Positions 1-42,361 of a stretch of 42,361 nucleotides of DNA are shown here, piece after piece (the first letter of the stretch is position 1; each line of letters starts with the position of its first letter). The translations under genes and the position numbers were made by a program. This DNA is from Verrucomicrobiales bacterium (lineage in GTDB: Bacteria; Verrucomicrobiota; Verrucomicrobiia; Verrucomicrobiales; DEV007): contig JAEUHH010000032.1 in NCBI GenBank assembly GCA_016795505.1, positions 1 through 42,361 of the forward strand, read 5' to 3'. The notes below the pieces were generated by a model that had not been told where the DNA came from, searched no databases, and saw only the letters and a list, made by a program, of their open reading frames with translations.

Positions 1-42
1 CGGATCGTCCCAGCGCACTCCAGGCTCATCGTAATACGGCAT
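1..42 (-). CDS. N-terminus of an unidentified protein, cut by the left window edge
   Basis: On the minus strand an ATG at 42 opens 14 codons to the window edge, reading MPYYDEPGVRWDDP. The codons look natural and no stop interrupts them. Upstream there is only a weak GGAAA-like ribosome site. The family is not recognised from so few residues. The 21-bp dyad array at 263-514 lies upstream of this start, so it could be in its control region. It could also be a chance open stretch. Confidence 0.4.
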   Translation of the reverse strand, partial: MPYYDEPGVRWDDP

Positions 43-262
43 GATTTCCGGGGAAGTTGTTCCCGGCCATCTCAGAAAAAAATCCGCCGTCTGCCAAGCC
101 TTTTTTTCAAAAAAACGCGACCGCTCATCATTTTTTTCCACTCCCGGCGCCCCGCCCATCCAACCGGCGATCAGGAACTGGCTTGTTTCCAGTAAATACA
201 AAAAATAAAGAAAAATGCCGTTTTATGGTGAAAAATCGACGATTCCCTTTCCGGAAACGACA

Positions 263-514
263 TTTCCGGAAAGGGGAACGCCGTTTCCGCTCCCGGAAAG
301 CTCGTTTCCGGCGACGGAATCCACCTTTCCGTTTCCGGAAACCGCGTTTCCGGAAACGGAAAATGCGATTCCCCAAACGGAAATCCCGTTTCCGTGATCG
401 GAAACGCCATTCCGGTCAGTCGAATTCGGCTTTCCGTCCCCGGAAGCGCCCTTTCCGGAGACGGAATTGTCGCTTCTGGAAGTGGAAACGCCCTTTCCGG
501 CCGGCGCCCATCCG
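263..514. repeat. 21-bp tandem dyad array, 12 units
   Basis: Twelve units follow each other at exactly 21 bp, starting at 263, 284, 305, 326, 347, 368, 389, 410, 431, 452, 473 and 494. The consensus is TTTCCGNNNNCGGAA followed by about six variable bases, so most units hold an inverted pair TTTCCG/CGGAA around a 4-bp centre. A partial unit starts at 248. Units at 368, 410, 473 and 494 are the most decayed. Since 21 is a multiple of three, all frames stay open and give heptad pseudo-proteins on both strands. I read it as non-coding. Confidence 0.85.
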
Positions 515-592
515 GCGGGCGGGGTGGGAGTGAATCGAAAGTGGGGCGAAAGTCGGATCGCGCGATCTGGGGCTGGCTGGGCTGGCGCTCAG

Positions 593-1159
593 TCAATCGC
601 GGGGACCCGATTCTGCCTCTGTCTTGTTCGGTGCGACGAACTTGAAGAACTCCGATGCTGTGATCCCATTGGCTACGGACGGCTCCCAATTCTTTTGGGC
701 GGTGAGCTCGATATACCAGGACTCAGTTCGCTCCATGCCGGCATCCGAGTAAACCATGATCGATCCTCGACCATTTGATGCGGACTTCGAACTGAACCAT
801 ACGGCGATTGTCTCGGGGCATTGCTGATCAAAATACCGTCTCAGGTTCTCCTCACTTCGGATCCGCTTGTGAAGAACGTCAAAACTTGAATCGAAGACGT
901 ATCCAGATTCTTCCTTCGTCCAAGAACACTCTGAATCGACTCTTGATGGCACGAATGGAGGGATTACCAATCTCCCACGACCTACCCCGAAGGCTCCGAG
1001 CACCTTGCCGGCGAATCCTCGCCACTTCTCACCGAACCAATTGTCGATTCGGATCACCCTCAGCGTTCCCGGCGCTTCCCGCCGCACAACCGCTTCAATC
1101 ACTGCGCGAACGATTTCGATAAACCGATCATCGTCGTCAGTTGTGGTATTGATGCGCAT
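593..1159 (-). CDS. hypothetical protein paired with an NlpC/P60 gene
   Basis: This reads 188 residues from ATG 1159; an in-frame GTG at 1192 would add 11 residues, and neither start has a clear ribosome site. The family is not recognised. The sequence is soluble-looking, with no signal peptide or membrane segment: an acidic TTTDDDDRF start, a mixed alpha/beta middle and a conserved-looking stretch around WFGEKWRGFAGK. Only a short gap separates it from the upstream NlpC/P60 gene on the same strand, so the two are probably cotranscribed. Both are visibly AT-richer than their neighbours, suggesting joint acquisition. An immunity or accessory role for the hydrolase is possible but unproven. Confidence 0.7.
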   Translation of the reverse strand: MRINTTTDDDDRFIEIVRAVIEAVVRREAPGTLRVIRIDNWFGEKWRGFAGKVLGAFGVGRGRLVIPPFVPSRVDSECSWTKEESGYVFDSSFDVLHKRIRSEENLRRYFDQQCPETIAVWFSSKSASNGRGSIMVYSDAGMERTESWYIELTAQKNWEPSVANGITASEFFKFVAPNKTEAESGPRD

Positions 1160-1217
1160 GGAGGTTTTTGGCAGAACGTCGAGCGCTGGCACCTGCTACT
1201 GGGAGTGCCGCGTCGCA

Positions 1218-1256
1218 ACAGGGTTAAAGGTTGAAATCAAGAGGGTCATTTCGACT
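1218..1256. repeat. degenerate copy of the 22-bp ACAGGGT repeat
   Basis: ACAGGGT at 1218 is followed exactly 22 bp later by AGAGGGT at 1240, the spacing seen in the better copies at 2298, 23861 and 42160. The ATCGG core has decayed. It overlaps the 3' end of the NlpC/P60 gene, whose stop codon is at 1246-1248. The assignment rests on spacing and the heptamers alone. Confidence 0.35.
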
Positions 1257-2016
1257 CGGGGCGGGTAGCCGGTTGTCCACCACCGTCTTGTTCGCTTTTG
1301 TTTTTGTTTTGTGCGAGGAGTTGCCAGCGATGCGTTGTGACTGGTGCGCCAAACCAGCCGTTGTCATCCGTGCGGCCATCTAGAGATGCCACCGCTCCGA
1401 TACCAGGATCCGCTTGAATCCACTGACCATCACCCGCGTAGGCGAGAACATGAATTCCACTCGTGGTCACGGCCAAGTCTCCCGGCACCAACGATGCGTA
1501 GTCCATCTTCTGAATCGTCCCACTCGTTCCAATCGGGCTGGTGTAACTCCGATACCCTTCACCAAGCGCCTTTGCGCTGGCATCAAACCACCACTGCTCG
1601 ATGTATGCGCGAAACGCTTGTCCGTTAAAGTGCTTGATCCCGTATGCCAGTAGTGCATCCCGAAAGGCGCGTCTAGGCAACCCTGAGCAATCAATCCCAC
1701 GGGAACTCTCGCCTCCCCAAAAATACTTCGTGCCCTCGAACTCGCTCATCCGCCGAACGTAATCCTGCCTCAACTCTTCTGGATCGATCTCACCACTCGG
1801 CAGAATGAATGGTATCACCACAAGGAATGGGAACATCAAAGCGATAATCCTCAAAGGCTTGCGCTTCCACCCAAGAATCGTGAATCCGATCCACGCTCCG
1901 ACAATGCAACCCAAGACTGCAAGCTTCAGGATCTTGCTATTAACCGGATTGAGCGGGATCACGAAGATTCCAGCAATGGCACCGAGCGCGAGAATCAGTA
2001 TAAGGCGTCTCCACAT
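1246..2016 (-). CDS. membrane-anchored NlpC/P60-family cysteine hydrolase
   Basis: A 256-residue protein. Residues 1-75 hold about three hydrophobic segments (roughly 4-22, 29-48, 56-73) ending in a short anchor, followed by a papain-like NlpC/P60 domain. The catalytic cysteine is Cys110 in GIDCSGL, the histidine is His189 in SGIHVLAY, and a polar third residue is likely in WIQADPG (Gln201 or Asp203). These proteins usually cut peptidoglycan stem peptides. The N-terminal multi-pass anchor is unusual for a housekeeping endopeptidase, which normally has a signal peptide and SH3 domains. Base composition is lower in GC than the surrounding genes. The downstream gene is probably in the same transcript. 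Confidence 0.8.
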   Translation of the reverse strand: MWRRLILILALGAIAGIFVIPLNPVNSKILKLAVLGCIVGAWIGFTILGWKRKPLRIIALMFPFLVVIPFILPSGEIDPEELRQDYVRRMSEFEGTKYFWGGESSRGIDCSGLPRRAFRDALLAYGIKHFNGQAFRAYIEQWWFDASAKALGEGYRSYTSPIGTSGTIQKMDYASLVPGDLAVTTSGIHVLAYAGDGQWIQADPGIGAVASLDGRTDDNGWFGAPVTTHRWQLLAQNKNKSEQDGGGQPATRPESK

Positions 2017-2296
2017 GGTTTCTTCAGCGAACAGTCCGTTATTCGATTTCGCGATCGGTCGCGATGTTCAGCGAGCGGCGGAGCCGATTCGCTGCAACGA
2101 GCGAGAGTTTACCGTCCGCGCTAAACTTCGGTCAAGGCAGGAATCGGCTTTTTTCTCCGGTGGGGGCAGTGCGGCCGTGGCGCTCCTCAATCGCCGGCCT
2201 CTGGCTGGGATGGGGGCGGCATCGTGTCGTCGCCCGGCGACGGCGGCGGTATCAGCGTGTGAAGTGGCGGTCTCTACCTCGCACGGCTTTCCGATG
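2017..2296. other. intergenic stretch without a supported gene
   Basis: Several short open frames exist here, but they are rich in Arg, Trp and Ser, overlap each other and show no family features. I see no firm promoter or terminator. The stretch leads into the repeat block that begins near 2297. Confidence 0.5.
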
Positions 2297-2297
2297 A

Positions 2298-2353
2298 AAC
2301 AGGGTTGGATCGGCGATGATACCCTCTTTGATCGGCGATGAGACAGGGTCGGA
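2298..2353. repeat. 22-bp repeat cluster (ACAGGGT/ATCGG family)
   Basis: Units in sequence: ACAGGGT-TGG-ATCGG-CGATGAT at 2298-2319 or so, ACCCTCT-TTG-ATCGG-CGATGAG next, then a partial unit starting ACAGGGTCGG near 2343. Spacing is 22 bp. The ATCGG core keeps its direction while the outer heptamer switches between ACAGGGT and its reverse complement. The same family is found at 14044, 23861, 30504 and 42160. Confidence 0.75.
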
Positions 2354-2438
2354 ATGGGGAAGGGCGATGGGCGAAGGAGGCGGGAACGATGTGGTTCGGG
2401 CTGAAGCCCGATCTACTTTTTATCGGGTGCTGATACAT

Positions 2439-2488
2439 CCCGGCGGATTCTTCTCACCATCGTCCCGGCGGATTCTTCTCACCATCGT
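2439..2488 (+). repeat. 25-bp perfect tandem duplication
   Basis: The 25 bp beginning CCCGGCGGATTCTTC and ending CACCATCGT occur at 2439-2463 and again, unchanged, at 2464-2488. They abut the left arm of the inverted repeat and share its CCCGG-GGA edge, so the doubling probably arose by slippage at the edge of that element. Confidence 0.8.
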
Positions 2489-2795
2489 CCCGGAGGGACG
2501 ACGGAAGGAAGCCGGTGGTGAAGAGCAACGGAACCACCGGTCCATGACTCCCCCCAATAGGGCGCCCCGGCAGGGGCGCGAGAAAGGCTTCGGGATCGGG
2601 GCGATTTGCCTTTCGCGACTGTGCTAGGCGGGGTCTATCGCAGAGATCTGCGGTGGGCACTATTCCGCCGCCCCTCCGGGGCGGGGGATTTTTTGGCGGG
2701 TGGAATCCGGTGGTTCCGCTGCGCTTCACCACCGGCTACCTTCCGCGACCCCTCCGGGGCCGTGGCTTGGTCCACGGGGGGGAAGTCGGTCGATC
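2485..2795. repeat. long imperfect inverted repeat element
   Basis: The left arm (about 2487-2557) and right arm (about 2695-2765) are reverse complements of one another over about 70 bp, sharing GCCGGTGGTGAAG, CGGAACCACCGG and a GGAGGG/CCTCCGGGG edge. The centre has further GC-rich palindromic pieces such as GCGCCCCGGCAGGGGCGC. Open frames through it give low-complexity peptides of a kind often mis-annotated in verrucomicrobial and planctomycete genomes. No transposase is present, so this is a non-autonomous or purely structural dispersed repeat rather than an insertion sequence. Confidence 0.7.
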
Positions 2796-2835
2796 GGGTA
2801 TCTGCGATCGGGTATCCGAGGTTTGGGTATTTGAG

Positions 2836-2904
2836 ATTCGAAGATTCGAATTTGTTTCGAATTTAGAGCTTCGGATTTCGGATTTCCGCCGTCAGGCGGC
2901 TTGG
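2836..2904 (+). repeat. 69-bp direct repeat, copy 1
   Basis: Identical over 69 bp to 3013-3081. It contains an AT-rich palindromic part (ATTCGAATTTGTTTCGAAT) and a small perfect hairpin, CCGCC-GTCA-GGCGG, followed by short TTGGCGGC reiterations. No gene is seen between the two copies. Confidence 0.9.
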
Positions 2905-2931
2905 TGGCTTGGCGGCTTGGCGGCCTCGAAT

Positions 2932-2965
2932 CTCACGCAGAGCCACAGAGTCGCAGAGGACTTTG
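2932..2965 (+). repeat. short CACAGAG/GCAGAG-type intergenic motif
   Basis: The stretch CTCACGCAGAGCCACAGAG with a following GTCGCAGAGGAC is an approximate 10-11-bp reiteration of CGCAGAGNCACAGAG. It resembles a motif I know as a common intergenic filler in environmental bacterial genomes. It lies between the two 69-bp repeats and has no identified function. Confidence 0.4.
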
Positions 2966-3012
2966 CGGCTGGACGATAAGGTGTGGCCGCTGCCTGTTTT
3001 GAGCCTTTCGGA

Positions 3013-3081
3013 ATTCGAAGATTCGAATTTGTTTCGAATTTAGAGCTTCGGATTTCGGATTTCCGCCGTCAGGCGGCTTGG
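3013..3081 (+). repeat. 69-bp direct repeat, copy 2
   Basis: An exact copy of 2836-2904, offset by 177 bp. It ends 10 bp before the stop codon of the ABC-2 permease gene on the minus strand. Its CCGCC-GTCA-GGCGG hairpin could slow or end that transcript, although no T-run follows. Confidence 0.9.
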
Positions 3082-3091
3082 CGGCTTGGCT

Positions 3092-3847
3092 TTAGGCTTT
3101 CCACTTCCGGTAGTCGAGCACCTGGTGGGTGAGGGCGAGGAGGAGGATGGTGAGGCTGAGGTAGTAGAGGATGGGGCGGGTGTCGATGAGGCCGTCGCTG
3201 AAGGCGTTCATGTGCTCGATGGACGAGAAATAGGTGAGGGTGGAGGTCCAGACGGAGCCGGACAGGCTGACGAACTGGTGCAGGAAGCCGAGGAAGTAGT
3301 GCAGCATGACGCCGACGAAGGTGATCATGGCGGCGATGAGCTGGTTGGCGGTGACGGCGGAGGCGAAGGTGCCCAGGGCGATGTAGAACAGGCCGATGAG
3401 GAGCAGCCCGAGGGCGCTGCCCCAGAAGGCACCGGGATGGAAGGCGGCTCCCTCGCCGGTGATGCGCTCGAAGAGGAGGAAGAAGCCGAACACGGGCGCC
3501 ATGAGGGCGATGTAGAGGATGACGGTGGCGACGTACTTGCCGAGGATGACCTCCAGGGTGCGAACGGGGGCGGTGAACAGGCCCTCGAGGGTGCCGAGCT
3601 TCCGCTCCTCGGCGAAGAGGCGCATGGTGATGAGGGGGAAGAGGATGAAGTAACCCATCCAGAACCAGCCGGAGGAAAAGAAATTGGCGGCGAGGCTGCG
3701 GGGGCTGACGGCGGCGCGCATGGCCTGCACGAGGCTGGCGAAGAGCCAGCCGTTCATGAAGACAAACAGGGCCATGAGCACGAAGGCGAGGGGGGAGAGG
3801 AAAAAGGACCTCAGTTCTTTCCGCAGGAGGATGAGAAAGGCGCGCAT
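3092..3847 (-). CDS. ABC-2 type transporter permease (GldF/NosY-like)
   Basis: A 251-residue integral membrane protein read from ATG 3847; upstream codons in the same frame are proline- and histidine-rich and not membrane-like, so the later start is preferred. About six hydrophobic helices are visible. The N-terminus (RAFLILLRKELRSFFLSPLA) and the cytoplasmic loop LFAEERKLGTLEGLFTAPV are typical of ABC-2 permeases of the gliding or copper-export type. Such permeases normally work with an ATPase encoded next door. Here the upstream neighbour is a repeat array and the downstream one an inverted repeat, so it stands alone. The substrate cannot be read from the sequence. Confidence 0.85.
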   Translation of the reverse strand: MRAFLILLRKELRSFFLSPLAFVLMALFVFMNGWLFASLVQAMRAAVSPRSLAANFFSSGWFWMGYFILFPLITMRLFAEERKLGTLEGLFTAPVRTLEVILGKYVATVILYIALMAPVFGFFLLFERITGEGAAFHPGAFWGSALGLLLIGLFYIALGTFASAVTANQLIAAMITFVGVMLHYFLGFLHQFVSLSGSVWTSTLTYFSSIEHMNAFSDGLIDTRPILYYLSLTILLLALTHQVLDYRKWKA

Positions 3848-3975
3848 GGCGGGTGGGTCGTGGGGGTGGGGAATCGGAATCGGCCGGCTGAGTGGGAGGA
3901 AGGCAGGACGGATGGACGGTAGAGCGATCGGGAGGGTTGGCAACCGGCGGGTGGGGCGGGGATGGGCGCTAAAGC

Positions 3976-4750
3976 TGGAAAGGAGAAGGAATGCCCACGG
4001 AAGGCACGGAATGTCACGGAAGGATTGGGGGCTTTGACGGGATCTTGGAGACTCGCTTTTTCGGGCCGTTTGATCGTTTTTTCAGTCGGCTCTTTGTTCG
4101 TGGGGCTCCAATTGCAGGGGCTTCCGGATTGAGCACGAAGATCTGGATGGTGGGGGATCTCCAGCAGATTCAGGGAGGCCAGCAGATTGGGAGTTGGAAA
4201 AATCTGCTGGCTTGCCTGAATCTGCTGGAAGCTTGGAAAGAAAAGGGAAGGCCCACGGATGGCACGGAATGTCACGGAAGGGGGAGGGCTTTGAAGGGAT
4301 ACTGGAGAGCTCGCTTTTTCGGGGCGCTTGTTCGTTTTTCCAATCGGTTCTTTGTTCGTGGGGCTCCAATTGCAGGGGCTTCGGGATTGAGCACGACGAT
4401 CTGGAGGTGCGGGATCTCCAGCAGATTCAGGGAGGCCAGCAGATTGGGAGTCGGAAGAAATCTGCTGGCTTGCCTGAATCTGCTGGAAGCCTGGAAAGGA
4501 GAAGGAATGCCCACGGAAGGCACGGAATGTCACGGAAGGATTGGGGGCTTTGACGGGATCCTGGAGAACTCGCTTTTTCGGGCCGTTTGATCGTTTTTTT
4601 CAGTCGGTTCTTTGTTCGTGGGGCTCCAATTGCAGGGGCTTCCGGATTGAACACGACGATCTGGATGGCGCGGGATCTCCAGCAGATTCAGGGAGGCCAG
4701 CAGATTGGGAGTTGGAAAAATCTGCTGGCTTCCCTGAATCTGCTGGAAGT
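3976..4750 (+). repeat. 258-bp tandem repeat, three units, each with a long hairpin
   Basis: Equivalent points GCCCACGG occur at 3993, 4251 and 4509, exactly 258 bp apart, and the array spans about three full units. Each unit holds GGCACGGAATGTCACGGAAG, a T-rich part (CTCGCTTTTTCGGG) and a hairpin whose 29-bp arms pair in 27-28 positions: 4160-4188 with 4201-4229, 4417-4445 with 4459-4487, 4678-4706 with 4719-4747. Loops are 12-13 nt. Open frames in it are repeat translations, not genes. It separates the ABC permease from apbE, both on the minus strand. Confidence 0.9.
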
Positions 4751-4881
4751 TCAAATTCGTGCACTTTTGCTCGCGGCTTTCATGCGTGTGCCCACCCTTC
4801 TATTCTGGAATGGGGCTACCTGCGCCGGATGGTGGGGTGAGACAGGAGGACCTGGCCGGGGCTTTGGCTTCTGGGAGGTGG

Positions 4882-6009
4882 TTACTCCGGTTGGGGCGGG
4901 CTGTCTGTGGCCGGAAAGCCGGAGGAGCGGGTCTCGATGATCTGGCCGGTGGCGTCATCGGCTTCGAGGATGAGGCATTCCACACCCGGCTTGGACTCGA
5001 TGAAGGCAAGGCCTTTTTCCCGTCCGAGGACGCAGACGGTGGTGGCGTAGCTGTCGGTGGTGGTGGCATCGGGGCCGATGACGGTGGCGGCGATGCGGTG
5101 GGTGAGGCCCAGGGCGGTGCGGGTGTCGACGATGTGGGAGTAGCGCACGCCGTCGAGGGTGATGGCCTGCTGGGTGTCGCCGCTGGTGGAGATGGCGGCA
5201 TGGGCGAGGGGCACGGAGCCGGTGAGGGCGCCGGGCTCGGCGCGGTCGTCGGCGACATCGAGGGAGCGGATGCCGACCTGCCAGGCGTCGCGTCCGGGCG
5301 GCGGGTCGCCGAGCACGATATCGCCGCTGGCGGCGACGAGGGCGCGGGGAAAACCGCGCTGGCGGAGGACGGCGAGCGCGGCGTCGGCGGCGTAGCCTTT
5401 GGCGATGCCGCCGAAGTCCAACTGCATGGGATGGGCGAGCAGGCGGACGGCGGGGGTCTCGCGGTCGAGCTCGAGTTTGTCCCAGCCGGTGCGGGCACGG
5501 GCTTCGGCGACGCGGTCGGGAGTGGGCAGGCGGTGATTTTTCCGGGCCTGCCGCCAGAGCCGCACCATGGGGCCGACGGTGATGTCGAAGGCGCCGCCAG
5601 TCTCGCGGGCGAGGGTCTGGGCGCGGTCGAGCAGGGTAAAAAGGTCGGGCGAGACGGGCACGGTGGCTCCCGCTGGCTGGGCGGCGAGGCGGACGATCTC
5701 TGAGTCGGCCTGGTAATCGGAGAAGACGCTCTCGAGGCTGGCGACGCGGGCGAAGGCCTCGCGGGCGGCGGCGCGGGCGGACTCGGCCTGGGAGGGGGCG
5801 GCCCAGAGCCGAGTGGTGAACTGGGTGCCCATGTGCGCCTCCTGAAAGGTCATCAGGGCGGGCGCGTCCTCGTCACCGGCGTCGGCGGCGCTGGCTCCAG
5901 CCGGGGGTGACGCTTCGGCGTCGGATCGATCGGGGCCGCACCCGGCAACGGTGAGGGCGGCGATGCCGGTGAGGGCAAGCCAGCAGGCGCGGCGGAGCGG
6001 GTGGCTCAT
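4882..6009 (-). CDS. apbE: FAD:protein FMN transferase, lipoprotein
   Basis: A 375-residue protein that would attach FMN from FAD to Thr or Ser of periplasmic or membrane redox proteins. The N-terminus is a lipoprotein signal with lipobox LTVAGC (Cys near 24). Family landmarks appear in order: the EAHMGTQFTTRLW start of the domain, GGAFDITVGPMVRLW, DFGGIAKGYAADAA near 195, SGDTQQAITLDGVRYSHIVD near 275-295 with the FMN-transfer Asp, and the metal-site TTTDSYATTVCVLG. It is last in a minus-strand cluster, 2 bp after the binding-protein gene. No Nqr, Rnf, NosR or other known flavinylated partner is in view. Confidence 0.93.
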   Translation of the reverse strand: MSHPLRRACWLALTGIAALTVAGCGPDRSDAEASPPAGASAADAGDEDAPALMTFQEAHMGTQFTTRLWAAPSQAESARAAAREAFARVASLESVFSDYQADSEIVRLAAQPAGATVPVSPDLFTLLDRAQTLARETGGAFDITVGPMVRLWRQARKNHRLPTPDRVAEARARTGWDKLELDRETPAVRLLAHPMQLDFGGIAKGYAADAALAVLRQRGFPRALVAASGDIVLGDPPPGRDAWQVGIRSLDVADDRAEPGALTGSVPLAHAAISTSGDTQQAITLDGVRYSHIVDTRTALGLTHRIAATVIGPDATTTDSYATTVCVLGREKGLAFIESKPGVECLILEADDATGQIIETRSSGFPATDSPPQPE

Positions 6010-6011
6010 GG

Positions 6012-7004
6012 CTATTGCAGCTCGGGATCGCGGTCGGCGTCGGCTTTGCGGTAGAGGGCGGAGTCGATGGGCTGTTCGGCGGGGACTTCCTTGCCGGACA
6101 GGTAGTCGACGATGGACTGCACCGTCTGGCGGCCGATCTTGTCGGGGAACTGGATGGGATCGGCGTAGATTTTGCCTTCCTTGATGGCCTGTTTGCCCTC
6201 GGGCTGGCCATCGAAGGCGATGACGGTGACCTGATCCTGCTTGCCGGCTTTTTCGAGGGCAGCAACGGCGCCGAGGCCGCTGGGGTCATTGATGGCAAAT
6301 ATGCCGACGATGTCGGGATGGGCCTGGAGGGCGTCTTCGGTGGCGCGGAGGGACTTTTCCTTGTTGCCGTCGCCGGGGAGGCGGGCGACGACCTCGATCT
6401 TCGCCTCGGCGGCGGGGCGGCTGGCATTGAAGCGGCCGATGACTTCGTCGAAGCCGCGGACGCGCTCGAGGCAGCTCTCGACGGCGGGAAAGTCGAGCAC
6501 GACGACTTTGCCGCCAGCTTCGCCGATGGCTTCGATCAGGGCTTCGGCAGCGAGCTGGCCGCCCTGGAAATTGTTGGTGCCGATGTGGGAGACGACCTTG
6601 GCCTCGGGGTCCTGGCTTTTGATGTCGAAGGTGAACACGGGAATGCCCGCGGCATTGGCCTCCTTGATGGCGGCGCCGATGGCCTTGCTGTCGCAAGGAT
6701 TGATGGCGATGGCGGCGGCGCCCCGGACGATGAAGTCTTTGACCTGGTTGCGCTGCTTGGCGACGTCGTTGTCACCGCTGAGGTAGAGGACTTCGTAGCC
6801 GTGTTTGGCGGCTTCCTCGGTCATGGCGTCCTGAATGGTCTTGAAAAAGGGATTGGTCAGGGTCAGGCAGGTGGCGGCGATGAGGCCGCGGGAGGCTGGC
6901 TCGGGTGTGGGCGCGACGGGCTCCGGGGTCTTTTTTCCGCAGGCGGCGAGCCCGAAGAGGGTGCCGGCGAGGAGGAGGAGGGAGGGAAGAGCGGGGGCTT
7001 TCAT
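6012..7004 (-). CDS. periplasmic sugar-binding lipoprotein (RbsB-like, Peripla_BP_4)
   Basis: A 330-residue type I periplasmic binding protein with lipoprotein signal (lipobox LAAC, Cys near 22) and a Pro-rich linker. The mature part follows ribose/galactose-type binding proteins: TLTNPFFKTIQDAMTEEAAK, the hinge-associated AAAIAINPCDSKAIGAAIKE, PVFTFDIKSQDPEAKV, the SHIGTNNFQGGQLAAEAL segment, IVGIFAINDPSGLGAVAALE and VIAFDGQPEG. Neither an ABC ATPase nor a permease of the sugar type is adjacent, which is unusual. It may feed a remote transporter or act as a sensor. Only 2 bp separate it from apbE, so they share a transcript. Confidence 0.9.
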   Translation of the reverse strand: MKAPALPSLLLLAGTLFGLAACGKKTPEPVAPTPEPASRGLIAATCLTLTNPFFKTIQDAMTEEAAKHGYEVLYLSGDNDVAKQRNQVKDFIVRGAAAIAINPCDSKAIGAAIKEANAAGIPVFTFDIKSQDPEAKVVSHIGTNNFQGGQLAAEALIEAIGEAGGKVVVLDFPAVESCLERVRGFDEVIGRFNASRPAAEAKIEVVARLPGDGNKEKSLRATEDALQAHPDIVGIFAINDPSGLGAVAALEKAGKQDQVTVIAFDGQPEGKQAIKEGKIYADPIQFPDKIGRQTVQSIVDYLSGKEVPAEQPIDSALYRKADADRDPELQ

Positions 7005-7038
7005 GGGGAGGGGTTTTGGGAACAGGCGGGGCGGGCTG

Positions 7039-7728
7039 TCAGGGCTTCTTGTCGTCCTGGGCCGGCAGGGACCAGACGCGGATGTCGTCGACTTCGACGC
7101 CGTCGCCGAGACAGCGGAAGACGAGGGTGGGGGTCTTCACGTGGAAGGTGGGATGGGTGGAGGCGAGGGACAACTGGACTGAGCCACTTTCGGCAGCGAG
7201 GGAGGCCTTCACGGAGTTGCCGATTTTTTCGACGATGAGGGTGTGCCACACGTCGGGGGCGATCGTGGCGTCGGCTGTGGCGAGGACGACGTTGGGGTCT
7301 TCCTTGGGCTTGTTTTTGTCGACGTGTTTCATCAATTTCGCTCCCTGTGGCGTGACGATGACGGAAAACAGGTGGCCGCGCTTCGGGAGCTGGCCGGGGG
7401 CGGGGTCGAAGCCGAAGTGAAAAGCTTCGGGTTTCGGGCCGGTGAAGCGAAAGCGCAGGGAAAAGCGCCCGTCCTGCATCGGCAGCACGCGGCGGGCGGC
7501 GGCGGCGTGCTTGTCGGCGGGGAGTTCGCGGCCGCGCAGCACGCCAGCGACGGGCTGCCATTCGCCGTATTGGACGAGCCAGCCTTTGGCCAGAGCCGGG
7601 GCGTCGAAGGTCTCTTCAAAGGTGGGAGGACCGGGATCAGCCGCGCGGACCGGCTGGGCGGACGGCATCAGGAGGGCCGCAGCCAGAATGACGACGGCGA
7701 CGGGCAGGGAAAGCGGAAACGGTTTCAT
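7039..7728 (-). CDS. secreted LamG/DUF1080-like protein
   Basis: 229 residues from ATG 7728; the frame stays open upstream but the sequence from here gives a good Sec signal (MKPFPLSLPVAVVILAAALL, cleavage after PVRAA). The mature part looks like a single concanavalin-type beta sandwich: TFEETFDAPALAKGWLVQYG at its start, then FSLRFRFTGPKPEAFHFGFD, DVWHTLIVEKIGNSVKA and the closing VEVDDIRVW. This is the layout of 3-keto-disaccharide hydrolase (DUF1080)-like domains, very common in Verrucomicrobiota and Planctomycetota. Sugar binding is plausible and an enzymatic role uncertain. It lies 34 bp upstream of the sugar-binding lipoprotein gene. Confidence 0.75.
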   Translation of the reverse strand: MKPFPLSLPVAVVILAAALLMPSAQPVRAADPGPPTFEETFDAPALAKGWLVQYGEWQPVAGVLRGRELPADKHAAAARRVLPMQDGRFSLRFRFTGPKPEAFHFGFDPAPGQLPKRGHLFSVIVTPQGAKLMKHVDKNKPKEDPNVVLATADATIAPDVWHTLIVEKIGNSVKASLAAESGSVQLSLASTHPTFHVKTPTLVFRCLGDGVEVDDIRVWSLPAQDDKKP

Positions 7729-7786
7729 GGGAACCCGTTTCCTATAACCCAGAGGGGCTCCCGGGCTCAACCGGAAAAGCCGGGCA

Positions 7787-8173
7787 TCAGTAGGCGGCGA
7801 TGACTTCGATCTCGACGCGGGAGCCGAGCGGCAACGCCGCGACCTGCACGGTGGAGCGGGCGGGCTTGTGATCGCCCATCGCGGCGGCGTAGAGGGGATT
7901 GACGAGGGGGAAATCGCCCATGTCGGCGAGGAAAACGGTGGCTTTGACCACGCGGGAGAAATCGAGCCCCTGCGAGGCGAGCACGGCGGCGATATTGGCG
8001 AGGACCTGCCGCGTCTGGGCCTCGATGCCACCCTCGACCAGCTTCATGGTGGCTGGGTCGAGGGGGATCTGTCCCGAGCAGAACAGCAGGTCGCCGACAC
8101 GGGCGGCGTGGGAGTAGGGACCGATCGCCGAGGGGGCGCCGGGGGCGTCGATGAGGTGGATGGGGTCGCTCAT
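7787..8173 (-). CDS. ridA: RidA family reactive imine/enamine deaminase
   Basis: 128 residues, the usual family length, from ATG 8173; the longer open frame upstream has no family match. RidA hydrolyses reactive 2-aminoacrylate and related enamines made by PLP enzymes, releasing the keto acid and ammonia, in the cytoplasm. Seen: IGPYSHAARVGDLLFCSGQI, then QTRQVLANIAAVLASQG, and the substrate-anchoring Arg106 in PARSTVQVAALPLG with VEIEVIAAY at the C-terminus. All expected positions for the active-site cleft are present. It sits in the minus-strand cluster between an unknown protein and a secreted protein. Confidence 0.95.
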   Translation of the reverse strand: MSDPIHLIDAPGAPSAIGPYSHAARVGDLLFCSGQIPLDPATMKLVEGGIEAQTRQVLANIAAVLASQGLDFSRVVKATVFLADMGDFPLVNPLYAAAMGDHKPARSTVQVAALPLGSRVEIEVIAAY

Positions 8174-8234
8174 GGAGCGACTATGGCCGAAAGTGCGGTG
8201 GGGGAAAGCCGTTTTGCAGCGAGGCTGTGGGTGG

Positions 8235-8672
8235 TCAGTTCCGCCCGTGGACGATCCGGGCGCGGCCCACGCCGGCGAAGCGAAGCAGGCTCGCGAGACG
8301 CTCCACCAGCCGGTCAATCGCGGTCGTGACGGCATCCAGGTCGGCGCCCTGGATGCGGGCGAGGGCCGGCTCGACCTCGTAACAGCCCTCGCGGTAAGTG
8401 ATCGACAGGAGCAGCCGCAGGCAGCAGGGGCCGTCGGTCGCGGTCCCGGCCTTCGGCTCGACGGGGAGGACCGTCTGTCGGATGACCGTATCGATCGCGC
8501 GGATCAGATCCGGAGTGAACCGCAGGGGATCGGTGAAGATCCACTGCACGGAGAAGACAGCCGGGTCTCGGGCCGGGACGATGTCGATGAGGGCGTGTTC
8601 GCCGCCCGGATAGTGGAAAAAGGGACGGGGAATCCGGGGGAGGCGGTGGCTGGGAGAGAGCGTCGATTTCAT
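8235..8672 (-). CDS. hypothetical protein, first gene of the minus-strand cluster
   Basis: 145 residues from ATG 8672, no family recognised. It has neither signal peptide nor membrane segment. The middle (PRFF-like HYPGGEHALIDIVPARD, then VFSVQWIFTDPLRFTPDLIR) and a C-terminal helix with DAVTTAIDRLVERLASLLRF suggest a small alpha/beta cytoplasmic protein. It is 61 bp upstream of ridA on the same strand and directly downstream of the AT-rich control region, so it is probably the promoter-proximal gene of the cluster. A frame-shifted alternative open frame over it is Arg- and Pro-rich and is considered a shadow. Confidence 0.65.
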   Translation of the reverse strand: MKSTLSPSHRLPRIPRPFFHYPGGEHALIDIVPARDPAVFSVQWIFTDPLRFTPDLIRAIDTVIRQTVLPVEPKAGTATDGPCCLRLLLSITYREGCYEVEPALARIQGADLDAVTTAIDRLVERLASLLRFAGVGRARIVHGRN

Positions 8673-8846
8673 GGGATGGTCTGGTTGTGTTTTCGGTGAG
8701 TTCGGCAGCAGGCGAAAGCGTCAGGGTTTGCAAAAGTTCCCGTTAGGAAACACCCCGATGTGTCGCGCTGAATTCAACGGGATAGCGAAAATTTTAGAAT
8801 CCGCAACGAATTTTTAAAAATAAATGGTTTATTTTCAACGATTTAG

Positions 8847-8868
8847 GCTAACGCTTAGCTATTTTTTG
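8847..8868 (+). terminator. GCTAA-CGC-TTAGC hairpin with T-run
   Basis: A perfect 5-bp stem (8847-8851 with 8855-8859) with a 3-nt loop, followed by TATTTTTTG. The form is that of a weak intrinsic terminator on the plus strand, but no plus-strand gene lies upstream. It may equally be a protein-binding dyad. Confidence 0.3.
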
Positions 8869-8884
8869 ATTTTTAATAAATGAG

Positions 8885-8900
8885 TTTATCAAATGATAAA
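8885..8900. promoter_or_regulatory. 16-bp palindrome, candidate operator
   Basis: TTTATCA-AA-TGATAAA is a perfect 7-bp inverted repeat with a 2-bp centre, 19 bp before the start of the gene at 8920. Position and symmetry fit a dimeric repressor site, possibly for the 8920 product itself. Confidence 0.45.
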
Positions 8901-8919
8901 GTTGATATAGACTAAGCGC

Positions 8920-9447
8920 ATGGGCGCAGGAGAAATTCTCGAGTCGGTCACCAGGATGTGGCACGTGCTTGAGCCATTGGATGCGGATGCGAGGCAGGAG
9001 GCGCTTCACATCCTGCGGCGGCTCTGTGAATCGGCGGAGAGTGCCGAGGAGAAGCGGCGGTCACCGACCGATGGTAGCGGCGAGGACGTGCCGGCTCCGG
9101 CGCTTTCGCCGGCCTGGCAGCGGCAGTTCCGCCGACGGGTGGCGGGGCGGTCGATTCGATCGAATACGGAAAAAGTGCTGGTCGTGACTGCTGCGCTGCA
9201 CCTCAGCGAGACACGCGAGGGGCCGCTGCGGGTGCGGGAGATCCGCCGGGCGCTACTGGATTGTGGCGAGGACCAGATGGGCAACATCGCGTCGCTGCTG
9301 CGAGGGCTGGCAGACTGCCCCACGCCGAAGATCTCCCGGAAAAGCACGGACGGGGCGCGCTGCTCCTACGGCGTCACGGATGAAGGGTTGGCATGGGCCC
9401 GGGAGCTGATGGACGACGGTATCGATGTCGCAGAGCCGATCCACTGA
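8920..9447 (+). CDS. hypothetical protein with winged-helix-like C-terminus
   Basis: 175 residues, no named family recognised. The N-terminus is helical (SVTRMWHVLEPLDADARQEA), followed by a charged linker. From about residue 75 the pattern changes: VLVVTAALHLSETREGPLRV, REIRRALLDCGEDQMGN, ASLLRGLADCPTPKISRK and CSYGVTDEGLAWARELM. This reads as a winged-helix fold, with a recognition-type helix near 105-125 and a strand-turn-strand wing before the last helix. DNA binding is therefore inferred, not shown. It lies between a 16-bp palindrome and the large kinase gene on the same strand, 102 bp upstream of it, and could autoregulate. Confidence 0.65.
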   Translation: MGAGEILESVTRMWHVLEPLDADARQEALHILRRLCESAESAEEKRRSPTDGSGEDVPAPALSPAWQRQFRRRVAGRSIRSNTEKVLVVTAALHLSETREGPLRVREIRRALLDCGEDQMGNIASLLRGLADCPTPKISRKSTDGARCSYGVTDEGLAWARELMDDGIDVAEPIH

Positions 9448-9489
9448 GGTGCGATCGGCTCAGACCACTGAGATGGCGATAAAAGGCGG

Positions 9490-9518
9490 TTGATTAATTA
9501 CGGTTTTTACATAAATTA
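9490..9518 (+). promoter_or_regulatory. possible sigma-70-like promoter of the kinase gene
   Basis: TTGATT (9490-9495) is followed after 16-17 bp by TAAATT or AAATTA (9512-9518), in an AT-rich stretch 32 bp before the chosen start at 9550. Matches to the consensus are moderate. Confidence 0.3.
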
Positions 9519-9549
9519 TAGATTGTCTTAATTTTTGAATTTGGAGGAA

Positions 9550-12500
9550 ATGCATAAAGCGGTCCTGAAATCCCTGTTTTTGCTCGGTCTGGTCCTGGCC
9601 GGGCCGGCGTCGGGGTCCGATTCAGGTTCAGGCGCGAATTCGGGGCTGATTGTGCCGAATCTGCGGTTCAATCACCTCTCGGCGCGCGATGGTATCGTCG
9701 CCGGGGAGGTGCGGGCGATCATCCAGGACCGGGAATTGATGGTCTGGATTGGCACGGAGTCGGGCCTTTGCCGTTACGACGGCTATCAGGTGAGGACCTT
9801 CCGGAACTCCCTGGCTCAGGGTGACAGCCTGAGCAACAACTCGGTGGCCGACCTCGCGGAAGACGCCGACGGGACGATTTGGGTCGCCACGGAGAACGGC
9901 TTTCTCGACCGTCTCGACCCCAAGACTGGCCTGTTCGCCCATTACGTGGTGAAACTCGGCAACGACTCGAAGAGCCGGCTCGATGGCATCCAGAAGCTGC
10001 TGATCGACCGGAATCGCCAGCTCTGGGTCGGCAGTGGCGAAGGAGTGATCCTGATCGAGCCGGATCGCCGGGCTTCGCGCGTTGTTGCCCGTGCCGATGA
10101 GAAGTCCTGGCGTTGCACGACCTTGATCGAGGCTGCGGCCGGTGGCCTGTGGGCGGGCTCGGAGGACGGGGAAATCCTGCGTTATGAAGATAAATCAGGG
10201 CGCTTTGAGGTCGTCGGCACGGCTACGGGGCGGATCGAACATCTTCTGGAGGACTCTCAGGGCCGCCTGATGGCCTCTGTGAATGGGAGCGGCTTGTTGG
10301 TCTGGGATGGCAAGTCGGAAGCCGGCGGCAATTGGGTGACTTTGCACGACGACCCCACCGTGTTGACGGCAGTGGTCGGATCCAATGGTCGGGTGTGGAG
10401 CGGCTCTGGAGATGGATTGACACGTCTCGATCCCCGGAGCGGCCAGATGGTGAGTTTCCGCCAGGATTTGAATGATATCGGCAGTCTCAACGGCGTCGGT
10501 GTGTCGAGTTTGTTCGTGGACCGTTCCGGCGTGTTGTGGGTCGGCTATCGATCGGGCGGTGTGAGCCGGGTGTTGTTGGATCACCCCTGGTTTGAGAAAT
10601 TCGCCAATTCAGTGGAGGGCGGACCCGGCCTCACCGATCGGTCCGTGAGCGCGATCCTGTCGGCCCGGGAAGGTGGAATCTGGATTGGCACCGGTCGCGG
10701 GCTTGATTACTGGGTGGCTGGAGGCGCTCAGATCGTGAACGATGTGTTCAGCTTCCAATTTCCCGAGGAAGGAGCCGGCCGTGTGCCGACGGCGGTGTTC
10801 GAAGACAGTCGTGGGAAAGTCTGGGTGGGCACCCGCGATGGGCGGATCTTTTTCACCCATCCACCGGTCGGCGACGAGGCATTGGCAGGCGCCGGGGAGC
10901 GTCGCCTGTTGCCGGAAAGTTTGAGTGGAGAGATTACTTCGATCCTGGAAGACCCCAGCGGCCAACTATGGATCGGGTCGCGGGGCGGGGGGATCGCGAC
11001 GGTCGGGCCCGATGGTCAATGGCGCGGAGCCATGCTGCCCGGCGGGCCCGAAGGTCTCGGCGACCGCTTCATCAATGATTTGTGCCTCGCGCCCGACGGT
11101 ACCATCTGGGTGGCCACATCGTCCGACGGTGTGCTGCATTATGATCCCGTGGCCCGCCGCTTTGTGCAGGCCGATCATCTCTCCGGTGGGGAAGTGCTGG
11201 ACCTCCTGTTCGACAGCGAAGGCCATCTCTGGTGCGGCACGGCCGGTCGGGGTCTGACACGGCTCGATCTGGCGGCCAACGAGGTGATGACCATCAATCG
11301 GCGCAACAGTTCCGAAGCCAACCCGTTGCCCGACGACACGGTGCGGGGGCTCATCGAGGACAAAAGCGGGCATTTGTGGATTTCCACCGATCGCGGAGTC
11401 GCCCGGATGGATCGGAAAACGTTCGAGTTCCGCCCCTTTGACGAGCATGACGGGCTCCAGTCCGATGTGTTCCACTCCCGGGTCGCGGCGGTCTGCCGTC
11501 AAGGTCGGTTGCTTTTTGGCGGTCCGAATGGCCTGAGCGTCATCGATCCCGAGTCCCTGCCCGAGCCGCGCCGGGCCGAGCGGGCCATTCTGACCGGGCT
11601 GGAGCTGTTCGGCGATCCCGTGACGCCTTCTCCAGATGGCATTCTCAAACGGCCCCTGGCTTTGACCGACGAGATCACCATTCCCCACACCCGACACGGG
11701 CGGATCGGTTTCCGATTTGCGACGCTCGACTACACCACCCCCCGCCGCAGTCAGTTCCGCTATCGGTTGGAAGGGGTGGAAGACGACTGGCAGATGGCCG
11801 ATGACAACCGCCAGGCCACCTACACCGGTCTGCTGCCGGGGAGTTACCGCTTCGTTGTCGAATCCTCGTCCGACGGGGTGCAGTGGAATGACCAGAGCGC
11901 CAATGTCCGCCTCGTGGTGCGGCCGGCTTGGTATGCCCACCCGCTGACGCGGATCGGCTTGGGCCTGCTGGCCATTCTGCTGCTGGTGTATCTGTTCATT
12001 CACCGCTCCCGGGTCCGGGAGGAAACGCTGCGGCGCCAACAGGAACAACTTCAGGTGAAATACTCGCGGGCCGAGGCCGCCCTCGCGCGGCAGTTGCAGC
12101 ACGCCATGCTGCTGGAGCAGACCGGTCTGGCGCTCGCCTCGGACGACGACTCCGGGAATTTGCTCGCCAATGCCCTGCGGCAATTCGGCGAAGCCTTCGG
12201 CGTGGCCCGCAGTTTCGTCCGATCCGGGACGACCGGGATCGATGGCTACCGGCGGGGAGATTTCACGCTGATTGCGGAATATATCGATCCATCCATTCAG
12301 GGTAAGCGGGATAAATCCGGTCCGGACATGCTCGATGGCGAGCGATTCGTCACCAAATTGTTGCGGTCCGACCGATCCTTCGCCATTTCGGATGTATCGA
12401 GCCGACCGGACCTGTTTCCCGACACCTCCGGCTTTCAGGATTGCGGCACCCAGTCGATTTTGGCGGTGCGGACCCTGCATCAGGGCGAGCCGAACGGCTA

Positions 12501-13866
12501 CGTGGTGCTTCAGCACTGCGGCGAGGTCCGCGAATGGCAGGCGGATGAGATCAAGCTGCTGGAGTCGCTCGCCGGCCAGTTCGGCATGGTGCTCGCGCAG
12601 ATCGCCCAACAGGAGCGCGACGAGCGACACCGCCGGGAATTGGAGAAAGCCAAGCACGAGGCCGATCTCGCCAACCGGTCCAAGAGCGATTTCCTCGCCA
12701 AGATGACCCACGAGTTGCGCACCCCGCTCAATGCCATCATCGGCTTCTCGGAGTTGCTCTCCGACGACCATGACCTCACTCATCGTCAGCGCGAGACCCT
12801 CGACATCATCAATCACAGCGGCGAGCATCTGCTGGGCGTCATCAACGACATCCTCGAAGTCTCCAAAATCGAAGCCGGCAAGGTGGAGATGCGCCAGGAG
12901 CGCTTCAATCTCTCCAATCTGCTGGCTTCGGTCTATGAAATGCTGGCTTTCGGGGCCAAAAACAAGGGCCTTTCCTTCAGCATCGACAAGATCGGCGATC
13001 TGCCCGGCGACATCATCGCAGACAAGGGCAAACTGCGGCAGGTGCTGGTGAATCTGGTCGGCAATGCCACGAAATTCACCGAGAGCGGCGGCATCTCGAT
13101 CTCCGTGCGGGCCTCGCAACTGCTGCCCGACTCGAACCGCCGCTACATCGGCTTCGAGATCCGCGACAGTGGTCCGGGCATCGCCGAGGAGGAACTGCCG
13201 AAGCTTTTTGAAAAATTCACCCAGACCGAGTCGGGACAAAAAGCCCGCCGTGGCACCGGGCTCGGACTCGCGATCAGCAAGGCCTTCGTCGAGATGATGG
13301 GGGGCTGGGTCGAAGTCGCCAGCACCGTGGGCGTCGGCACTGTTTTCCGCTTCACCATTCTCTGCGAGGAGGCGACCGGCGAGGGAACTGTCGCTGCCAC
13401 GGGCGAGGGTGGCTTTGCTCCCGTCGCGACTGGCCAGCGCGGTCGCCGGCTTGCCGCCGGACATCCCGAGGTCCGCATCCTCATCGTCGAGGACCAGCCC
13501 GCCAACCGACTGCTGGCCACGCGCATCCTGCGTTCGGCCGGCTTTGCCCTCTGCGAGGCGGAGAACGGGGCCGAAGGCGTCGAGAAATGGCGTTCGTTCC
13601 ATCCTCACCTGATTCTGATGGATGAGGAAATGCCCGTGATGCGCGGTCGGGAGGCGACCCGCATCATCCGCGAAGAATCCGGGGACAACGGCCCGGTCAT
13701 CGTCGCGCTGACGGCTTTTGCCCTCGATGAGACTCGCATCGCGGCCCTGTCGAACGGCTCGGATGACTTTTTGGCGAAGCCGTTCCGCATCGACGACCTG
13801 CTCGGCATGATCTCGCGGCACCTGCCGGTCGAGTTCGAAAGCGGCCCCGATGCCGCCGCCGCGTAG
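9550..13866 (+). CDS. propeller-type hybrid sensor histidine kinase (HTCS-like without HTH)
   Basis: 1438 residues from ATG 9550, which gives a clean signal peptide (MHKAVLKSLFLLGLVLAGPA) and has GGAGG just upstream; a TTG at 9535 is the alternative. Order: periplasmic two-component propeller repeats (about 30-690, many WIGTxxGLxRxD-type motifs), a Y_Y_Y domain (about 716-795), one membrane helix (about 801-817), a GAF-like domain (about 850-1018), HisKA with His1054 in MTHELRTPLNAI, HATPase with NLVGNATKF, DSGPGIAEEE and GTGLGLAISK, then a receiver with the phospho-acceptor Asp1358 in LILMDEEMPVM and Lys in LAKPF. Unlike Bacteroidota HTCS proteins it ends after the receiver, with no AraC output. 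It must pass the signal to a separate protein, not identified here. PSD1 and DUF1501 genes follow on the same strand. Confidence 0.95.
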   Translation: MHKAVLKSLFLLGLVLAGPASGSDSGSGANSGLIVPNLRFNHLSARDGIVAGEVRAIIQDRELMVWIGTESGLCRYDGYQVRTFRNSLAQGDSLSNNSVADLAEDADGTIWVATENGFLDRLDPKTGLFAHYVVKLGNDSKSRLDGIQKLLIDRNRQLWVGSGEGVILIEPDRRASRVVARADEKSWRCTTLIEAAAGGLWAGSEDGEILRYEDKSGRFEVVGTATGRIEHLLEDSQGRLMASVNGSGLLVWDGKSEAGGNWVTLHDDPTVLTAVVGSNGRVWSGSGDGLTRLDPRSGQMVSFRQDLNDIGSLNGVGVSSLFVDRSGVLWVGYRSGGVSRVLLDHPWFEKFANSVEGGPGLTDRSVSAILSAREGGIWIGTGRGLDYWVAGGAQIVNDVFSFQFPEEGAGRVPTAVFEDSRGKVWVGTRDGRIFFTHPPVGDEALAGAGERRLLPESLSGEITSILEDPSGQLWIGSRGGGIATVGPDGQWRGAMLPGGPEGLGDRFINDLCLAPDGTIWVATSSDGVLHYDPVARRFVQADHLSGGEVLDLLFDSEGHLWCGTAGRGLTRLDLAANEVMTINRRNSSEANPLPDDTVRGLIEDKSGHLWISTDRGVARMDRKTFEFRPFDEHDGLQSDVFHSRVAAVCRQGRLLFGGPNGLSVIDPESLPEPRRAERAILTGLELFGDPVTPSPDGILKRPLALTDEITIPHTRHGRIGFRFATLDYTTPRRSQFRYRLEGVEDDWQMADDNRQATYTGLLPGSYRFVVESSSDGVQWNDQSANVRLVVRPAWYAHPLTRIGLGLLAILLLVYLFIHRSRVREETLRRQQEQLQVKYSRAEAALARQLQHAMLLEQTGLALASDDDSGNLLANALRQFGEAFGVARSFVRSGTTGIDGYRRGDFTLIAEYIDPSIQGKRDKSGPDMLDGERFVTKLLRSDRSFAISDVSSRPDLFPDTSGFQDCGTQSILAVRTLHQGEPNGYVVLQHCGEVREWQADEIKLLESLAGQFGMVLAQIAQQERDERHRRELEKAKHEADLANRSKSDFLAKMTHELRTPLNAIIGFSELLSDDHDLTHRQRETLDIINHSGEHLLGVINDILEVSKIEAGKVEMRQERFNLSNLLASVYEMLAFGAKNKGLSFSIDKIGDLPGDIIADKGKLRQVLVNLVGNATKFTESGGISISVRASQLLPDSNRRYIGFEIRDSGPGIAEEELPKLFEKFTQTESGQKARRGTGLGLAISKAFVEMMGGWVEVASTVGVGTVFRFTILCEEATGEGTVAATGEGGFAPVATGQRGRRLAAGHPEVRILIVEDQPANRLLATRILRSAGFALCEAENGAEGVEKWRSFHPHLILMDEEMPVMRGREATRIIREESGDNGPVIVALTAFALDETRIAALSNGSDDFLAKPFRIDDLLGMISRHLPVEFESGPDAAAA

Positions 13867-13939
13867 AGCCGGCTCCCCGCGCAAATCCGTGGTTTGGAGG
13901 CCAGCCGAGTCGTGCTACCGTCCGGCTGTCGTCTCGTCT

Positions 13940-16195
13940 ATGATGTGGTTTTTTGGTGAGAACAGCGCCCTGCGCGGAGCCTGCGGGGCAGTAGCCTTTT
14001 CGGGCTTTTTCCTGACGGCTCTGGGCGGGGAAGATCCGAAGCAACAGGGTCTGGTCTCCGATCCAACCCTGTCTTATCGGAACGATATCGTCCCGGTTTT
14101 GACCCGGGCGGGCTGCAATCTCGGCGCCTGTCACGGTGCTCAGACGGGGAAGGGGGAACTGCTGCTCTCCCTGCGGGGCGAGGACCCGGTGCGCGACCAC
14201 GCGGCGCTGGTGAAGGCGTTCGTCAACCGCGATGAGCCGGAGAAAAGCTTCCTGCTCCGCAAGGCGACCACCGAAGTGGCGCACGAAGGCGGGAAGCGCT
14301 TCGAGAAAGACTCGGAATCCTACGACCTGCTCCGCCGCTGGATTGCGGAAGGCGCGCCGGTGGAGAAGCCGGGCGACCCGACCCTGACCCGGTTGGAGGT
14401 GACGCCGTCGGAGCGGGTTCTGTTCGCTCCCGAGTCGTCGTTGCGGATCTCGGTGACGGCGCATTTTTCCGACGGATCGACCCGCGATGTGAATCGCTGG
14501 GCCATCTACGAGCCGTCGACGCTGAATGTGCAGGTCGATCCCGACGGTCAGGTGACCAGTCTGCGGCCGGGGGAAACGACGGTAAACGTGCGCTACAACG
14601 GGCTCCAGCAGCCGGTGCGGCTGGCTTTCGTGCCGGACCGGCCCGGCTTTGCCTGGAGCGAGCCGGAGGCCTTCAATTTCATCGACGAGGCCCTGTTCGC
14701 GAAGTGGAAGACGCTCCGGCTGAATCCCTCGGGGCTGTGTGACGACGCGACCTTTCTGAGCCGGGCGCATCTCGACCTGATCGGTCAGATCCCGACCGAG
14801 ACCGAGGCGCGGGCCTTCGTGGCCGATCCGGATCCCGGAAAACGGGCCCGGCTGATCGAAGGGCTGATGGAACGGCCGGAGTTCGCCGATTTTTGGGCGC
14901 TGAAATGGGCCGATCTGTTGCGGCTGGAGGAGAAGGTGTTGGATAACAAGGGCGTGGCGGCCTTTCACGGCTGGATCCGGGAGGCGGTCGCCAACAACCA
15001 GCCGATCGACCGGTTTGCCCGTGAGATCCTTACGGCGCTGGGCAGCACCTACGAGGTGGCGCCGGCCAATTACTACCGGGCCCTGCGCTCGGCCGACCAG
15101 CGGGCCGAGGCGGTGGCGCAGATTTTTCTGGGCACCCGGCTGAACTGCGCCAAATGCCACAATCACCCGTTCGAGCGGTGGACGATGGATGATTACTACC
15201 AGTTCTCCGCGGTGTTCGATGGCATCGACTACGACATTAAGGAGAACAAGCGCTACGACAAGAACGACAAGAACAACTTCGTCGGCGAACAGGTGGTGAA
15301 GCTGGTCGAGAAGCGCGAGCTGAAGCATCCGCGGACCAATGCCCCGCCGGAGCCGCGGCTGCTGGGCGAGAGCGGGGCGCTCGCGGCCGGCGACAAGCGG
15401 CTGGAGGCGCTGGGCGACTGGCTGACTTCGCCGGAGCACCCGCTCTTTGCGCGCGTTCAGGTCAACCGCATCTGGTTTCATCTGATGGGGCGCGGTCTGG
15501 TCGATCCGGTGGATGATTTCCGCGCCACCAATCCGCCGGTGAATCCCGCGCTGCTGGATGCGCTGACGGCGGATTTTGTGAAAAGCGGGTTCGACCTGCG
15601 CCATGCCATTCGCACCATCTGTGCGTCGCGTGCCTACCAGCTCGATTCCCTGCCGAACGAGACGAATGCCGACGACGAGACCAATTTCGCCCGTGCCCTG
15701 CCGCGGCGCCTGGGAGCGGAGCAGTTGCTCGATTCGATCCACCTCGCTCTCGGCGGGCAGCCGCGATTTGAAGGCTACGACCGGCCGATGCGCGCGGCGC
15801 AGGTTCCCGGAGTGCGCGCTGTTTACCGGCCGAAGGCGCCGACGCACGGGGATACCTTCCTCCATCTGTTCGGCAAGCCGCCGCGGCTGACCAATTCCGA
15901 CACGGAGCGTGCCAACGACACCTCGCTGGCTCAGGTCTTCGAACTGACCAGCGGCGGCACGCTGAACACGCTGCTCACCGAGCCGAAAAATGCCCTCGCA
16001 CCCCTGGCCGATCCCGCGCTGGAGCCGGCCGTGGCGGTGGATCGGCTCTACTGGAGCCTCCTGACCCGCGCGCCGGGCGGGGAGGAACTCAGCGCCTACA
16101 CGGAACATCTGACCCGGGCGACCGACCGTCGCCAGGCGCTGGAAGACATCGCGTGGTCGCTGGTGAATGCCAAGGAATTCCTGCTGAGACGATGA
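13940..16195 (+). CDS. PSD1-type secreted protein (DUF1549 and DUF1553), cytochrome-like motifs
   Basis: 751 residues from ATG 13940, giving a signal-like N-terminus (ACGAVAFSGFFLTALGG); the open frame extends upstream into the kinase gene but without family sequence. Domains in order: a cytochrome-like segment with GCNLGACHG (near 58-66, C-x4-C-H), a Big2-like beta region (RVLFAPESSLRISVTAHFSD), DUF1549 with the canonical LNCAKCHNHPFERW (C-x2-C-H), and DUF1553 (HPLFARVQVNRIWFHLMGRG, ALPRRLGAEQLLDSIHLALG). These proteins are exported and abundant in Planctomycetota and Verrucomicrobiota; their exact activity is unknown. Stop overlaps the DUF1501 start (ATGA). Two 22-bp dispersed repeat units lie inside the coding sequence at 14044-14087. 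Confidence 0.93.
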   Translation: MMWFFGENSALRGACGAVAFSGFFLTALGGEDPKQQGLVSDPTLSYRNDIVPVLTRAGCNLGACHGAQTGKGELLLSLRGEDPVRDHAALVKAFVNRDEPEKSFLLRKATTEVAHEGGKRFEKDSESYDLLRRWIAEGAPVEKPGDPTLTRLEVTPSERVLFAPESSLRISVTAHFSDGSTRDVNRWAIYEPSTLNVQVDPDGQVTSLRPGETTVNVRYNGLQQPVRLAFVPDRPGFAWSEPEAFNFIDEALFAKWKTLRLNPSGLCDDATFLSRAHLDLIGQIPTETEARAFVADPDPGKRARLIEGLMERPEFADFWALKWADLLRLEEKVLDNKGVAAFHGWIREAVANNQPIDRFAREILTALGSTYEVAPANYYRALRSADQRAEAVAQIFLGTRLNCAKCHNHPFERWTMDDYYQFSAVFDGIDYDIKENKRYDKNDKNNFVGEQVVKLVEKRELKHPRTNAPPEPRLLGESGALAAGDKRLEALGDWLTSPEHPLFARVQVNRIWFHLMGRGLVDPVDDFRATNPPVNPALLDALTADFVKSGFDLRHAIRTICASRAYQLDSLPNETNADDETNFARALPRRLGAEQLLDSIHLALGGQPRFEGYDRPMRAAQVPGVRAVYRPKAPTHGDTFLHLFGKPPRLTNSDTERANDTSLAQVFELTSGGTLNTLLTEPKNALAPLADPALEPAVAVDRLYWSLLTRAPGGEELSAYTEHLTRATDRRQALEDIAWSLVNAKEFLLRR
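14044..14087. repeat. 22-bp repeat units inside the PSD1 gene
   Basis: ACAGGGTCTGGTCTCCGATCCA (14044-14065, written here in pieces: ACAGGGT, CTGGTCTCCGATCCA) is followed directly by ACCCTGTCTTATCGG plus seven bases (14066-14087). Heptamers, ATCGG core and 22-bp spacing match the intergenic clusters at 2298, 23861 and 42160. In frame it encodes QGLVSDPTLSYRND, just before the GCNLGACHG motif. Confidence 0.65.
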
Positions 16196-17601
16196 CAACC
16201 CCGAGACGATCGCCCGCCTGCTCCGGCTTCGATGCCGTGGCCCTGTCCCGCCGCCAGCTCATCAAGGCAGGTGGCATGGGAGCGCTGGGCCTGACGATGC
16301 CCAAGCTCCTCGCCGGCAGCGAATATCCCGGCGGACGCCCCCCGGCACGGGCAAAGTCGGTGATTTTCCTGTTCCAGTGGGGCGGTCCGTCGCACGTGGA
16401 CATGTTCGACCTGAAGCCGGATGCGCCGTCGGAATACCGCACTCCGCACAAGCCGATCCGGACGAAAAACCCCGATCTGCTCACCAGCGAGCATCTGCCG
16501 CGGGTGGCGAAGATCATGGACCGCTTCACCGTGATCCGGTCGGTGTATCACACGATGAAGAATCACAATTCGGCGGGCTACTACGCCCTCTCGGGCCACG
16601 CTCCGCCGACGGATGACCAGCGGCTGCGCGACTCCATCGACCTCCGGCCGGCCTACGGCTCGGTCGTCGATCATCTGGCGCCGAATGCCGACAAGGAAAT
16701 GCCGACCTTTGTGACTTATCCGCACGTGGTCGCCGATGGATCGCGCACCCCGGGGCAGGCGGCCAGCTTTCTGGGCAAAAAGCACGATCCGCTCTTCGTG
16801 CCGCGCAGCCCGAACGAGCCCAATTTCCAACTGCCCGAGCTGAGCCTGCCGAGCAACCTGAGCATGGATCGGCTCCAGGCCCGGCGCGGACTCCAGGAGA
16901 TCGTGGATCGGCAATCGCGTCTGCTCGATCACTCGGCCGAGGCGCGGGGGCTCGATGAGTATTATCAGAATGCCATCGCCATGCTCAACAGCGAGCGCAT
17001 CCGCCGGGCCTTCGACCTCGCCGACGAGCCGGCGGCGATCCGCGATGCCTACGGACGCACCACCTACGGCCAGGGCTGTCTGCTGGCGCGACGTCTGGTG
17101 GAGCACGGGGTGAAGTTCGTGACCTGCTATTTCTCCAGCGGCATCGGTGGGCAGAGCATCAAGGAGGGCGGCTGGGACACCCATGGGTTCAACAACACGC
17201 GGATGTTTCCGATCGTGGAGCAATACCACTTTCCCATCACCGAGGCCACTCTGCCGACTTTGATCTACGATCTGGAGAATCGCGGACTGCTCGACGAGAC
17301 CCTGGTCGTCTGGATGGGCGAATTCGGCCGAACGCCGAAGATCAATGGCAACGCCAGCCGCGACCACTGGCCGAACTGCTACAGCGTGCTGCTGGCCGGC
17401 GGAGGAGTGAAAGCCGGCTACATCCACGGGGCCAGCGACGCCACCGGCAGCCAGCCGATCGAAAAGCCGGTGCGGCTCGAGGATCTCTCGGCCACGATTT
17501 ATTACTTGCTTGGCATCGATCCCACCGCACATATTTACGACACGCAGGGCCGACCGCTCATGATTTCCAGCGGGGAGCCCATCTTGGATGTGTTGGCTTG
17601 A
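16192..17601 (+). CDS. DUF1501 family Tat-exported protein
   Basis: 469 residues from ATG 16192, overlapping the PSD1 stop by 4 bp (ATGA), so the two are translationally coupled. The N-terminus has a twin-arginine signal, LSRRQLIKAGGMGALG. DUF1501 proteins are sulfatase/alkaline-phosphatase-fold relatives: here KSVIFLFQWGGPSHVDMFD with the metal-type Asp, YYALSGHAPPTDDQR, GGWDTHGFNNT and VVWMGEFGRTPKINGNASRDHWPNCYS are the usual family blocks (the last two joined in sequence). They almost always sit next to PSD1 genes, and the pair is thought to act together outside the cytoplasm. The substrate is unknown. Confidence 0.95.
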   Translation: MTTPRRSPACSGFDAVALSRRQLIKAGGMGALGLTMPKLLAGSEYPGGRPPARAKSVIFLFQWGGPSHVDMFDLKPDAPSEYRTPHKPIRTKNPDLLTSEHLPRVAKIMDRFTVIRSVYHTMKNHNSAGYYALSGHAPPTDDQRLRDSIDLRPAYGSVVDHLAPNADKEMPTFVTYPHVVADGSRTPGQAASFLGKKHDPLFVPRSPNEPNFQLPELSLPSNLSMDRLQARRGLQEIVDRQSRLLDHSAEARGLDEYYQNAIAMLNSERIRRAFDLADEPAAIRDAYGRTTYGQGCLLARRLVEHGVKFVTCYFSSGIGGQSIKEGGWDTHGFNNTRMFPIVEQYHFPITEATLPTLIYDLENRGLLDETLVVWMGEFGRTPKINGNASRDHWPNCYSVLLAGGGVKAGYIHGASDATGSQPIEKPVRLEDLSATIYYLLGIDPTAHIYDTQGRPLMISSGEPILDVLA

Positions 17602-17702
17602 ACCGTAACGTGCCAGAGGGGAAATCATCCGCAGAGGACTAATTTTCAGGCCACAGGGCCGTTTTCAAAGGGACTTTCCATCGCCGGGACTCCTGCCCGG
17701 CT

Positions 17703-18575
17703 GTGATCCGACCACCCAACCTCTTGAGAACCCAACAGACACTCCTCGCCTTCGCCGCCGTGGCTTGGCTGCCGCTCCTGACCGGGGCGCAAGCCCAGCA
17801 GACGGTGTCGTATCTGGTGGCGGACGGCTTCGACTATCCCGTCGGGAAGCCGAACGCGGCCGGCTACCGCAAGGCGCGCGGCTTTTATCCGAACGGCCAC
17901 CTCGGGGAGGACTGGAACGGCAACGGCGGCGGCAATACCGATCGCGGCGATCCGATCTACTCCATTGCCCACGGGGTCGTGGTGTATTCCGACGACTTCA
18001 AGATGGGCTGGGGCAATGTGGTCATCATCCGCCACGCCTATCGGGAAAAGAACGGGCAGATCGCCTATGTCGACTCGCTCTACGGACATCTGGACCGGCG
18101 CTCGGTGAAACTGGGCGACCGTGTCATCCGCGGCCAGATGGTGGGCACCATGGGCTGCGGTCCCCGCGACATGTACATGGCCCACCTGCACTTCGAGATC
18201 CGCAAGAATCTCGAAGTGGGGATGAACCGATCCGACTTCAAGCGCGATTACTCGGTCTATCACAGCCCGACCAGTTTCATCGAGAAATACCGCCGCCTGC
18301 GACAGGAGTTTCGGCGGGTGCCGATCCCGGTGAACACCTTCATGAGGAGCAATCCCAACCTGCTCACCATGGACCGGATCTCGGCTCCGGAGGCTTTGCG
18401 CGAGCCCATCGCCGCGGGAGGGGAAGGCGCGCCGCTGCCTGACGAGCCCCGCCCGCAGGTGCCCGAGGCGGTGATGGAAGTCATCGAGACCCAGACGGAC
18501 GCCAAGCCGGCTGAGGCTGCCGCCGACCGGAATTTCTGGGACAAGGTGATGGGCTTTCTCGGCCGCAAATCCTGA
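17703..18575 (+). CDS. M23 family metallopeptidase, secreted
   Basis: 290 residues from GTG 17703; the signal peptide LLAFAAVAWLPLLTGAQAQQ follows a basic start. The LytM/M23 zinc site is complete: His66 and Asp70 in GHLGEDWN, His161 and His163 in AHLHFEI, with a further His129 in LYGHLDRRS. Such enzymes cut peptidoglycan cross-bridges or stem peptides, or act as envelope scaffolds. The segment between about 170 and 215 (SDFKRDYSVYHSPTSFIEKY) is a family-typical tail, and the last 60 residues are a Pro/Glu-rich extension ending FWDKVMGFLGRKS. It ends 12 bp before the convergent cimA gene. Confidence 0.9.
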   Translation: MIRPPNLLRTQQTLLAFAAVAWLPLLTGAQAQQTVSYLVADGFDYPVGKPNAAGYRKARGFYPNGHLGEDWNGNGGGNTDRGDPIYSIAHGVVVYSDDFKMGWGNVVIIRHAYREKNGQIAYVDSLYGHLDRRSVKLGDRVIRGQMVGTMGCGPRDMYMAHLHFEIRKNLEVGMNRSDFKRDYSVYHSPTSFIEKYRRLRQEFRRVPIPVNTFMRSNPNLLTMDRISAPEALREPIAAGGEGAPLPDEPRPQVPEAVMEVIETQTDAKPAEAAADRNFWDKVMGFLGRKS

Positions 18576-18587
18576 TCGACCGCCCCG

Positions 18588-20165
18588 TCAGGCCGGCGTG
18601 GCGCCGCTGCGCATCAGGAAATACTCGATCGAGTCGACGAGGGCGCCCCAACTGGCTTGGATGATGTTGTAGCTCACGCCCACGGTGCCCCAGCGGTCGT
18701 GACCGTCGGAGCTGAGAATCAGGACGCGCGTCTTTGCCGCCGTGCCCATGTGGCTGTCGATGATGCGGACCTTGTAATCCTCCAGCTCCATCCGGTCGAC
18801 CTGCGGGTAGAAGGGCCGCAGGGCCTTGCGCAGAGCCGCATCGAGGGCATTCACGGGACCATCGCCCTCGGCGACCGTGTACTCCATGTTGCCGTCGACA
18901 CTGAGCCGCACCGTGGCCGAACAGGTTTCGTAGCCGCGATCGGCATCATGGCGGAAGGTGCAGTGATACTCGTGCAGGTCGAAAAAGGGTCGGTAAGTGC
19001 TCAGTTGCTGGCGGATCAGCAGCTCGAACGACGCCTCGGCGGCTTCGAACTCGTAGCCTTCCTGCTCCAGGTCCTTGAGCCGTTGCAGGATCGCCTTGGC
19101 TTCGTCGCCGCCTTTCTCCAGCGGGATGCCCAGCTCCTCGGCCTTCATCAGCACGTTGGATTGACCGGAAAGCTCCGACACGAGGATGCGCTGGCGATTG
19201 CCGACCGTCTCCGGGCGGATGTGCTCGAAGCTGTGCGCCACTTTTTGCACCGCATTCACATGCATGCCGCCCTTGTGGGCAAAGGCCGTGGCTCCAATGT
19301 AGGGCGCGCGGACATTGTGGGCGCAGTTGGCCAGATCATCGACGAACAGTGACAAATCGCGCAGCTGCGAGATGTCCGGGACCACCGGCAGGCCCATCTT
19401 GAGCTGGAGGTTGGGGATCACGGAGGTGAGATTGCAGTTGCCGGTGCGTTCCCCGTAGCCATTCACCGTGCCCTGCACCTGGGTGGCTCCGGAACGGATC
19501 GCGGCTAGGGCGTTGGCCACGCCCAGACCGCAGTCGTCGTGGGTGTGGATGCCGACCGGGATGCCGAACTCTTTCGCCACGATGGCGGCGATCTCCGCGA
19601 CTTCGTGCGGCATGGTGCCGCCATTGGTATCGCAGAGCACCAGCCAGTCCGCGCCGCCGCTCTTTGCCGCGCCCAGGGTAGCCAGGGCGTGTTCGGGATC
19701 GTCCTTGTAGCCGTCGAAGAAATGCTCCGCATCGTAGATCACCTCGCGGCCGTGCGATTTCAGGTAGGCCGTGGTGTCGTGGATCATGGCGCGGTTTTCC
19801 GCCTCCGTCGTGCCGAGGATCTCGGTCACGTGCAGGCGCCAGCTCTTGCCAAAAAAGGTGATTGCCGGCGTGCGGGCGGCGAGGAGCAGGGCGATCTGGG
19901 GGTCGTCCTCCACGGCGGTGTTTTTCCGCCGGGTGCTGCCGAAGGCGGCGATCTTCGCGTGCTTCCACGTCAATTTGGCCGCCTCCTCGAAGAAGGCCAC
20001 GTCCTTTGGATTCGAACCCGGCCAGCCACCCTCGATGTAATCGATCCCGAACTCATCGAGCCGCTGGGCGATGCGAATCTTGTCCAGCGAGCTGAAATTG
20101 ACGCCTTCACCCTGGGTGCCGTCGCGCAGGGTGGTGTCGTAGAGCAGGACCGGTTTGCTGTTCAT
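18588..20165 (-). CDS. cimA: (R)-citramalate synthase
   Basis: 525 residues, matching the CimA family length. It condenses pyruvate and acetyl-CoA to (R)-citramalate, the threonine-independent entry to isoleucine. Seen: the catalytic start LLYDTTLRDGTQGEGVNFS with the Arg-Asp pair, IEGGWPGSNPKD, metal-binding IHTHDDCGLGVANALAAI, NGYGERTGNCNLTSVIPNLQ and the C-terminal LeuA-type regulatory domain (about 400-515). The GWPGSNPKD block distinguishes CimA from isopropylmalate and homocitrate synthases. It is a single gene, convergent with the M23 gene, with a 426-bp region upstream before the subtilase. Confidence 0.93.
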   Translation of the reverse strand: MNSKPVLLYDTTLRDGTQGEGVNFSSLDKIRIAQRLDEFGIDYIEGGWPGSNPKDVAFFEEAAKLTWKHAKIAAFGSTRRKNTAVEDDPQIALLLAARTPAITFFGKSWRLHVTEILGTTEAENRAMIHDTTAYLKSHGREVIYDAEHFFDGYKDDPEHALATLGAAKSGGADWLVLCDTNGGTMPHEVAEIAAIVAKEFGIPVGIHTHDDCGLGVANALAAIRSGATQVQGTVNGYGERTGNCNLTSVIPNLQLKMGLPVVPDISQLRDLSLFVDDLANCAHNVRAPYIGATAFAHKGGMHVNAVQKVAHSFEHIRPETVGNRQRILVSELSGQSNVLMKAEELGIPLEKGGDEAKAILQRLKDLEQEGYEFEAAEASFELLIRQQLSTYRPFFDLHEYHCTFRHDADRGYETCSATVRLSVDGNMEYTVAEGDGPVNALDAALRKALRPFYPQVDRMELEDYKVRIIDSHMGTAAKTRVLILSSDGHDRWGTVGVSYNIIQASWGALVDSIEYFLMRSGATPA

Positions 20166-20591
20166 GGGGATGGGATGGGGATATGAGGATGCAAAAAGAG
20201 ATTCAAGTCAGATCGGGCGGCGATCCGGCGAGAGAGACAGGCAGTTTCCGAAGGAGCAATGGGGAAAACAGCGCAAGATCGCCCGCCAAGACCTAGTCGA
20301 GGGCAATCGCGCCAATAATCGAGCGAATAATTCGTTCGCGGAAACGCATGGCCGAAAAAATAGCACCGCGCCGGAGCCCGCGCCAGTGGAAATCGGGGGG
20401 TGGACCGGGGGAGGAGGGGCAAGGCAGGAAGCCAAGGTCTGACGGAGGCCAAATGTCGGTGAATGCCGATCGCCCCGCTTGGCGGGCTCACAAGATCGGC
20501 TGGCGGAGAGAGTTTTTCTCCGTTTGGGTGGAAAATGCTGTGCGAGGGTTTCGACTTCGACTACAACTGAGAAAATTCGGATGCTTGCGCG
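20166..20591. other. intergenic region between cimA and the subtilase
   Basis: It must hold the divergent promoters of cimA and the subtilase gene. I see a near-palindrome GCGAATAATTCGTTCGC around 20324-20340 and a doubled AATAATCG/AATAATTCG, but no convincing promoter, riboswitch or leader peptide. Open frames here are Arg/Gly-rich and not supported as genes. Confidence 0.4.
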
Positions 20592-22193
20592 ATGAAATCG
20601 AAACGTTATTTGATCCTGCCCATGGAGGGCATCCGCCTGTCGGACGCGCCCACGATCAATCTGCCGAGAGCGTTTGATTTGTTGAACAAACTGCAGCCCG
20701 GCAACAAATCGGGTGTGGCATCGCTTAGCAAAAGATTGGCGGCTGAGATCAAAGGTGGTCGATCCCGCGTAAAAACCGCCAAAACAGCAAAAATGAGCCC
20801 GTCTGAGCCCCCTCAACTGGAGGTGGTCAAATCGCTCAATGAAGATGGCGTGAAATTAGTGATGGCGACCGAAGAGATGGTCGTAGCCATGAGGCTTCAC
20901 AATCCTGGTATCCGGATTGTGGAGGAGAAATTTTGCCGTCCGGCTTTGGCGCCGCGGGTCTCGGTCCCATCCCGCCCGAAACGAGCGGCTCGATCAGCGG
21001 CGCCGGCCAAAGTTGCAGTTGCCAAACCCCTTACCATCCAAGTGTTGAGAGATGGAGTTGGAACGCCAGACAAAGGAGCGGAAGTCATCGCCTTTCGCAC
21101 TTCAGATGATGCCCTGAAAGGAAAAACCAATGCTTCGGGCAAGGTGTCCCTTCGATTCGGAACCGCGGTTTCCAAACTGAGGCGGCTGTATGTTTATCAC
21201 GAAGAGGCTGGCATCTGGGGCTACTTTTCCCGGAACGTGGCGGTTTCGCCCTCGGGTGATTTTGAGGTGCGCCTCGCGCCGATCGATCTTTCGGCGGCAG
21301 ACGCGCTGCGGCATTTTCATGGCCCGGGAAGTCTTGCCGACGGCGAAGGGGTCAGGGTGGGCATCATCGATTCGGGAACAGATCCTGACCACCCGGACCT
21401 TAAGGACGCGATTGAGGGCGGGGCCAATTGCGTGCCCGGCTCGAGTCGTAAGGGTGATGATTTCGGTCCCGATGGAGCGCATGGCACTCATGTGGCCGGA
21501 ATCGTTGCCGCCCGGGGCAGTTCGCCGACTGGGATGAGGGGCGTCGCCCCCGGGGCGAAATTGCGCATCTACCGGGTGTTTGAATCGGGCAACGAAGGTG
21601 ACGGTTCCAGTTTTGCGATCATTGACGCCATCGAACGGGCAATTGACGACCGTTGCGACATCATCAATCTGAGCCTGGCCTTTCCGCCTGGCGTGATCGA
21701 CGATGCCATATCCGACGCTCTCAGGAAGGCTCGAAACCACGGGATTCTGGCGGTCGCGGCAGCAGGCAATGATGGCCGGCAACCGGTGTCATTTCCAGGT
21801 TCTGACAGCCACTGCGTCGCTGTCTCGGCCGCAGGCCGAAAGAAGACGTTCCCGGCAACGGCCACGGAAGTGGACGACGTGGCAGCACCCTACGGCAACG
21901 ACCCAGGCGATTTTCTGGGGGCATTTTCCAACGTGGGCGGCGAGTTGGATGCCACTGGGGCGGGAGTCGGCGTGGTTTCCACCTTTCCGGGAGGCTATGG
22001 CGCGATGAGTGGCACTTCGATGGCCTGTCCGGCAGTTTCGGGAGTCGCTGCGAGAATCCTTTCCAAAAATGCGGGTGTGATGTCCATGCCGAGAGATGCT
22101 GCCCGGTGCGATGCCATTCGCGGTCTGTTGATGGATGCCTGTATGCCGTTGGGGTTTGACCTTCTGTTTGAGGGGGGCGGACTTCCGAAGTAG
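20592..22193 (+). CDS. subtilisin-like serine peptidase (S8) with propeptide-like and beta-sandwich domains
   Basis: 533 residues, no signal peptide or membrane segment (start MKSKRYLILPMEGIRLSDAP). Residues 75-115 (LEVVKSLNEDGVKLVMATEE to NPGIRIVEEKF) resemble an I9-type propeptide. Residues 147-232 look like a transthyretin/carboxypeptidase-regulatory beta sandwich (TPDKGAEVIAFRTSDDALKG). The S8 domain has its full triad: Asp260 in VGIIDSGTDPDHPDL, His297 in HGTHVAG, Ser476 in GTSMACPAVSG, with oxyanion Asn393 in AAAGNDG. The small gene starting 9 bp downstream is probably cotranscribed. GC is slightly below that of neighbours. Without a signal peptide, cytoplasmic action or unusual export is implied. 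Confidence 0.9.
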   Translation: MKSKRYLILPMEGIRLSDAPTINLPRAFDLLNKLQPGNKSGVASLSKRLAAEIKGGRSRVKTAKTAKMSPSEPPQLEVVKSLNEDGVKLVMATEEMVVAMRLHNPGIRIVEEKFCRPALAPRVSVPSRPKRAARSAAPAKVAVAKPLTIQVLRDGVGTPDKGAEVIAFRTSDDALKGKTNASGKVSLRFGTAVSKLRRLYVYHEEAGIWGYFSRNVAVSPSGDFEVRLAPIDLSAADALRHFHGPGSLADGEGVRVGIIDSGTDPDHPDLKDAIEGGANCVPGSSRKGDDFGPDGAHGTHVAGIVAARGSSPTGMRGVAPGAKLRIYRVFESGNEGDGSSFAIIDAIERAIDDRCDIINLSLAFPPGVIDDAISDALRKARNHGILAVAAAGNDGRQPVSFPGSDSHCVAVSAAGRKKTFPATATEVDDVAAPYGNDPGDFLGAFSNVGGELDATGAGVGVVSTFPGGYGAMSGTSMACPAVSGVAARILSKNAGVMSMPRDAARCDAIRGLLMDACMPLGFDLLFEGGGLPK

Positions 22194-22202
22194 AGTCTTG
22201 TC

Positions 22203-22439
22203 ATGTCTAGATTCACGCTATATCGCGGAGAGGACGCTCCCGTGTCCGACGCCGATGATTTGTTGCGTTCCGCGGGTGCGAAAGTCATCGCCTCCCGCCC
22301 AGGATTGGTCCTCATAGAGGCCAGCGACAGCGTCGCTGATGATCTGTCGAAGTCACTGGTTGGCTGGAGAGTGACGGCTGAGAGGGTGGCGGCGATCCGA
22401 CCGCCGCGGCCGAGAGTTCCCAAAAAGGTTAAGGAATAG
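22203..22439 (+). CDS. 78-residue subtilase partner, possible stand-alone propeptide/inhibitor
   Basis: 78 residues, 9 bp after the subtilase stop, ATG start with only a weak GTAGAG ribosome site. No known family is certain. The pattern AGAKVIASRPGLVLIEASDS, VADDLSKSLVGWRVTAERVA and a Pro/Lys-rich tail suggests beta-alpha-beta with a C-terminal strand, similar to the I9 propeptide fold and to the N-terminal part of the neighbouring subtilase. This suggests a trans-acting inhibitor or folding aid, or an immunity partner. The last 11 bp overlap the convergent glycosyltransferase gene. The inhibitor role is inference. Confidence 0.65.
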   Translation: MSRFTLYRGEDAPVSDADDLLRSAGAKVIASRPGLVLIEASDSVADDLSKSLVGWRVTAERVAAIRPPRPRVPKKVKE

Positions 22440-23772
22440 CGTTTTCAGATCGATGGGTTTTCGTATCGGCAGGGACGCCACTCCCGATCGCCTCCGCATA
22501 GCAGCCCTCCAGAGCGGCGATCTGCTCGGCAAAGCCAAACTTTTCCCGCACCGACACATGGGCCTGCCGGGAAAAGCGGGCCAGCAGGGCCGGGTCGTCG
22601 AGCAGTTCCAGAATGGCTGACGCGAGGGCGGCGGGATCCTTTTCCGGCACCAGCAGACCGTCCGTGCCGCTCGCGACCGCCTCGGGGATGCCTCCGTGGG
22701 TCGTCGCCACGATCGGCAGACCGGCGGCCATGGCTTCGACCATCGCATTCGGCACGCCTTCCTGATCGGATGTCTCGGTCAGTTCGCTGGGATGCAAAAA
22801 GGCGTGGGCGCGGGCAAATTCCGCCCTCAGCCGGTCCTGATCGACCCAGCCGAGCAGTTCCACGTGCGCCTCCAGTCCCGCCGCACGCACCGCGTCGCGG
22901 AAGCGCGCCTCGTCCGGGCCGGTGCCGGCGAGGACGAACTTCAGACGAGGCCAGCGAGCCACCACGGTCGGGAGCGCCTGGAGGGTGGTGAACAGTCCCT
23001 TTTTGGGAATCAGGCGGCAGGCCTGGAGCAGCCGCCATTCGCCCGATTCCGGCGGCCGACGCTCGGCAAAGGTGATGTCGTCGAGCGGCACCGGCGTCCG
23101 GTTGAGCCGCAGCTTTTCAGGAGGGCATCCCAAGTCCCGCAGGCGGTCGAGCAGTGACTCGCTCCGCGCCAGGACCAGTCTGGCCTCGGCAAACACCTGA
23201 CGGAGCCCTTCCAGATAGCCCGGCCGATCGATGAACTTGACCACATCCACCCCGTGGAAGGACACCAGCCAGGGCACTCCGCTGGCCTGAAGCATCCGAC
23301 GGTATTTCACCGCCTTGTGGCCGTAATAGACATGCACCAAAGCCGGCTGCCACGCGGTCAGCAGATCGACCAAGTCGTAAGGGTGATAGTACTGGCCCGC
23401 ATTTCCCACATGACCGATCGGCACCGGCGGTGGCCACTGTTTGATGACGTGCTTGTAGTAGAAACGCTTCACGAAATTGCCCCGATAGCGGGGTTCGGTC
23501 CGTTTCTCCATCTTCACGACCGGTTCGAAGGGGAATTCCGCCACATTTTCCACCTGCTCGGCGAAGACGACGGTCCGAAATTCGCGCAGATGGGCGATCT
23601 GCCGGTAGAGACTCTGCATCTCCCGTTTCAGGTAAGTGCCGCACAGGCTGACGACCAGCGGGCGCGGGTCGTCGGCAGTCGGGGGAGTCGGTTGAGGCTC
23701 GGTCACGGCAAAAAGGTGGACGGTCGGGGCGGCAATGTGTCGCAGAGTGGCCCGCCGCCAGCCGGTTTTCAC
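22429..23772 (-). CDS. glycosyltransferase family 4
   Basis: 447 residues from a GTG at 23772 (the weakest point: an AGGT lies immediately upstream; a start further in is possible). Two Rossmann-like halves of a GT-B fold: N-terminal VVSLCGTYLKREMQSLYRQI, VHVYYGHKAVKYRRML and WLVSFHGVDVVKF; C-terminal GRxxxKKG-type RLIPKKGLFTTLQALPTVV, FVLAGTGPDEARFRDAV and the nucleotide-sugar EGVPNAMVEAMAAGLPIVAT with the EX7E-type pattern. It resembles retaining transferases of cell-surface polysaccharide pathways such as colanic acid. The donor and acceptor cannot be read. It converges on the small subtilase partner. Confidence 0.88.
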   Translation of the reverse strand: MKTGWRRATLRHIAAPTVHLFAVTEPQPTPPTADDPRPLVVSLCGTYLKREMQSLYRQIAHLREFRTVVFAEQVENVAEFPFEPVVKMEKRTEPRYRGNFVKRFYYKHVIKQWPPPVPIGHVGNAGQYYHPYDLVDLLTAWQPALVHVYYGHKAVKYRRMLQASGVPWLVSFHGVDVVKFIDRPGYLEGLRQVFAEARLVLARSESLLDRLRDLGCPPEKLRLNRTPVPLDDITFAERRPPESGEWRLLQACRLIPKKGLFTTLQALPTVVARWPRLKFVLAGTGPDEARFRDAVRAAGLEAHVELLGWVDQDRLRAEFARAHAFLHPSELTETSDQEGVPNAMVEAMAAGLPIVATTHGGIPEAVASGTDGLLVPEKDPAALASAILELLDDPALLARFSRQAHVSVREKFGFAEQIAALEGCYAEAIGSGVPADTKTHRSENAIP

Positions 23773-23860
23773 CTAAAAAAATCGGCTGCTTGAGCCCGGG
23801 CCAGGCGGGCGGTTCGGTGAGGCGCCCGGAGCCGGGGATCGGTGGGACGATTCCGATGCA

Positions 23861-23903
23861 ACAGGGTACGATCGGAGATGAGACAGGGTACGATCGGAAT
23901 CAG
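23861..23903. repeat. 22-bp repeat cluster (ACAGGGT/ATCGG family)
   Basis: Two units in direct orientation: ACAGGGT-ACG-ATCGG-AGATGAG (23861-23882) and ACAGGGT-ACG-ATCGG-AATCAG (23883-23903). The first 15 bases are identical in both. It is intergenic, 140 bp upstream of the Gfo/Idh gene. Confidence 0.8.
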
Positions 23904-24044
23904 CGTGCGTTCTCTGAGGGAGCGCCGGAGCGCGGTCGCAGGAAAGGTGGGGCGGTCCGGCATCCCGGTGACCGTGGAGGGGGGCAGTTGGCCGTATTTT
24001 CGCCGCTTGCAGGCCGGGTGGGACATCCGCTACTGTGGCAGCCC

Positions 24045-25406
24045 ATGAACAAGACCCCCGACTCTTCCTTCACCCCTTCGCGCCGCCGTTTTCTGCTGAC
24101 GGCATCGGGCGCGGCGGCCTTCCAGATCGTCCCGAGCCACGTGGTCCGTGCGCAGGATGGGCAGCAGGCTCCGAGCGACAAGCTGAACATCGCCTTCGTC
24201 GGCGCGGCCGGCCGGGGCTCGGCCAATCTGGGCGGCTGCATCAATGAAAATGTGTATGCCTTCGCGGATTGCGACCAGAGGCATGCGGCTGGGACGGTGC
24301 AAAAGCACCCGAAGGCGAAGTTTTACACCGACTGGCGCGAACTGCTCGACAAGGAGGGTAAAAACCTGGACTGCGTGGTGGTTTCAACGCCGGATCACAA
24401 TCACGCGATCGTCGCGATGGCGGCGATGCAACTGGGCAAGCATGTCTATGTGGAGAAGCCGCTGACCCGCACGATCTCCGAGGCGCGGGCACTGATGGCA
24501 GCGGCCCGGAAATACAAGGTCGTCACGCAGATGGGCAATCAGGGGCATGCGGCGGAAGGGGCGCGGCAGACGAACGAGTGGATCCAGAGCGGCTCGCTGG
24601 GCGAGATCCGCGAGGTCCACTGCCAGAGCACCCGGCCGATCTGGCCGCAGGATCTGGTGCGCCCGGCGAAGGAGGAGGTGCCGGCGACGCTGGACTGGGA
24701 TATCTGGCTGGGGCCGGCTCCGCTGGCGGACTACAGCAGCCAGATCGCGCCGTTCAAGTGGCGTGGCTATCTGGATTATGGCACGGGCGCGCTGGGCGAC
24801 ATGGGCGCGCATATTTTCGATCATCCGGTCTGGGCGCTGGATCTGGGTATGCCGGAGACGATCGAGGCCAAGGTGGAGCGTCACACGCCGGGCAGCGAAA
24901 AGGTGAGCCACCCGGCTTCCTGCACGATCACCTACCAATTCGCGGCGAAGGGCAACCGGCCGCCGGTGAAACTGGTCTGGTTCGACGGCAAACACCGCAT
25001 GCCGCGGCCGGAAAAGATGGATATGGACAAGAATCCGCCCGGTGACGGCTGCATTTACTACGGCAGCAAGCATGTGATGATGCACGGCAGCCACGGAGGG
25101 GCACCGAGTCTGGTGAATGCGGCGGAAGCGGCCAGCTTTCAGGCACCTCCGAAGACGATGGAGCGCTCGCCAGGTCACCATGCGGAGTGGATCGCGGCCT
25201 GCAAGGCGGGTAATCCGGCGGGCTCGAAGTCGAATTTCGACTACGCGGCGCCGTTGACGGAGATCATGTTGCTGGGCTGCATCGCGGCCCAGGTCGGCGA
25301 CGGCACCAAGCTGACGTGGAATGCGGAGACCCTGAAAACGGGCAATGCGGAAGCCGATGCGCTGGTGCATCACCACTATCGTGACGGGTGGAGCCTGGGA
25401 TCATGA
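24045..25406 (+). CDS. Gfo/Idh/MocA family oxidoreductase, Tat-exported
   Basis: 453 residues from ATG 24045; the longer frame upstream runs through the repeat cluster and lacks family sequence. A twin-arginine signal is evident, PSRRRFLLTASGAAAF. The N-terminal Rossmann domain begins KLNIAFVGAAGRGSANLGG, followed by VVVSTPDHNHAIVAMAAM and the conserved GKHVYVEKPLTRTISEARAL with the catalytic-site Lys. The C-terminal alpha/beta sheet domain (from about 160) contains LDWDIWLGPAPLADYS and DYGTGALGDMGAHIFDHPV. Such exported forms are very numerous in Verrucomicrobiota and Planctomycetota and probably act on sugars. The stop codon overlaps the thiS start by 4 bp. Confidence 0.93.
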   Translation: MNKTPDSSFTPSRRRFLLTASGAAAFQIVPSHVVRAQDGQQAPSDKLNIAFVGAAGRGSANLGGCINENVYAFADCDQRHAAGTVQKHPKAKFYTDWRELLDKEGKNLDCVVVSTPDHNHAIVAMAAMQLGKHVYVEKPLTRTISEARALMAAARKYKVVTQMGNQGHAAEGARQTNEWIQSGSLGEIREVHCQSTRPIWPQDLVRPAKEEVPATLDWDIWLGPAPLADYSSQIAPFKWRGYLDYGTGALGDMGAHIFDHPVWALDLGMPETIEAKVERHTPGSEKVSHPASCTITYQFAAKGNRPPVKLVWFDGKHRMPRPEKMDMDKNPPGDGCIYYGSKHVMMHGSHGGAPSLVNAAEAASFQAPPKTMERSPGHHAEWIAACKAGNPAGSKSNFDYAAPLTEIMLLGCIAAQVGDGTKLTWNAETLKTGNAEADALVHHHYRDGWSLGS

Positions 25407-25606
25407 CCATTCACCTGAACGGCGAGGCAAAAGCCATCGAAGGCGGTCCGTGCCCCGTGACCGAGCTGCTGGAGCGGCTCGGTCTCGGCGGGCAGCCGGT
25501 GTTGGTGGAACTGGACGGGCAGGCGCTGTTGCGGACGGAGTTCGCTGACAGCGTCGTGTCCGACGGCTCTCAGGTGGAGGTGATCCGCATGGTGGCGGGT
25601 GGGTGA
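25403..25606 (+). CDS. thiS: ThiS, sulfur carrier protein of thiamine synthesis
   Basis: 67 residues, start overlapping the Gfo/Idh stop (ATGA). It has the ubiquitin-like beta-grasp pattern: MTIHLNGEAKAIEG, TELLERLGLGGQPVLVELDG, and VSDGSQVEVIRMVAGG with the terminal Gly-Gly that carries the thiocarboxylate. It normally works with ThiF and ThiG to supply sulfur for the thiazole ring. No thiG, thiF, thiE or thiO is visible nearby, and an exported oxidoreductase upstream is an odd partner, so the role may be orphan or moonlighting. Confidence 0.85.
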   Translation: MTIHLNGEAKAIEGGPCPVTELLERLGLGGQPVLVELDGQALLRTEFADSVVSDGSQVEVIRMVAGG

Positions 25607-25618
25607 CGGCGGAAACCA

Positions 25619-25639
25619 GGGGAGCGACTCCCCGTTTCA
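25619..25639. terminator. perfect GGGGAG-CGA-CTCCCC hairpin between convergent genes
   Basis: A 6-bp stem with a 3-nt loop (25619-25624 with 25628-25633), followed by GTTTC. It sits between the stop of thiS (plus) and the stop of rlpA (minus), the right place for a shared bidirectional terminator, but the T-tract is poor. Confidence 0.4.
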
Positions 25640-26191
25640 GACAGAGCCGGGCCGACCGAGCACCTGGATCTCGACCGGGACGATGCCGGAACTGACCATG
25701 CCGAGGTTTTCGGCGGCGTTCAGGCTCACGTCGATGATGCGGCCTTTGATGAAGGGGCCGCGGTCGGTGATTTTGACGATTTCGGACCGGCCGTTTTTGA
25801 GATTGGTCACCCGAACCAGCGTGCCGAAGGGCAGGGTGCGATGGGCGGCGGTGGAGACGGAGTCTTTCAGCGGGATGCCGCTGGCGGTGCGGGTGCCGTT
25901 GGTGCGGACGCGGTAGAAGCTGCCGATGCCGCGGGAGGTGGGGCCGCCGTGAGCCAGGGGAGCCGCGGGCGCGCCCGATGAGCCGGGCACGTAGGCGACG
26001 GTCTGGGGATGAAAATCGGGTACAGCCGTGGCGGCGGGCTGCGGATCGAGGACTGGCGGCTCGTAGTAGTCCGAACGCGACGGTGCAGGCGCCTCGTTTT
26101 TAGCGAGACGGAGCGAGCCACACTGAGTGAGGGGCAGGGGAGTCAGCAGGGCCAGCGCGAGGGGCGCGAGCCGGGGAGTGAGGGCGATCAT
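25637..26191 (-). CDS. rlpA: RlpA-type septal lytic transglycosylase lipoprotein
   Basis: 184 residues from ATG 26191; the frame is open further upstream, but this start gives a lipoprotein signal with lipobox-like PLTQC (Cys near 24). A Pro-rich linker (about 30-80) leads to the double-psi beta-barrel: GIGSFYRVRTNGTRTASGIP, LKDSVSTAAHRTLPFGTLVR, VTNLKNGRSEIVKITDRGPF and IKGRIIDVSLNAAENLGM. The catalytic-region His and Asp (TAAH and TDRGPF) are kept. No SPOR domain is present, so it is the short form. RlpA cuts stem-peptide-free glycan strands at the septum, or is only structural in some species. Confidence 0.9.
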   Translation of the reverse strand: MIALTPRLAPLALALLTPLPLTQCGSLRLAKNEAPAPSRSDYYEPPVLDPQPAATAVPDFHPQTVAYVPGSSGAPAAPLAHGGPTSRGIGSFYRVRTNGTRTASGIPLKDSVSTAAHRTLPFGTLVRVTNLKNGRSEIVKITDRGPFIKGRIIDVSLNAAENLGMVSSGIVPVEIQVLGRPGSV

Positions 26192-26357
26192 GAACGGGGA
26201 GGTCTGGGGAGTGAATGAAGGGGACCCGGTTCCGACTTGCTGTAATTTCCCATCAATTCTGGAATGGATCAAACGGAAATCAGCCCGTCATGGGCGAGGC
26301 CGGGTGAGGTGGAAAAATCCTTTGGCGTTTTGTTTTCATCGCTTTAGGAACTGATGC

Positions 26358-27251
26358 ATGATGAAACAGCGTCTTGACGTTCAATCGGTCGGCTTTGTGG
26401 GCCTCGGCAACATGGGTGCGCCGATGGCGCGGCATCTTCACGAGGCGGGAGCCGTGGTGACGGTGTGGAATCGCGGGGACGGGCCGGCAGAGCGGGCCGT
26501 GGCGCTGGGGATGCGCCGCGCGGGCAGTTTGCGGGAACTGGGACAAGCGGTCGGCCCAGGCATCATCGGGATGAACCTGACGCGCACGGAAGTGGTCGAG
26601 ACGGTGGTCTTCGGGGCTGGAGGGCTGGCCGAGGGACTGGTGCCGGGGGCCCTGCTGATTGATTTCGGCACCACGGGTGTGCCGGAAACGCGGGAATTCG
26701 CCCGGCGCCTGGCCGATCAGGGATGCGGCTGGGTCGATGCCCCGGTCTCCGGCGGTCAGGTGGGGGCGGAGGCGGGCAATCTAACGATCATGGCCGGAGG
26801 GACGGAGGCGGATTTTGCCCGCGCCCTGCCGGTGCTGCGCGTGGTGGGGGAGAAGGTGACCCATCTCGGTCCCGCGGGATCGGGTCAGGTGACGAAACTG
26901 GCGAACCAACTCATCGTCGCGCAGACCATCGATGCGGTGGCCCAGGCGCTGGTGATGGCCGAACGGGCGGGAGTCGACCCGGCCAAGGTTCGCGAGGCGC
27001 TGCGGGGAGGTTTTGCTGAAAGTCGCATCCTCGATCTTCATGGCGACCGGATGGTGCGCCGGGATTTCGCGCCAGGCGGCCGGTCGGAGCTGCAATTGAA
27101 GGATGTGCGGCTGATGTGCGATCTGGTGGACGATCTGGGGCTGGATTTCCCGACCCTGCGGAACAGTCTGGCGCGCTGGGTGGAATTCGTGGAGGAGCGA
27201 GGCCACGGCGACCTGGATCACTCCGGGCTGTGGAGGCTGTATGGCGGTTGA
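26358..27251 (+). CDS. NAD(P)-dependent beta-hydroxyacid dehydrogenase (HIBADH/GarR family)
   Basis: 297 residues, usual family length; ATG at 26358 or 26361. Dinucleotide motif VGFVGLGNMGAPMARHLHEA near 11-30, substrate-binding VDAPVSGGQVGAEAGNLTIM near 125-145, and the catalytic Lys in GSGQVTKLANQLIVAQTIDA near 175-195. The family covers 3-hydroxyisobutyrate dehydrogenase, tartronate semialdehyde reductase and 6-phosphogluconate-like enzymes; which substrate applies cannot be decided here. It is a single gene, convergent with the AraC-type gene. Confidence 0.9.
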   Translation: MMKQRLDVQSVGFVGLGNMGAPMARHLHEAGAVVTVWNRGDGPAERAVALGMRRAGSLRELGQAVGPGIIGMNLTRTEVVETVVFGAGGLAEGLVPGALLIDFGTTGVPETREFARRLADQGCGWVDAPVSGGQVGAEAGNLTIMAGGTEADFARALPVLRVVGEKVTHLGPAGSGQVTKLANQLIVAQTIDAVAQALVMAERAGVDPAKVREALRGGFAESRILDLHGDRMVRRDFAPGGRSELQLKDVRLMCDLVDDLGLDFPTLRNSLARWVEFVEERGHGDLDHSGLWRLYGG

Positions 27252-27272
27252 GACGACCGGTCAGCGGGATTG

Positions 27273-28013
27273 TCAGCGGAACTGCCGTCGGTAGGCCAGC
27301 GGAGTGGTGCCCATGTGCTTGCGGAATTGCCGGGTGAAGGCCGCCTGATCGTAGAAGCCCACGGCGGTGGCGATGGAGGCCAGCGCGCGCGAGGTGCGGC
27401 GGAGATCATCGCAGGCGGCATAAACGCGGGTTTTGATGAGGAATTGCAGCGGGCTGGTGCGGAGGTGCTGCTTGAATTTCCGCTCGAACTGCCGCTCCGA
27501 CAGCCCGCACATGTCGGCGAGGGCGGGGATGGCGATGTCGCGGTGGAAATTCTCCCCGATGAAGCGCAACGCCGGTGCCAGGGCGGCATCGGTGGTGACG
27601 GGGTTCCCAGGATGCTCGCCACAAGGGCGGATGGTGCCCATGACGCCGATGACCTCGCCGGTGGTGCTGACGACGGGCAGCTTGTCGGTGATGAACCAGC
27701 CGGGAATGCCCTGGGGATTGATGAAAATTTCGAGGATTTCCAGCATCGGTTCGCCGGTCTCGATGACGTGGAGATCGTCCTGACGAAATTTTTCCGCCAG
27801 ACTGCGCGGCAGCAGTTCGAAGTCGGTCACACCCCAGAAGTCTTCTTCGCGTGGGTAGCCATAGAGGCGCAGCAGGGCTCGATTGGCGGCGAGGAGGCGG
27901 CCATCCCGGTCCTTGGCAAAGAACAGCACGCCGGGGAGGTGATCGAAAAGACGGTAAAAATGCGATTCCGGGGGGATGGCCCGGAAAAATCGCTCGCGGA
28001 GTTCCTGTGACAT
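27273..28013 (-). CDS. PAS-domain AraC family transcriptional regulator
   Basis: 246 residues from ATG 28013. Residues about 15-125 form a PAS domain (FYRLFDHLPGVLFFAKDRDG, LLAANRALLRLYGYPREEDF, VTDFELLPRSLAEKFRQDD), which probably binds a small ligand or cofactor. Residues 145-246 carry two helix-turn-helix motifs: IAIPALADMCGLSERQFERK and ALASIATAVGFYDQAAFTRQ followed by FRKHMGTTPLAYRRQF. It is divergent from the coiled-coil membrane gene, 91 bp away, which is its most likely target by position. Confidence 0.92.
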   Translation of the reverse strand: MSQELRERFFRAIPPESHFYRLFDHLPGVLFFAKDRDGRLLAANRALLRLYGYPREEDFWGVTDFELLPRSLAEKFRQDDLHVIETGEPMLEILEIFINPQGIPGWFITDKLPVVSTTGEVIGVMGTIRPCGEHPGNPVTTDAALAPALRFIGENFHRDIAIPALADMCGLSERQFERKFKQHLRTSPLQFLIKTRVYAACDDLRRTSRALASIATAVGFYDQAAFTRQFRKHMGTTPLAYRRQFR

Positions 28014-28104
28014 GGGCGCGGGGAGTGTCGATCGGGTGGAAAGAATCGGAAAAAGGCGCGCGTAATGGTGGCAGACACCCGCTACAAGGGCTATTGTAAA
28101 CATC

Positions 28105-29016
28105 ATGAGCGAGACAATCGACGCGGAAACCACCGGACCGACCACTGACTCGGGCAGCGGTGGCGGGGGAAAGGTGGCAGTCATCGTGCTGTCCCTGCTG
28201 CTGGTCGCAGCCATCGGAGGAGCCGGTGCGCTGGGCTGGCTCTGGAGCGAGGAGCAAAAAAAAGTGCTCACCGCCGAGACCAAGGCGTCCGAACTCACGA
28301 CCAAAGTGGGTGATCTGGAGCGGGAACGCGACGGTCTGACGGCCCAGCTGAACGACAGCCGGGCGGAACTGAACCGGGAGCGCGCCGACCGGCTGAAAGA
28401 GCGTGAGCAACTCCTCGCGGAGAAGCGGGACGAACTGCAACGGGCCTATGCCCAGTTCAACGAGATCGTTTATGACAGTCGCAAGACGCTGGAATACATC
28501 GGCACGGTCGAGGACAAGCTCAAGACGGGCAAGGCGCTAAGCGAAAAGGACGCTGCCGACCTGCGCTCGGTGGTGACAGGGATGGAATTCCTCCAGCGTC
28601 AGTACAGCAAGCCGATCCAGGAATTTCGCGAACTGGAGCGTTTTCTCGCCGATCAGTTGGCGGCTCCCGCGATGGTGGCTCCGGGCGAACGCTACGGGCT
28701 GCTGAAGCGGATCTTCAACAACGACGACTACAAGCGCGATCGGGAGGCGTTTTTCAAGGATCAGGGGCAGCGCGAGGCCTTCGACCGCGCCCGGGTGAAG
28801 GTCCAGCAGGCCTATGCCAATGCCCAGGCGCAAATGAAAGCCGTGACGCTGGATACGGAAAAATATCTCGACCAACTCGACGCCATCGCGAATGCCAACA
28901 CGGCCAATGCGAAGGAGATCCAGGAGTTTTTTGCCAAATCGCGTGAAATCCTCAAGATTCACGACAAGATCATGAGTCTGGAGCCCGAGAAGGAACTCCA
29001 GGGAGTGAGGCCCTGA
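28105..29016 (+). CDS. hypothetical single-pass membrane protein with coiled coil
   Basis: 303 residues, no family recognised. A 22-residue soluble start rich in Thr and Gly is followed by one membrane helix (VAVIVLSLLLVAAIGGAGAL, about 24-46) and then a long coiled coil (about 52-120, with SELTTKVGDLERERDGLTAQ). Further helices make up the rest, ending EKELQGVRP. There are no cysteines or enzymatic motifs. The shape resembles a cell-envelope spacer or a kinesin-like accessory of unknown function. It is divergent from the AraC-type gene. Confidence 0.75.
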   Translation: MSETIDAETTGPTTDSGSGGGGKVAVIVLSLLLVAAIGGAGALGWLWSEEQKKVLTAETKASELTTKVGDLERERDGLTAQLNDSRAELNRERADRLKEREQLLAEKRDELQRAYAQFNEIVYDSRKTLEYIGTVEDKLKTGKALSEKDAADLRSVVTGMEFLQRQYSKPIQEFRELERFLADQLAAPAMVAPGERYGLLKRIFNNDDYKRDREAFFKDQGQREAFDRARVKVQQAYANAQAQMKAVTLDTEKYLDQLDAIANANTANAKEIQEFFAKSREILKIHDKIMSLEPEKELQGVRP

Positions 29017-29547
29017 TTTTTCTGGCTTGCTCGATTTTTTTTGAGGGGCGCGTTGATGCTGGCGCCCTGGGGAGCGGGTTCCCGCTTGGTCACAAAGGCG
29101 GTGGATACGGCAAGGAATAGAGGATTTCCCTCTTGTTGCCTTGCCTGATGTGCCTCCAGCGCGGTTTTTTTCGTGGCTTTTCCTCTTTTTGTCGGAGCGA
29201 AAAGGGGCGCGAACGGATCCGTCCGGGAGTGGAAAAGCGGTCCCTCCGGGGGGCACTTTGGCGGAAAAGTTTGGACTTCCGAAGGTTCCCGCAGTCCCAT
29301 GCCGGAATTGGGCGGTTGCGGAGCGGCCAAAATTCGCTTTCATCGACGGGAAATTGGTCTTGACCAAAACGCGACTTATTGCTGAAACTGCCGCTTTAAC
29401 GCCATTTTTCCGCCTGATTTTGACCACCTTGCCGACCGAACAGCCTATGCGATGGCCGAATCTCCCCTCCGCGGGGGTGGGAGATCCGGTTTTTTGTGTG
29501 GGTGAATGACGGTCGATTTTCCCTTTTTGAGTAGTTACCCAATCGCC
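29017..29547. other. intergenic region ahead of the giant adhesin gene
   Basis: About 530 bp with T-rich runs near 29030-29045 and 29165-29185 (possible terminators of the preceding gene, without good stems). TTGACC boxes at about 29358 and 29420 could be -35 elements. The open frame covering 29141-29509 has no family features. Nothing firm beyond this is visible. Confidence 0.4.
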
Positions 29548-32500
29548 ATGAAAACGCTCACATCCTCCCTGCGCCGTAGCCAGACGCTCCAGAAGTCGCT
29601 GCTCGCGCTGACTTTTCCCGGCTTGGGTTTGCTTCCGATGCCGCTGTTGGCGAATCCCAGTGGCGGGGTGGTCGTGAATGGTGTGGCGGAGATCGGGGAT
29701 GGCTTGGGCGGGCATCTGATCATCAATCAGGGGAGCGACAAGGCGATCATCAACTGGCAGGATTTCTCGATCGGGGCGGGGGAGATCACCCAGTTCATCC
29801 AACCGGGATCGGGCTCGGCCACGCTGAACCGGGTCGTGTCCGGCAATCCCTCGGCCATCCACGGGGCCTTGCAGGCGAACGGCAAGATCTTCGTCATCAA
29901 CCCGAATGGCATCATGGTCGGTCCCAGTGGTTCGATCGACGTGGCCGGCCTGGTGCTGTCGACGCTCGATGTGAGCGACGCGGAGTTCATGGCAGGGGGC
30001 GACATGGTTTTCCGCGGCAACAGTAGCGCGGGTGTCTCGAATTTTGGCCGGATCAATGCGATCGGCGGCGATGTGTTTCTGATCGGCAAGACGGTGACGA
30101 ATGCCGGGGCCATCACGGCCAGCGGCACGGTCGGTCTGGCGGCCGGCGAAGAGGTGCTGATCACGGCCAACCCTGACGCGAACGGCGAGCGCGTTTTCGT
30201 GAAGCCGTCGGGCAGCGGCGGAGTAAGCAATGGCGTTACCAACACGGGCACGATCGAGGGCTCGGCGGTGGAGTTGAAGGCTCACGGCAATCTCTATGCG
30301 CTGGCGATCAACAATTCCGGCTCGATCCGGGCTACCGGGGCCTCGGCCAGCGGCGGGAGGGTCTTTTTGCGCGCTCCGGGTGGTCGGGTGGACAATTCCG
30401 GCTCCATCGCCGCCACGGTTCCGGGCGGTAATGGCGGGCGCATTCTCATCGAAGGCGCGATCGTCAATGCCGGAGGAACGATCGATGCCGGCGCGACGAC
30501 CCAACAGGGTCGGGGCGGAGAAGTAACCCTGTTGGGTGAGCAGATCAATGTGCCGAACGGAGCGCGGATTTCGGCCGATGGCGGCACCGGCGGCACGGTT
30601 CGGATCGGCGGATTGGCGGGCGAGACCCAGGCGACGTCGATTTCCGTGGGCAGCGGCGCGCGGGTCAGCGCGGACGGTTCGGCGGGCAATGGCGGCAGTG
30701 TTTCGATCCTCGGCGGGCTGAATTCGGCCGTGACGGTCGGCGGCAATGTGAGCGCGAATGGTGCGGATGGCTTTTCGGCTGGGACGGTTTCGGTAAACGG
30801 AGCCGCAGTCGGTCTGGCCCAAGGTGGGGCCCTGTCCGCTTCGGGCGGTACGGGTGGCGCGGTGGCTCTGACAGCGGCGGACTCGCTGAACATCGATGGC
30901 ACGGTCGAAGCGATGGGGCGCGAGGCGGTGGGTGGTCTGGTGACGGCCAAAGCCGACGGCAATCTGTCGGTGGGCAGTTCCGGAGCGATCAACACGGGTG
31001 GTCAGACCAGCGGCGGCTTGGTGGTGGTCGATTCGGACAACGGCACGACCAAAATTGCCGGGACGGTGAGTGCCACCGGGACGACTGGTGCGGGTGGTGA
31101 AGTCCGGGTGACCGGTCCGGCCATCGAAGTGCTCGGCGGTGCCACGCTCAATGCCTCCGGCGAGACGGCCGGTGGTGCTTTGCGCGTGGGCGGCGGGGTG
31201 CAGGGGGCCGACGCCTCGATGGCGAATGCCACGACGACGACGGTGGCCAATGGAGCGACGCTGAAGGCGGATGGCATTGGCAATGATTCGACTGGCGGTT
31301 CGGTGGTGGTGTGGGCCGATGGCGATACCGATTTCCGCGGCTCCATTTCGGCCCAGGGCGGTCAACAGGGAGGTTTTGTGGAAGTTTCCGGCAAGCAAAC
31401 GCTCCTGTTCGATGGCTCTGTGGATACCACGGACCTGAATGGTGGTGCGGGCACGCTGCTGCTCGACCCGACGAACATCACGGTCAACACGGCCGCCTCC
31501 GGTGCCAACAACATCCAGAACACCGCCCTCCAAGCGGCTCTGGCGGCCAACAATGTGGTGATCTCCACCCAGAGCGCGGGTGCTGATGCCGGCTGGATCA
31601 GTGTCGAGGCGGATGTGAACTGGAACTCCGCCTTCAGCCTGACCCTGCTGGCTGAGGACAGCATCTACATCGCCCGCGACGTCCGGAATGCCGGAACCGG
31701 CAACGTGAATCTGCTGGCGGGCTGGGATTCGGCCAATTTCTCCTTCACCGACATCGGTGGCAGCGGCACGGCTTCCACAACGCCCTTCGGAGTCCTCGCG
31801 GCGGGCGATGTCGACATGGCTACGGCTTTCGGCAGTCCCGCGGCATTCGGGAACAACAATGGCAGCATTTTCATCGGCCGGAATCAGGCGGGGGCTCAGG
31901 GAAATGGGGTCGAGGTCGGCAGCCGCCTGGGCGGGACCAACGCGATTGGGTATGGCCTGACCTTGGTCGGAAACGATGCCACGGCCGACGGCTTTGCCCA
32001 ACTCGGCGTGCGACCGGTCGCCGGGGCGACCACCGCCACCGGTGACATCCGGGTGAACCTGAAGGCCGGCGGCCTGACGATGGAGGGCGGCAATGCCAGC
32101 GGTTCCTACACCCAGATCGGTCATGGCGGTCTGGGGTCGGCTGCGACGGCTATCGACAGCGACATCACGGTGGAATTCCTCGAATTGGGTGACGTGTCGA
32201 TCCAGGGCGGTGCGGCGGCCAACTCCTATGCGCAGATCGGTAATGGCGGCTCGGGTGTCGGTGGCACCAAGGATGGCGCGGTGATGATGACCCAGTTCCT
32301 CAATTTCAATCTCGCCGCGGGGAATGCGGTCGGTTCCTATGCCCAAGTCGGGCATGGAGGCTTCAATGGAGGTGGCGTGATCGGTGGCACCACTCTCGCG
32401 GACATCACTCTGCTTGGTACTGCCAACAGTCTCGCCACCATCAGCGGGGCGGGTGGCAACGACGCCTATGCCCTGATCGGCAATGGCGGCAGCGGAAGCA

Positions 32501-35500
32501 ACGGCGCCAAATCGGGCTCGACGATCTTCGATGCCGCATCGGTCACTCTGAATGCAGGCAGTTTGGACCGGAGCTTTGCCCAGATCGGCTCCGGTGGCTT
32601 TGGCGCGACCGGGAATGTGACAGGCGATACGCTGGTCAATTTGGTGAACACCTCGGCTGGCGCGGTCAATCTGAACGCCGGTGCCGGCGCGGGTGCCTAT
32701 GCCCAGATCGGGGCGGGAGGCAGTGGCGCGACTGGCAGCCATACTTCCAATACGCTGGTGGCATCGGCCGCGACAGCGTCGGACATTTCTCTCAACGCCG
32801 GCGGCGGCGGCACGGGCGCCTTTGTCCAGATCGGGGCTGGCGGCCTGAATGTCGACGGGACCCTGATCGGGGATACGTCGGTGATCACGTTGGGTAATGT
32901 GACCCTCACGGCGGGAGGAACCACGGATACCTATGCCCAGATCGGCTTGGGTGGTTCGGATGCCGATGGCAACCAGTCGGGAGCCACCCTGGTGCAGGGC
33001 GAGGCGATCCAGATGACCAGCGGAGCCGGCAATGGGGCCTACACACAGGTTGGCAGCGGCGGCTTGAACTCCAGTGGCAACAAGCAGGGTGACAGTTCCG
33101 TCTTCGGTGCGTCGATCCTGGCCAGTGCGGGCACTGGCTCGGGTGCCTATTCCCAGATTGGCAATGGTGGGGCTGCCTCCGGCGGCGCGGGTGCGGTGAT
33201 GTCGGGCAATGTGTCGGCTTCGGCCACCAGTGGCAGCGTGGTGCTGCAGGGTGGCGGGGTGGCGAACGCCTACGTGCAGGTCGGACATGGTGGGGTGGAC
33301 TCCAATTCCGCAACCCAATCGGGTGATGTCTCGGTGACGGCCGACAGCGGCAACGTGGAACTGCTGGCTGGCACAGCCAACGATGCCTTTGCCCAGATCG
33401 GCCATGGTGGCAATCGCAGCACGGCGACTTCGTCGCTCGGCCTGGCGGGTGAGCGGGTCACGGTGTTTGCGAACGTCGATGTCATCATGACGGCTTCGAA
33501 TGCCGGAGTGGCAGCGGCTTCCCGGATTGGTCATGGCGGTCATTTGGTGACGACACCCGCCCTGAACGGCGATGTGGAAGTGCTGGCCGGGGAGAATCTG
33601 ACGATGACTGCTGGAGGTGCCGATATTGCCTATGTGCAGATCGGGCTCGGGGGTGCCGGCGTGACGGGTACGAAGACCGGGTCGGTCTCGGCTGATGCCG
33701 GGTCAAATCTGACTCTGAGCGCGGGATCTGGCACGGGTGCATTTGCGCAGGTGGGCAGCGGTGGTGGCTTTTCGCAGGGCGGAGCGGCTTCGAATGGTGA
33801 TATCATCGGCGATGTGAGCGCCTCGGCTCTCACGGGAACGGCATCGATCCTGGCCGGCACGGGCGTCAATTCGTTCGCCCAGATCGGCGCGGGTGGCTTG
33901 AGTGTGAACGGCATCAAGACCAGCGGCACGACCTTGGACGCCGGGGACATCGTCGTGACAGCGGGATCGGACGATGCGACCTACGCGATGGTTGGCGCAG
34001 GTGGTCTCGGCGCGGGAGGGAACATTACAGGAGACACCACCGCCAACGCCAGCGTCGCCGGCGTCAGTGTGACGACAGGCACGGGTGATCGCGCATTCGC
34101 CCAGATCGGGGCAGGAGGGGACTCCGCTGACGGCACGCACACCACCGCCACCTCGGTGCTGGCGGTGGGAGACGTGGTCATCGATGCGAGCGCCGCCACC
34201 CTGAACAGTTACGCCCAGATCGGTGCCGGCGGAAACGATCTGGATGGAGCGATCACGGGAGCGACCAATGTGATCACGTTCGGCAATGTGACCCTGACCA
34301 GTGGATCGGTGGCGGGGGCCTACACGCAGATTGGCTCCGGCGGTTTCGACAGCGATGGGCTCCGTGACGGCGGCACCACCGTTCAGGGGACGAATATTTC
34401 TCTCACTGCCGGCAGCGGTGCGAGCGCCTACTCGATGATCGGTATGGGCGGCACCACGACGAGCGGCAGCAAGACGGGCGACACGACTGTGACCGGTGAT
34501 GCCGTCACGGTCACGGCTGGTGACGGAGATTTCTCCTTCGCCCAGATCGGCAATGGCGGCTATTCCAGTGGTGGATTGGGCACGACCTTCTCTGGATTCA
34601 CGACCGTCACGGCGGCAGTGGGTGATGTCGCAGTTCAGGGCGGCGCCGGGTCGGTAGCCTATGCCCAGATCGGCAATGGCGGCGTGACAAACACGGCGAC
34701 CAATCTGCTTGGCGGCGCATTTGTCTCCGCTTTCGGAAATGTCAATGTTGCGGCGGGTGATGGCGGCTCGGCCAGTGCCCAGATCGGCAACGGTGGCTCA
34801 GGAGCAGTCAATCAGGTGATCGGAGATCCTGGCGACCGCATCGATGTGTTGGCCGGCGGCAACATCACCGTCTCGGGCTCCGACGTGGGCGATTTCAGCA
34901 CTGCTCAGATCGGCCATGGCGGACGGATTGTCACCTCCTTGAGCATGGATGCCGATGTGTTCGTGCAGGCCGGTGGAACGGTGACGGTTGAGGGTGGCGA
35001 TGCCAATCAGGCGGCTGCCCAGATCGGTCACGGCGGCCCGGGAGCCAGCGGAGACAAGGGTGGTCTGATTTTTGTTGAGTCTTTTGGCTCCGATGTGGTG
35101 GTGAATCGTGGCGCCGGACAGAATGCCTATGGCAAAATCGGGCATGGCGACCAGATGTTCACCGGCACTGGCAGTGGCGCCGGATCCGGCAGTGGCACGG
35201 GCGCCCTGGTGGGTGACATCCAGGTCTCTGCCGGCAACAATGTCAGCCTCGATCAGGGCATGATCGGTCATGCTGACACCCGTTTTGCGGGAGTGGGGCC
35301 GGCCACCGGAAATACTTTCGTGGCCGCGAGTCGGATCGATCCCATCGCGGGAACCGGAGCCGTGGTGGCTAACTCCGGTTCCGTCTTTGAGTCGGGTGGA
35401 GCGGATGAATTGCGTTTTTACATGCCTCTCCGCGCGAATAACCAGATGCTTGCCGGCACGCTATTGAATGGCACGAATTACCTCGGTGCCAAGGTGGACC

Positions 35501-36747
35501 CGCTCAATCAGCAGGCCGACGAGTTCGTCATCCATCAACTGCAAAATGGCACTCTGGTGGAAGTGCTGACTCCGAGTGAGCATGGCAATCTGGTTGGTTC
35601 GGACGTGACCTTCCCCGATACGGCGAACTACAGCACCGCGCTGGGTAATTACAGCCTCTACTACGACACCATCGTGGTCCTTCAGGCTGGGCCTCCCGGT
35701 ACTCCCGGTGGTGGTGCCGGCGGAGCGGGAGGCGCCGGCGGGGCCGGTGGTGCGGGCGGAGCTGGCGGAGCTGGAGCGGGCGGTGCGGCTGGCAGTGCCG
35801 GCGGCGGCACGCCCACGCCGACAGTCATCGGCGTCGGTCCCGACGGGAAACCGATCGTGGTGGTGGCGGTGCCGGGTGAGGAGTTGCCTTTGATCATTAC
35901 CAGCGAAGATGGAGTGGTGGGCTTTGCCCCCGGACGGCTCTATCCTGGTTCTCCCTTCTTCCCGGTTGGCTTTTACATGGAAGGTGAGTTGGACAACCGC
36001 TTCTACGACGACCAGCACCCGATTATCGTCGACTACGCTCGTCAGGGCGATGTCATCTACCGTGACCTGCTGGAAGGCTTCGATGCCGGATACCAGACCC
36101 GGACTGAAGGGTGGAGCAGCTACAATGTCTTTGGTGGTGATGGCGTGACTGTGCCCTTTATCTATGTGCCCGAGGAAGAGGCCGGGGATGACGATTTGCG
36201 CCGCGGCTTGGAGCAAATGCAGGGAGATTTCGAGCGCGCGGCCGATACCGCCGGTGGCGTTCCTCCCGCAACCGATGGGGCAGCTCAACCCGCCGTGGAA
36301 CTGCCGTCCGCCCCGCCGGCTCCGGCTGGTGCGATGGATGGCGGTGCCGCCGATCCGTTTGGTGCTCCGCCGGCTGCGCCGGCGGCAGGCTCTGATCCGT
36401 TTGGCGCTCCGCCGGCCGCACCCGCGGCTCCGGCTGCACCGGCGGCAGGCTCTGATCCGTTTGGCGCTCCGCCGGCCGCACCTGCGGCTCCGGCTGCACC
36501 GGCGGCAGGCTCTGATCCGTTTGGTGCTCCGCCGGCTGCGCCCCCCGCGGCTCCGGCTGCTCCGGCGGCAGGCTCTGACCCGTTTGGCGCTCCGCCGGCC
36601 GCACCTGCGGCTCCGGCTGCTCCGGCGGCAGGCTCTGATCCGTTTGGTGCTCCGCCGGCCGCACCTGCGGCTCCGGCTGCTCCGGCGGCAGGCTCTGATC
36701 CGTTTGGTGCTCCGCCGGCCGCGCCCGCGACGCCTCCGCAGCAGTGA
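29548..36747 (+). CDS. giant filamentous-hemagglutinin-like secreted repeat protein (TpsA-like)
   Basis: 2399 residues from ATG 29548; an in-frame ATG at 29506 would add 14 residues that spoil the signal (MKTLTSSLRRSQTLQKS, then LLALTFPGLGLLPMPLLA). Domains: TPS/haemagg_act (about 34-210) with IINWQDFSIGAGEITQF, the secretion-type NPNG in KIFVINPNGIMVG; beta-helix with Gly-rich SGG repeats (210-620); LLLDPTNITVN near 638; about 27 repeats of 36-45 residues with QIGxGG core (851-1871, for example YAQIGNGG, FAQIGSGG); a Gly/Ala linker (2050-2089); an unrecognised globular part (2091-2237); and a Pro/Ala tail (2269-2399). It is probably a surface adhesin exported by two-partner secretion, though no TpsB is in the window. 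A 22-bp dispersed repeat pair lies inside at 30504-30540. Confidence 0.9.
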   Translation: MKTLTSSLRRSQTLQKSLLALTFPGLGLLPMPLLANPSGGVVVNGVAEIGDGLGGHLIINQGSDKAIINWQDFSIGAGEITQFIQPGSGSATLNRVVSGNPSAIHGALQANGKIFVINPNGIMVGPSGSIDVAGLVLSTLDVSDAEFMAGGDMVFRGNSSAGVSNFGRINAIGGDVFLIGKTVTNAGAITASGTVGLAAGEEVLITANPDANGERVFVKPSGSGGVSNGVTNTGTIEGSAVELKAHGNLYALAINNSGSIRATGASASGGRVFLRAPGGRVDNSGSIAATVPGGNGGRILIEGAIVNAGGTIDAGATTQQGRGGEVTLLGEQINVPNGARISADGGTGGTVRIGGLAGETQATSISVGSGARVSADGSAGNGGSVSILGGLNSAVTVGGNVSANGADGFSAGTVSVNGAAVGLAQGGALSASGGTGGAVALTAADSLNIDGTVEAMGREAVGGLVTAKADGNLSVGSSGAINTGGQTSGGLVVVDSDNGTTKIAGTVSATGTTGAGGEVRVTGPAIEVLGGATLNASGETAGGALRVGGGVQGADASMANATTTTVANGATLKADGIGNDSTGGSVVVWADGDTDFRGSISAQGGQQGGFVEVSGKQTLLFDGSVDTTDLNGGAGTLLLDPTNITVNTAASGANNIQNTALQAALAANNVVISTQSAGADAGWISVEADVNWNSAFSLTLLAEDSIYIARDVRNAGTGNVNLLAGWDSANFSFTDIGGSGTASTTPFGVLAAGDVDMATAFGSPAAFGNNNGSIFIGRNQAGAQGNGVEVGSRLGGTNAIGYGLTLVGNDATADGFAQLGVRPVAGATTATGDIRVNLKAGGLTMEGGNASGSYTQIGHGGLGSAATAIDSDITVEFLELGDVSIQGGAAANSYAQIGNGGSGVGGTKDGAVMMTQFLNFNLAAGNAVGSYAQVGHGGFNGGGVIGGTTLADITLLGTANSLATISGAGGNDAYALIGNGGSGSNGAKSGSTIFDAASVTLNAGSLDRSFAQIGSGGFGATGNVTGDTLVNLVNTSAGAVNLNAGAGAGAYAQIGAGGSGATGSHTSNTLVASAATASDISLNAGGGGTGAFVQIGAGGLNVDGTLIGDTSVITLGNVTLTAGGTTDTYAQIGLGGSDADGNQSGATLVQGEAIQMTSGAGNGAYTQVGSGGLNSSGNKQGDSSVFGASILASAGTGSGAYSQIGNGGAASGGAGAVMSGNVSASATSGSVVLQGGGVANAYVQVGHGGVDSNSATQSGDVSVTADSGNVELLAGTANDAFAQIGHGGNRSTATSSLGLAGERVTVFANVDVIMTASNAGVAAASRIGHGGHLVTTPALNGDVEVLAGENLTMTAGGADIAYVQIGLGGAGVTGTKTGSVSADAGSNLTLSAGSGTGAFAQVGSGGGFSQGGAASNGDIIGDVSASALTGTASILAGTGVNSFAQIGAGGLSVNGIKTSGTTLDAGDIVVTAGSDDATYAMVGAGGLGAGGNITGDTTANASVAGVSVTTGTGDRAFAQIGAGGDSADGTHTTATSVLAVGDVVIDASAATLNSYAQIGAGGNDLDGAITGATNVITFGNVTLTSGSVAGAYTQIGSGGFDSDGLRDGGTTVQGTNISLTAGSGASAYSMIGMGGTTTSGSKTGDTTVTGDAVTVTAGDGDFSFAQIGNGGYSSGGLGTTFSGFTTVTAAVGDVAVQGGAGSVAYAQIGNGGVTNTATNLLGGAFVSAFGNVNVAAGDGGSASAQIGNGGSGAVNQVIGDPGDRIDVLAGGNITVSGSDVGDFSTAQIGHGGRIVTSLSMDADVFVQAGGTVTVEGGDANQAAAQIGHGGPGASGDKGGLIFVESFGSDVVVNRGAGQNAYGKIGHGDQMFTGTGSGAGSGSGTGALVGDIQVSAGNNVSLDQGMIGHADTRFAGVGPATGNTFVAASRIDPIAGTGAVVANSGSVFESGGADELRFYMPLRANNQMLAGTLLNGTNYLGAKVDPLNQQADEFVIHQLQNGTLVEVLTPSEHGNLVGSDVTFPDTANYSTALGNYSLYYDTIVVLQAGPPGTPGGGAGGAGGAGGAGGAGGAGGAGAGGAAGSAGGGTPTPTVIGVGPDGKPIVVVAVPGEELPLIITSEDGVVGFAPGRLYPGSPFFPVGFYMEGELDNRFYDDQHPIIVDYARQGDVIYRDLLEGFDAGYQTRTEGWSSYNVFGGDGVTVPFIYVPEEEAGDDDLRRGLEQMQGDFERAADTAGGVPPATDGAAQPAVELPSAPPAPAGAMDGGAADPFGAPPAAPAAGSDPFGAPPAAPAAPAAPAAGSDPFGAPPAAPAAPAAPAAGSDPFGAPPAAPPAAPAAPAAGSDPFGAPPAAPAAPAAPAAGSDPFGAPPAAPAAPAAPAAGSDPFGAPPAAPATPPQQ
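30504..30540. repeat. 22-bp repeat pair inside the adhesin gene
   Basis: ACAGGGT at 30504 and its reverse complement ACCCTGT at 30526 are 22 bp apart, as in the intergenic clusters. The flanks extend it to CCAACAGGGT and ACCCTGTTGG. The ATCGG core is not kept. In frame it encodes TTQQGRGGEVTLLGEQ, which also fits the normal beta-helix pattern, so it may be a chance match. Confidence 0.4.
32110..35160 (+). repeat. about 27 in-frame QIGxGG repeats with higher-order duplication
   Basis: Each repeat spans roughly 108-135 bp and carries a core such as YAQIGNGG, FAQIGAGG or YTQVGSGG. The order of variants recurs: TSVITLGNVTLTAGG near 32875 and TNVITFGNVTLTSGS near 34264 are in register with neighbours on both sides (TKDGAV/TKTGSV, NVTGDT/NITGDT, GSHTSNT/GTHTTAT). 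The DNA offset is about 1.39-1.41 kb, so a block of about 11-12 repeats appears to have been duplicated and has since diverged. Confidence 0.85.
36352..36740 (+). repeat. 60-bp tandem repeat encoding a Pro/Ala tail
   Basis: GATCCGTTTGG-type starts lie at 36352, 36394, 36454, 36514, 36577, 36637 and 36697, that is units of 42, 60, 60, 63, 60 and 60 bp. They encode seven DPFGAPPAAP elements joined by APAAPAAGS. DNA identity between units is very high, so length variation by slippage is likely. Confidence 0.9.
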
Positions 36748-36758
36748 TGACTTAAAAC

Positions 36759-36797
36759 GCCCCCCTGCTCGCCGTTTTGGAAGGCGGGTGAGGGGGC
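36759..36797. terminator. strong GC-rich hairpin between convergent genes
   Basis: GCCCCCCTGCTCGCC (36759-36773) pairs with GGCGGGTGAGGGGGC (36783-36797) over about 13 positions with G-U pairs and bulges, loop GTTTTGGAA. It lies 12 bp after the adhesin stop and 42 bp before the stop of the convergent SGNH gene. AAAAC before and CCCTATTTCT after give weak U-tracts in both directions. Confidence 0.6.
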
Positions 36798-36838
36798 CCC
36801 TATTTCTGCCTTCTCGGAGGGGAACGGCCCCTCGTCTG

Positions 36839-38038
36839 TCAGACTTCCTTCACTTGCGGCAGATCCAACGCCTGCCTGAGAATGGGCTCAAAGGCATCCG
36901 CTTGACGGACAAATCCAAGATCATTCGGGTGCGATCCGTCTGTGGTGGCTTCGTCGTCGGTGCCCAACAGAGCGGCTCCCTCGAGATATTGCAGACCCTT
37001 CACACCCGAGGCGATCAGGTTGTCAAAAGCCCGGATGTAAGCCGACCGGCTGGTCTGATGCCGTTCGCGGGCGCTTTGCTTGGCCCAGGCATAGCCATAG
37101 GTCCGGTCCTCGACCATTACGATGGGGGTGTCGGGACGGGTCTCGCGCAGTTGGCGCACGAAGGGCTCGGCCCGTTCCGTTACTTCCGCGACGACCATGT
37201 TCGGCAGGCAGTCGAGCACGAATACGGCGGGATCGAGTTCGGCCAGCAGGGCCGCCATCTCGGGTTCCATCTTGCCATTTCCAGAAAAGCCCAGATTGAT
37301 CACCGGCCGGTCCAGTCGCCGTCCCAGGATGGCGGTATGCACCATGCCCGGGCGGGAGGCGCACGCACCGTGGGTGATGGACGTTCCGTAAAAAATGATC
37401 GGCTTCTCCTTTCGCGGGGCGATCGGGGTCGTCTTCGCGCCGGTGGGAAACCCAAACTCCAGTTTGTCGATGCCGTTGTAGAGGGGCAGGTAGGCAGTGT
37501 AGGCCCGCAGGCCGGGGTCGATGCCTTCGGCCAACTTGCCAGACTGGTTCTTTCCGGCATTGTCCTTCCCTTCGCCAGGGCGGAAGACAGACAGCCACCG
37601 CCAGCGCTTTTCAGAGTCGAGGGCGTACAGATCGATGCCGCTCACGCCGGTCGCGGGCATGTGGGCCATGCCGAGGCGCTCACTGCGGAGGGTGTAGCGG
37701 ACGTGAATGGTGGTCGCATCGGTCTGGAAGCGCGTCAGCATGCCGGCGCTATCCTGACTCAGACTCCAGACCGCGTCGCGGACGATGCCCTTGGCCTTCC
37801 GTGGCAGTCGGGCGTAAGGGCGCTCCATGTCCTCCACCGGCCAGCCGCGGCCTTCGATACCCCATTCGGACACATCATGCCACACGATGCCGTTGGCGTC
37901 TGGACCCGGTGCGGAAGGAGCGGCCGGAGTTGCATTCTGGCCAAAAGTCAGCCGTGTGGTGAGCGTACCGCCAAACGCGGCCGCAGAATGCGCCAGAAAG
38001 TGCCGGCGCGACGACGGGGAAGGGGAGAAGGGTGCCAT
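36839..38038 (-). CDS. SGNH/GDSL-type hydrolase, Tat-exported
   Basis: 399 residues. A twin-arginine signal lies at the N-terminus (SSRRHFLAHSAAAFGG). About 50-190 is a beta-sandwich accessory domain as in two-domain verrucomicrobial SGNH proteins (HDVSEWGIEGRGWPVEDMER, ATTIHVRYTLRSERLGM). About 195-385 is the SGNH domain: block I FYGTSITHGACASRPGM with the Ser nucleophile, block II INLGFSGNGKMEPEM with Gly and Asn, block III DCLPNM, and block V DGSHPNDLGF with Asp and His. It may be an esterase for acetylated polysaccharide. It ends opposite the adhesin gene. Confidence 0.9.
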   Translation of the reverse strand: MAPFSPSPSSRRHFLAHSAAAFGGTLTTRLTFGQNATPAAPSAPGPDANGIVWHDVSEWGIEGRGWPVEDMERPYARLPRKAKGIVRDAVWSLSQDSAGMLTRFQTDATTIHVRYTLRSERLGMAHMPATGVSGIDLYALDSEKRWRWLSVFRPGEGKDNAGKNQSGKLAEGIDPGLRAYTAYLPLYNGIDKLEFGFPTGAKTTPIAPRKEKPIIFYGTSITHGACASRPGMVHTAILGRRLDRPVINLGFSGNGKMEPEMAALLAELDPAVFVLDCLPNMVVAEVTERAEPFVRQLRETRPDTPIVMVEDRTYGYAWAKQSARERHQTSRSAYIRAFDNLIASGVKGLQYLEGAALLGTDDEATTDGSHPNDLGFVRQADAFEPILRQALDLPQVKEV

Positions 38039-38199
38039 CGATCGTCAGGATTGCGAAAAAGTCCCCATGGGCGGAACTGATGGCAATGTGGACGAAATCG
38101 GGGCTTCGTCGAGATCGATTTTCTGAAACCGGTTCGCGAGACGGGATGGAATCCGCATCGGTCAAATCAACGCCAGATCGGCTCTGGTCACTGGATCGC
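38039..38199. other. spacer between two minus-strand genes
   Basis: About 160 bp with no clear open frame of its own. It should contain the promoter of the SGNH hydrolase gene. A terminator for the glycosyltransferase is not obvious. Confidence 0.3.
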
Positions 38200-39576
38200 T
38201 CAGGCTGCCGAGCGTTCCTCGGCCAGGCTTTGTTCCAAAAATCGTTCTACCTGATCGAGAAAGGAAACCATGAACTGTTCCGGACGATAGCGGGACATCG
38301 ATTCAGACAGGGAGCGGCGGAGAGTGTCGTGCGACTCCGGCTGCGCGAGAACGGCGAGGATTTTTTCCACCGCCTCCGTTTCGGTCGAGAACCGCAGCGC
38401 CGGGTCGTCCACGATCTCCGCCGGTCCGCCGCAGTCGGGCACAAAGGGGATGCAACCCGAGCCGGCCATCTCTGCCACAGCGATCCCGAAGGCCTCGGCC
38501 GGTCGTGCGTGCAGGCCAAAAGCGGTCGAAGCGAGCAGGGCATCGCGTTCCGCCGACGCCAAAAAGCCCCTCAGTCGGATCCACTCTCCGTGCGATTCCG
38601 CCAGGCGGGTGATCGATTCACCGTAGGTCTGATCGTCGGCCACCCCGGCGATGTCCAGCGTCACCGGGTAGCCCGCTTCGCGGACACGAGCCAGGATGCG
38701 GATGATCGATTCGATGCGCTTCTCCGGCGTGATCCGGCCCAGACAGGCGAAGGAATACGGCTGGCGAGCCACCTCTTCCGCCGCATCCGTGCCTCCCGCG
38801 GGCACATACATTACCGGAGGGAAAACCACCGGGCAGTCATTCAGTCCCAGTTTGTTGGAAGCGAGGATCTCACGGGTCCACGAGGAATTGGCCAGCACCA
38901 TGTCGCCACGTGCATGGAGAGGACGGGAGCGATCACCCCGGAGCCAGTCTCCCAGTGACAGGTAGAGCCGGCGGATCAGGTGATTGCGATGCCGGCCACG
39001 CAGATCCGCGTCGGGGTCCAGTTCGCGGCGCAGTTCCTCGCTCCACGTGTAGTCGCCGATCAATTGGATCCCCGGGCGCCCGAAATCGATCAGATTGTAG
39101 CCACTGATGCAAATGTCGAAGTGCGGAGCCAACTCACGGCAGTAGCGCTGGAAATAGCCGCTCTGGATATGGGCGAACTGAGCCCCGTTTTTCATGCCTG
39201 GCAGTCGGGGAGCACGTTGAAAATTGAGCCGCGCGGCGTCCACCTGGGTTCCGTAGATGCGATTGAACTTCTGCGGGTCAAAGTCCGATGCTGTCACGAA
39301 AGTCACTTCTGCGCCGCTATCCTGAAGCGCTTGGATCGCCCACATCGTGGTGGCTTCCGAGCCACCAAAGCCCATCCAGGGGTGGCATACCAGAGCCGAA
39401 AGCCGGCGCAGGTCGGCCGATTCCGGCGATCGTCCGTGCCCTGGAGGCAAATGGGTCAGAGGGCCAGCCTTGGCGCCTCCGCCGGGTGCAATTTGCTCGC
39501 TTTCGGTTACACTCAGCGATTGTCCGGCACCGGATGCCAAAACCGCTGACGGGGAAGGACGACGAAGCTGGCTCAT
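38200..39576 (-). CDS. glycosyltransferase family 4-like protein
   Basis: 458 residues from ATG 39576; an in-frame TTG at 39600 would add 8 residues. The first 65 residues are a low-complexity, probably unstructured extension rich in Ser, Gly and Pro. The GT-B fold starts with ALVCHPWMGFGGSEATTMWA; the acceptor side continues with DICISGYNLIDFGRPGIQLI. The C-terminal half has FACLGRITPEKRIESIIRIL, VTLDIAGVADDQTYGES, GFLASAERDALLASTAFGLH and EAFGIAVAEMAGSGCIPFVP with the EX7E-type Glu pair. Donor and acceptor are not known. It is divergent from the PAP2 gene, 69 bp away. Confidence 0.88.
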   Translation of the reverse strand: MSQLRRPSPSAVLASGAGQSLSVTESEQIAPGGGAKAGPLTHLPPGHGRSPESADLRRLSALVCHPWMGFGGSEATTMWAIQALQDSGAEVTFVTASDFDPQKFNRIYGTQVDAARLNFQRAPRLPGMKNGAQFAHIQSGYFQRYCRELAPHFDICISGYNLIDFGRPGIQLIGDYTWSEELRRELDPDADLRGRHRNHLIRRLYLSLGDWLRGDRSRPLHARGDMVLANSSWTREILASNKLGLNDCPVVFPPVMYVPAGGTDAAEEVARQPYSFACLGRITPEKRIESIIRILARVREAGYPVTLDIAGVADDQTYGESITRLAESHGEWIRLRGFLASAERDALLASTAFGLHARPAEAFGIAVAEMAGSGCIPFVPDCGGPAEIVDDPALRFSTETEAVEKILAVLAQPESHDTLRRSLSESMSRYRPEQFMVSFLDQVERFLEQSLAEERSAA

Positions 39577-39645
39577 TAGATATTTGACTAGTTCTGACAA
39601 TTATAGCTCAAAACGCGCGTTCGCAAATCAAATTCTGGAAAAATT
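39577..39645. promoter_or_regulatory. short AT-rich divergent promoter region
   Basis: Only 69 bp separate the glycosyltransferase (minus) and PAP2 (plus) genes, and they are AT-rich. TTGACT near 39583 and AATTATAG near 39599 look like promoter elements, but the spacing between them is too short for a standard sigma-70 pair. Confidence 0.4.
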
Positions 39646-41055
39646 GTGTTTTTGCGTAAAAACAGAATTATTAGAATCGTTTTTGATTCGCTGACTCCCT
39701 TCGCGCTGGCCTGGGCGCTTTCTGTCTGGATTTCATCATCGGGCCTCGACCTCGCCTGGCAGCATGCCGCCTTTGATGCCGATACTGGCACTTGGGCGGC
39801 TGGGGACCACTGGTTGTGGCGGGCGCTCTACGATTTTGGCACCTATCCCGTCATCGTTGTGGGGGCGCTGGCTGTGGTCGCTCTGGCAGCCGGCTATCGA
39901 GGTGGCTGGTGGCGACAGTGGAGGCGGGTCGCCCTGTTCGCCCTGTCCCTGCTCGCCATCGGATCGGGTTTGATCACCAATCTCTGGCTCAAGGAGACTT
40001 GGGGCCGCCCGCGTCCGCGTGAGGTCGAAGAATTCGGCGGCCGGCAGCCCTTTGAGGACGTCTTCTCGATGGATCTCACCGGGGCTGGGAAATCCTTCCC
40101 TTGCGGCCATGCCACGGCGGGCTTCTTCTTCATCGGTCTCTGGTTATTGCTGCGCCGCTCACGGCCAGGGATGGCGGCGATTGCCCTGGCTGCGTCGCTC
40201 GCGTGGGGTGGGCTCATCGGCTATGCCCGCATGCTTCAGGGCGGGCATTTCGGGAGCGATGTCGTGTGGGCGGCCGGAGTGATGTGGATCACCGCAGCGC
40301 TGCTCTTCTATGCCTTTGGTCTGGATCGATCGATACGCGACCGCGTGGCTGAATGCGGTGGCTCCGGCCGTATACCTCTCTGGGTGAAAGCTGGCGGATC
40401 CCTCGGAGTCGCGGCCGTGGTGGGCAGTGTCCTGCTGGCGACTCCCTATCAGGCGCGGCGGGATATTCATCCCTTGGAGCCAGGTGCGGCTGATGCCACC
40501 GCGCGGGGATCGATCAAAGTCTGGCTCGGAGACATCGACGTCACGCCGGGGCCCTCATTTCGTATTTCCGGGCAAGCCTATGGGCATGGCGTGCCGACTT
40601 CCGAGATCGCTGACCGCTGGGAGGAATCGATCGACCCGGACGGCATCTGGCGGTTCAAATACCACCAACGCCTCAGTGGCCGCTTCACTGAAGTCGCGCA
40701 GACCCTCGCGGCCACGATCCCCTGGACGCGCGTCGATTTTCTCAAATGGGACCTCGGCCCCGGCCGCACCCGCATGCACCTGCCCACCGTCGACGCCGAG
40801 GTAAAGATCGAACTGGTCCTGCGCGAGGCTGATCTGATCGTCCTGCTCGATCCCGGCGTGTCAGTCCGACTCGAAGGCGATGGAGTTCAGCCATTTGCCG
40901 CCGTGGACGGCACCGATGTCCAGAGCGGAGCCGAGCCGGTCGATGGAGAAAGCAGTCTCGACTATCGGATCGTCGTCACCGGGCGCACCGGCGGGACCAT
41001 CCGCTTCGAGGCCGCGTCGCCCAAAAACGACATGGCACCCCGCGGGGAAATGTGA
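39646..41055 (+). CDS. PAP2-family membrane phosphatase with C-terminal beta-rich domain
   Basis: 469 residues from GTG 39646. The N-terminal half is a six-helix PAP2 enzyme: motif 1 KETWGRPRP, motif 2 FPCGHATAGF (the usual PSGH is PCGH here), motif 3 ARMLQGGHFGSDV, giving the His-His-Asp phosphatase site. Such enzymes remove phosphate from undecaprenyl-PP, lipid A or phosphatidylglycerol phosphate. From about residue 255 a water-soluble domain follows (GSIKVWLGDIDVTPGPSFRI, VDAEVKIELVLREADLIVLL, LDYRIVVTGRTGGTIRFEA) with the strand pattern of DUF4097-like beta-helix adhesins. That fusion is unusual. The stop overlaps a possible GTG start of the next gene (GTGA). Confidence 0.85.
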   Translation: MFLRKNRIIRIVFDSLTPFALAWALSVWISSSGLDLAWQHAAFDADTGTWAAGDHWLWRALYDFGTYPVIVVGALAVVALAAGYRGGWWRQWRRVALFALSLLAIGSGLITNLWLKETWGRPRPREVEEFGGRQPFEDVFSMDLTGAGKSFPCGHATAGFFFIGLWLLLRRSRPGMAAIALAASLAWGGLIGYARMLQGGHFGSDVVWAAGVMWITAALLFYAFGLDRSIRDRVAECGGSGRIPLWVKAGGSLGVAAVVGSVLLATPYQARRDIHPLEPGAADATARGSIKVWLGDIDVTPGPSFRISGQAYGHGVPTSEIADRWEESIDPDGIWRFKYHQRLSGRFTEVAQTLAATIPWTRVDFLKWDLGPGRTRMHLPTVDAEVKIELVLREADLIVLLDPGVSVRLEGDGVQPFAAVDGTDVQSGAEPVDGESSLDYRIVVTGRTGGTIRFEAASPKNDMAPRGEM

Positions 41056-41075
41056 TTAGCTGGCAGAGTCCTCCC

Positions 41076-42035
41076 ATGAAAAAGCGTCCTGCCGAACGTC
41101 CTCTCCTGGTTGCCCTGCTCGCGATCGCCGGCTCGATCATGGCGGCTGCCGGGCAGGAGAGTGCGCCCGCTTCGCCAGCCAAGCCGAAGGTCAAAGCGCC
41201 GCCGCCGCCGCCCGAGGCGCTCGCATGGATGGACGAATTGACCGTTTTACCGCCCGGATCCTTTCGCGATCTGCCGCCGGTCCGCACCAGCTTTGGCCTG
41301 AGTTGGAACAACGTCTTCAATGCCGGCGAATTTGTCGTCAGCCTCAACCGATCCAAGGAATCGCCCCAGACGCTGCTCGTCGGCGTGGCCGAGGGCCGCA
41401 GCAATGGCCTCGCCCGCGCCCTGTGGCCCTACGATGTCGAGGCGGAAGCCCTCGTCGAGAGCCGCTCCCTGCGCCCCCGCCTCTTCGAGGTGGCCGAGAC
41501 CGAGCGCGGCCGCGCGTTTCACTACCGACTCGAGTTTGGCAAAGACCGGGTGAACACCCGCACCGTCGTGCGCGATGTGAAGCCGAAAGCCGGCGTCGAG
41601 CCCGTCATCAGCGAAAAGACCTACCGCTACCAGTCGCTCCACGATGTCCTGTCAGCCGTGCTTTACATCCGCAGCCAGCCGCTGGCCGATGGAGATGTCA
41701 TTCGCGCCATCATCTCTCCCTTCAATCGGCCCTACCACACCGAATTCGAAGTGCTCGGCCGGGAAACCCGCAAGATCGGTCGCGAAGAGTACCAGGCCAT
41801 CAAACTCGGCATCGAGATCCGCAAGATCAACTCTGACCGCACCCTGCAGACCTACGAGAAAATGAAGAAAGCCACCATCTGGCTGTCGGAGGACGATTTC
41901 CGTCTGCCGTTGGAAGTCCAGGCCGACATTTTCGTCGGCTACATTTCCGCCCGGATGAAGGAGCGCGAGTGGCTCGATGCCGCGCCAGCCCCAGGCCGGG
42001 TGGCCAGTCTCGGCAGCCTGCCGACAGGACGTTGA
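41076..42035 (+). CDS. DUF3108 domain secreted protein
   Basis: 319 residues from ATG 41076, which opens a clear signal peptide (MKKRPAERPLLVALLAIAGS, cleavage near AAAGQ); a GTG at 41052 overlapping the PAP2 stop is possible. The mature part has a Pro-rich linker and then DUF3108: SFGLSWNNVFNAGEFVVSLN, LHDVLSAVLYIRSQPLADGD, YHTEFEVLGRETRKIG, ATIWLSEDDFRLPLEVQAD and FVGYISARMKERE. DUF3108 proteins are periplasmic or outer-membrane-associated and beta-rich; their function is unknown, with envelope lipid or polysaccharide handling suspected. Probably cotranscribed with the PAP2 gene. Confidence 0.9.
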   Translation: MKKRPAERPLLVALLAIAGSIMAAAGQESAPASPAKPKVKAPPPPPEALAWMDELTVLPPGSFRDLPPVRTSFGLSWNNVFNAGEFVVSLNRSKESPQTLLVGVAEGRSNGLARALWPYDVEAEALVESRSLRPRLFEVAETERGRAFHYRLEFGKDRVNTRTVVRDVKPKAGVEPVISEKTYRYQSLHDVLSAVLYIRSQPLADGDVIRAIISPFNRPYHTEFEVLGRETRKIGREEYQAIKLGIEIRKINSDRTLQTYEKMKKATIWLSEDDFRLPLEVQADIFVGYISARMKEREWLDAAPAPGRVASLGSLPTGR

Positions 42036-42159
42036 TTCCGATCCGGGCGCCGCGGAGCACCTCACCCGATCAGCACCGGGACTCCGGTCTTTCGAGCGAG
42101 GAGTCGCGATGATTTGTCGGGTTTCACTACCCCATTCGGCAGGAGCCGGTTGCGATCAG
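42036..42159. other. intergenic stretch
   Basis: It lies between the DUF3108 stop and the 22-bp repeat cluster. No supported gene or hairpin was seen. Confidence 0.4.
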
Positions 42160-42225
42160 ACCCTGTTGGATCGGCGATCCAACAGGGTCTCATCGGATAT
42201 GATACCCTCTCTGATCGGAAATCAG
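42160..42225. repeat. 22-bp repeat cluster, three units
   Basis: Units are ACCCTGT-TGG-ATCGG-CGATCCA (42160-42181), ACAGGGT-CTC-ATCGG-ATATGAT (42182-42203) and ACCCTCT-CTG-ATCGG-AAATCAG (42204-42225). The outer heptamer alternates in direction while ATCGG stays in one direction. The third unit overlaps the stop codon (42222-42224) of the last gene. This is the best-preserved cluster in the window. Confidence 0.85.
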
Positions 42226-42361
42226 AAGCCGAAGGTGCCGGCTTCGTCGAGGGAGCCGGTGCCGACGCCAGAGGTGCCGACGAGGCTGGCGGCGGTCAGG
42301 GCGCCGCCGACGACGGTGTCGCCGGAGGCGTAGATGCCGTGGTTCTTCGCGGTGCCCTGGC
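42222..42361 (-). CDS. C-terminus of a protein cut by the right edge
   Basis: The minus strand codes 45 residues before a TGA at 42222-42224: QGTAKNHGIYASGDTVVGG, then ALTAASLVGTSGVGTGSLD and EAGTFGF. The GIYASGDTVVGG block resembles the FAD-binding C-terminal motif of flavin oxidoreductases (G-[VI]-[FY]-A-x-GD), but the glycine-rich tail would also fit a repeat or surface protein. The identity remains open. Its last codons and stop lie in the third unit of the 22-bp repeat, so the repeat has shaped its C-terminus. Confidence 0.5.
   Translation of the reverse strand, partial: QGTAKNHGIYASGDTVVGGALTAASLVGTSGVGTGSLDEAGTFGF

Follow-up and report, generated by a model that had tools for sequence, protein, structure and literature searches.

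Arrays of 21-bp-phased palindromic units upstream of a multi-copy gene family suggest a gene-linked DNA element of a type not yet described

Plasmid iterons are tandem sites spaced by about two helical turns, with a replicon-specific sequence, found together with an origin and a Rep gene. Multi-site operators, parC and parS carry phased inverted half-sites in tandem, with one dedicated protein and one sequence. REP/BIME elements are dispersed intergenic copies of one palindrome family, and CRISPR loci consist of identical palindromic tandem repeats between long unique spacers. Direct repeats of the heptamer TAACTGA form intergenic tandem arrays near start codons in Beggiatoaceae, Cyanobacteria and Bacteroidetes and are reported as one fixed 7-bp sequence with no pattern in downstream gene functions and an unknown regulator (PMC4679880).

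Here we describe an array at one end of the window, that is, the whole 42,361-nucleotide stretch of DNA analysed, which forms the start of contig C85 of the 6.5-Mb genome G000. Arrays of this type resemble the TAACTGA repeats in being intergenic, tandem, closely upstream of starts and present in distant phyla, but differ from them and from STRR heptamers in consisting of locus-private 21-bp dyads tied to a single gene family, not of a fixed heptamer. They share with iterons the tandem two-turn spacing and a sequence specific to each replicon or locus; in contrast, no Rep-like neighbour was seen to recur beside the family arrays in an all-against-all comparison of neighbouring ORFs at 98 loci, which returned no initiator-like or recombinase-like group. 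Tandem phased inverted half-sites are common to operators, parC, parS and the present arrays, whereas here many unrelated array sequences occur inside one genome and the units differ between loci, unlike the one conserved multi-copy sequence of parS/ParB. The intergenic palindromes recall REP/BIME, but the array units are private to each locus and not dispersed copies; the tandem palindromic repeats recall CRISPR, but long unique spacers are absent and units diverge along the array. We found no description of such a gene-linked element in the open-access literature, and an account elsewhere is possible. The features of the locus are as follows.

242..514, strand not applicable: 21-bp dyad array, 12-13 units in a single register, consensus TTTCCG-N4-CGGAA(A)-N5/6.
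43..241, minus strand: spacer of about 200 bp from array to start codon, in which no family-wide motif was found.
1..42, minus strand: opening 14 codons (MPYYDEPGVRWDDP) of the family gene downstream, which runs off the contig.
1..572, strand not applicable: duplicated block, array included; second copy at C120:7555-8126, 96% identical.

The initial annotation had described twelve 21-bp-phased dyad units upstream of the leftmost gene, and both points held: the register is unbroken by insertion or deletion from 242 to about 499, Tandem Repeats Finder (TRF) reports period 21 (score 84) and period 42 (score 119) with 0% indels, and the array stands about 200 bp before the start of the truncated family gene (ATG at 42, minus strand). 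Its statement that most units hold TTTCCG-N4-CGGAA is true of a slim majority only. The exact dyad is found in 7 of 12 units (those starting at 263, 284 and so on to 494; span 263-514), namely at 284, 305, 326, 347, 389, 431 and 452, while the units at 242, 263, 368 and 473 are degenerate and those at 410 and 494 retain a half-site or less. Allowing at most 2 mismatches to TTTCCG-N4-CGGAAA, the window contains 14 matches, 10 of them inside the array, against 2.69 expected from shuffles of the window, none of 100 of which reached 14. Column conservation within the array is uneven (p ~0.003), the best 8-pair dyad columns having a mean conservation of 0.78 as compared to 0.55 for the other columns. 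Rfam gave 9 weak matches in window positions 1-1300, none at the gathering score. Elsewhere in the window, a 258-bp unit stands in three tandem copies with 89% matches (3975-4749), and positions 29506-36747 (plus strand) encode a very large protein that contains many repeats of the QIGxGG type and a tail rich in proline and alanine, and that we take to be filamentous-haemagglutinin-like.

The gene behind the array is a member of an unnamed multi-copy family, whose proteins combine a variable N-terminal part with a C-terminal fibronectin type III (fn3) domain. Its 14 residues are all identical to those of a homologue from the same genus, G001:C402 (90% DNA identity over 42 bp), which is complete at 248 residues and has a weak Pfam fn3 match. 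Further homologues lie in G000 itself (C97, C108, C76, C71 and C15), in G001, G003 and G034, and, less strongly matched, in another six genomes of the family. An AlphaFold2 model of the L046 protein, built from a two-sequence alignment (mean pLDDT 76.5), comprises helices at residues 11-110 and an fn3 sandwich at 131-231; the latter aligns to fn3 domains with a best Z of 9.5 (rmsd 2.2, 84 residues), and the A5 profile matches titin and designed fn3 chains, so that the C-terminal part of the family is predicted to adopt the fn3 fold. Pfam fn3 itself scored above cut-off for one of three fn3 candidates and for neither of two proteins in a second set; that one protein excepted, no Pfam or NCBIfam model reached its cut-off in the family proteins given. 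The helical N-terminal part modelled alone gave a pLDDT of 89.8. Foldseek returned no PDB match for it at E<=0.001 and nothing informative, and the best match on a second look was a designed helix bundle (Z 6.9). PADLOC anti-phage defence profiles found no defence family for the five proteins given. A collagen-like gene, with seven or more Gly-X-X repeats, lies downstream in 7 of 96 loci of the window's class.

The region upstream of G001:C402 is also 21-periodic, in a different sequence: identity over 470 bp is 0.38 for both lag 21 and lag 42 and 0.33 for lag 63, compared with 0.19-0.34 for the other lags. We followed this association with profile A2, built from eight family members, which matched 36 of 384 sampled genomes of the window's class, many of them more than once, and so 24 of 172 genera; from its gene content we take this class to be verrucomicrobial. 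The 98 loci analysed comprise 9 from family searches, 29 from the A2 search and 60 more A2 matches; the set leaves out weaker or contig-end A2 matches, and two of its members, L210 and L211, are identical. Lags of 5-69 were scored in 63-base windows within 1 kb of the gene, three loci (L250 among them) being too short upstream and two too short downstream. Upstream, 71 of 95 testable loci scored best at lag 21, 42 or 63, 7 at 22, 44 or 66 and 4 at another lag, with no array above threshold in 13. Downstream, none of 96 loci showed a 21- or 22-series lag (other lags 15, none 81), so that at 21-series lags the two sides differ with a Fisher p of 6e-32; near-threshold downstream scores at lag 42 or 21 occur at L183 (37 of 63), L229 (35) and L252 (35). 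With one fixed threshold, a 21-series array lies at most 1 kb upstream in 66 of 95 family loci as compared to 11 of 458 other G000 genes (Fisher 2e-50), these controls coming from a 727-kb sample that was in part selected around repeats; one array is common to several of the 11 positives.

Across 116 family loci with enough sequence, at least 40 of 63 bases matched at lag 21 in 78, at 42 in 76, at 63 in 66 and at 22 in 8. In the family-rich genome G054, four of seven family loci have a 21-series array, while 140 kb of its other sequence has none. G043 and G187, of the same order and without a family match, gave no noncoding and one coding array in 260 kb; this split is crude, since the mask put many true arrays in the coding class, and we do not rely on it. 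The initial annotation had named, as a refutation, an array unique to this strain; for the array type this fails, at least one such array being present in 31 of 37 family-bearing genomes and, in addition, in two Treponema MAGs.

Units upstream of family genes include TCCGGGGCTACGGAAACTCTT (G000 C97), CCCAAAGGGCTTTCGTTGACT (G034 C383), TTGGGA-N3-CCCAA with 7-bp linkers of variable sequence (G003 C78) and the TTTTC-GTCC-CGGAAAA type (G001:C110), which is near the window's dyad. At G000:C108 an HTH gene takes the upstream position, with a 22-series array farther up. A neighbouring XRE regulator was considered and rejected: a two-sequence XRE profile matched only 4 of the 98 loci, one of them the profile's own source, and among the neighbouring ORFs compared no DNA-binding gene was seen to recur beside the array. 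Searched as a pattern in 57 genomes, the window's motif gave scattered matches in 15, of which G001:C110 was later found in a family array; such a search finds family arrays poorly because the motif is private to its locus.

The same arrangement occurs in very distant bacteria. A double-dyad scan of public genomes returned 16 stretches, chance or coding pairs included, and led to two Prevotellaceae MAGs in which arrays lie directly upstream of genes of 232 and 231 residues. These MAGs hold 42 (in a 2.3-Mb genome) and 11 family matches, many of them contig-end fragments. Among 23 Prevotellaceae loci, 4 had too little upstream sequence, and 18 of the 19 testable ones carry a 21-bp array (16 of 17 without the two entry loci); the remaining one, L260, is a heptamer array. 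Units vary from locus to locus, the two entry loci sharing the half-sites used to find them. Downstream, lag 21 appears in one of 19 loci (L261, 52 of 63), and heptamer repeats at 38 or more of 63 follow 9 of 19 family genes (for example L254, L277 and L257). Homology of the proteins was assessed with hhalign against a class profile free of Prevotellaceae rows (97%, E 1.2e-10, 162 columns) and again with three Prevotellaceae loci removed on both sides (96.5%, E 9e-10); the first-round class profile directly finds G464 L263 (7e-9), L261 and L259, as well as Treponema L341 (3e-5). Two Treponema MAGs, with 19 and 11 family matches, were reached via motif matches lacking a family gene (L032, which sits in what looks like a phage gene, and L040). 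The search returned 19 Treponema loci, 4 of them with less than 40 bp upstream; 14 of the other 15 have a 21-bp array, L330 being the exception; at L334 a lag-66 stretch farther up scores 60 as compared to 58 for the 21-bp array, and lag 21 appears downstream as well (43 of 63). An upstream 21-bp array is thus found at most testable family members in the window's class and in the two Prevotellaceae and two Treponema MAGs.

In the window's class, 63 delineated arrays have a median of 12 units (range 4-21), a median column identity of 0.63 and a median extent of -399 to -125 from the matched gene start, and 40 of the 63 show an excess of dyads over column-permuted units at p<=1/60. Conservation was compared in 80 arrays (78 of the family, the window's and that of C119, with both members of an identical pair included). 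In 61 of these the dyad columns exceed the remaining ones in conservation, with a mean difference between arms and rest of +0.092 against 0.0004 under column permutation, and columns are unevenly conserved at p<0.01 in 40; the arms-versus-rest effect is moderate and was computed with the units of one array treated as unrelated. The period is nearly constant, with a minority at 22, and each locus has a sequence of its own; the palindromic units conserve their arms better than their linkers, and the arrays are non-coding. The strict lack of indels was considered as proof of selection on phase and rejected, as lenient TRF settings gave 0.12 indels per mismatch and the control was poor.

Consensus units of 82 arrays, compared at best rotation and strand, share a mean of 9.9 of 21 bases between loci (95th percentile 12). 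Eight pairs of proteins at 70-90% identity, both members coming from the same genome in six, have 10-13 array bases in common (mean 11.1), so the likeness of arrays between paralogues at 70-84% identity appears little above chance and the sequences private. Only the identical duplicate shares 21 of 21; some between-genome pairs with proteins 57-67% identical share 15-18. Sharing of at least 14 bases does not differ significantly within (1 of 33 pairs) and between genomes (10 of 68; p 0.097). As close paralogues have so few array bases in common, the comparison indicates that arrays are replaced faster than the genes they precede.

The 572-bp block is a recent duplication. The first 141 bp of its C85 and C120 copies are identical, and both contigs terminate at the same base inside the gene. 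Their 22 differences comprise 7 in the array, 6 in positions 1-241 and 9 in 515-572, and 5 of the 7 array differences fall in arm columns, so that this recent divergence, a tiny sample, does not support protection of the dyad. The proposal of the initial annotation that dyads are kept while outer bases vary is in this way borne out across the arrays and not by the duplicate pair. The exact 16-bp dyad occurs at nine places in G000: four in C85, three in its C120 duplicate, one in another 21-bp array (C119) and one elsewhere. With eight of nine places inside 21-bp arrays, the dyad is not a dispersed palindrome but private, and no genome-wide motif; a genome-wide operator or parS can be rejected, and the suggested parS-like or organisational role is not supported. 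What survives of that interpretation is phased dyads upstream of a gene, with their arms kept.

Other repeats were noticed in the course of this work. The C119 array (L047:5201-5399), with TTTTCGGTACCGGAAA dyads, lies between thrC and a convergent gene, has no family gene beside it and adjoins a GGATCTT/GGATTTT heptamer array. The single remaining dyad copy, TTTCCGATACCGGAAA, is at G000:C91:30691 (L350), and a 42-bp tandem repeat lies no more than 300 bp away. A 22-bp repeat family (about CCGATCAAACCCTGTTTGATCG, which is also a dyad) is scattered across G000 in short arrays between genes, for example at L110:6204-6314, L083:9801-9904 and L092:10573-10653; TRF listed 33 period-22 rows in the 727-kb sample, most of the CCGATCAAACCCTGTTTGATCG type by eye. 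At L087:9358-9704 a 22-bp array has about 15 units around GGGGAAGGGTCTACCCTGGCTA. In Prevotellaceae (G463:C1), L286:6945-7273 consists of 15.7 copies of TGTGTAGCTACACATTTCAAT, a long palindrome repeating every 21 bp, and stands about 200 bp before a lipoprotein-like gene outside the family (6747 to 5638, minus strand). Two uncultured records carry 21-bp arrays of TTCCGGTTTCGGAAAAGTATA (L031:1738-1989 and L042:725-1240), standing between a uvrB-like gene and a large secreted-looking gene.

Taken together, the fixed period, the dyads, the upstream position and the better-kept arms fit a cis element whose DNA sites all face the same side of the helix. We give an even chance to the reading in which each array is a locus-private cis element controlling its downstream gene through phased dyads, and infer that such control would be exerted as double-stranded DNA with a protein-binding step. 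Dyads two helical turns apart would face one side of the DNA; a dimeric protein, for which the family gene product itself is a candidate, could load cooperatively along the array and set expression of the one adjacent gene; private sequences would keep paralogues independent, and tandem amplification of a local 21-bp seed would make new arrays in place of old ones. The chief difficulty of this DNA-site reading is the private sequences, together with the lack of a visible cognate binding protein. Also against it are the arm changes in the duplicate pair (5 of 7), the 13 of 95 loci without an array and the 4 with another lag, the HTH gene at G000:C108, the indels under lenient TRF settings, the near-threshold or 21-lag downstream regions (L183, L229, L252, L334 and L261) and downstream heptamers in Prevotellaceae, the 21-bp arrays away from the family (G000 C119 and Prevotellaceae), and a promoter box found before some arrays.

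That promoter box bears on a serious rival to the binding reading, somewhat unlikely in our judgement, in which the array is a transcribed leader, a string of RNA hairpins within the 5' UTR that sets mRNA stability, attenuation or translation. In 3 of 13 Prevotellaceae loci TAnnTTTG, which we take to be the Bacteroidota promoter motif, starts no more than 25 bp before the array (0.16 expected, P 6e-4), which would put the array inside the transcript; 14 of 19 loci were taken, one lacking upstream sequence, the 25-bp limit was chosen after looking, and one of the three is the L260 heptamer array. Prevotellaceae arrays stop 3-94 bp before the matched gene start, the window's array folds as RNA at -150 kcal/mol as compared to -111 in shuffles (z -8.4), and private sequences would be explained, since any palindrome would do. 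RNA hairpins, however, have no need of a fixed 21-nt step, and arrays of the window's class end a median of 125 bp before the matched region, with no promoter located there; k-mer counts in the array-to-gene spacers of that class gave no shared promoter motif. Broken pairs, moreover, are not compensated, double changes being in no excess (175 observed, 164 expected) beside 1713 single changes. Together with the better-kept arms, this lends moderate support to the view that dyad bases behave like sites read by half-site, unlike those of a conserved RNA helix.

We consider it improbable that the arrays are neutral products of a replication-slippage hot spot that makes 21-22-bp intergenic arrays, the family genes just lying in tolerant places. 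Hairpin-forming seeds would expand more readily, arrays of 21 bp, 22 bp and heptamers stand beside other genes too in G000 and Prevotellaceae, heptamers follow nearly half of the Prevotellaceae family genes (9 of 19), array turnover outpaces gene turnover, and the C85/C120 differences show no protection of the dyad. Yet slippage leaves unexplained why arrays of the window's class stand on one side of the genes (71 of 95 upstream, 0 of 96 downstream), and it sits poorly with the empty 140 kb of G054 beside its 4 of 7 family loci, with the stronger conservation of arms over linkers in 61 of 80 arrays, and with the same array-gene association in very distant bacteria.

IntI recombinase uses attC sites, and by analogy the dyads could serve a structure-recognising recombinase as a private address for gene movement or exchange. 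The genes are multi-copy and dispersed, one recent duplication took its array along, and the dyads have no fixed sequence, but the all-against-all ORF comparison brought up no recombinase that recurs beside the arrays. A plasmid collection held no relative of two family proteins, and among viral contigs the fn3 part matched two loci and the L046 protein none; we therefore rejected a plasmid- or phage-borne element, and regard a role in movement as very improbable. A coding heptapeptide repeat (21 nt being 7 codons) is rejected: although reading frames across the window's array are open, mod-3 variation at p<0.05 is found in just 1 of 78 arrays, as expected of arrays that do not code.

A more specific form of the DNA-site reading can be put forward tentatively, as a possibility with perhaps one chance in a handful or slightly better. 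Each family copy would hold its own two-turn dyad array, renewed from new seeds by dedicated amplification and read by a geometry-sensing or co-evolving factor, possibly the encoded protein, so that paralogues would be independently controlled. Very distant bacteria share the element's period and position, yet its sequence is replaced from one locus to another, which is unlike familiar operators, iterons and repeats. The array marks a large uncharacterised gene family and offers a handle on its control or spread, and it makes testable a general question: can selection maintain the layout of the sites in a binding array whose sequence is free to change?

What the first reader, a model, noticed from the sequence alone, without database searches (positions are those of the whole stretch)
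20592..22439. Leaderless three-domain subtilase with a small propeptide-like partner
The subtilase has the full Asp260/His297/Ser476 triad, an internal propeptide-like part and an inserted beta sandwich, yet no export signal. The 78-residue downstream protein looks like a second, detached propeptide. A protease plus a separate inhibitor in one transcript fits a controlled-activation system such as immunity, cell death or spore/coat-like processing.
Basis: partly seen in the sequence, partly recalled or inferred. Interest (0 to 1): 0.65.

Follow-up and report, generated by a model that had tools for sequence, protein, structure and literature searches.

The report
Leaderless protease paired with detached propeptide
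A bacterial protein-cutting enzyme that stays inside the cell is encoded next to a small protein shaped like the plug that normally keeps such enzymes switched off, and the two genes travel together through distantly related bacteria, which points to a two-lock controlled protease that has not been described before.

Summary
The window encodes a leaderless S8 subtilase (533 aa; Asp260/His297/Ser476, oxyanion Asn393) and, 9 nt downstream, a 78-aa protein. [quoted passage not shown] Its best structural matches are the subtilisin BPN' prosegment (Z 8.3) and, by Foldseek, the external chaperone ORF2 of the Aeromonas protease ASP. The subtilase has its own N-terminal propeptide domain, which superposes with the catalytic domain on unprocessed pro-subtilisin E (Z 25.7, 301 residues), then a beta sandwich.

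The pairing is a rule: a small partner follows the protease in 20 of 22 assessable loci (Verrucomicrobia-like genomes, Alpha- and Betaproteobacteria), and in 7 of 7 loci found by a protease-only profile. The small gene is under purifying selection.

In the window the pair fills a slot that holds a rhodanese-YceI gene in three congeners, and its GC3 is low, so it looks acquired. The immunity or cell-death reading is unproven: the window has no effector or defence gene beside it, though relatives sit beside nucleases, tyrosinase genes, or TmtA, IetAS and TIR/CHAT genes.

Best verdict: a new variant of the known external-propeptide theme. Binding and inhibition are inferred, not shown.

The parts
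20592..22193 (+). Leaderless S8 subtilase, 533 aa
   Evidence: Peptidase_S8 E 1.7e-46; homologues at 33-47% identity
20592..20942 (+). N-terminal cis propeptide-like domain, residues 1-117 (strand 4-9, long variable insert, strands 77-81 and 88-92, helix 94-103, strand 108-111)
   Evidence: AF2 model aligned together with the catalytic domain on unprocessed pro-subtilisin E 3whi_B, model range 2..530
21027..21281 (+). Inserted beta-sandwich (carboxypeptidase-regulatory/transthyretin-like), about residues 146-230
   Evidence: strands predicted at 147-228; weak CarboxypepD_reg hit in homologue L024, below Pfam cutoff
21342..22136 (+). Catalytic domain, residues 251-515
   Evidence: Pfam PF00082
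21369..21371 (+). catalytic Asp260 codon
   Evidence: invariant column
21480..21482 (+). catalytic His297 codon
   Evidence: invariant column
21768..21770 (+). oxyanion-hole Asn393 codon
   Evidence: invariant column
22017..22019 (+). catalytic Ser476 codon
   Evidence: invariant column
22203..22439 (+). Small partner, 78 aa, propeptide fold (E2-8 H17-23 E27-32 E35-40 H42-51 E55-59), in frame with the subtilase after its TAG stop
22380..22436 (+). Pro-rich basic C-terminal tail of the small protein (residues 60-78), proposed active-site plug
   Evidence: conserved position of Pro and basic residues in the family; role is inference
18588..20165 (-). Flank: alpha-isopropylmalate/citramalate-synthase-like gene, conserved neighbour of the slot in congeners
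   Evidence: 87-88% identical orthologues in all three congeneric genomes; family name from own reading of the sequence
22429..23772 (-). Flank: glycosyltransferase; its 3' end overlaps the small gene's 3' end
   Evidence: Pfam; 73% orthologue on the far side of the slot in G061

Best explanation
This is a horizontally mobile two-gene module for a cytosolic subtilase under double propeptide control. The protease carries its own N-terminal propeptide domain, which sits on the catalytic domain as in unprocessed pro-subtilisin (predicted). The co-translated small protein is a second, detached propeptide-like protein. It binds the same face of the catalytic domain in trans, with its Pro-containing C-terminal tail in the active-site cleft. 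There it acts as folding chaperone and inhibitor, so that protease freed from its cis propeptide stays off in the cytosol until the small protein is displaced or degraded by an unknown trigger. Shown here: both genes, the triad, absence of leaders, conserved pairing, purifying selection, variable insertion slot. Predicted: the folds and the cis propeptide docking. Inferred: binding, inhibition, chaperoning, the trigger and the targets.
For: [quoted passage not shown] VIA ranks 1 and 2 are subtilisin prosegments 1spb_P (Z 8.3, 65 aligned, 2.7 A) and 1scj_B (Z 8.2); eight of the first 11 rows are subtilisin propeptides or pro-subtilisins. Foldseek rank 1 is 3wqb_B, the ASP external chaperone ORF2, E 0.015. 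Cis propeptide: 3whi_B Z 25.7, 301 aligned over model 2..530, against about 227 for catalytic-only chains. Pairing; in plasmids all 7 records with the small gene have it beside the protease; one small-gene copy in each of 6 genomes searched whole. Distances of the two proteins correlate, r 0.98, 0 of 5000 permutations. dN/dS 0.15. Precedent: ORF2 inhibits ASP (IC50 84 nM) through its C-terminal region at the catalytic site (PMC5638518); SUB1-ProM is a stand-alone propeptide-like inhibitor next to subtilase genes (PMC6993865).
Against: No sequence match of the small protein to Pfam, NCBIfam or PADLOC models, none to propeptides in the PDB. Foldseek has no hit below E 0.001, and ribosomal S6 scores nearly as well (Z 8.1), so the fold alone does not prove function. 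Similarity of small protein and cis propeptide is only suggestive (hhalign P 0.006, probability 6%; 2 of 150 column shuffles as good). One homologue (Planctomycetota L019) lacks the partner, though it also has Asp at the oxyanion position. No complex could be predicted. The distance correlation is expected of any two genes inherited together.
Confidence: 0.72

Rival explanations
1. Immunity or cell-death module: the pair is a protease switch of a conflict system. On infection or damage the small protein is lost and the subtilase activates a toxic effector (trypsin-nuclease fusion, nuclease, phenol oxidase) or kills by general proteolysis.
For: Patchy distribution: 2 of 387 genomes of the phylum, 5 of 297 of the Rhizobiaceae-centred sample. 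Variable slot and low GC3 in the window. Neighbours in relatives: full-length TmtA (L015, 1557 bits), IetA/IetS (L017), TIR plus CHAT plus second S8 (L016), Endonuclease_NS with or without Trypsin_2 directly downstream (L013, L016, L022). PADLOC 'subtilase' model hit 6e-41.
Against: The window and L009 have no effector or defence gene adjacent. No background rate of defence neighbours on rhizobial plasmids was measured. Trypsin-nuclease homologues occur on many other plasmids where this subtilase family was not detected. Several relatives sit among metabolic genes.
Confidence: 0.3
2. Maturation protease: the pair processes a co-encoded or local client, such as the tyrosinase with its PpoB2 copper chaperone or a multicopper oxidase in Rhizobiaceae, and the small protein limits self-destruction.
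For: Tyrosinase (with DUF7868) and PpoB2 lie downstream of the pair in L021; PpoB2 in L015, where the record annotates a tyrosinase between them; a related ORF follows in L024. Multicopper oxidase nearby in L011, L015 and L024.
Against: The neighbour changes between nuclease, tyrosinase, multicopper oxidase and nothing. The window has none of them, and the nuclease homologue was not found in its genome.
Confidence: 0.15
3. The small protein is only a folding chaperone (ORF2-like) with no lasting inhibitory role, or the ferredoxin-like fold serves something unrelated to the protease.
For: ORF2 is needed for ASP to mature (PMC5638518). Other ferredoxin-like proteins score similarly.
Against: The subtilase already carries a cis propeptide, so a chaperone in trans would be redundant. 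The conserved Pro-containing tail suits an uncleaved plug, as Pro does in the LIPY/F motif of intracellular subtilisins (PMC6220982); that comparison is inference.
Confidence: 0.2

Closest known systems
Aeromonas sobria serine protease ASP with external chaperone ORF2 (PDB 3wqb; PMC5638518)
   Same: Subtilase followed directly by a small gene; the partner has a propeptide-like fold and is the top Foldseek match of our small protein
   Different: ASP is extracellular and described as propeptide-deficient; here the protease has a cis propeptide and neither protein has an export signal. No sequence similarity to ORF2 was detected
Stand-alone I9 propeptide-like inhibitors: SUB1-ProM, Pleurotus POIA1, yeast peptidase B inhibitor (PMC6993865)
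   Same: Small separate protein with propeptide fold acting on a subtilase; SUB1-ProM lies beside subtilase genes
   Different: Eukaryotic; SUB1-ProM works in a secretory compartment; no sequence similarity detected here
Intracellular subtilisins (ISP) with LIPY/F propeptide (PMC6220982; PDB 2wv7, 2x8j, 6f9m)
   Same: Leaderless cytosolic subtilase; ISP chains are among the better structural matches (Z about 24)
   Different: ISP has a short propeptide with LIPY/F motif, no I9-like prodomain, no sandwich; its reported inhibitor IPI has an Ig-like fold (PMC3901451)
IetAS anti-phage system (AAA ATPase plus S8 protease)
   Same: S8 protease in a mobile context; weak profile hit of the window protease to IetS, 4e-13
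   Different: No AAA partner beside the window protease; small partner instead; a true IetAS pair lies next to the relative in Cupriavidus L017

Membership tests
S8 subtilase family | Peptidase_S8 domain with Asp-His-Ser triad and oxyanion Asn | tested here: met
[quoted passage not shown]
   predicted model only
I9 subtilisin-propeptide inhibitors | match to a curated Inhibitor_I9 sequence profile | tested here: not met
   no Pfam family at E up to 5 for the small protein; the cis prodomain stretch gives none either
I9 subtilisin-propeptide inhibitors | inhibits a subtilase | not testable with these tools
   needs protein assay
ASP/ORF2 type external chaperone operon | chaperone gene directly downstream of the subtilase | tested here: met
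   9-nt gap in the window; -17 to +106 nt in relatives
ASP/ORF2 type external chaperone operon | protease lacks its own propeptide | tested here: not met
   N-terminal prodomain in model and alignment
ASP/ORF2 type external chaperone operon | exported protease | tested here: not met
   no hydrophobic leader in either protein
ASP/ORF2 type external chaperone operon | sequence homology to ORF2 | tested here: inconclusive
   Foldseek top hit 3wqb_B but no PDB sequence match by profile
Intracellular subtilisins (ISP) | leaderless | tested here: met
Intracellular subtilisins (ISP) | short propeptide with LIPY/F motif instead of a prodomain | tested here: not met
   about 117-residue prodomain plus sandwich
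IetAS defence system | adjacent AAA ATPase IetA | tested here: not met
   window neighbours are M23 peptidase, synthase-like gene and glycosyltransferase
Anti-phage defence system | protects against phage | not testable with these tools
   needs plaque assays

The most novel reading that the evidence does not exclude
A mobile bacterial protease switch in which a leaderless zymogen subtilase is doubly locked by a cis propeptide and a separately encoded trans propeptide, and on release activates interchangeable downstream effectors (trypsin-nuclease, nuclease, phenol oxidase) as a conflict or cell-death module.
Probability: 0.22. Interest if true: 0.8.

Novelty: new variant of a known kind. Interest (0 to 1): 0.52.

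Why it matters
Propeptides that act in trans are known from one group of exported bacterial proteases (ASP/ORF2) and a few eukaryotic inhibitors. A leaderless family that keeps a cis propeptide and adds a trans one, conserved as a pair across at least two phyla and with no annotation of the small protein in the libraries searched, gives a compact system in which the chaperone and inhibitor roles of propeptides can be separated. If it gates a toxic or maturing protease in the cytosol, it is a new regulatory design for bacterial proteolysis.

Tried and rejected
Single-sequence searches for the small protein in the phylum gave one real hit (L009, G325, directly downstream of a homologous subtilase) and one spurious (L010, unrelated genes). 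PDB profile search with the small family gave only chance repeat matches, none convincing on its own; not followed. The two tandem subtilases in G006 (L007, L008) look exported-type and share only the S8 domain. One row typed by hand in alignment A2 joined two reading frames of different loci by mistake; nothing rests on that row. L029's small protein was misaligned in A5 and left out of later profiles. A stop-read-through fusion (TAG=Q, in frame) was used to let AF2 see protease and partner together. Viral contigs gave no relative; phage hits share only the S8 part. Spore or coat processing was dropped for lack of any supporting gene. Literature searches found no description of this pair, within an open-access library only.

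Full report
What is there. The window holds a 533-residue subtilase at 20592-22193 and a 78-residue ORF at 22203-22439, same strand, 9 nt apart. Pfam recognises only Peptidase_S8 (residues 251-515, E 1.7e-46); the small protein matches no Pfam, NCBIfam or PADLOC model. Asp260, His297, Ser476 and oxyanion Asn393 are invariant in the first nine-member family alignment. Neither protein has a leader-like hydrophobic stretch.

The family. Relatives covering most of the protein are rare. None turned up in 74 other genomes of the same family. An N-region profile (cis propeptide plus sandwich, no catalytic part) hits 2 of 387 genomes of the phylum and 5 of 297 genomes of the family of a Rhizobiaceae locus. 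Plasmid and genome scans add further Alpha- and Betaproteobacteria and two Planctomycetota loci.

Is the partner a rule? Directly downstream of the protease there is a small ORF of about 78-93 codons and the same pattern in the window, L009, L011, L012/L020 (one strain, unannotated in the plasmid record), L013, L014, L015, L016, L018, L021, L022 (L023 identical), L024, L025, L026, L028, L029, L053, L054, L055 and L056: 20 distinct loci. L017 has only a frameshifted remnant. L019 has none and also carries Asp at the oxyanion position. L027 ends within the gene. All seven proteases found by the protease-only profile have the partner. Conversely, all seven plasmid records with the small gene have it next to the protease. 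Six genomes searched whole have one copy each. The small gene is under purifying selection (median usable dN/dS 0.15; protease 0.07). The distant subfamily (L029, L053-L056) has small proteins whose sequence is barely alignable to the rest (hhalign P 0.023) and that end in a conserved tail of the type LMEPISPF; their membership rests on position, size and pattern.

What the small protein is. AF2 with eight window and locus sequences gives strands 2-8, 27-32, 35-40, 55-59 and helices 17-23, 42-51, pLDDT 77. Structure comparison puts subtilisin prosegments first (1spb_P Z 8.3, 1scj_B Z 8.2), and eight of the first 11 rows are subtilisin propeptides or pro-subtilisins; ribosomal protein S6 variants score nearly as high, so the fold is shared with unrelated proteins. 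Foldseek's first hit is the ORF2 chaperone in its complex with Aeromonas ASP, E 0.015.

The cis propeptide. The alignment program placed the small proteins on the N-terminus of the proteases without being told to. Profile comparison is only suggestive (P 0.006, 41 columns; 2 of 150 column shuffles as good in a rerun). The AF2 model of the read-through fusion (pLDDT 61.6) aligns residues 2-530 on unprocessed pro-subtilisin E with 301 residues at Z 25.7, about 74 more than catalytic-only chains. So the predicted N-terminal domain sits as a propeptide sits. The protease therefore appears to have two propeptides, one in cis and one in trans.

Genomic setting. In three congeneric genomes the synthase-like gene is followed by a rhodanese-YceI gene in this slot; in G061 the glycosyltransferase gene lies on its far side, and in G062 the contig reaches the end of a glycosyltransferase. 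The window genome has the subtilase pair there instead, and no relative of the rhodanese-YceI gene was detected elsewhere in it. GC3 is 0.62 and 0.66 in the pair against 0.85 and 0.77 in the two flanks. The pair looks like acquired, exchangeable cargo.

Neighbours in relatives. Endonuclease_NS, alone or fused to Trypsin_2, lies directly downstream in Rhizobium CIAT894, two Ensifer and an Agrobacterium Ti plasmid. Tyrosinase and the PpoB2 copper chaperone lie downstream in L021 and L015 (annotation and Pfam), with a related ORF in L024. Nearby defence genes are TmtA in L015, IetA and IetS in L017, and TIR with CHAT and a second S8 in L016. No background rate was measured, so enrichment is not claimed. 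The window and L009 have no such neighbour.

Mechanism. By analogy with ASP/ORF2, where the C-terminal region of the partner contacts the catalytic site and inhibits (IC50 84 nM; PMC5638518), and with SUB1-ProM (PMC6993865), the small protein most likely binds the catalytic domain in trans, aids folding and keeps enzyme that has lost its cis propeptide inactive. The conserved Pro near the tail may make it a poor substrate, as Pro does in the LIPY/F motif of intracellular subtilisins (PMC6220982); this is inference. Trigger and substrate are unknown.

Organism.

Verdict. A new variant of a known kind, interest 0.52.

Noticed in passing
L017:850-4069 (Cupriavidus sp. EM10 plasmid): An IetA-IetS pair (PADLOC 1e-117 and 4e-112) lies just upstream of the degenerate relative of the window protease.
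   Followed up: partly
L016:94-5417 (Agrobacterium pTi CFBP5877): A CHAT protein, a second S8 protease and a ThsB-like TIR protein form a cluster divergent from the subtilase pair; possibly a conflict system of its own.
   Followed up: partly
L013:7626-9758 and L016:7602-9725: The annotated DNA/RNA non-specific endonuclease is a fusion of a Trypsin_2 domain and Endonuclease_NS; homologues on other plasmids join the trypsin part to a phospholipase-D-like domain (H93, H106, H108).
   Followed up: partly
L019:6725-8338 (Planctomycetota): Family member without partner that has AAGDDF at the oxyanion position and GTSQACA at the serine; may be degenerate or a pseudoprotease.
   Followed up: no
L041:4212-5147 (congener G061): Rhodanese-YceI fusion gene occupies the slot of the subtilase pair; homologues in G062 and G063, none detected in the window genome.
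   Followed up: yes
L053-L056: A more distant subfamily in Rhizobiaceae with small partners ending in a conserved LMEPISPF-like tail, reminiscent of but not equal to the LIPY/F motif.
   Followed up: partly
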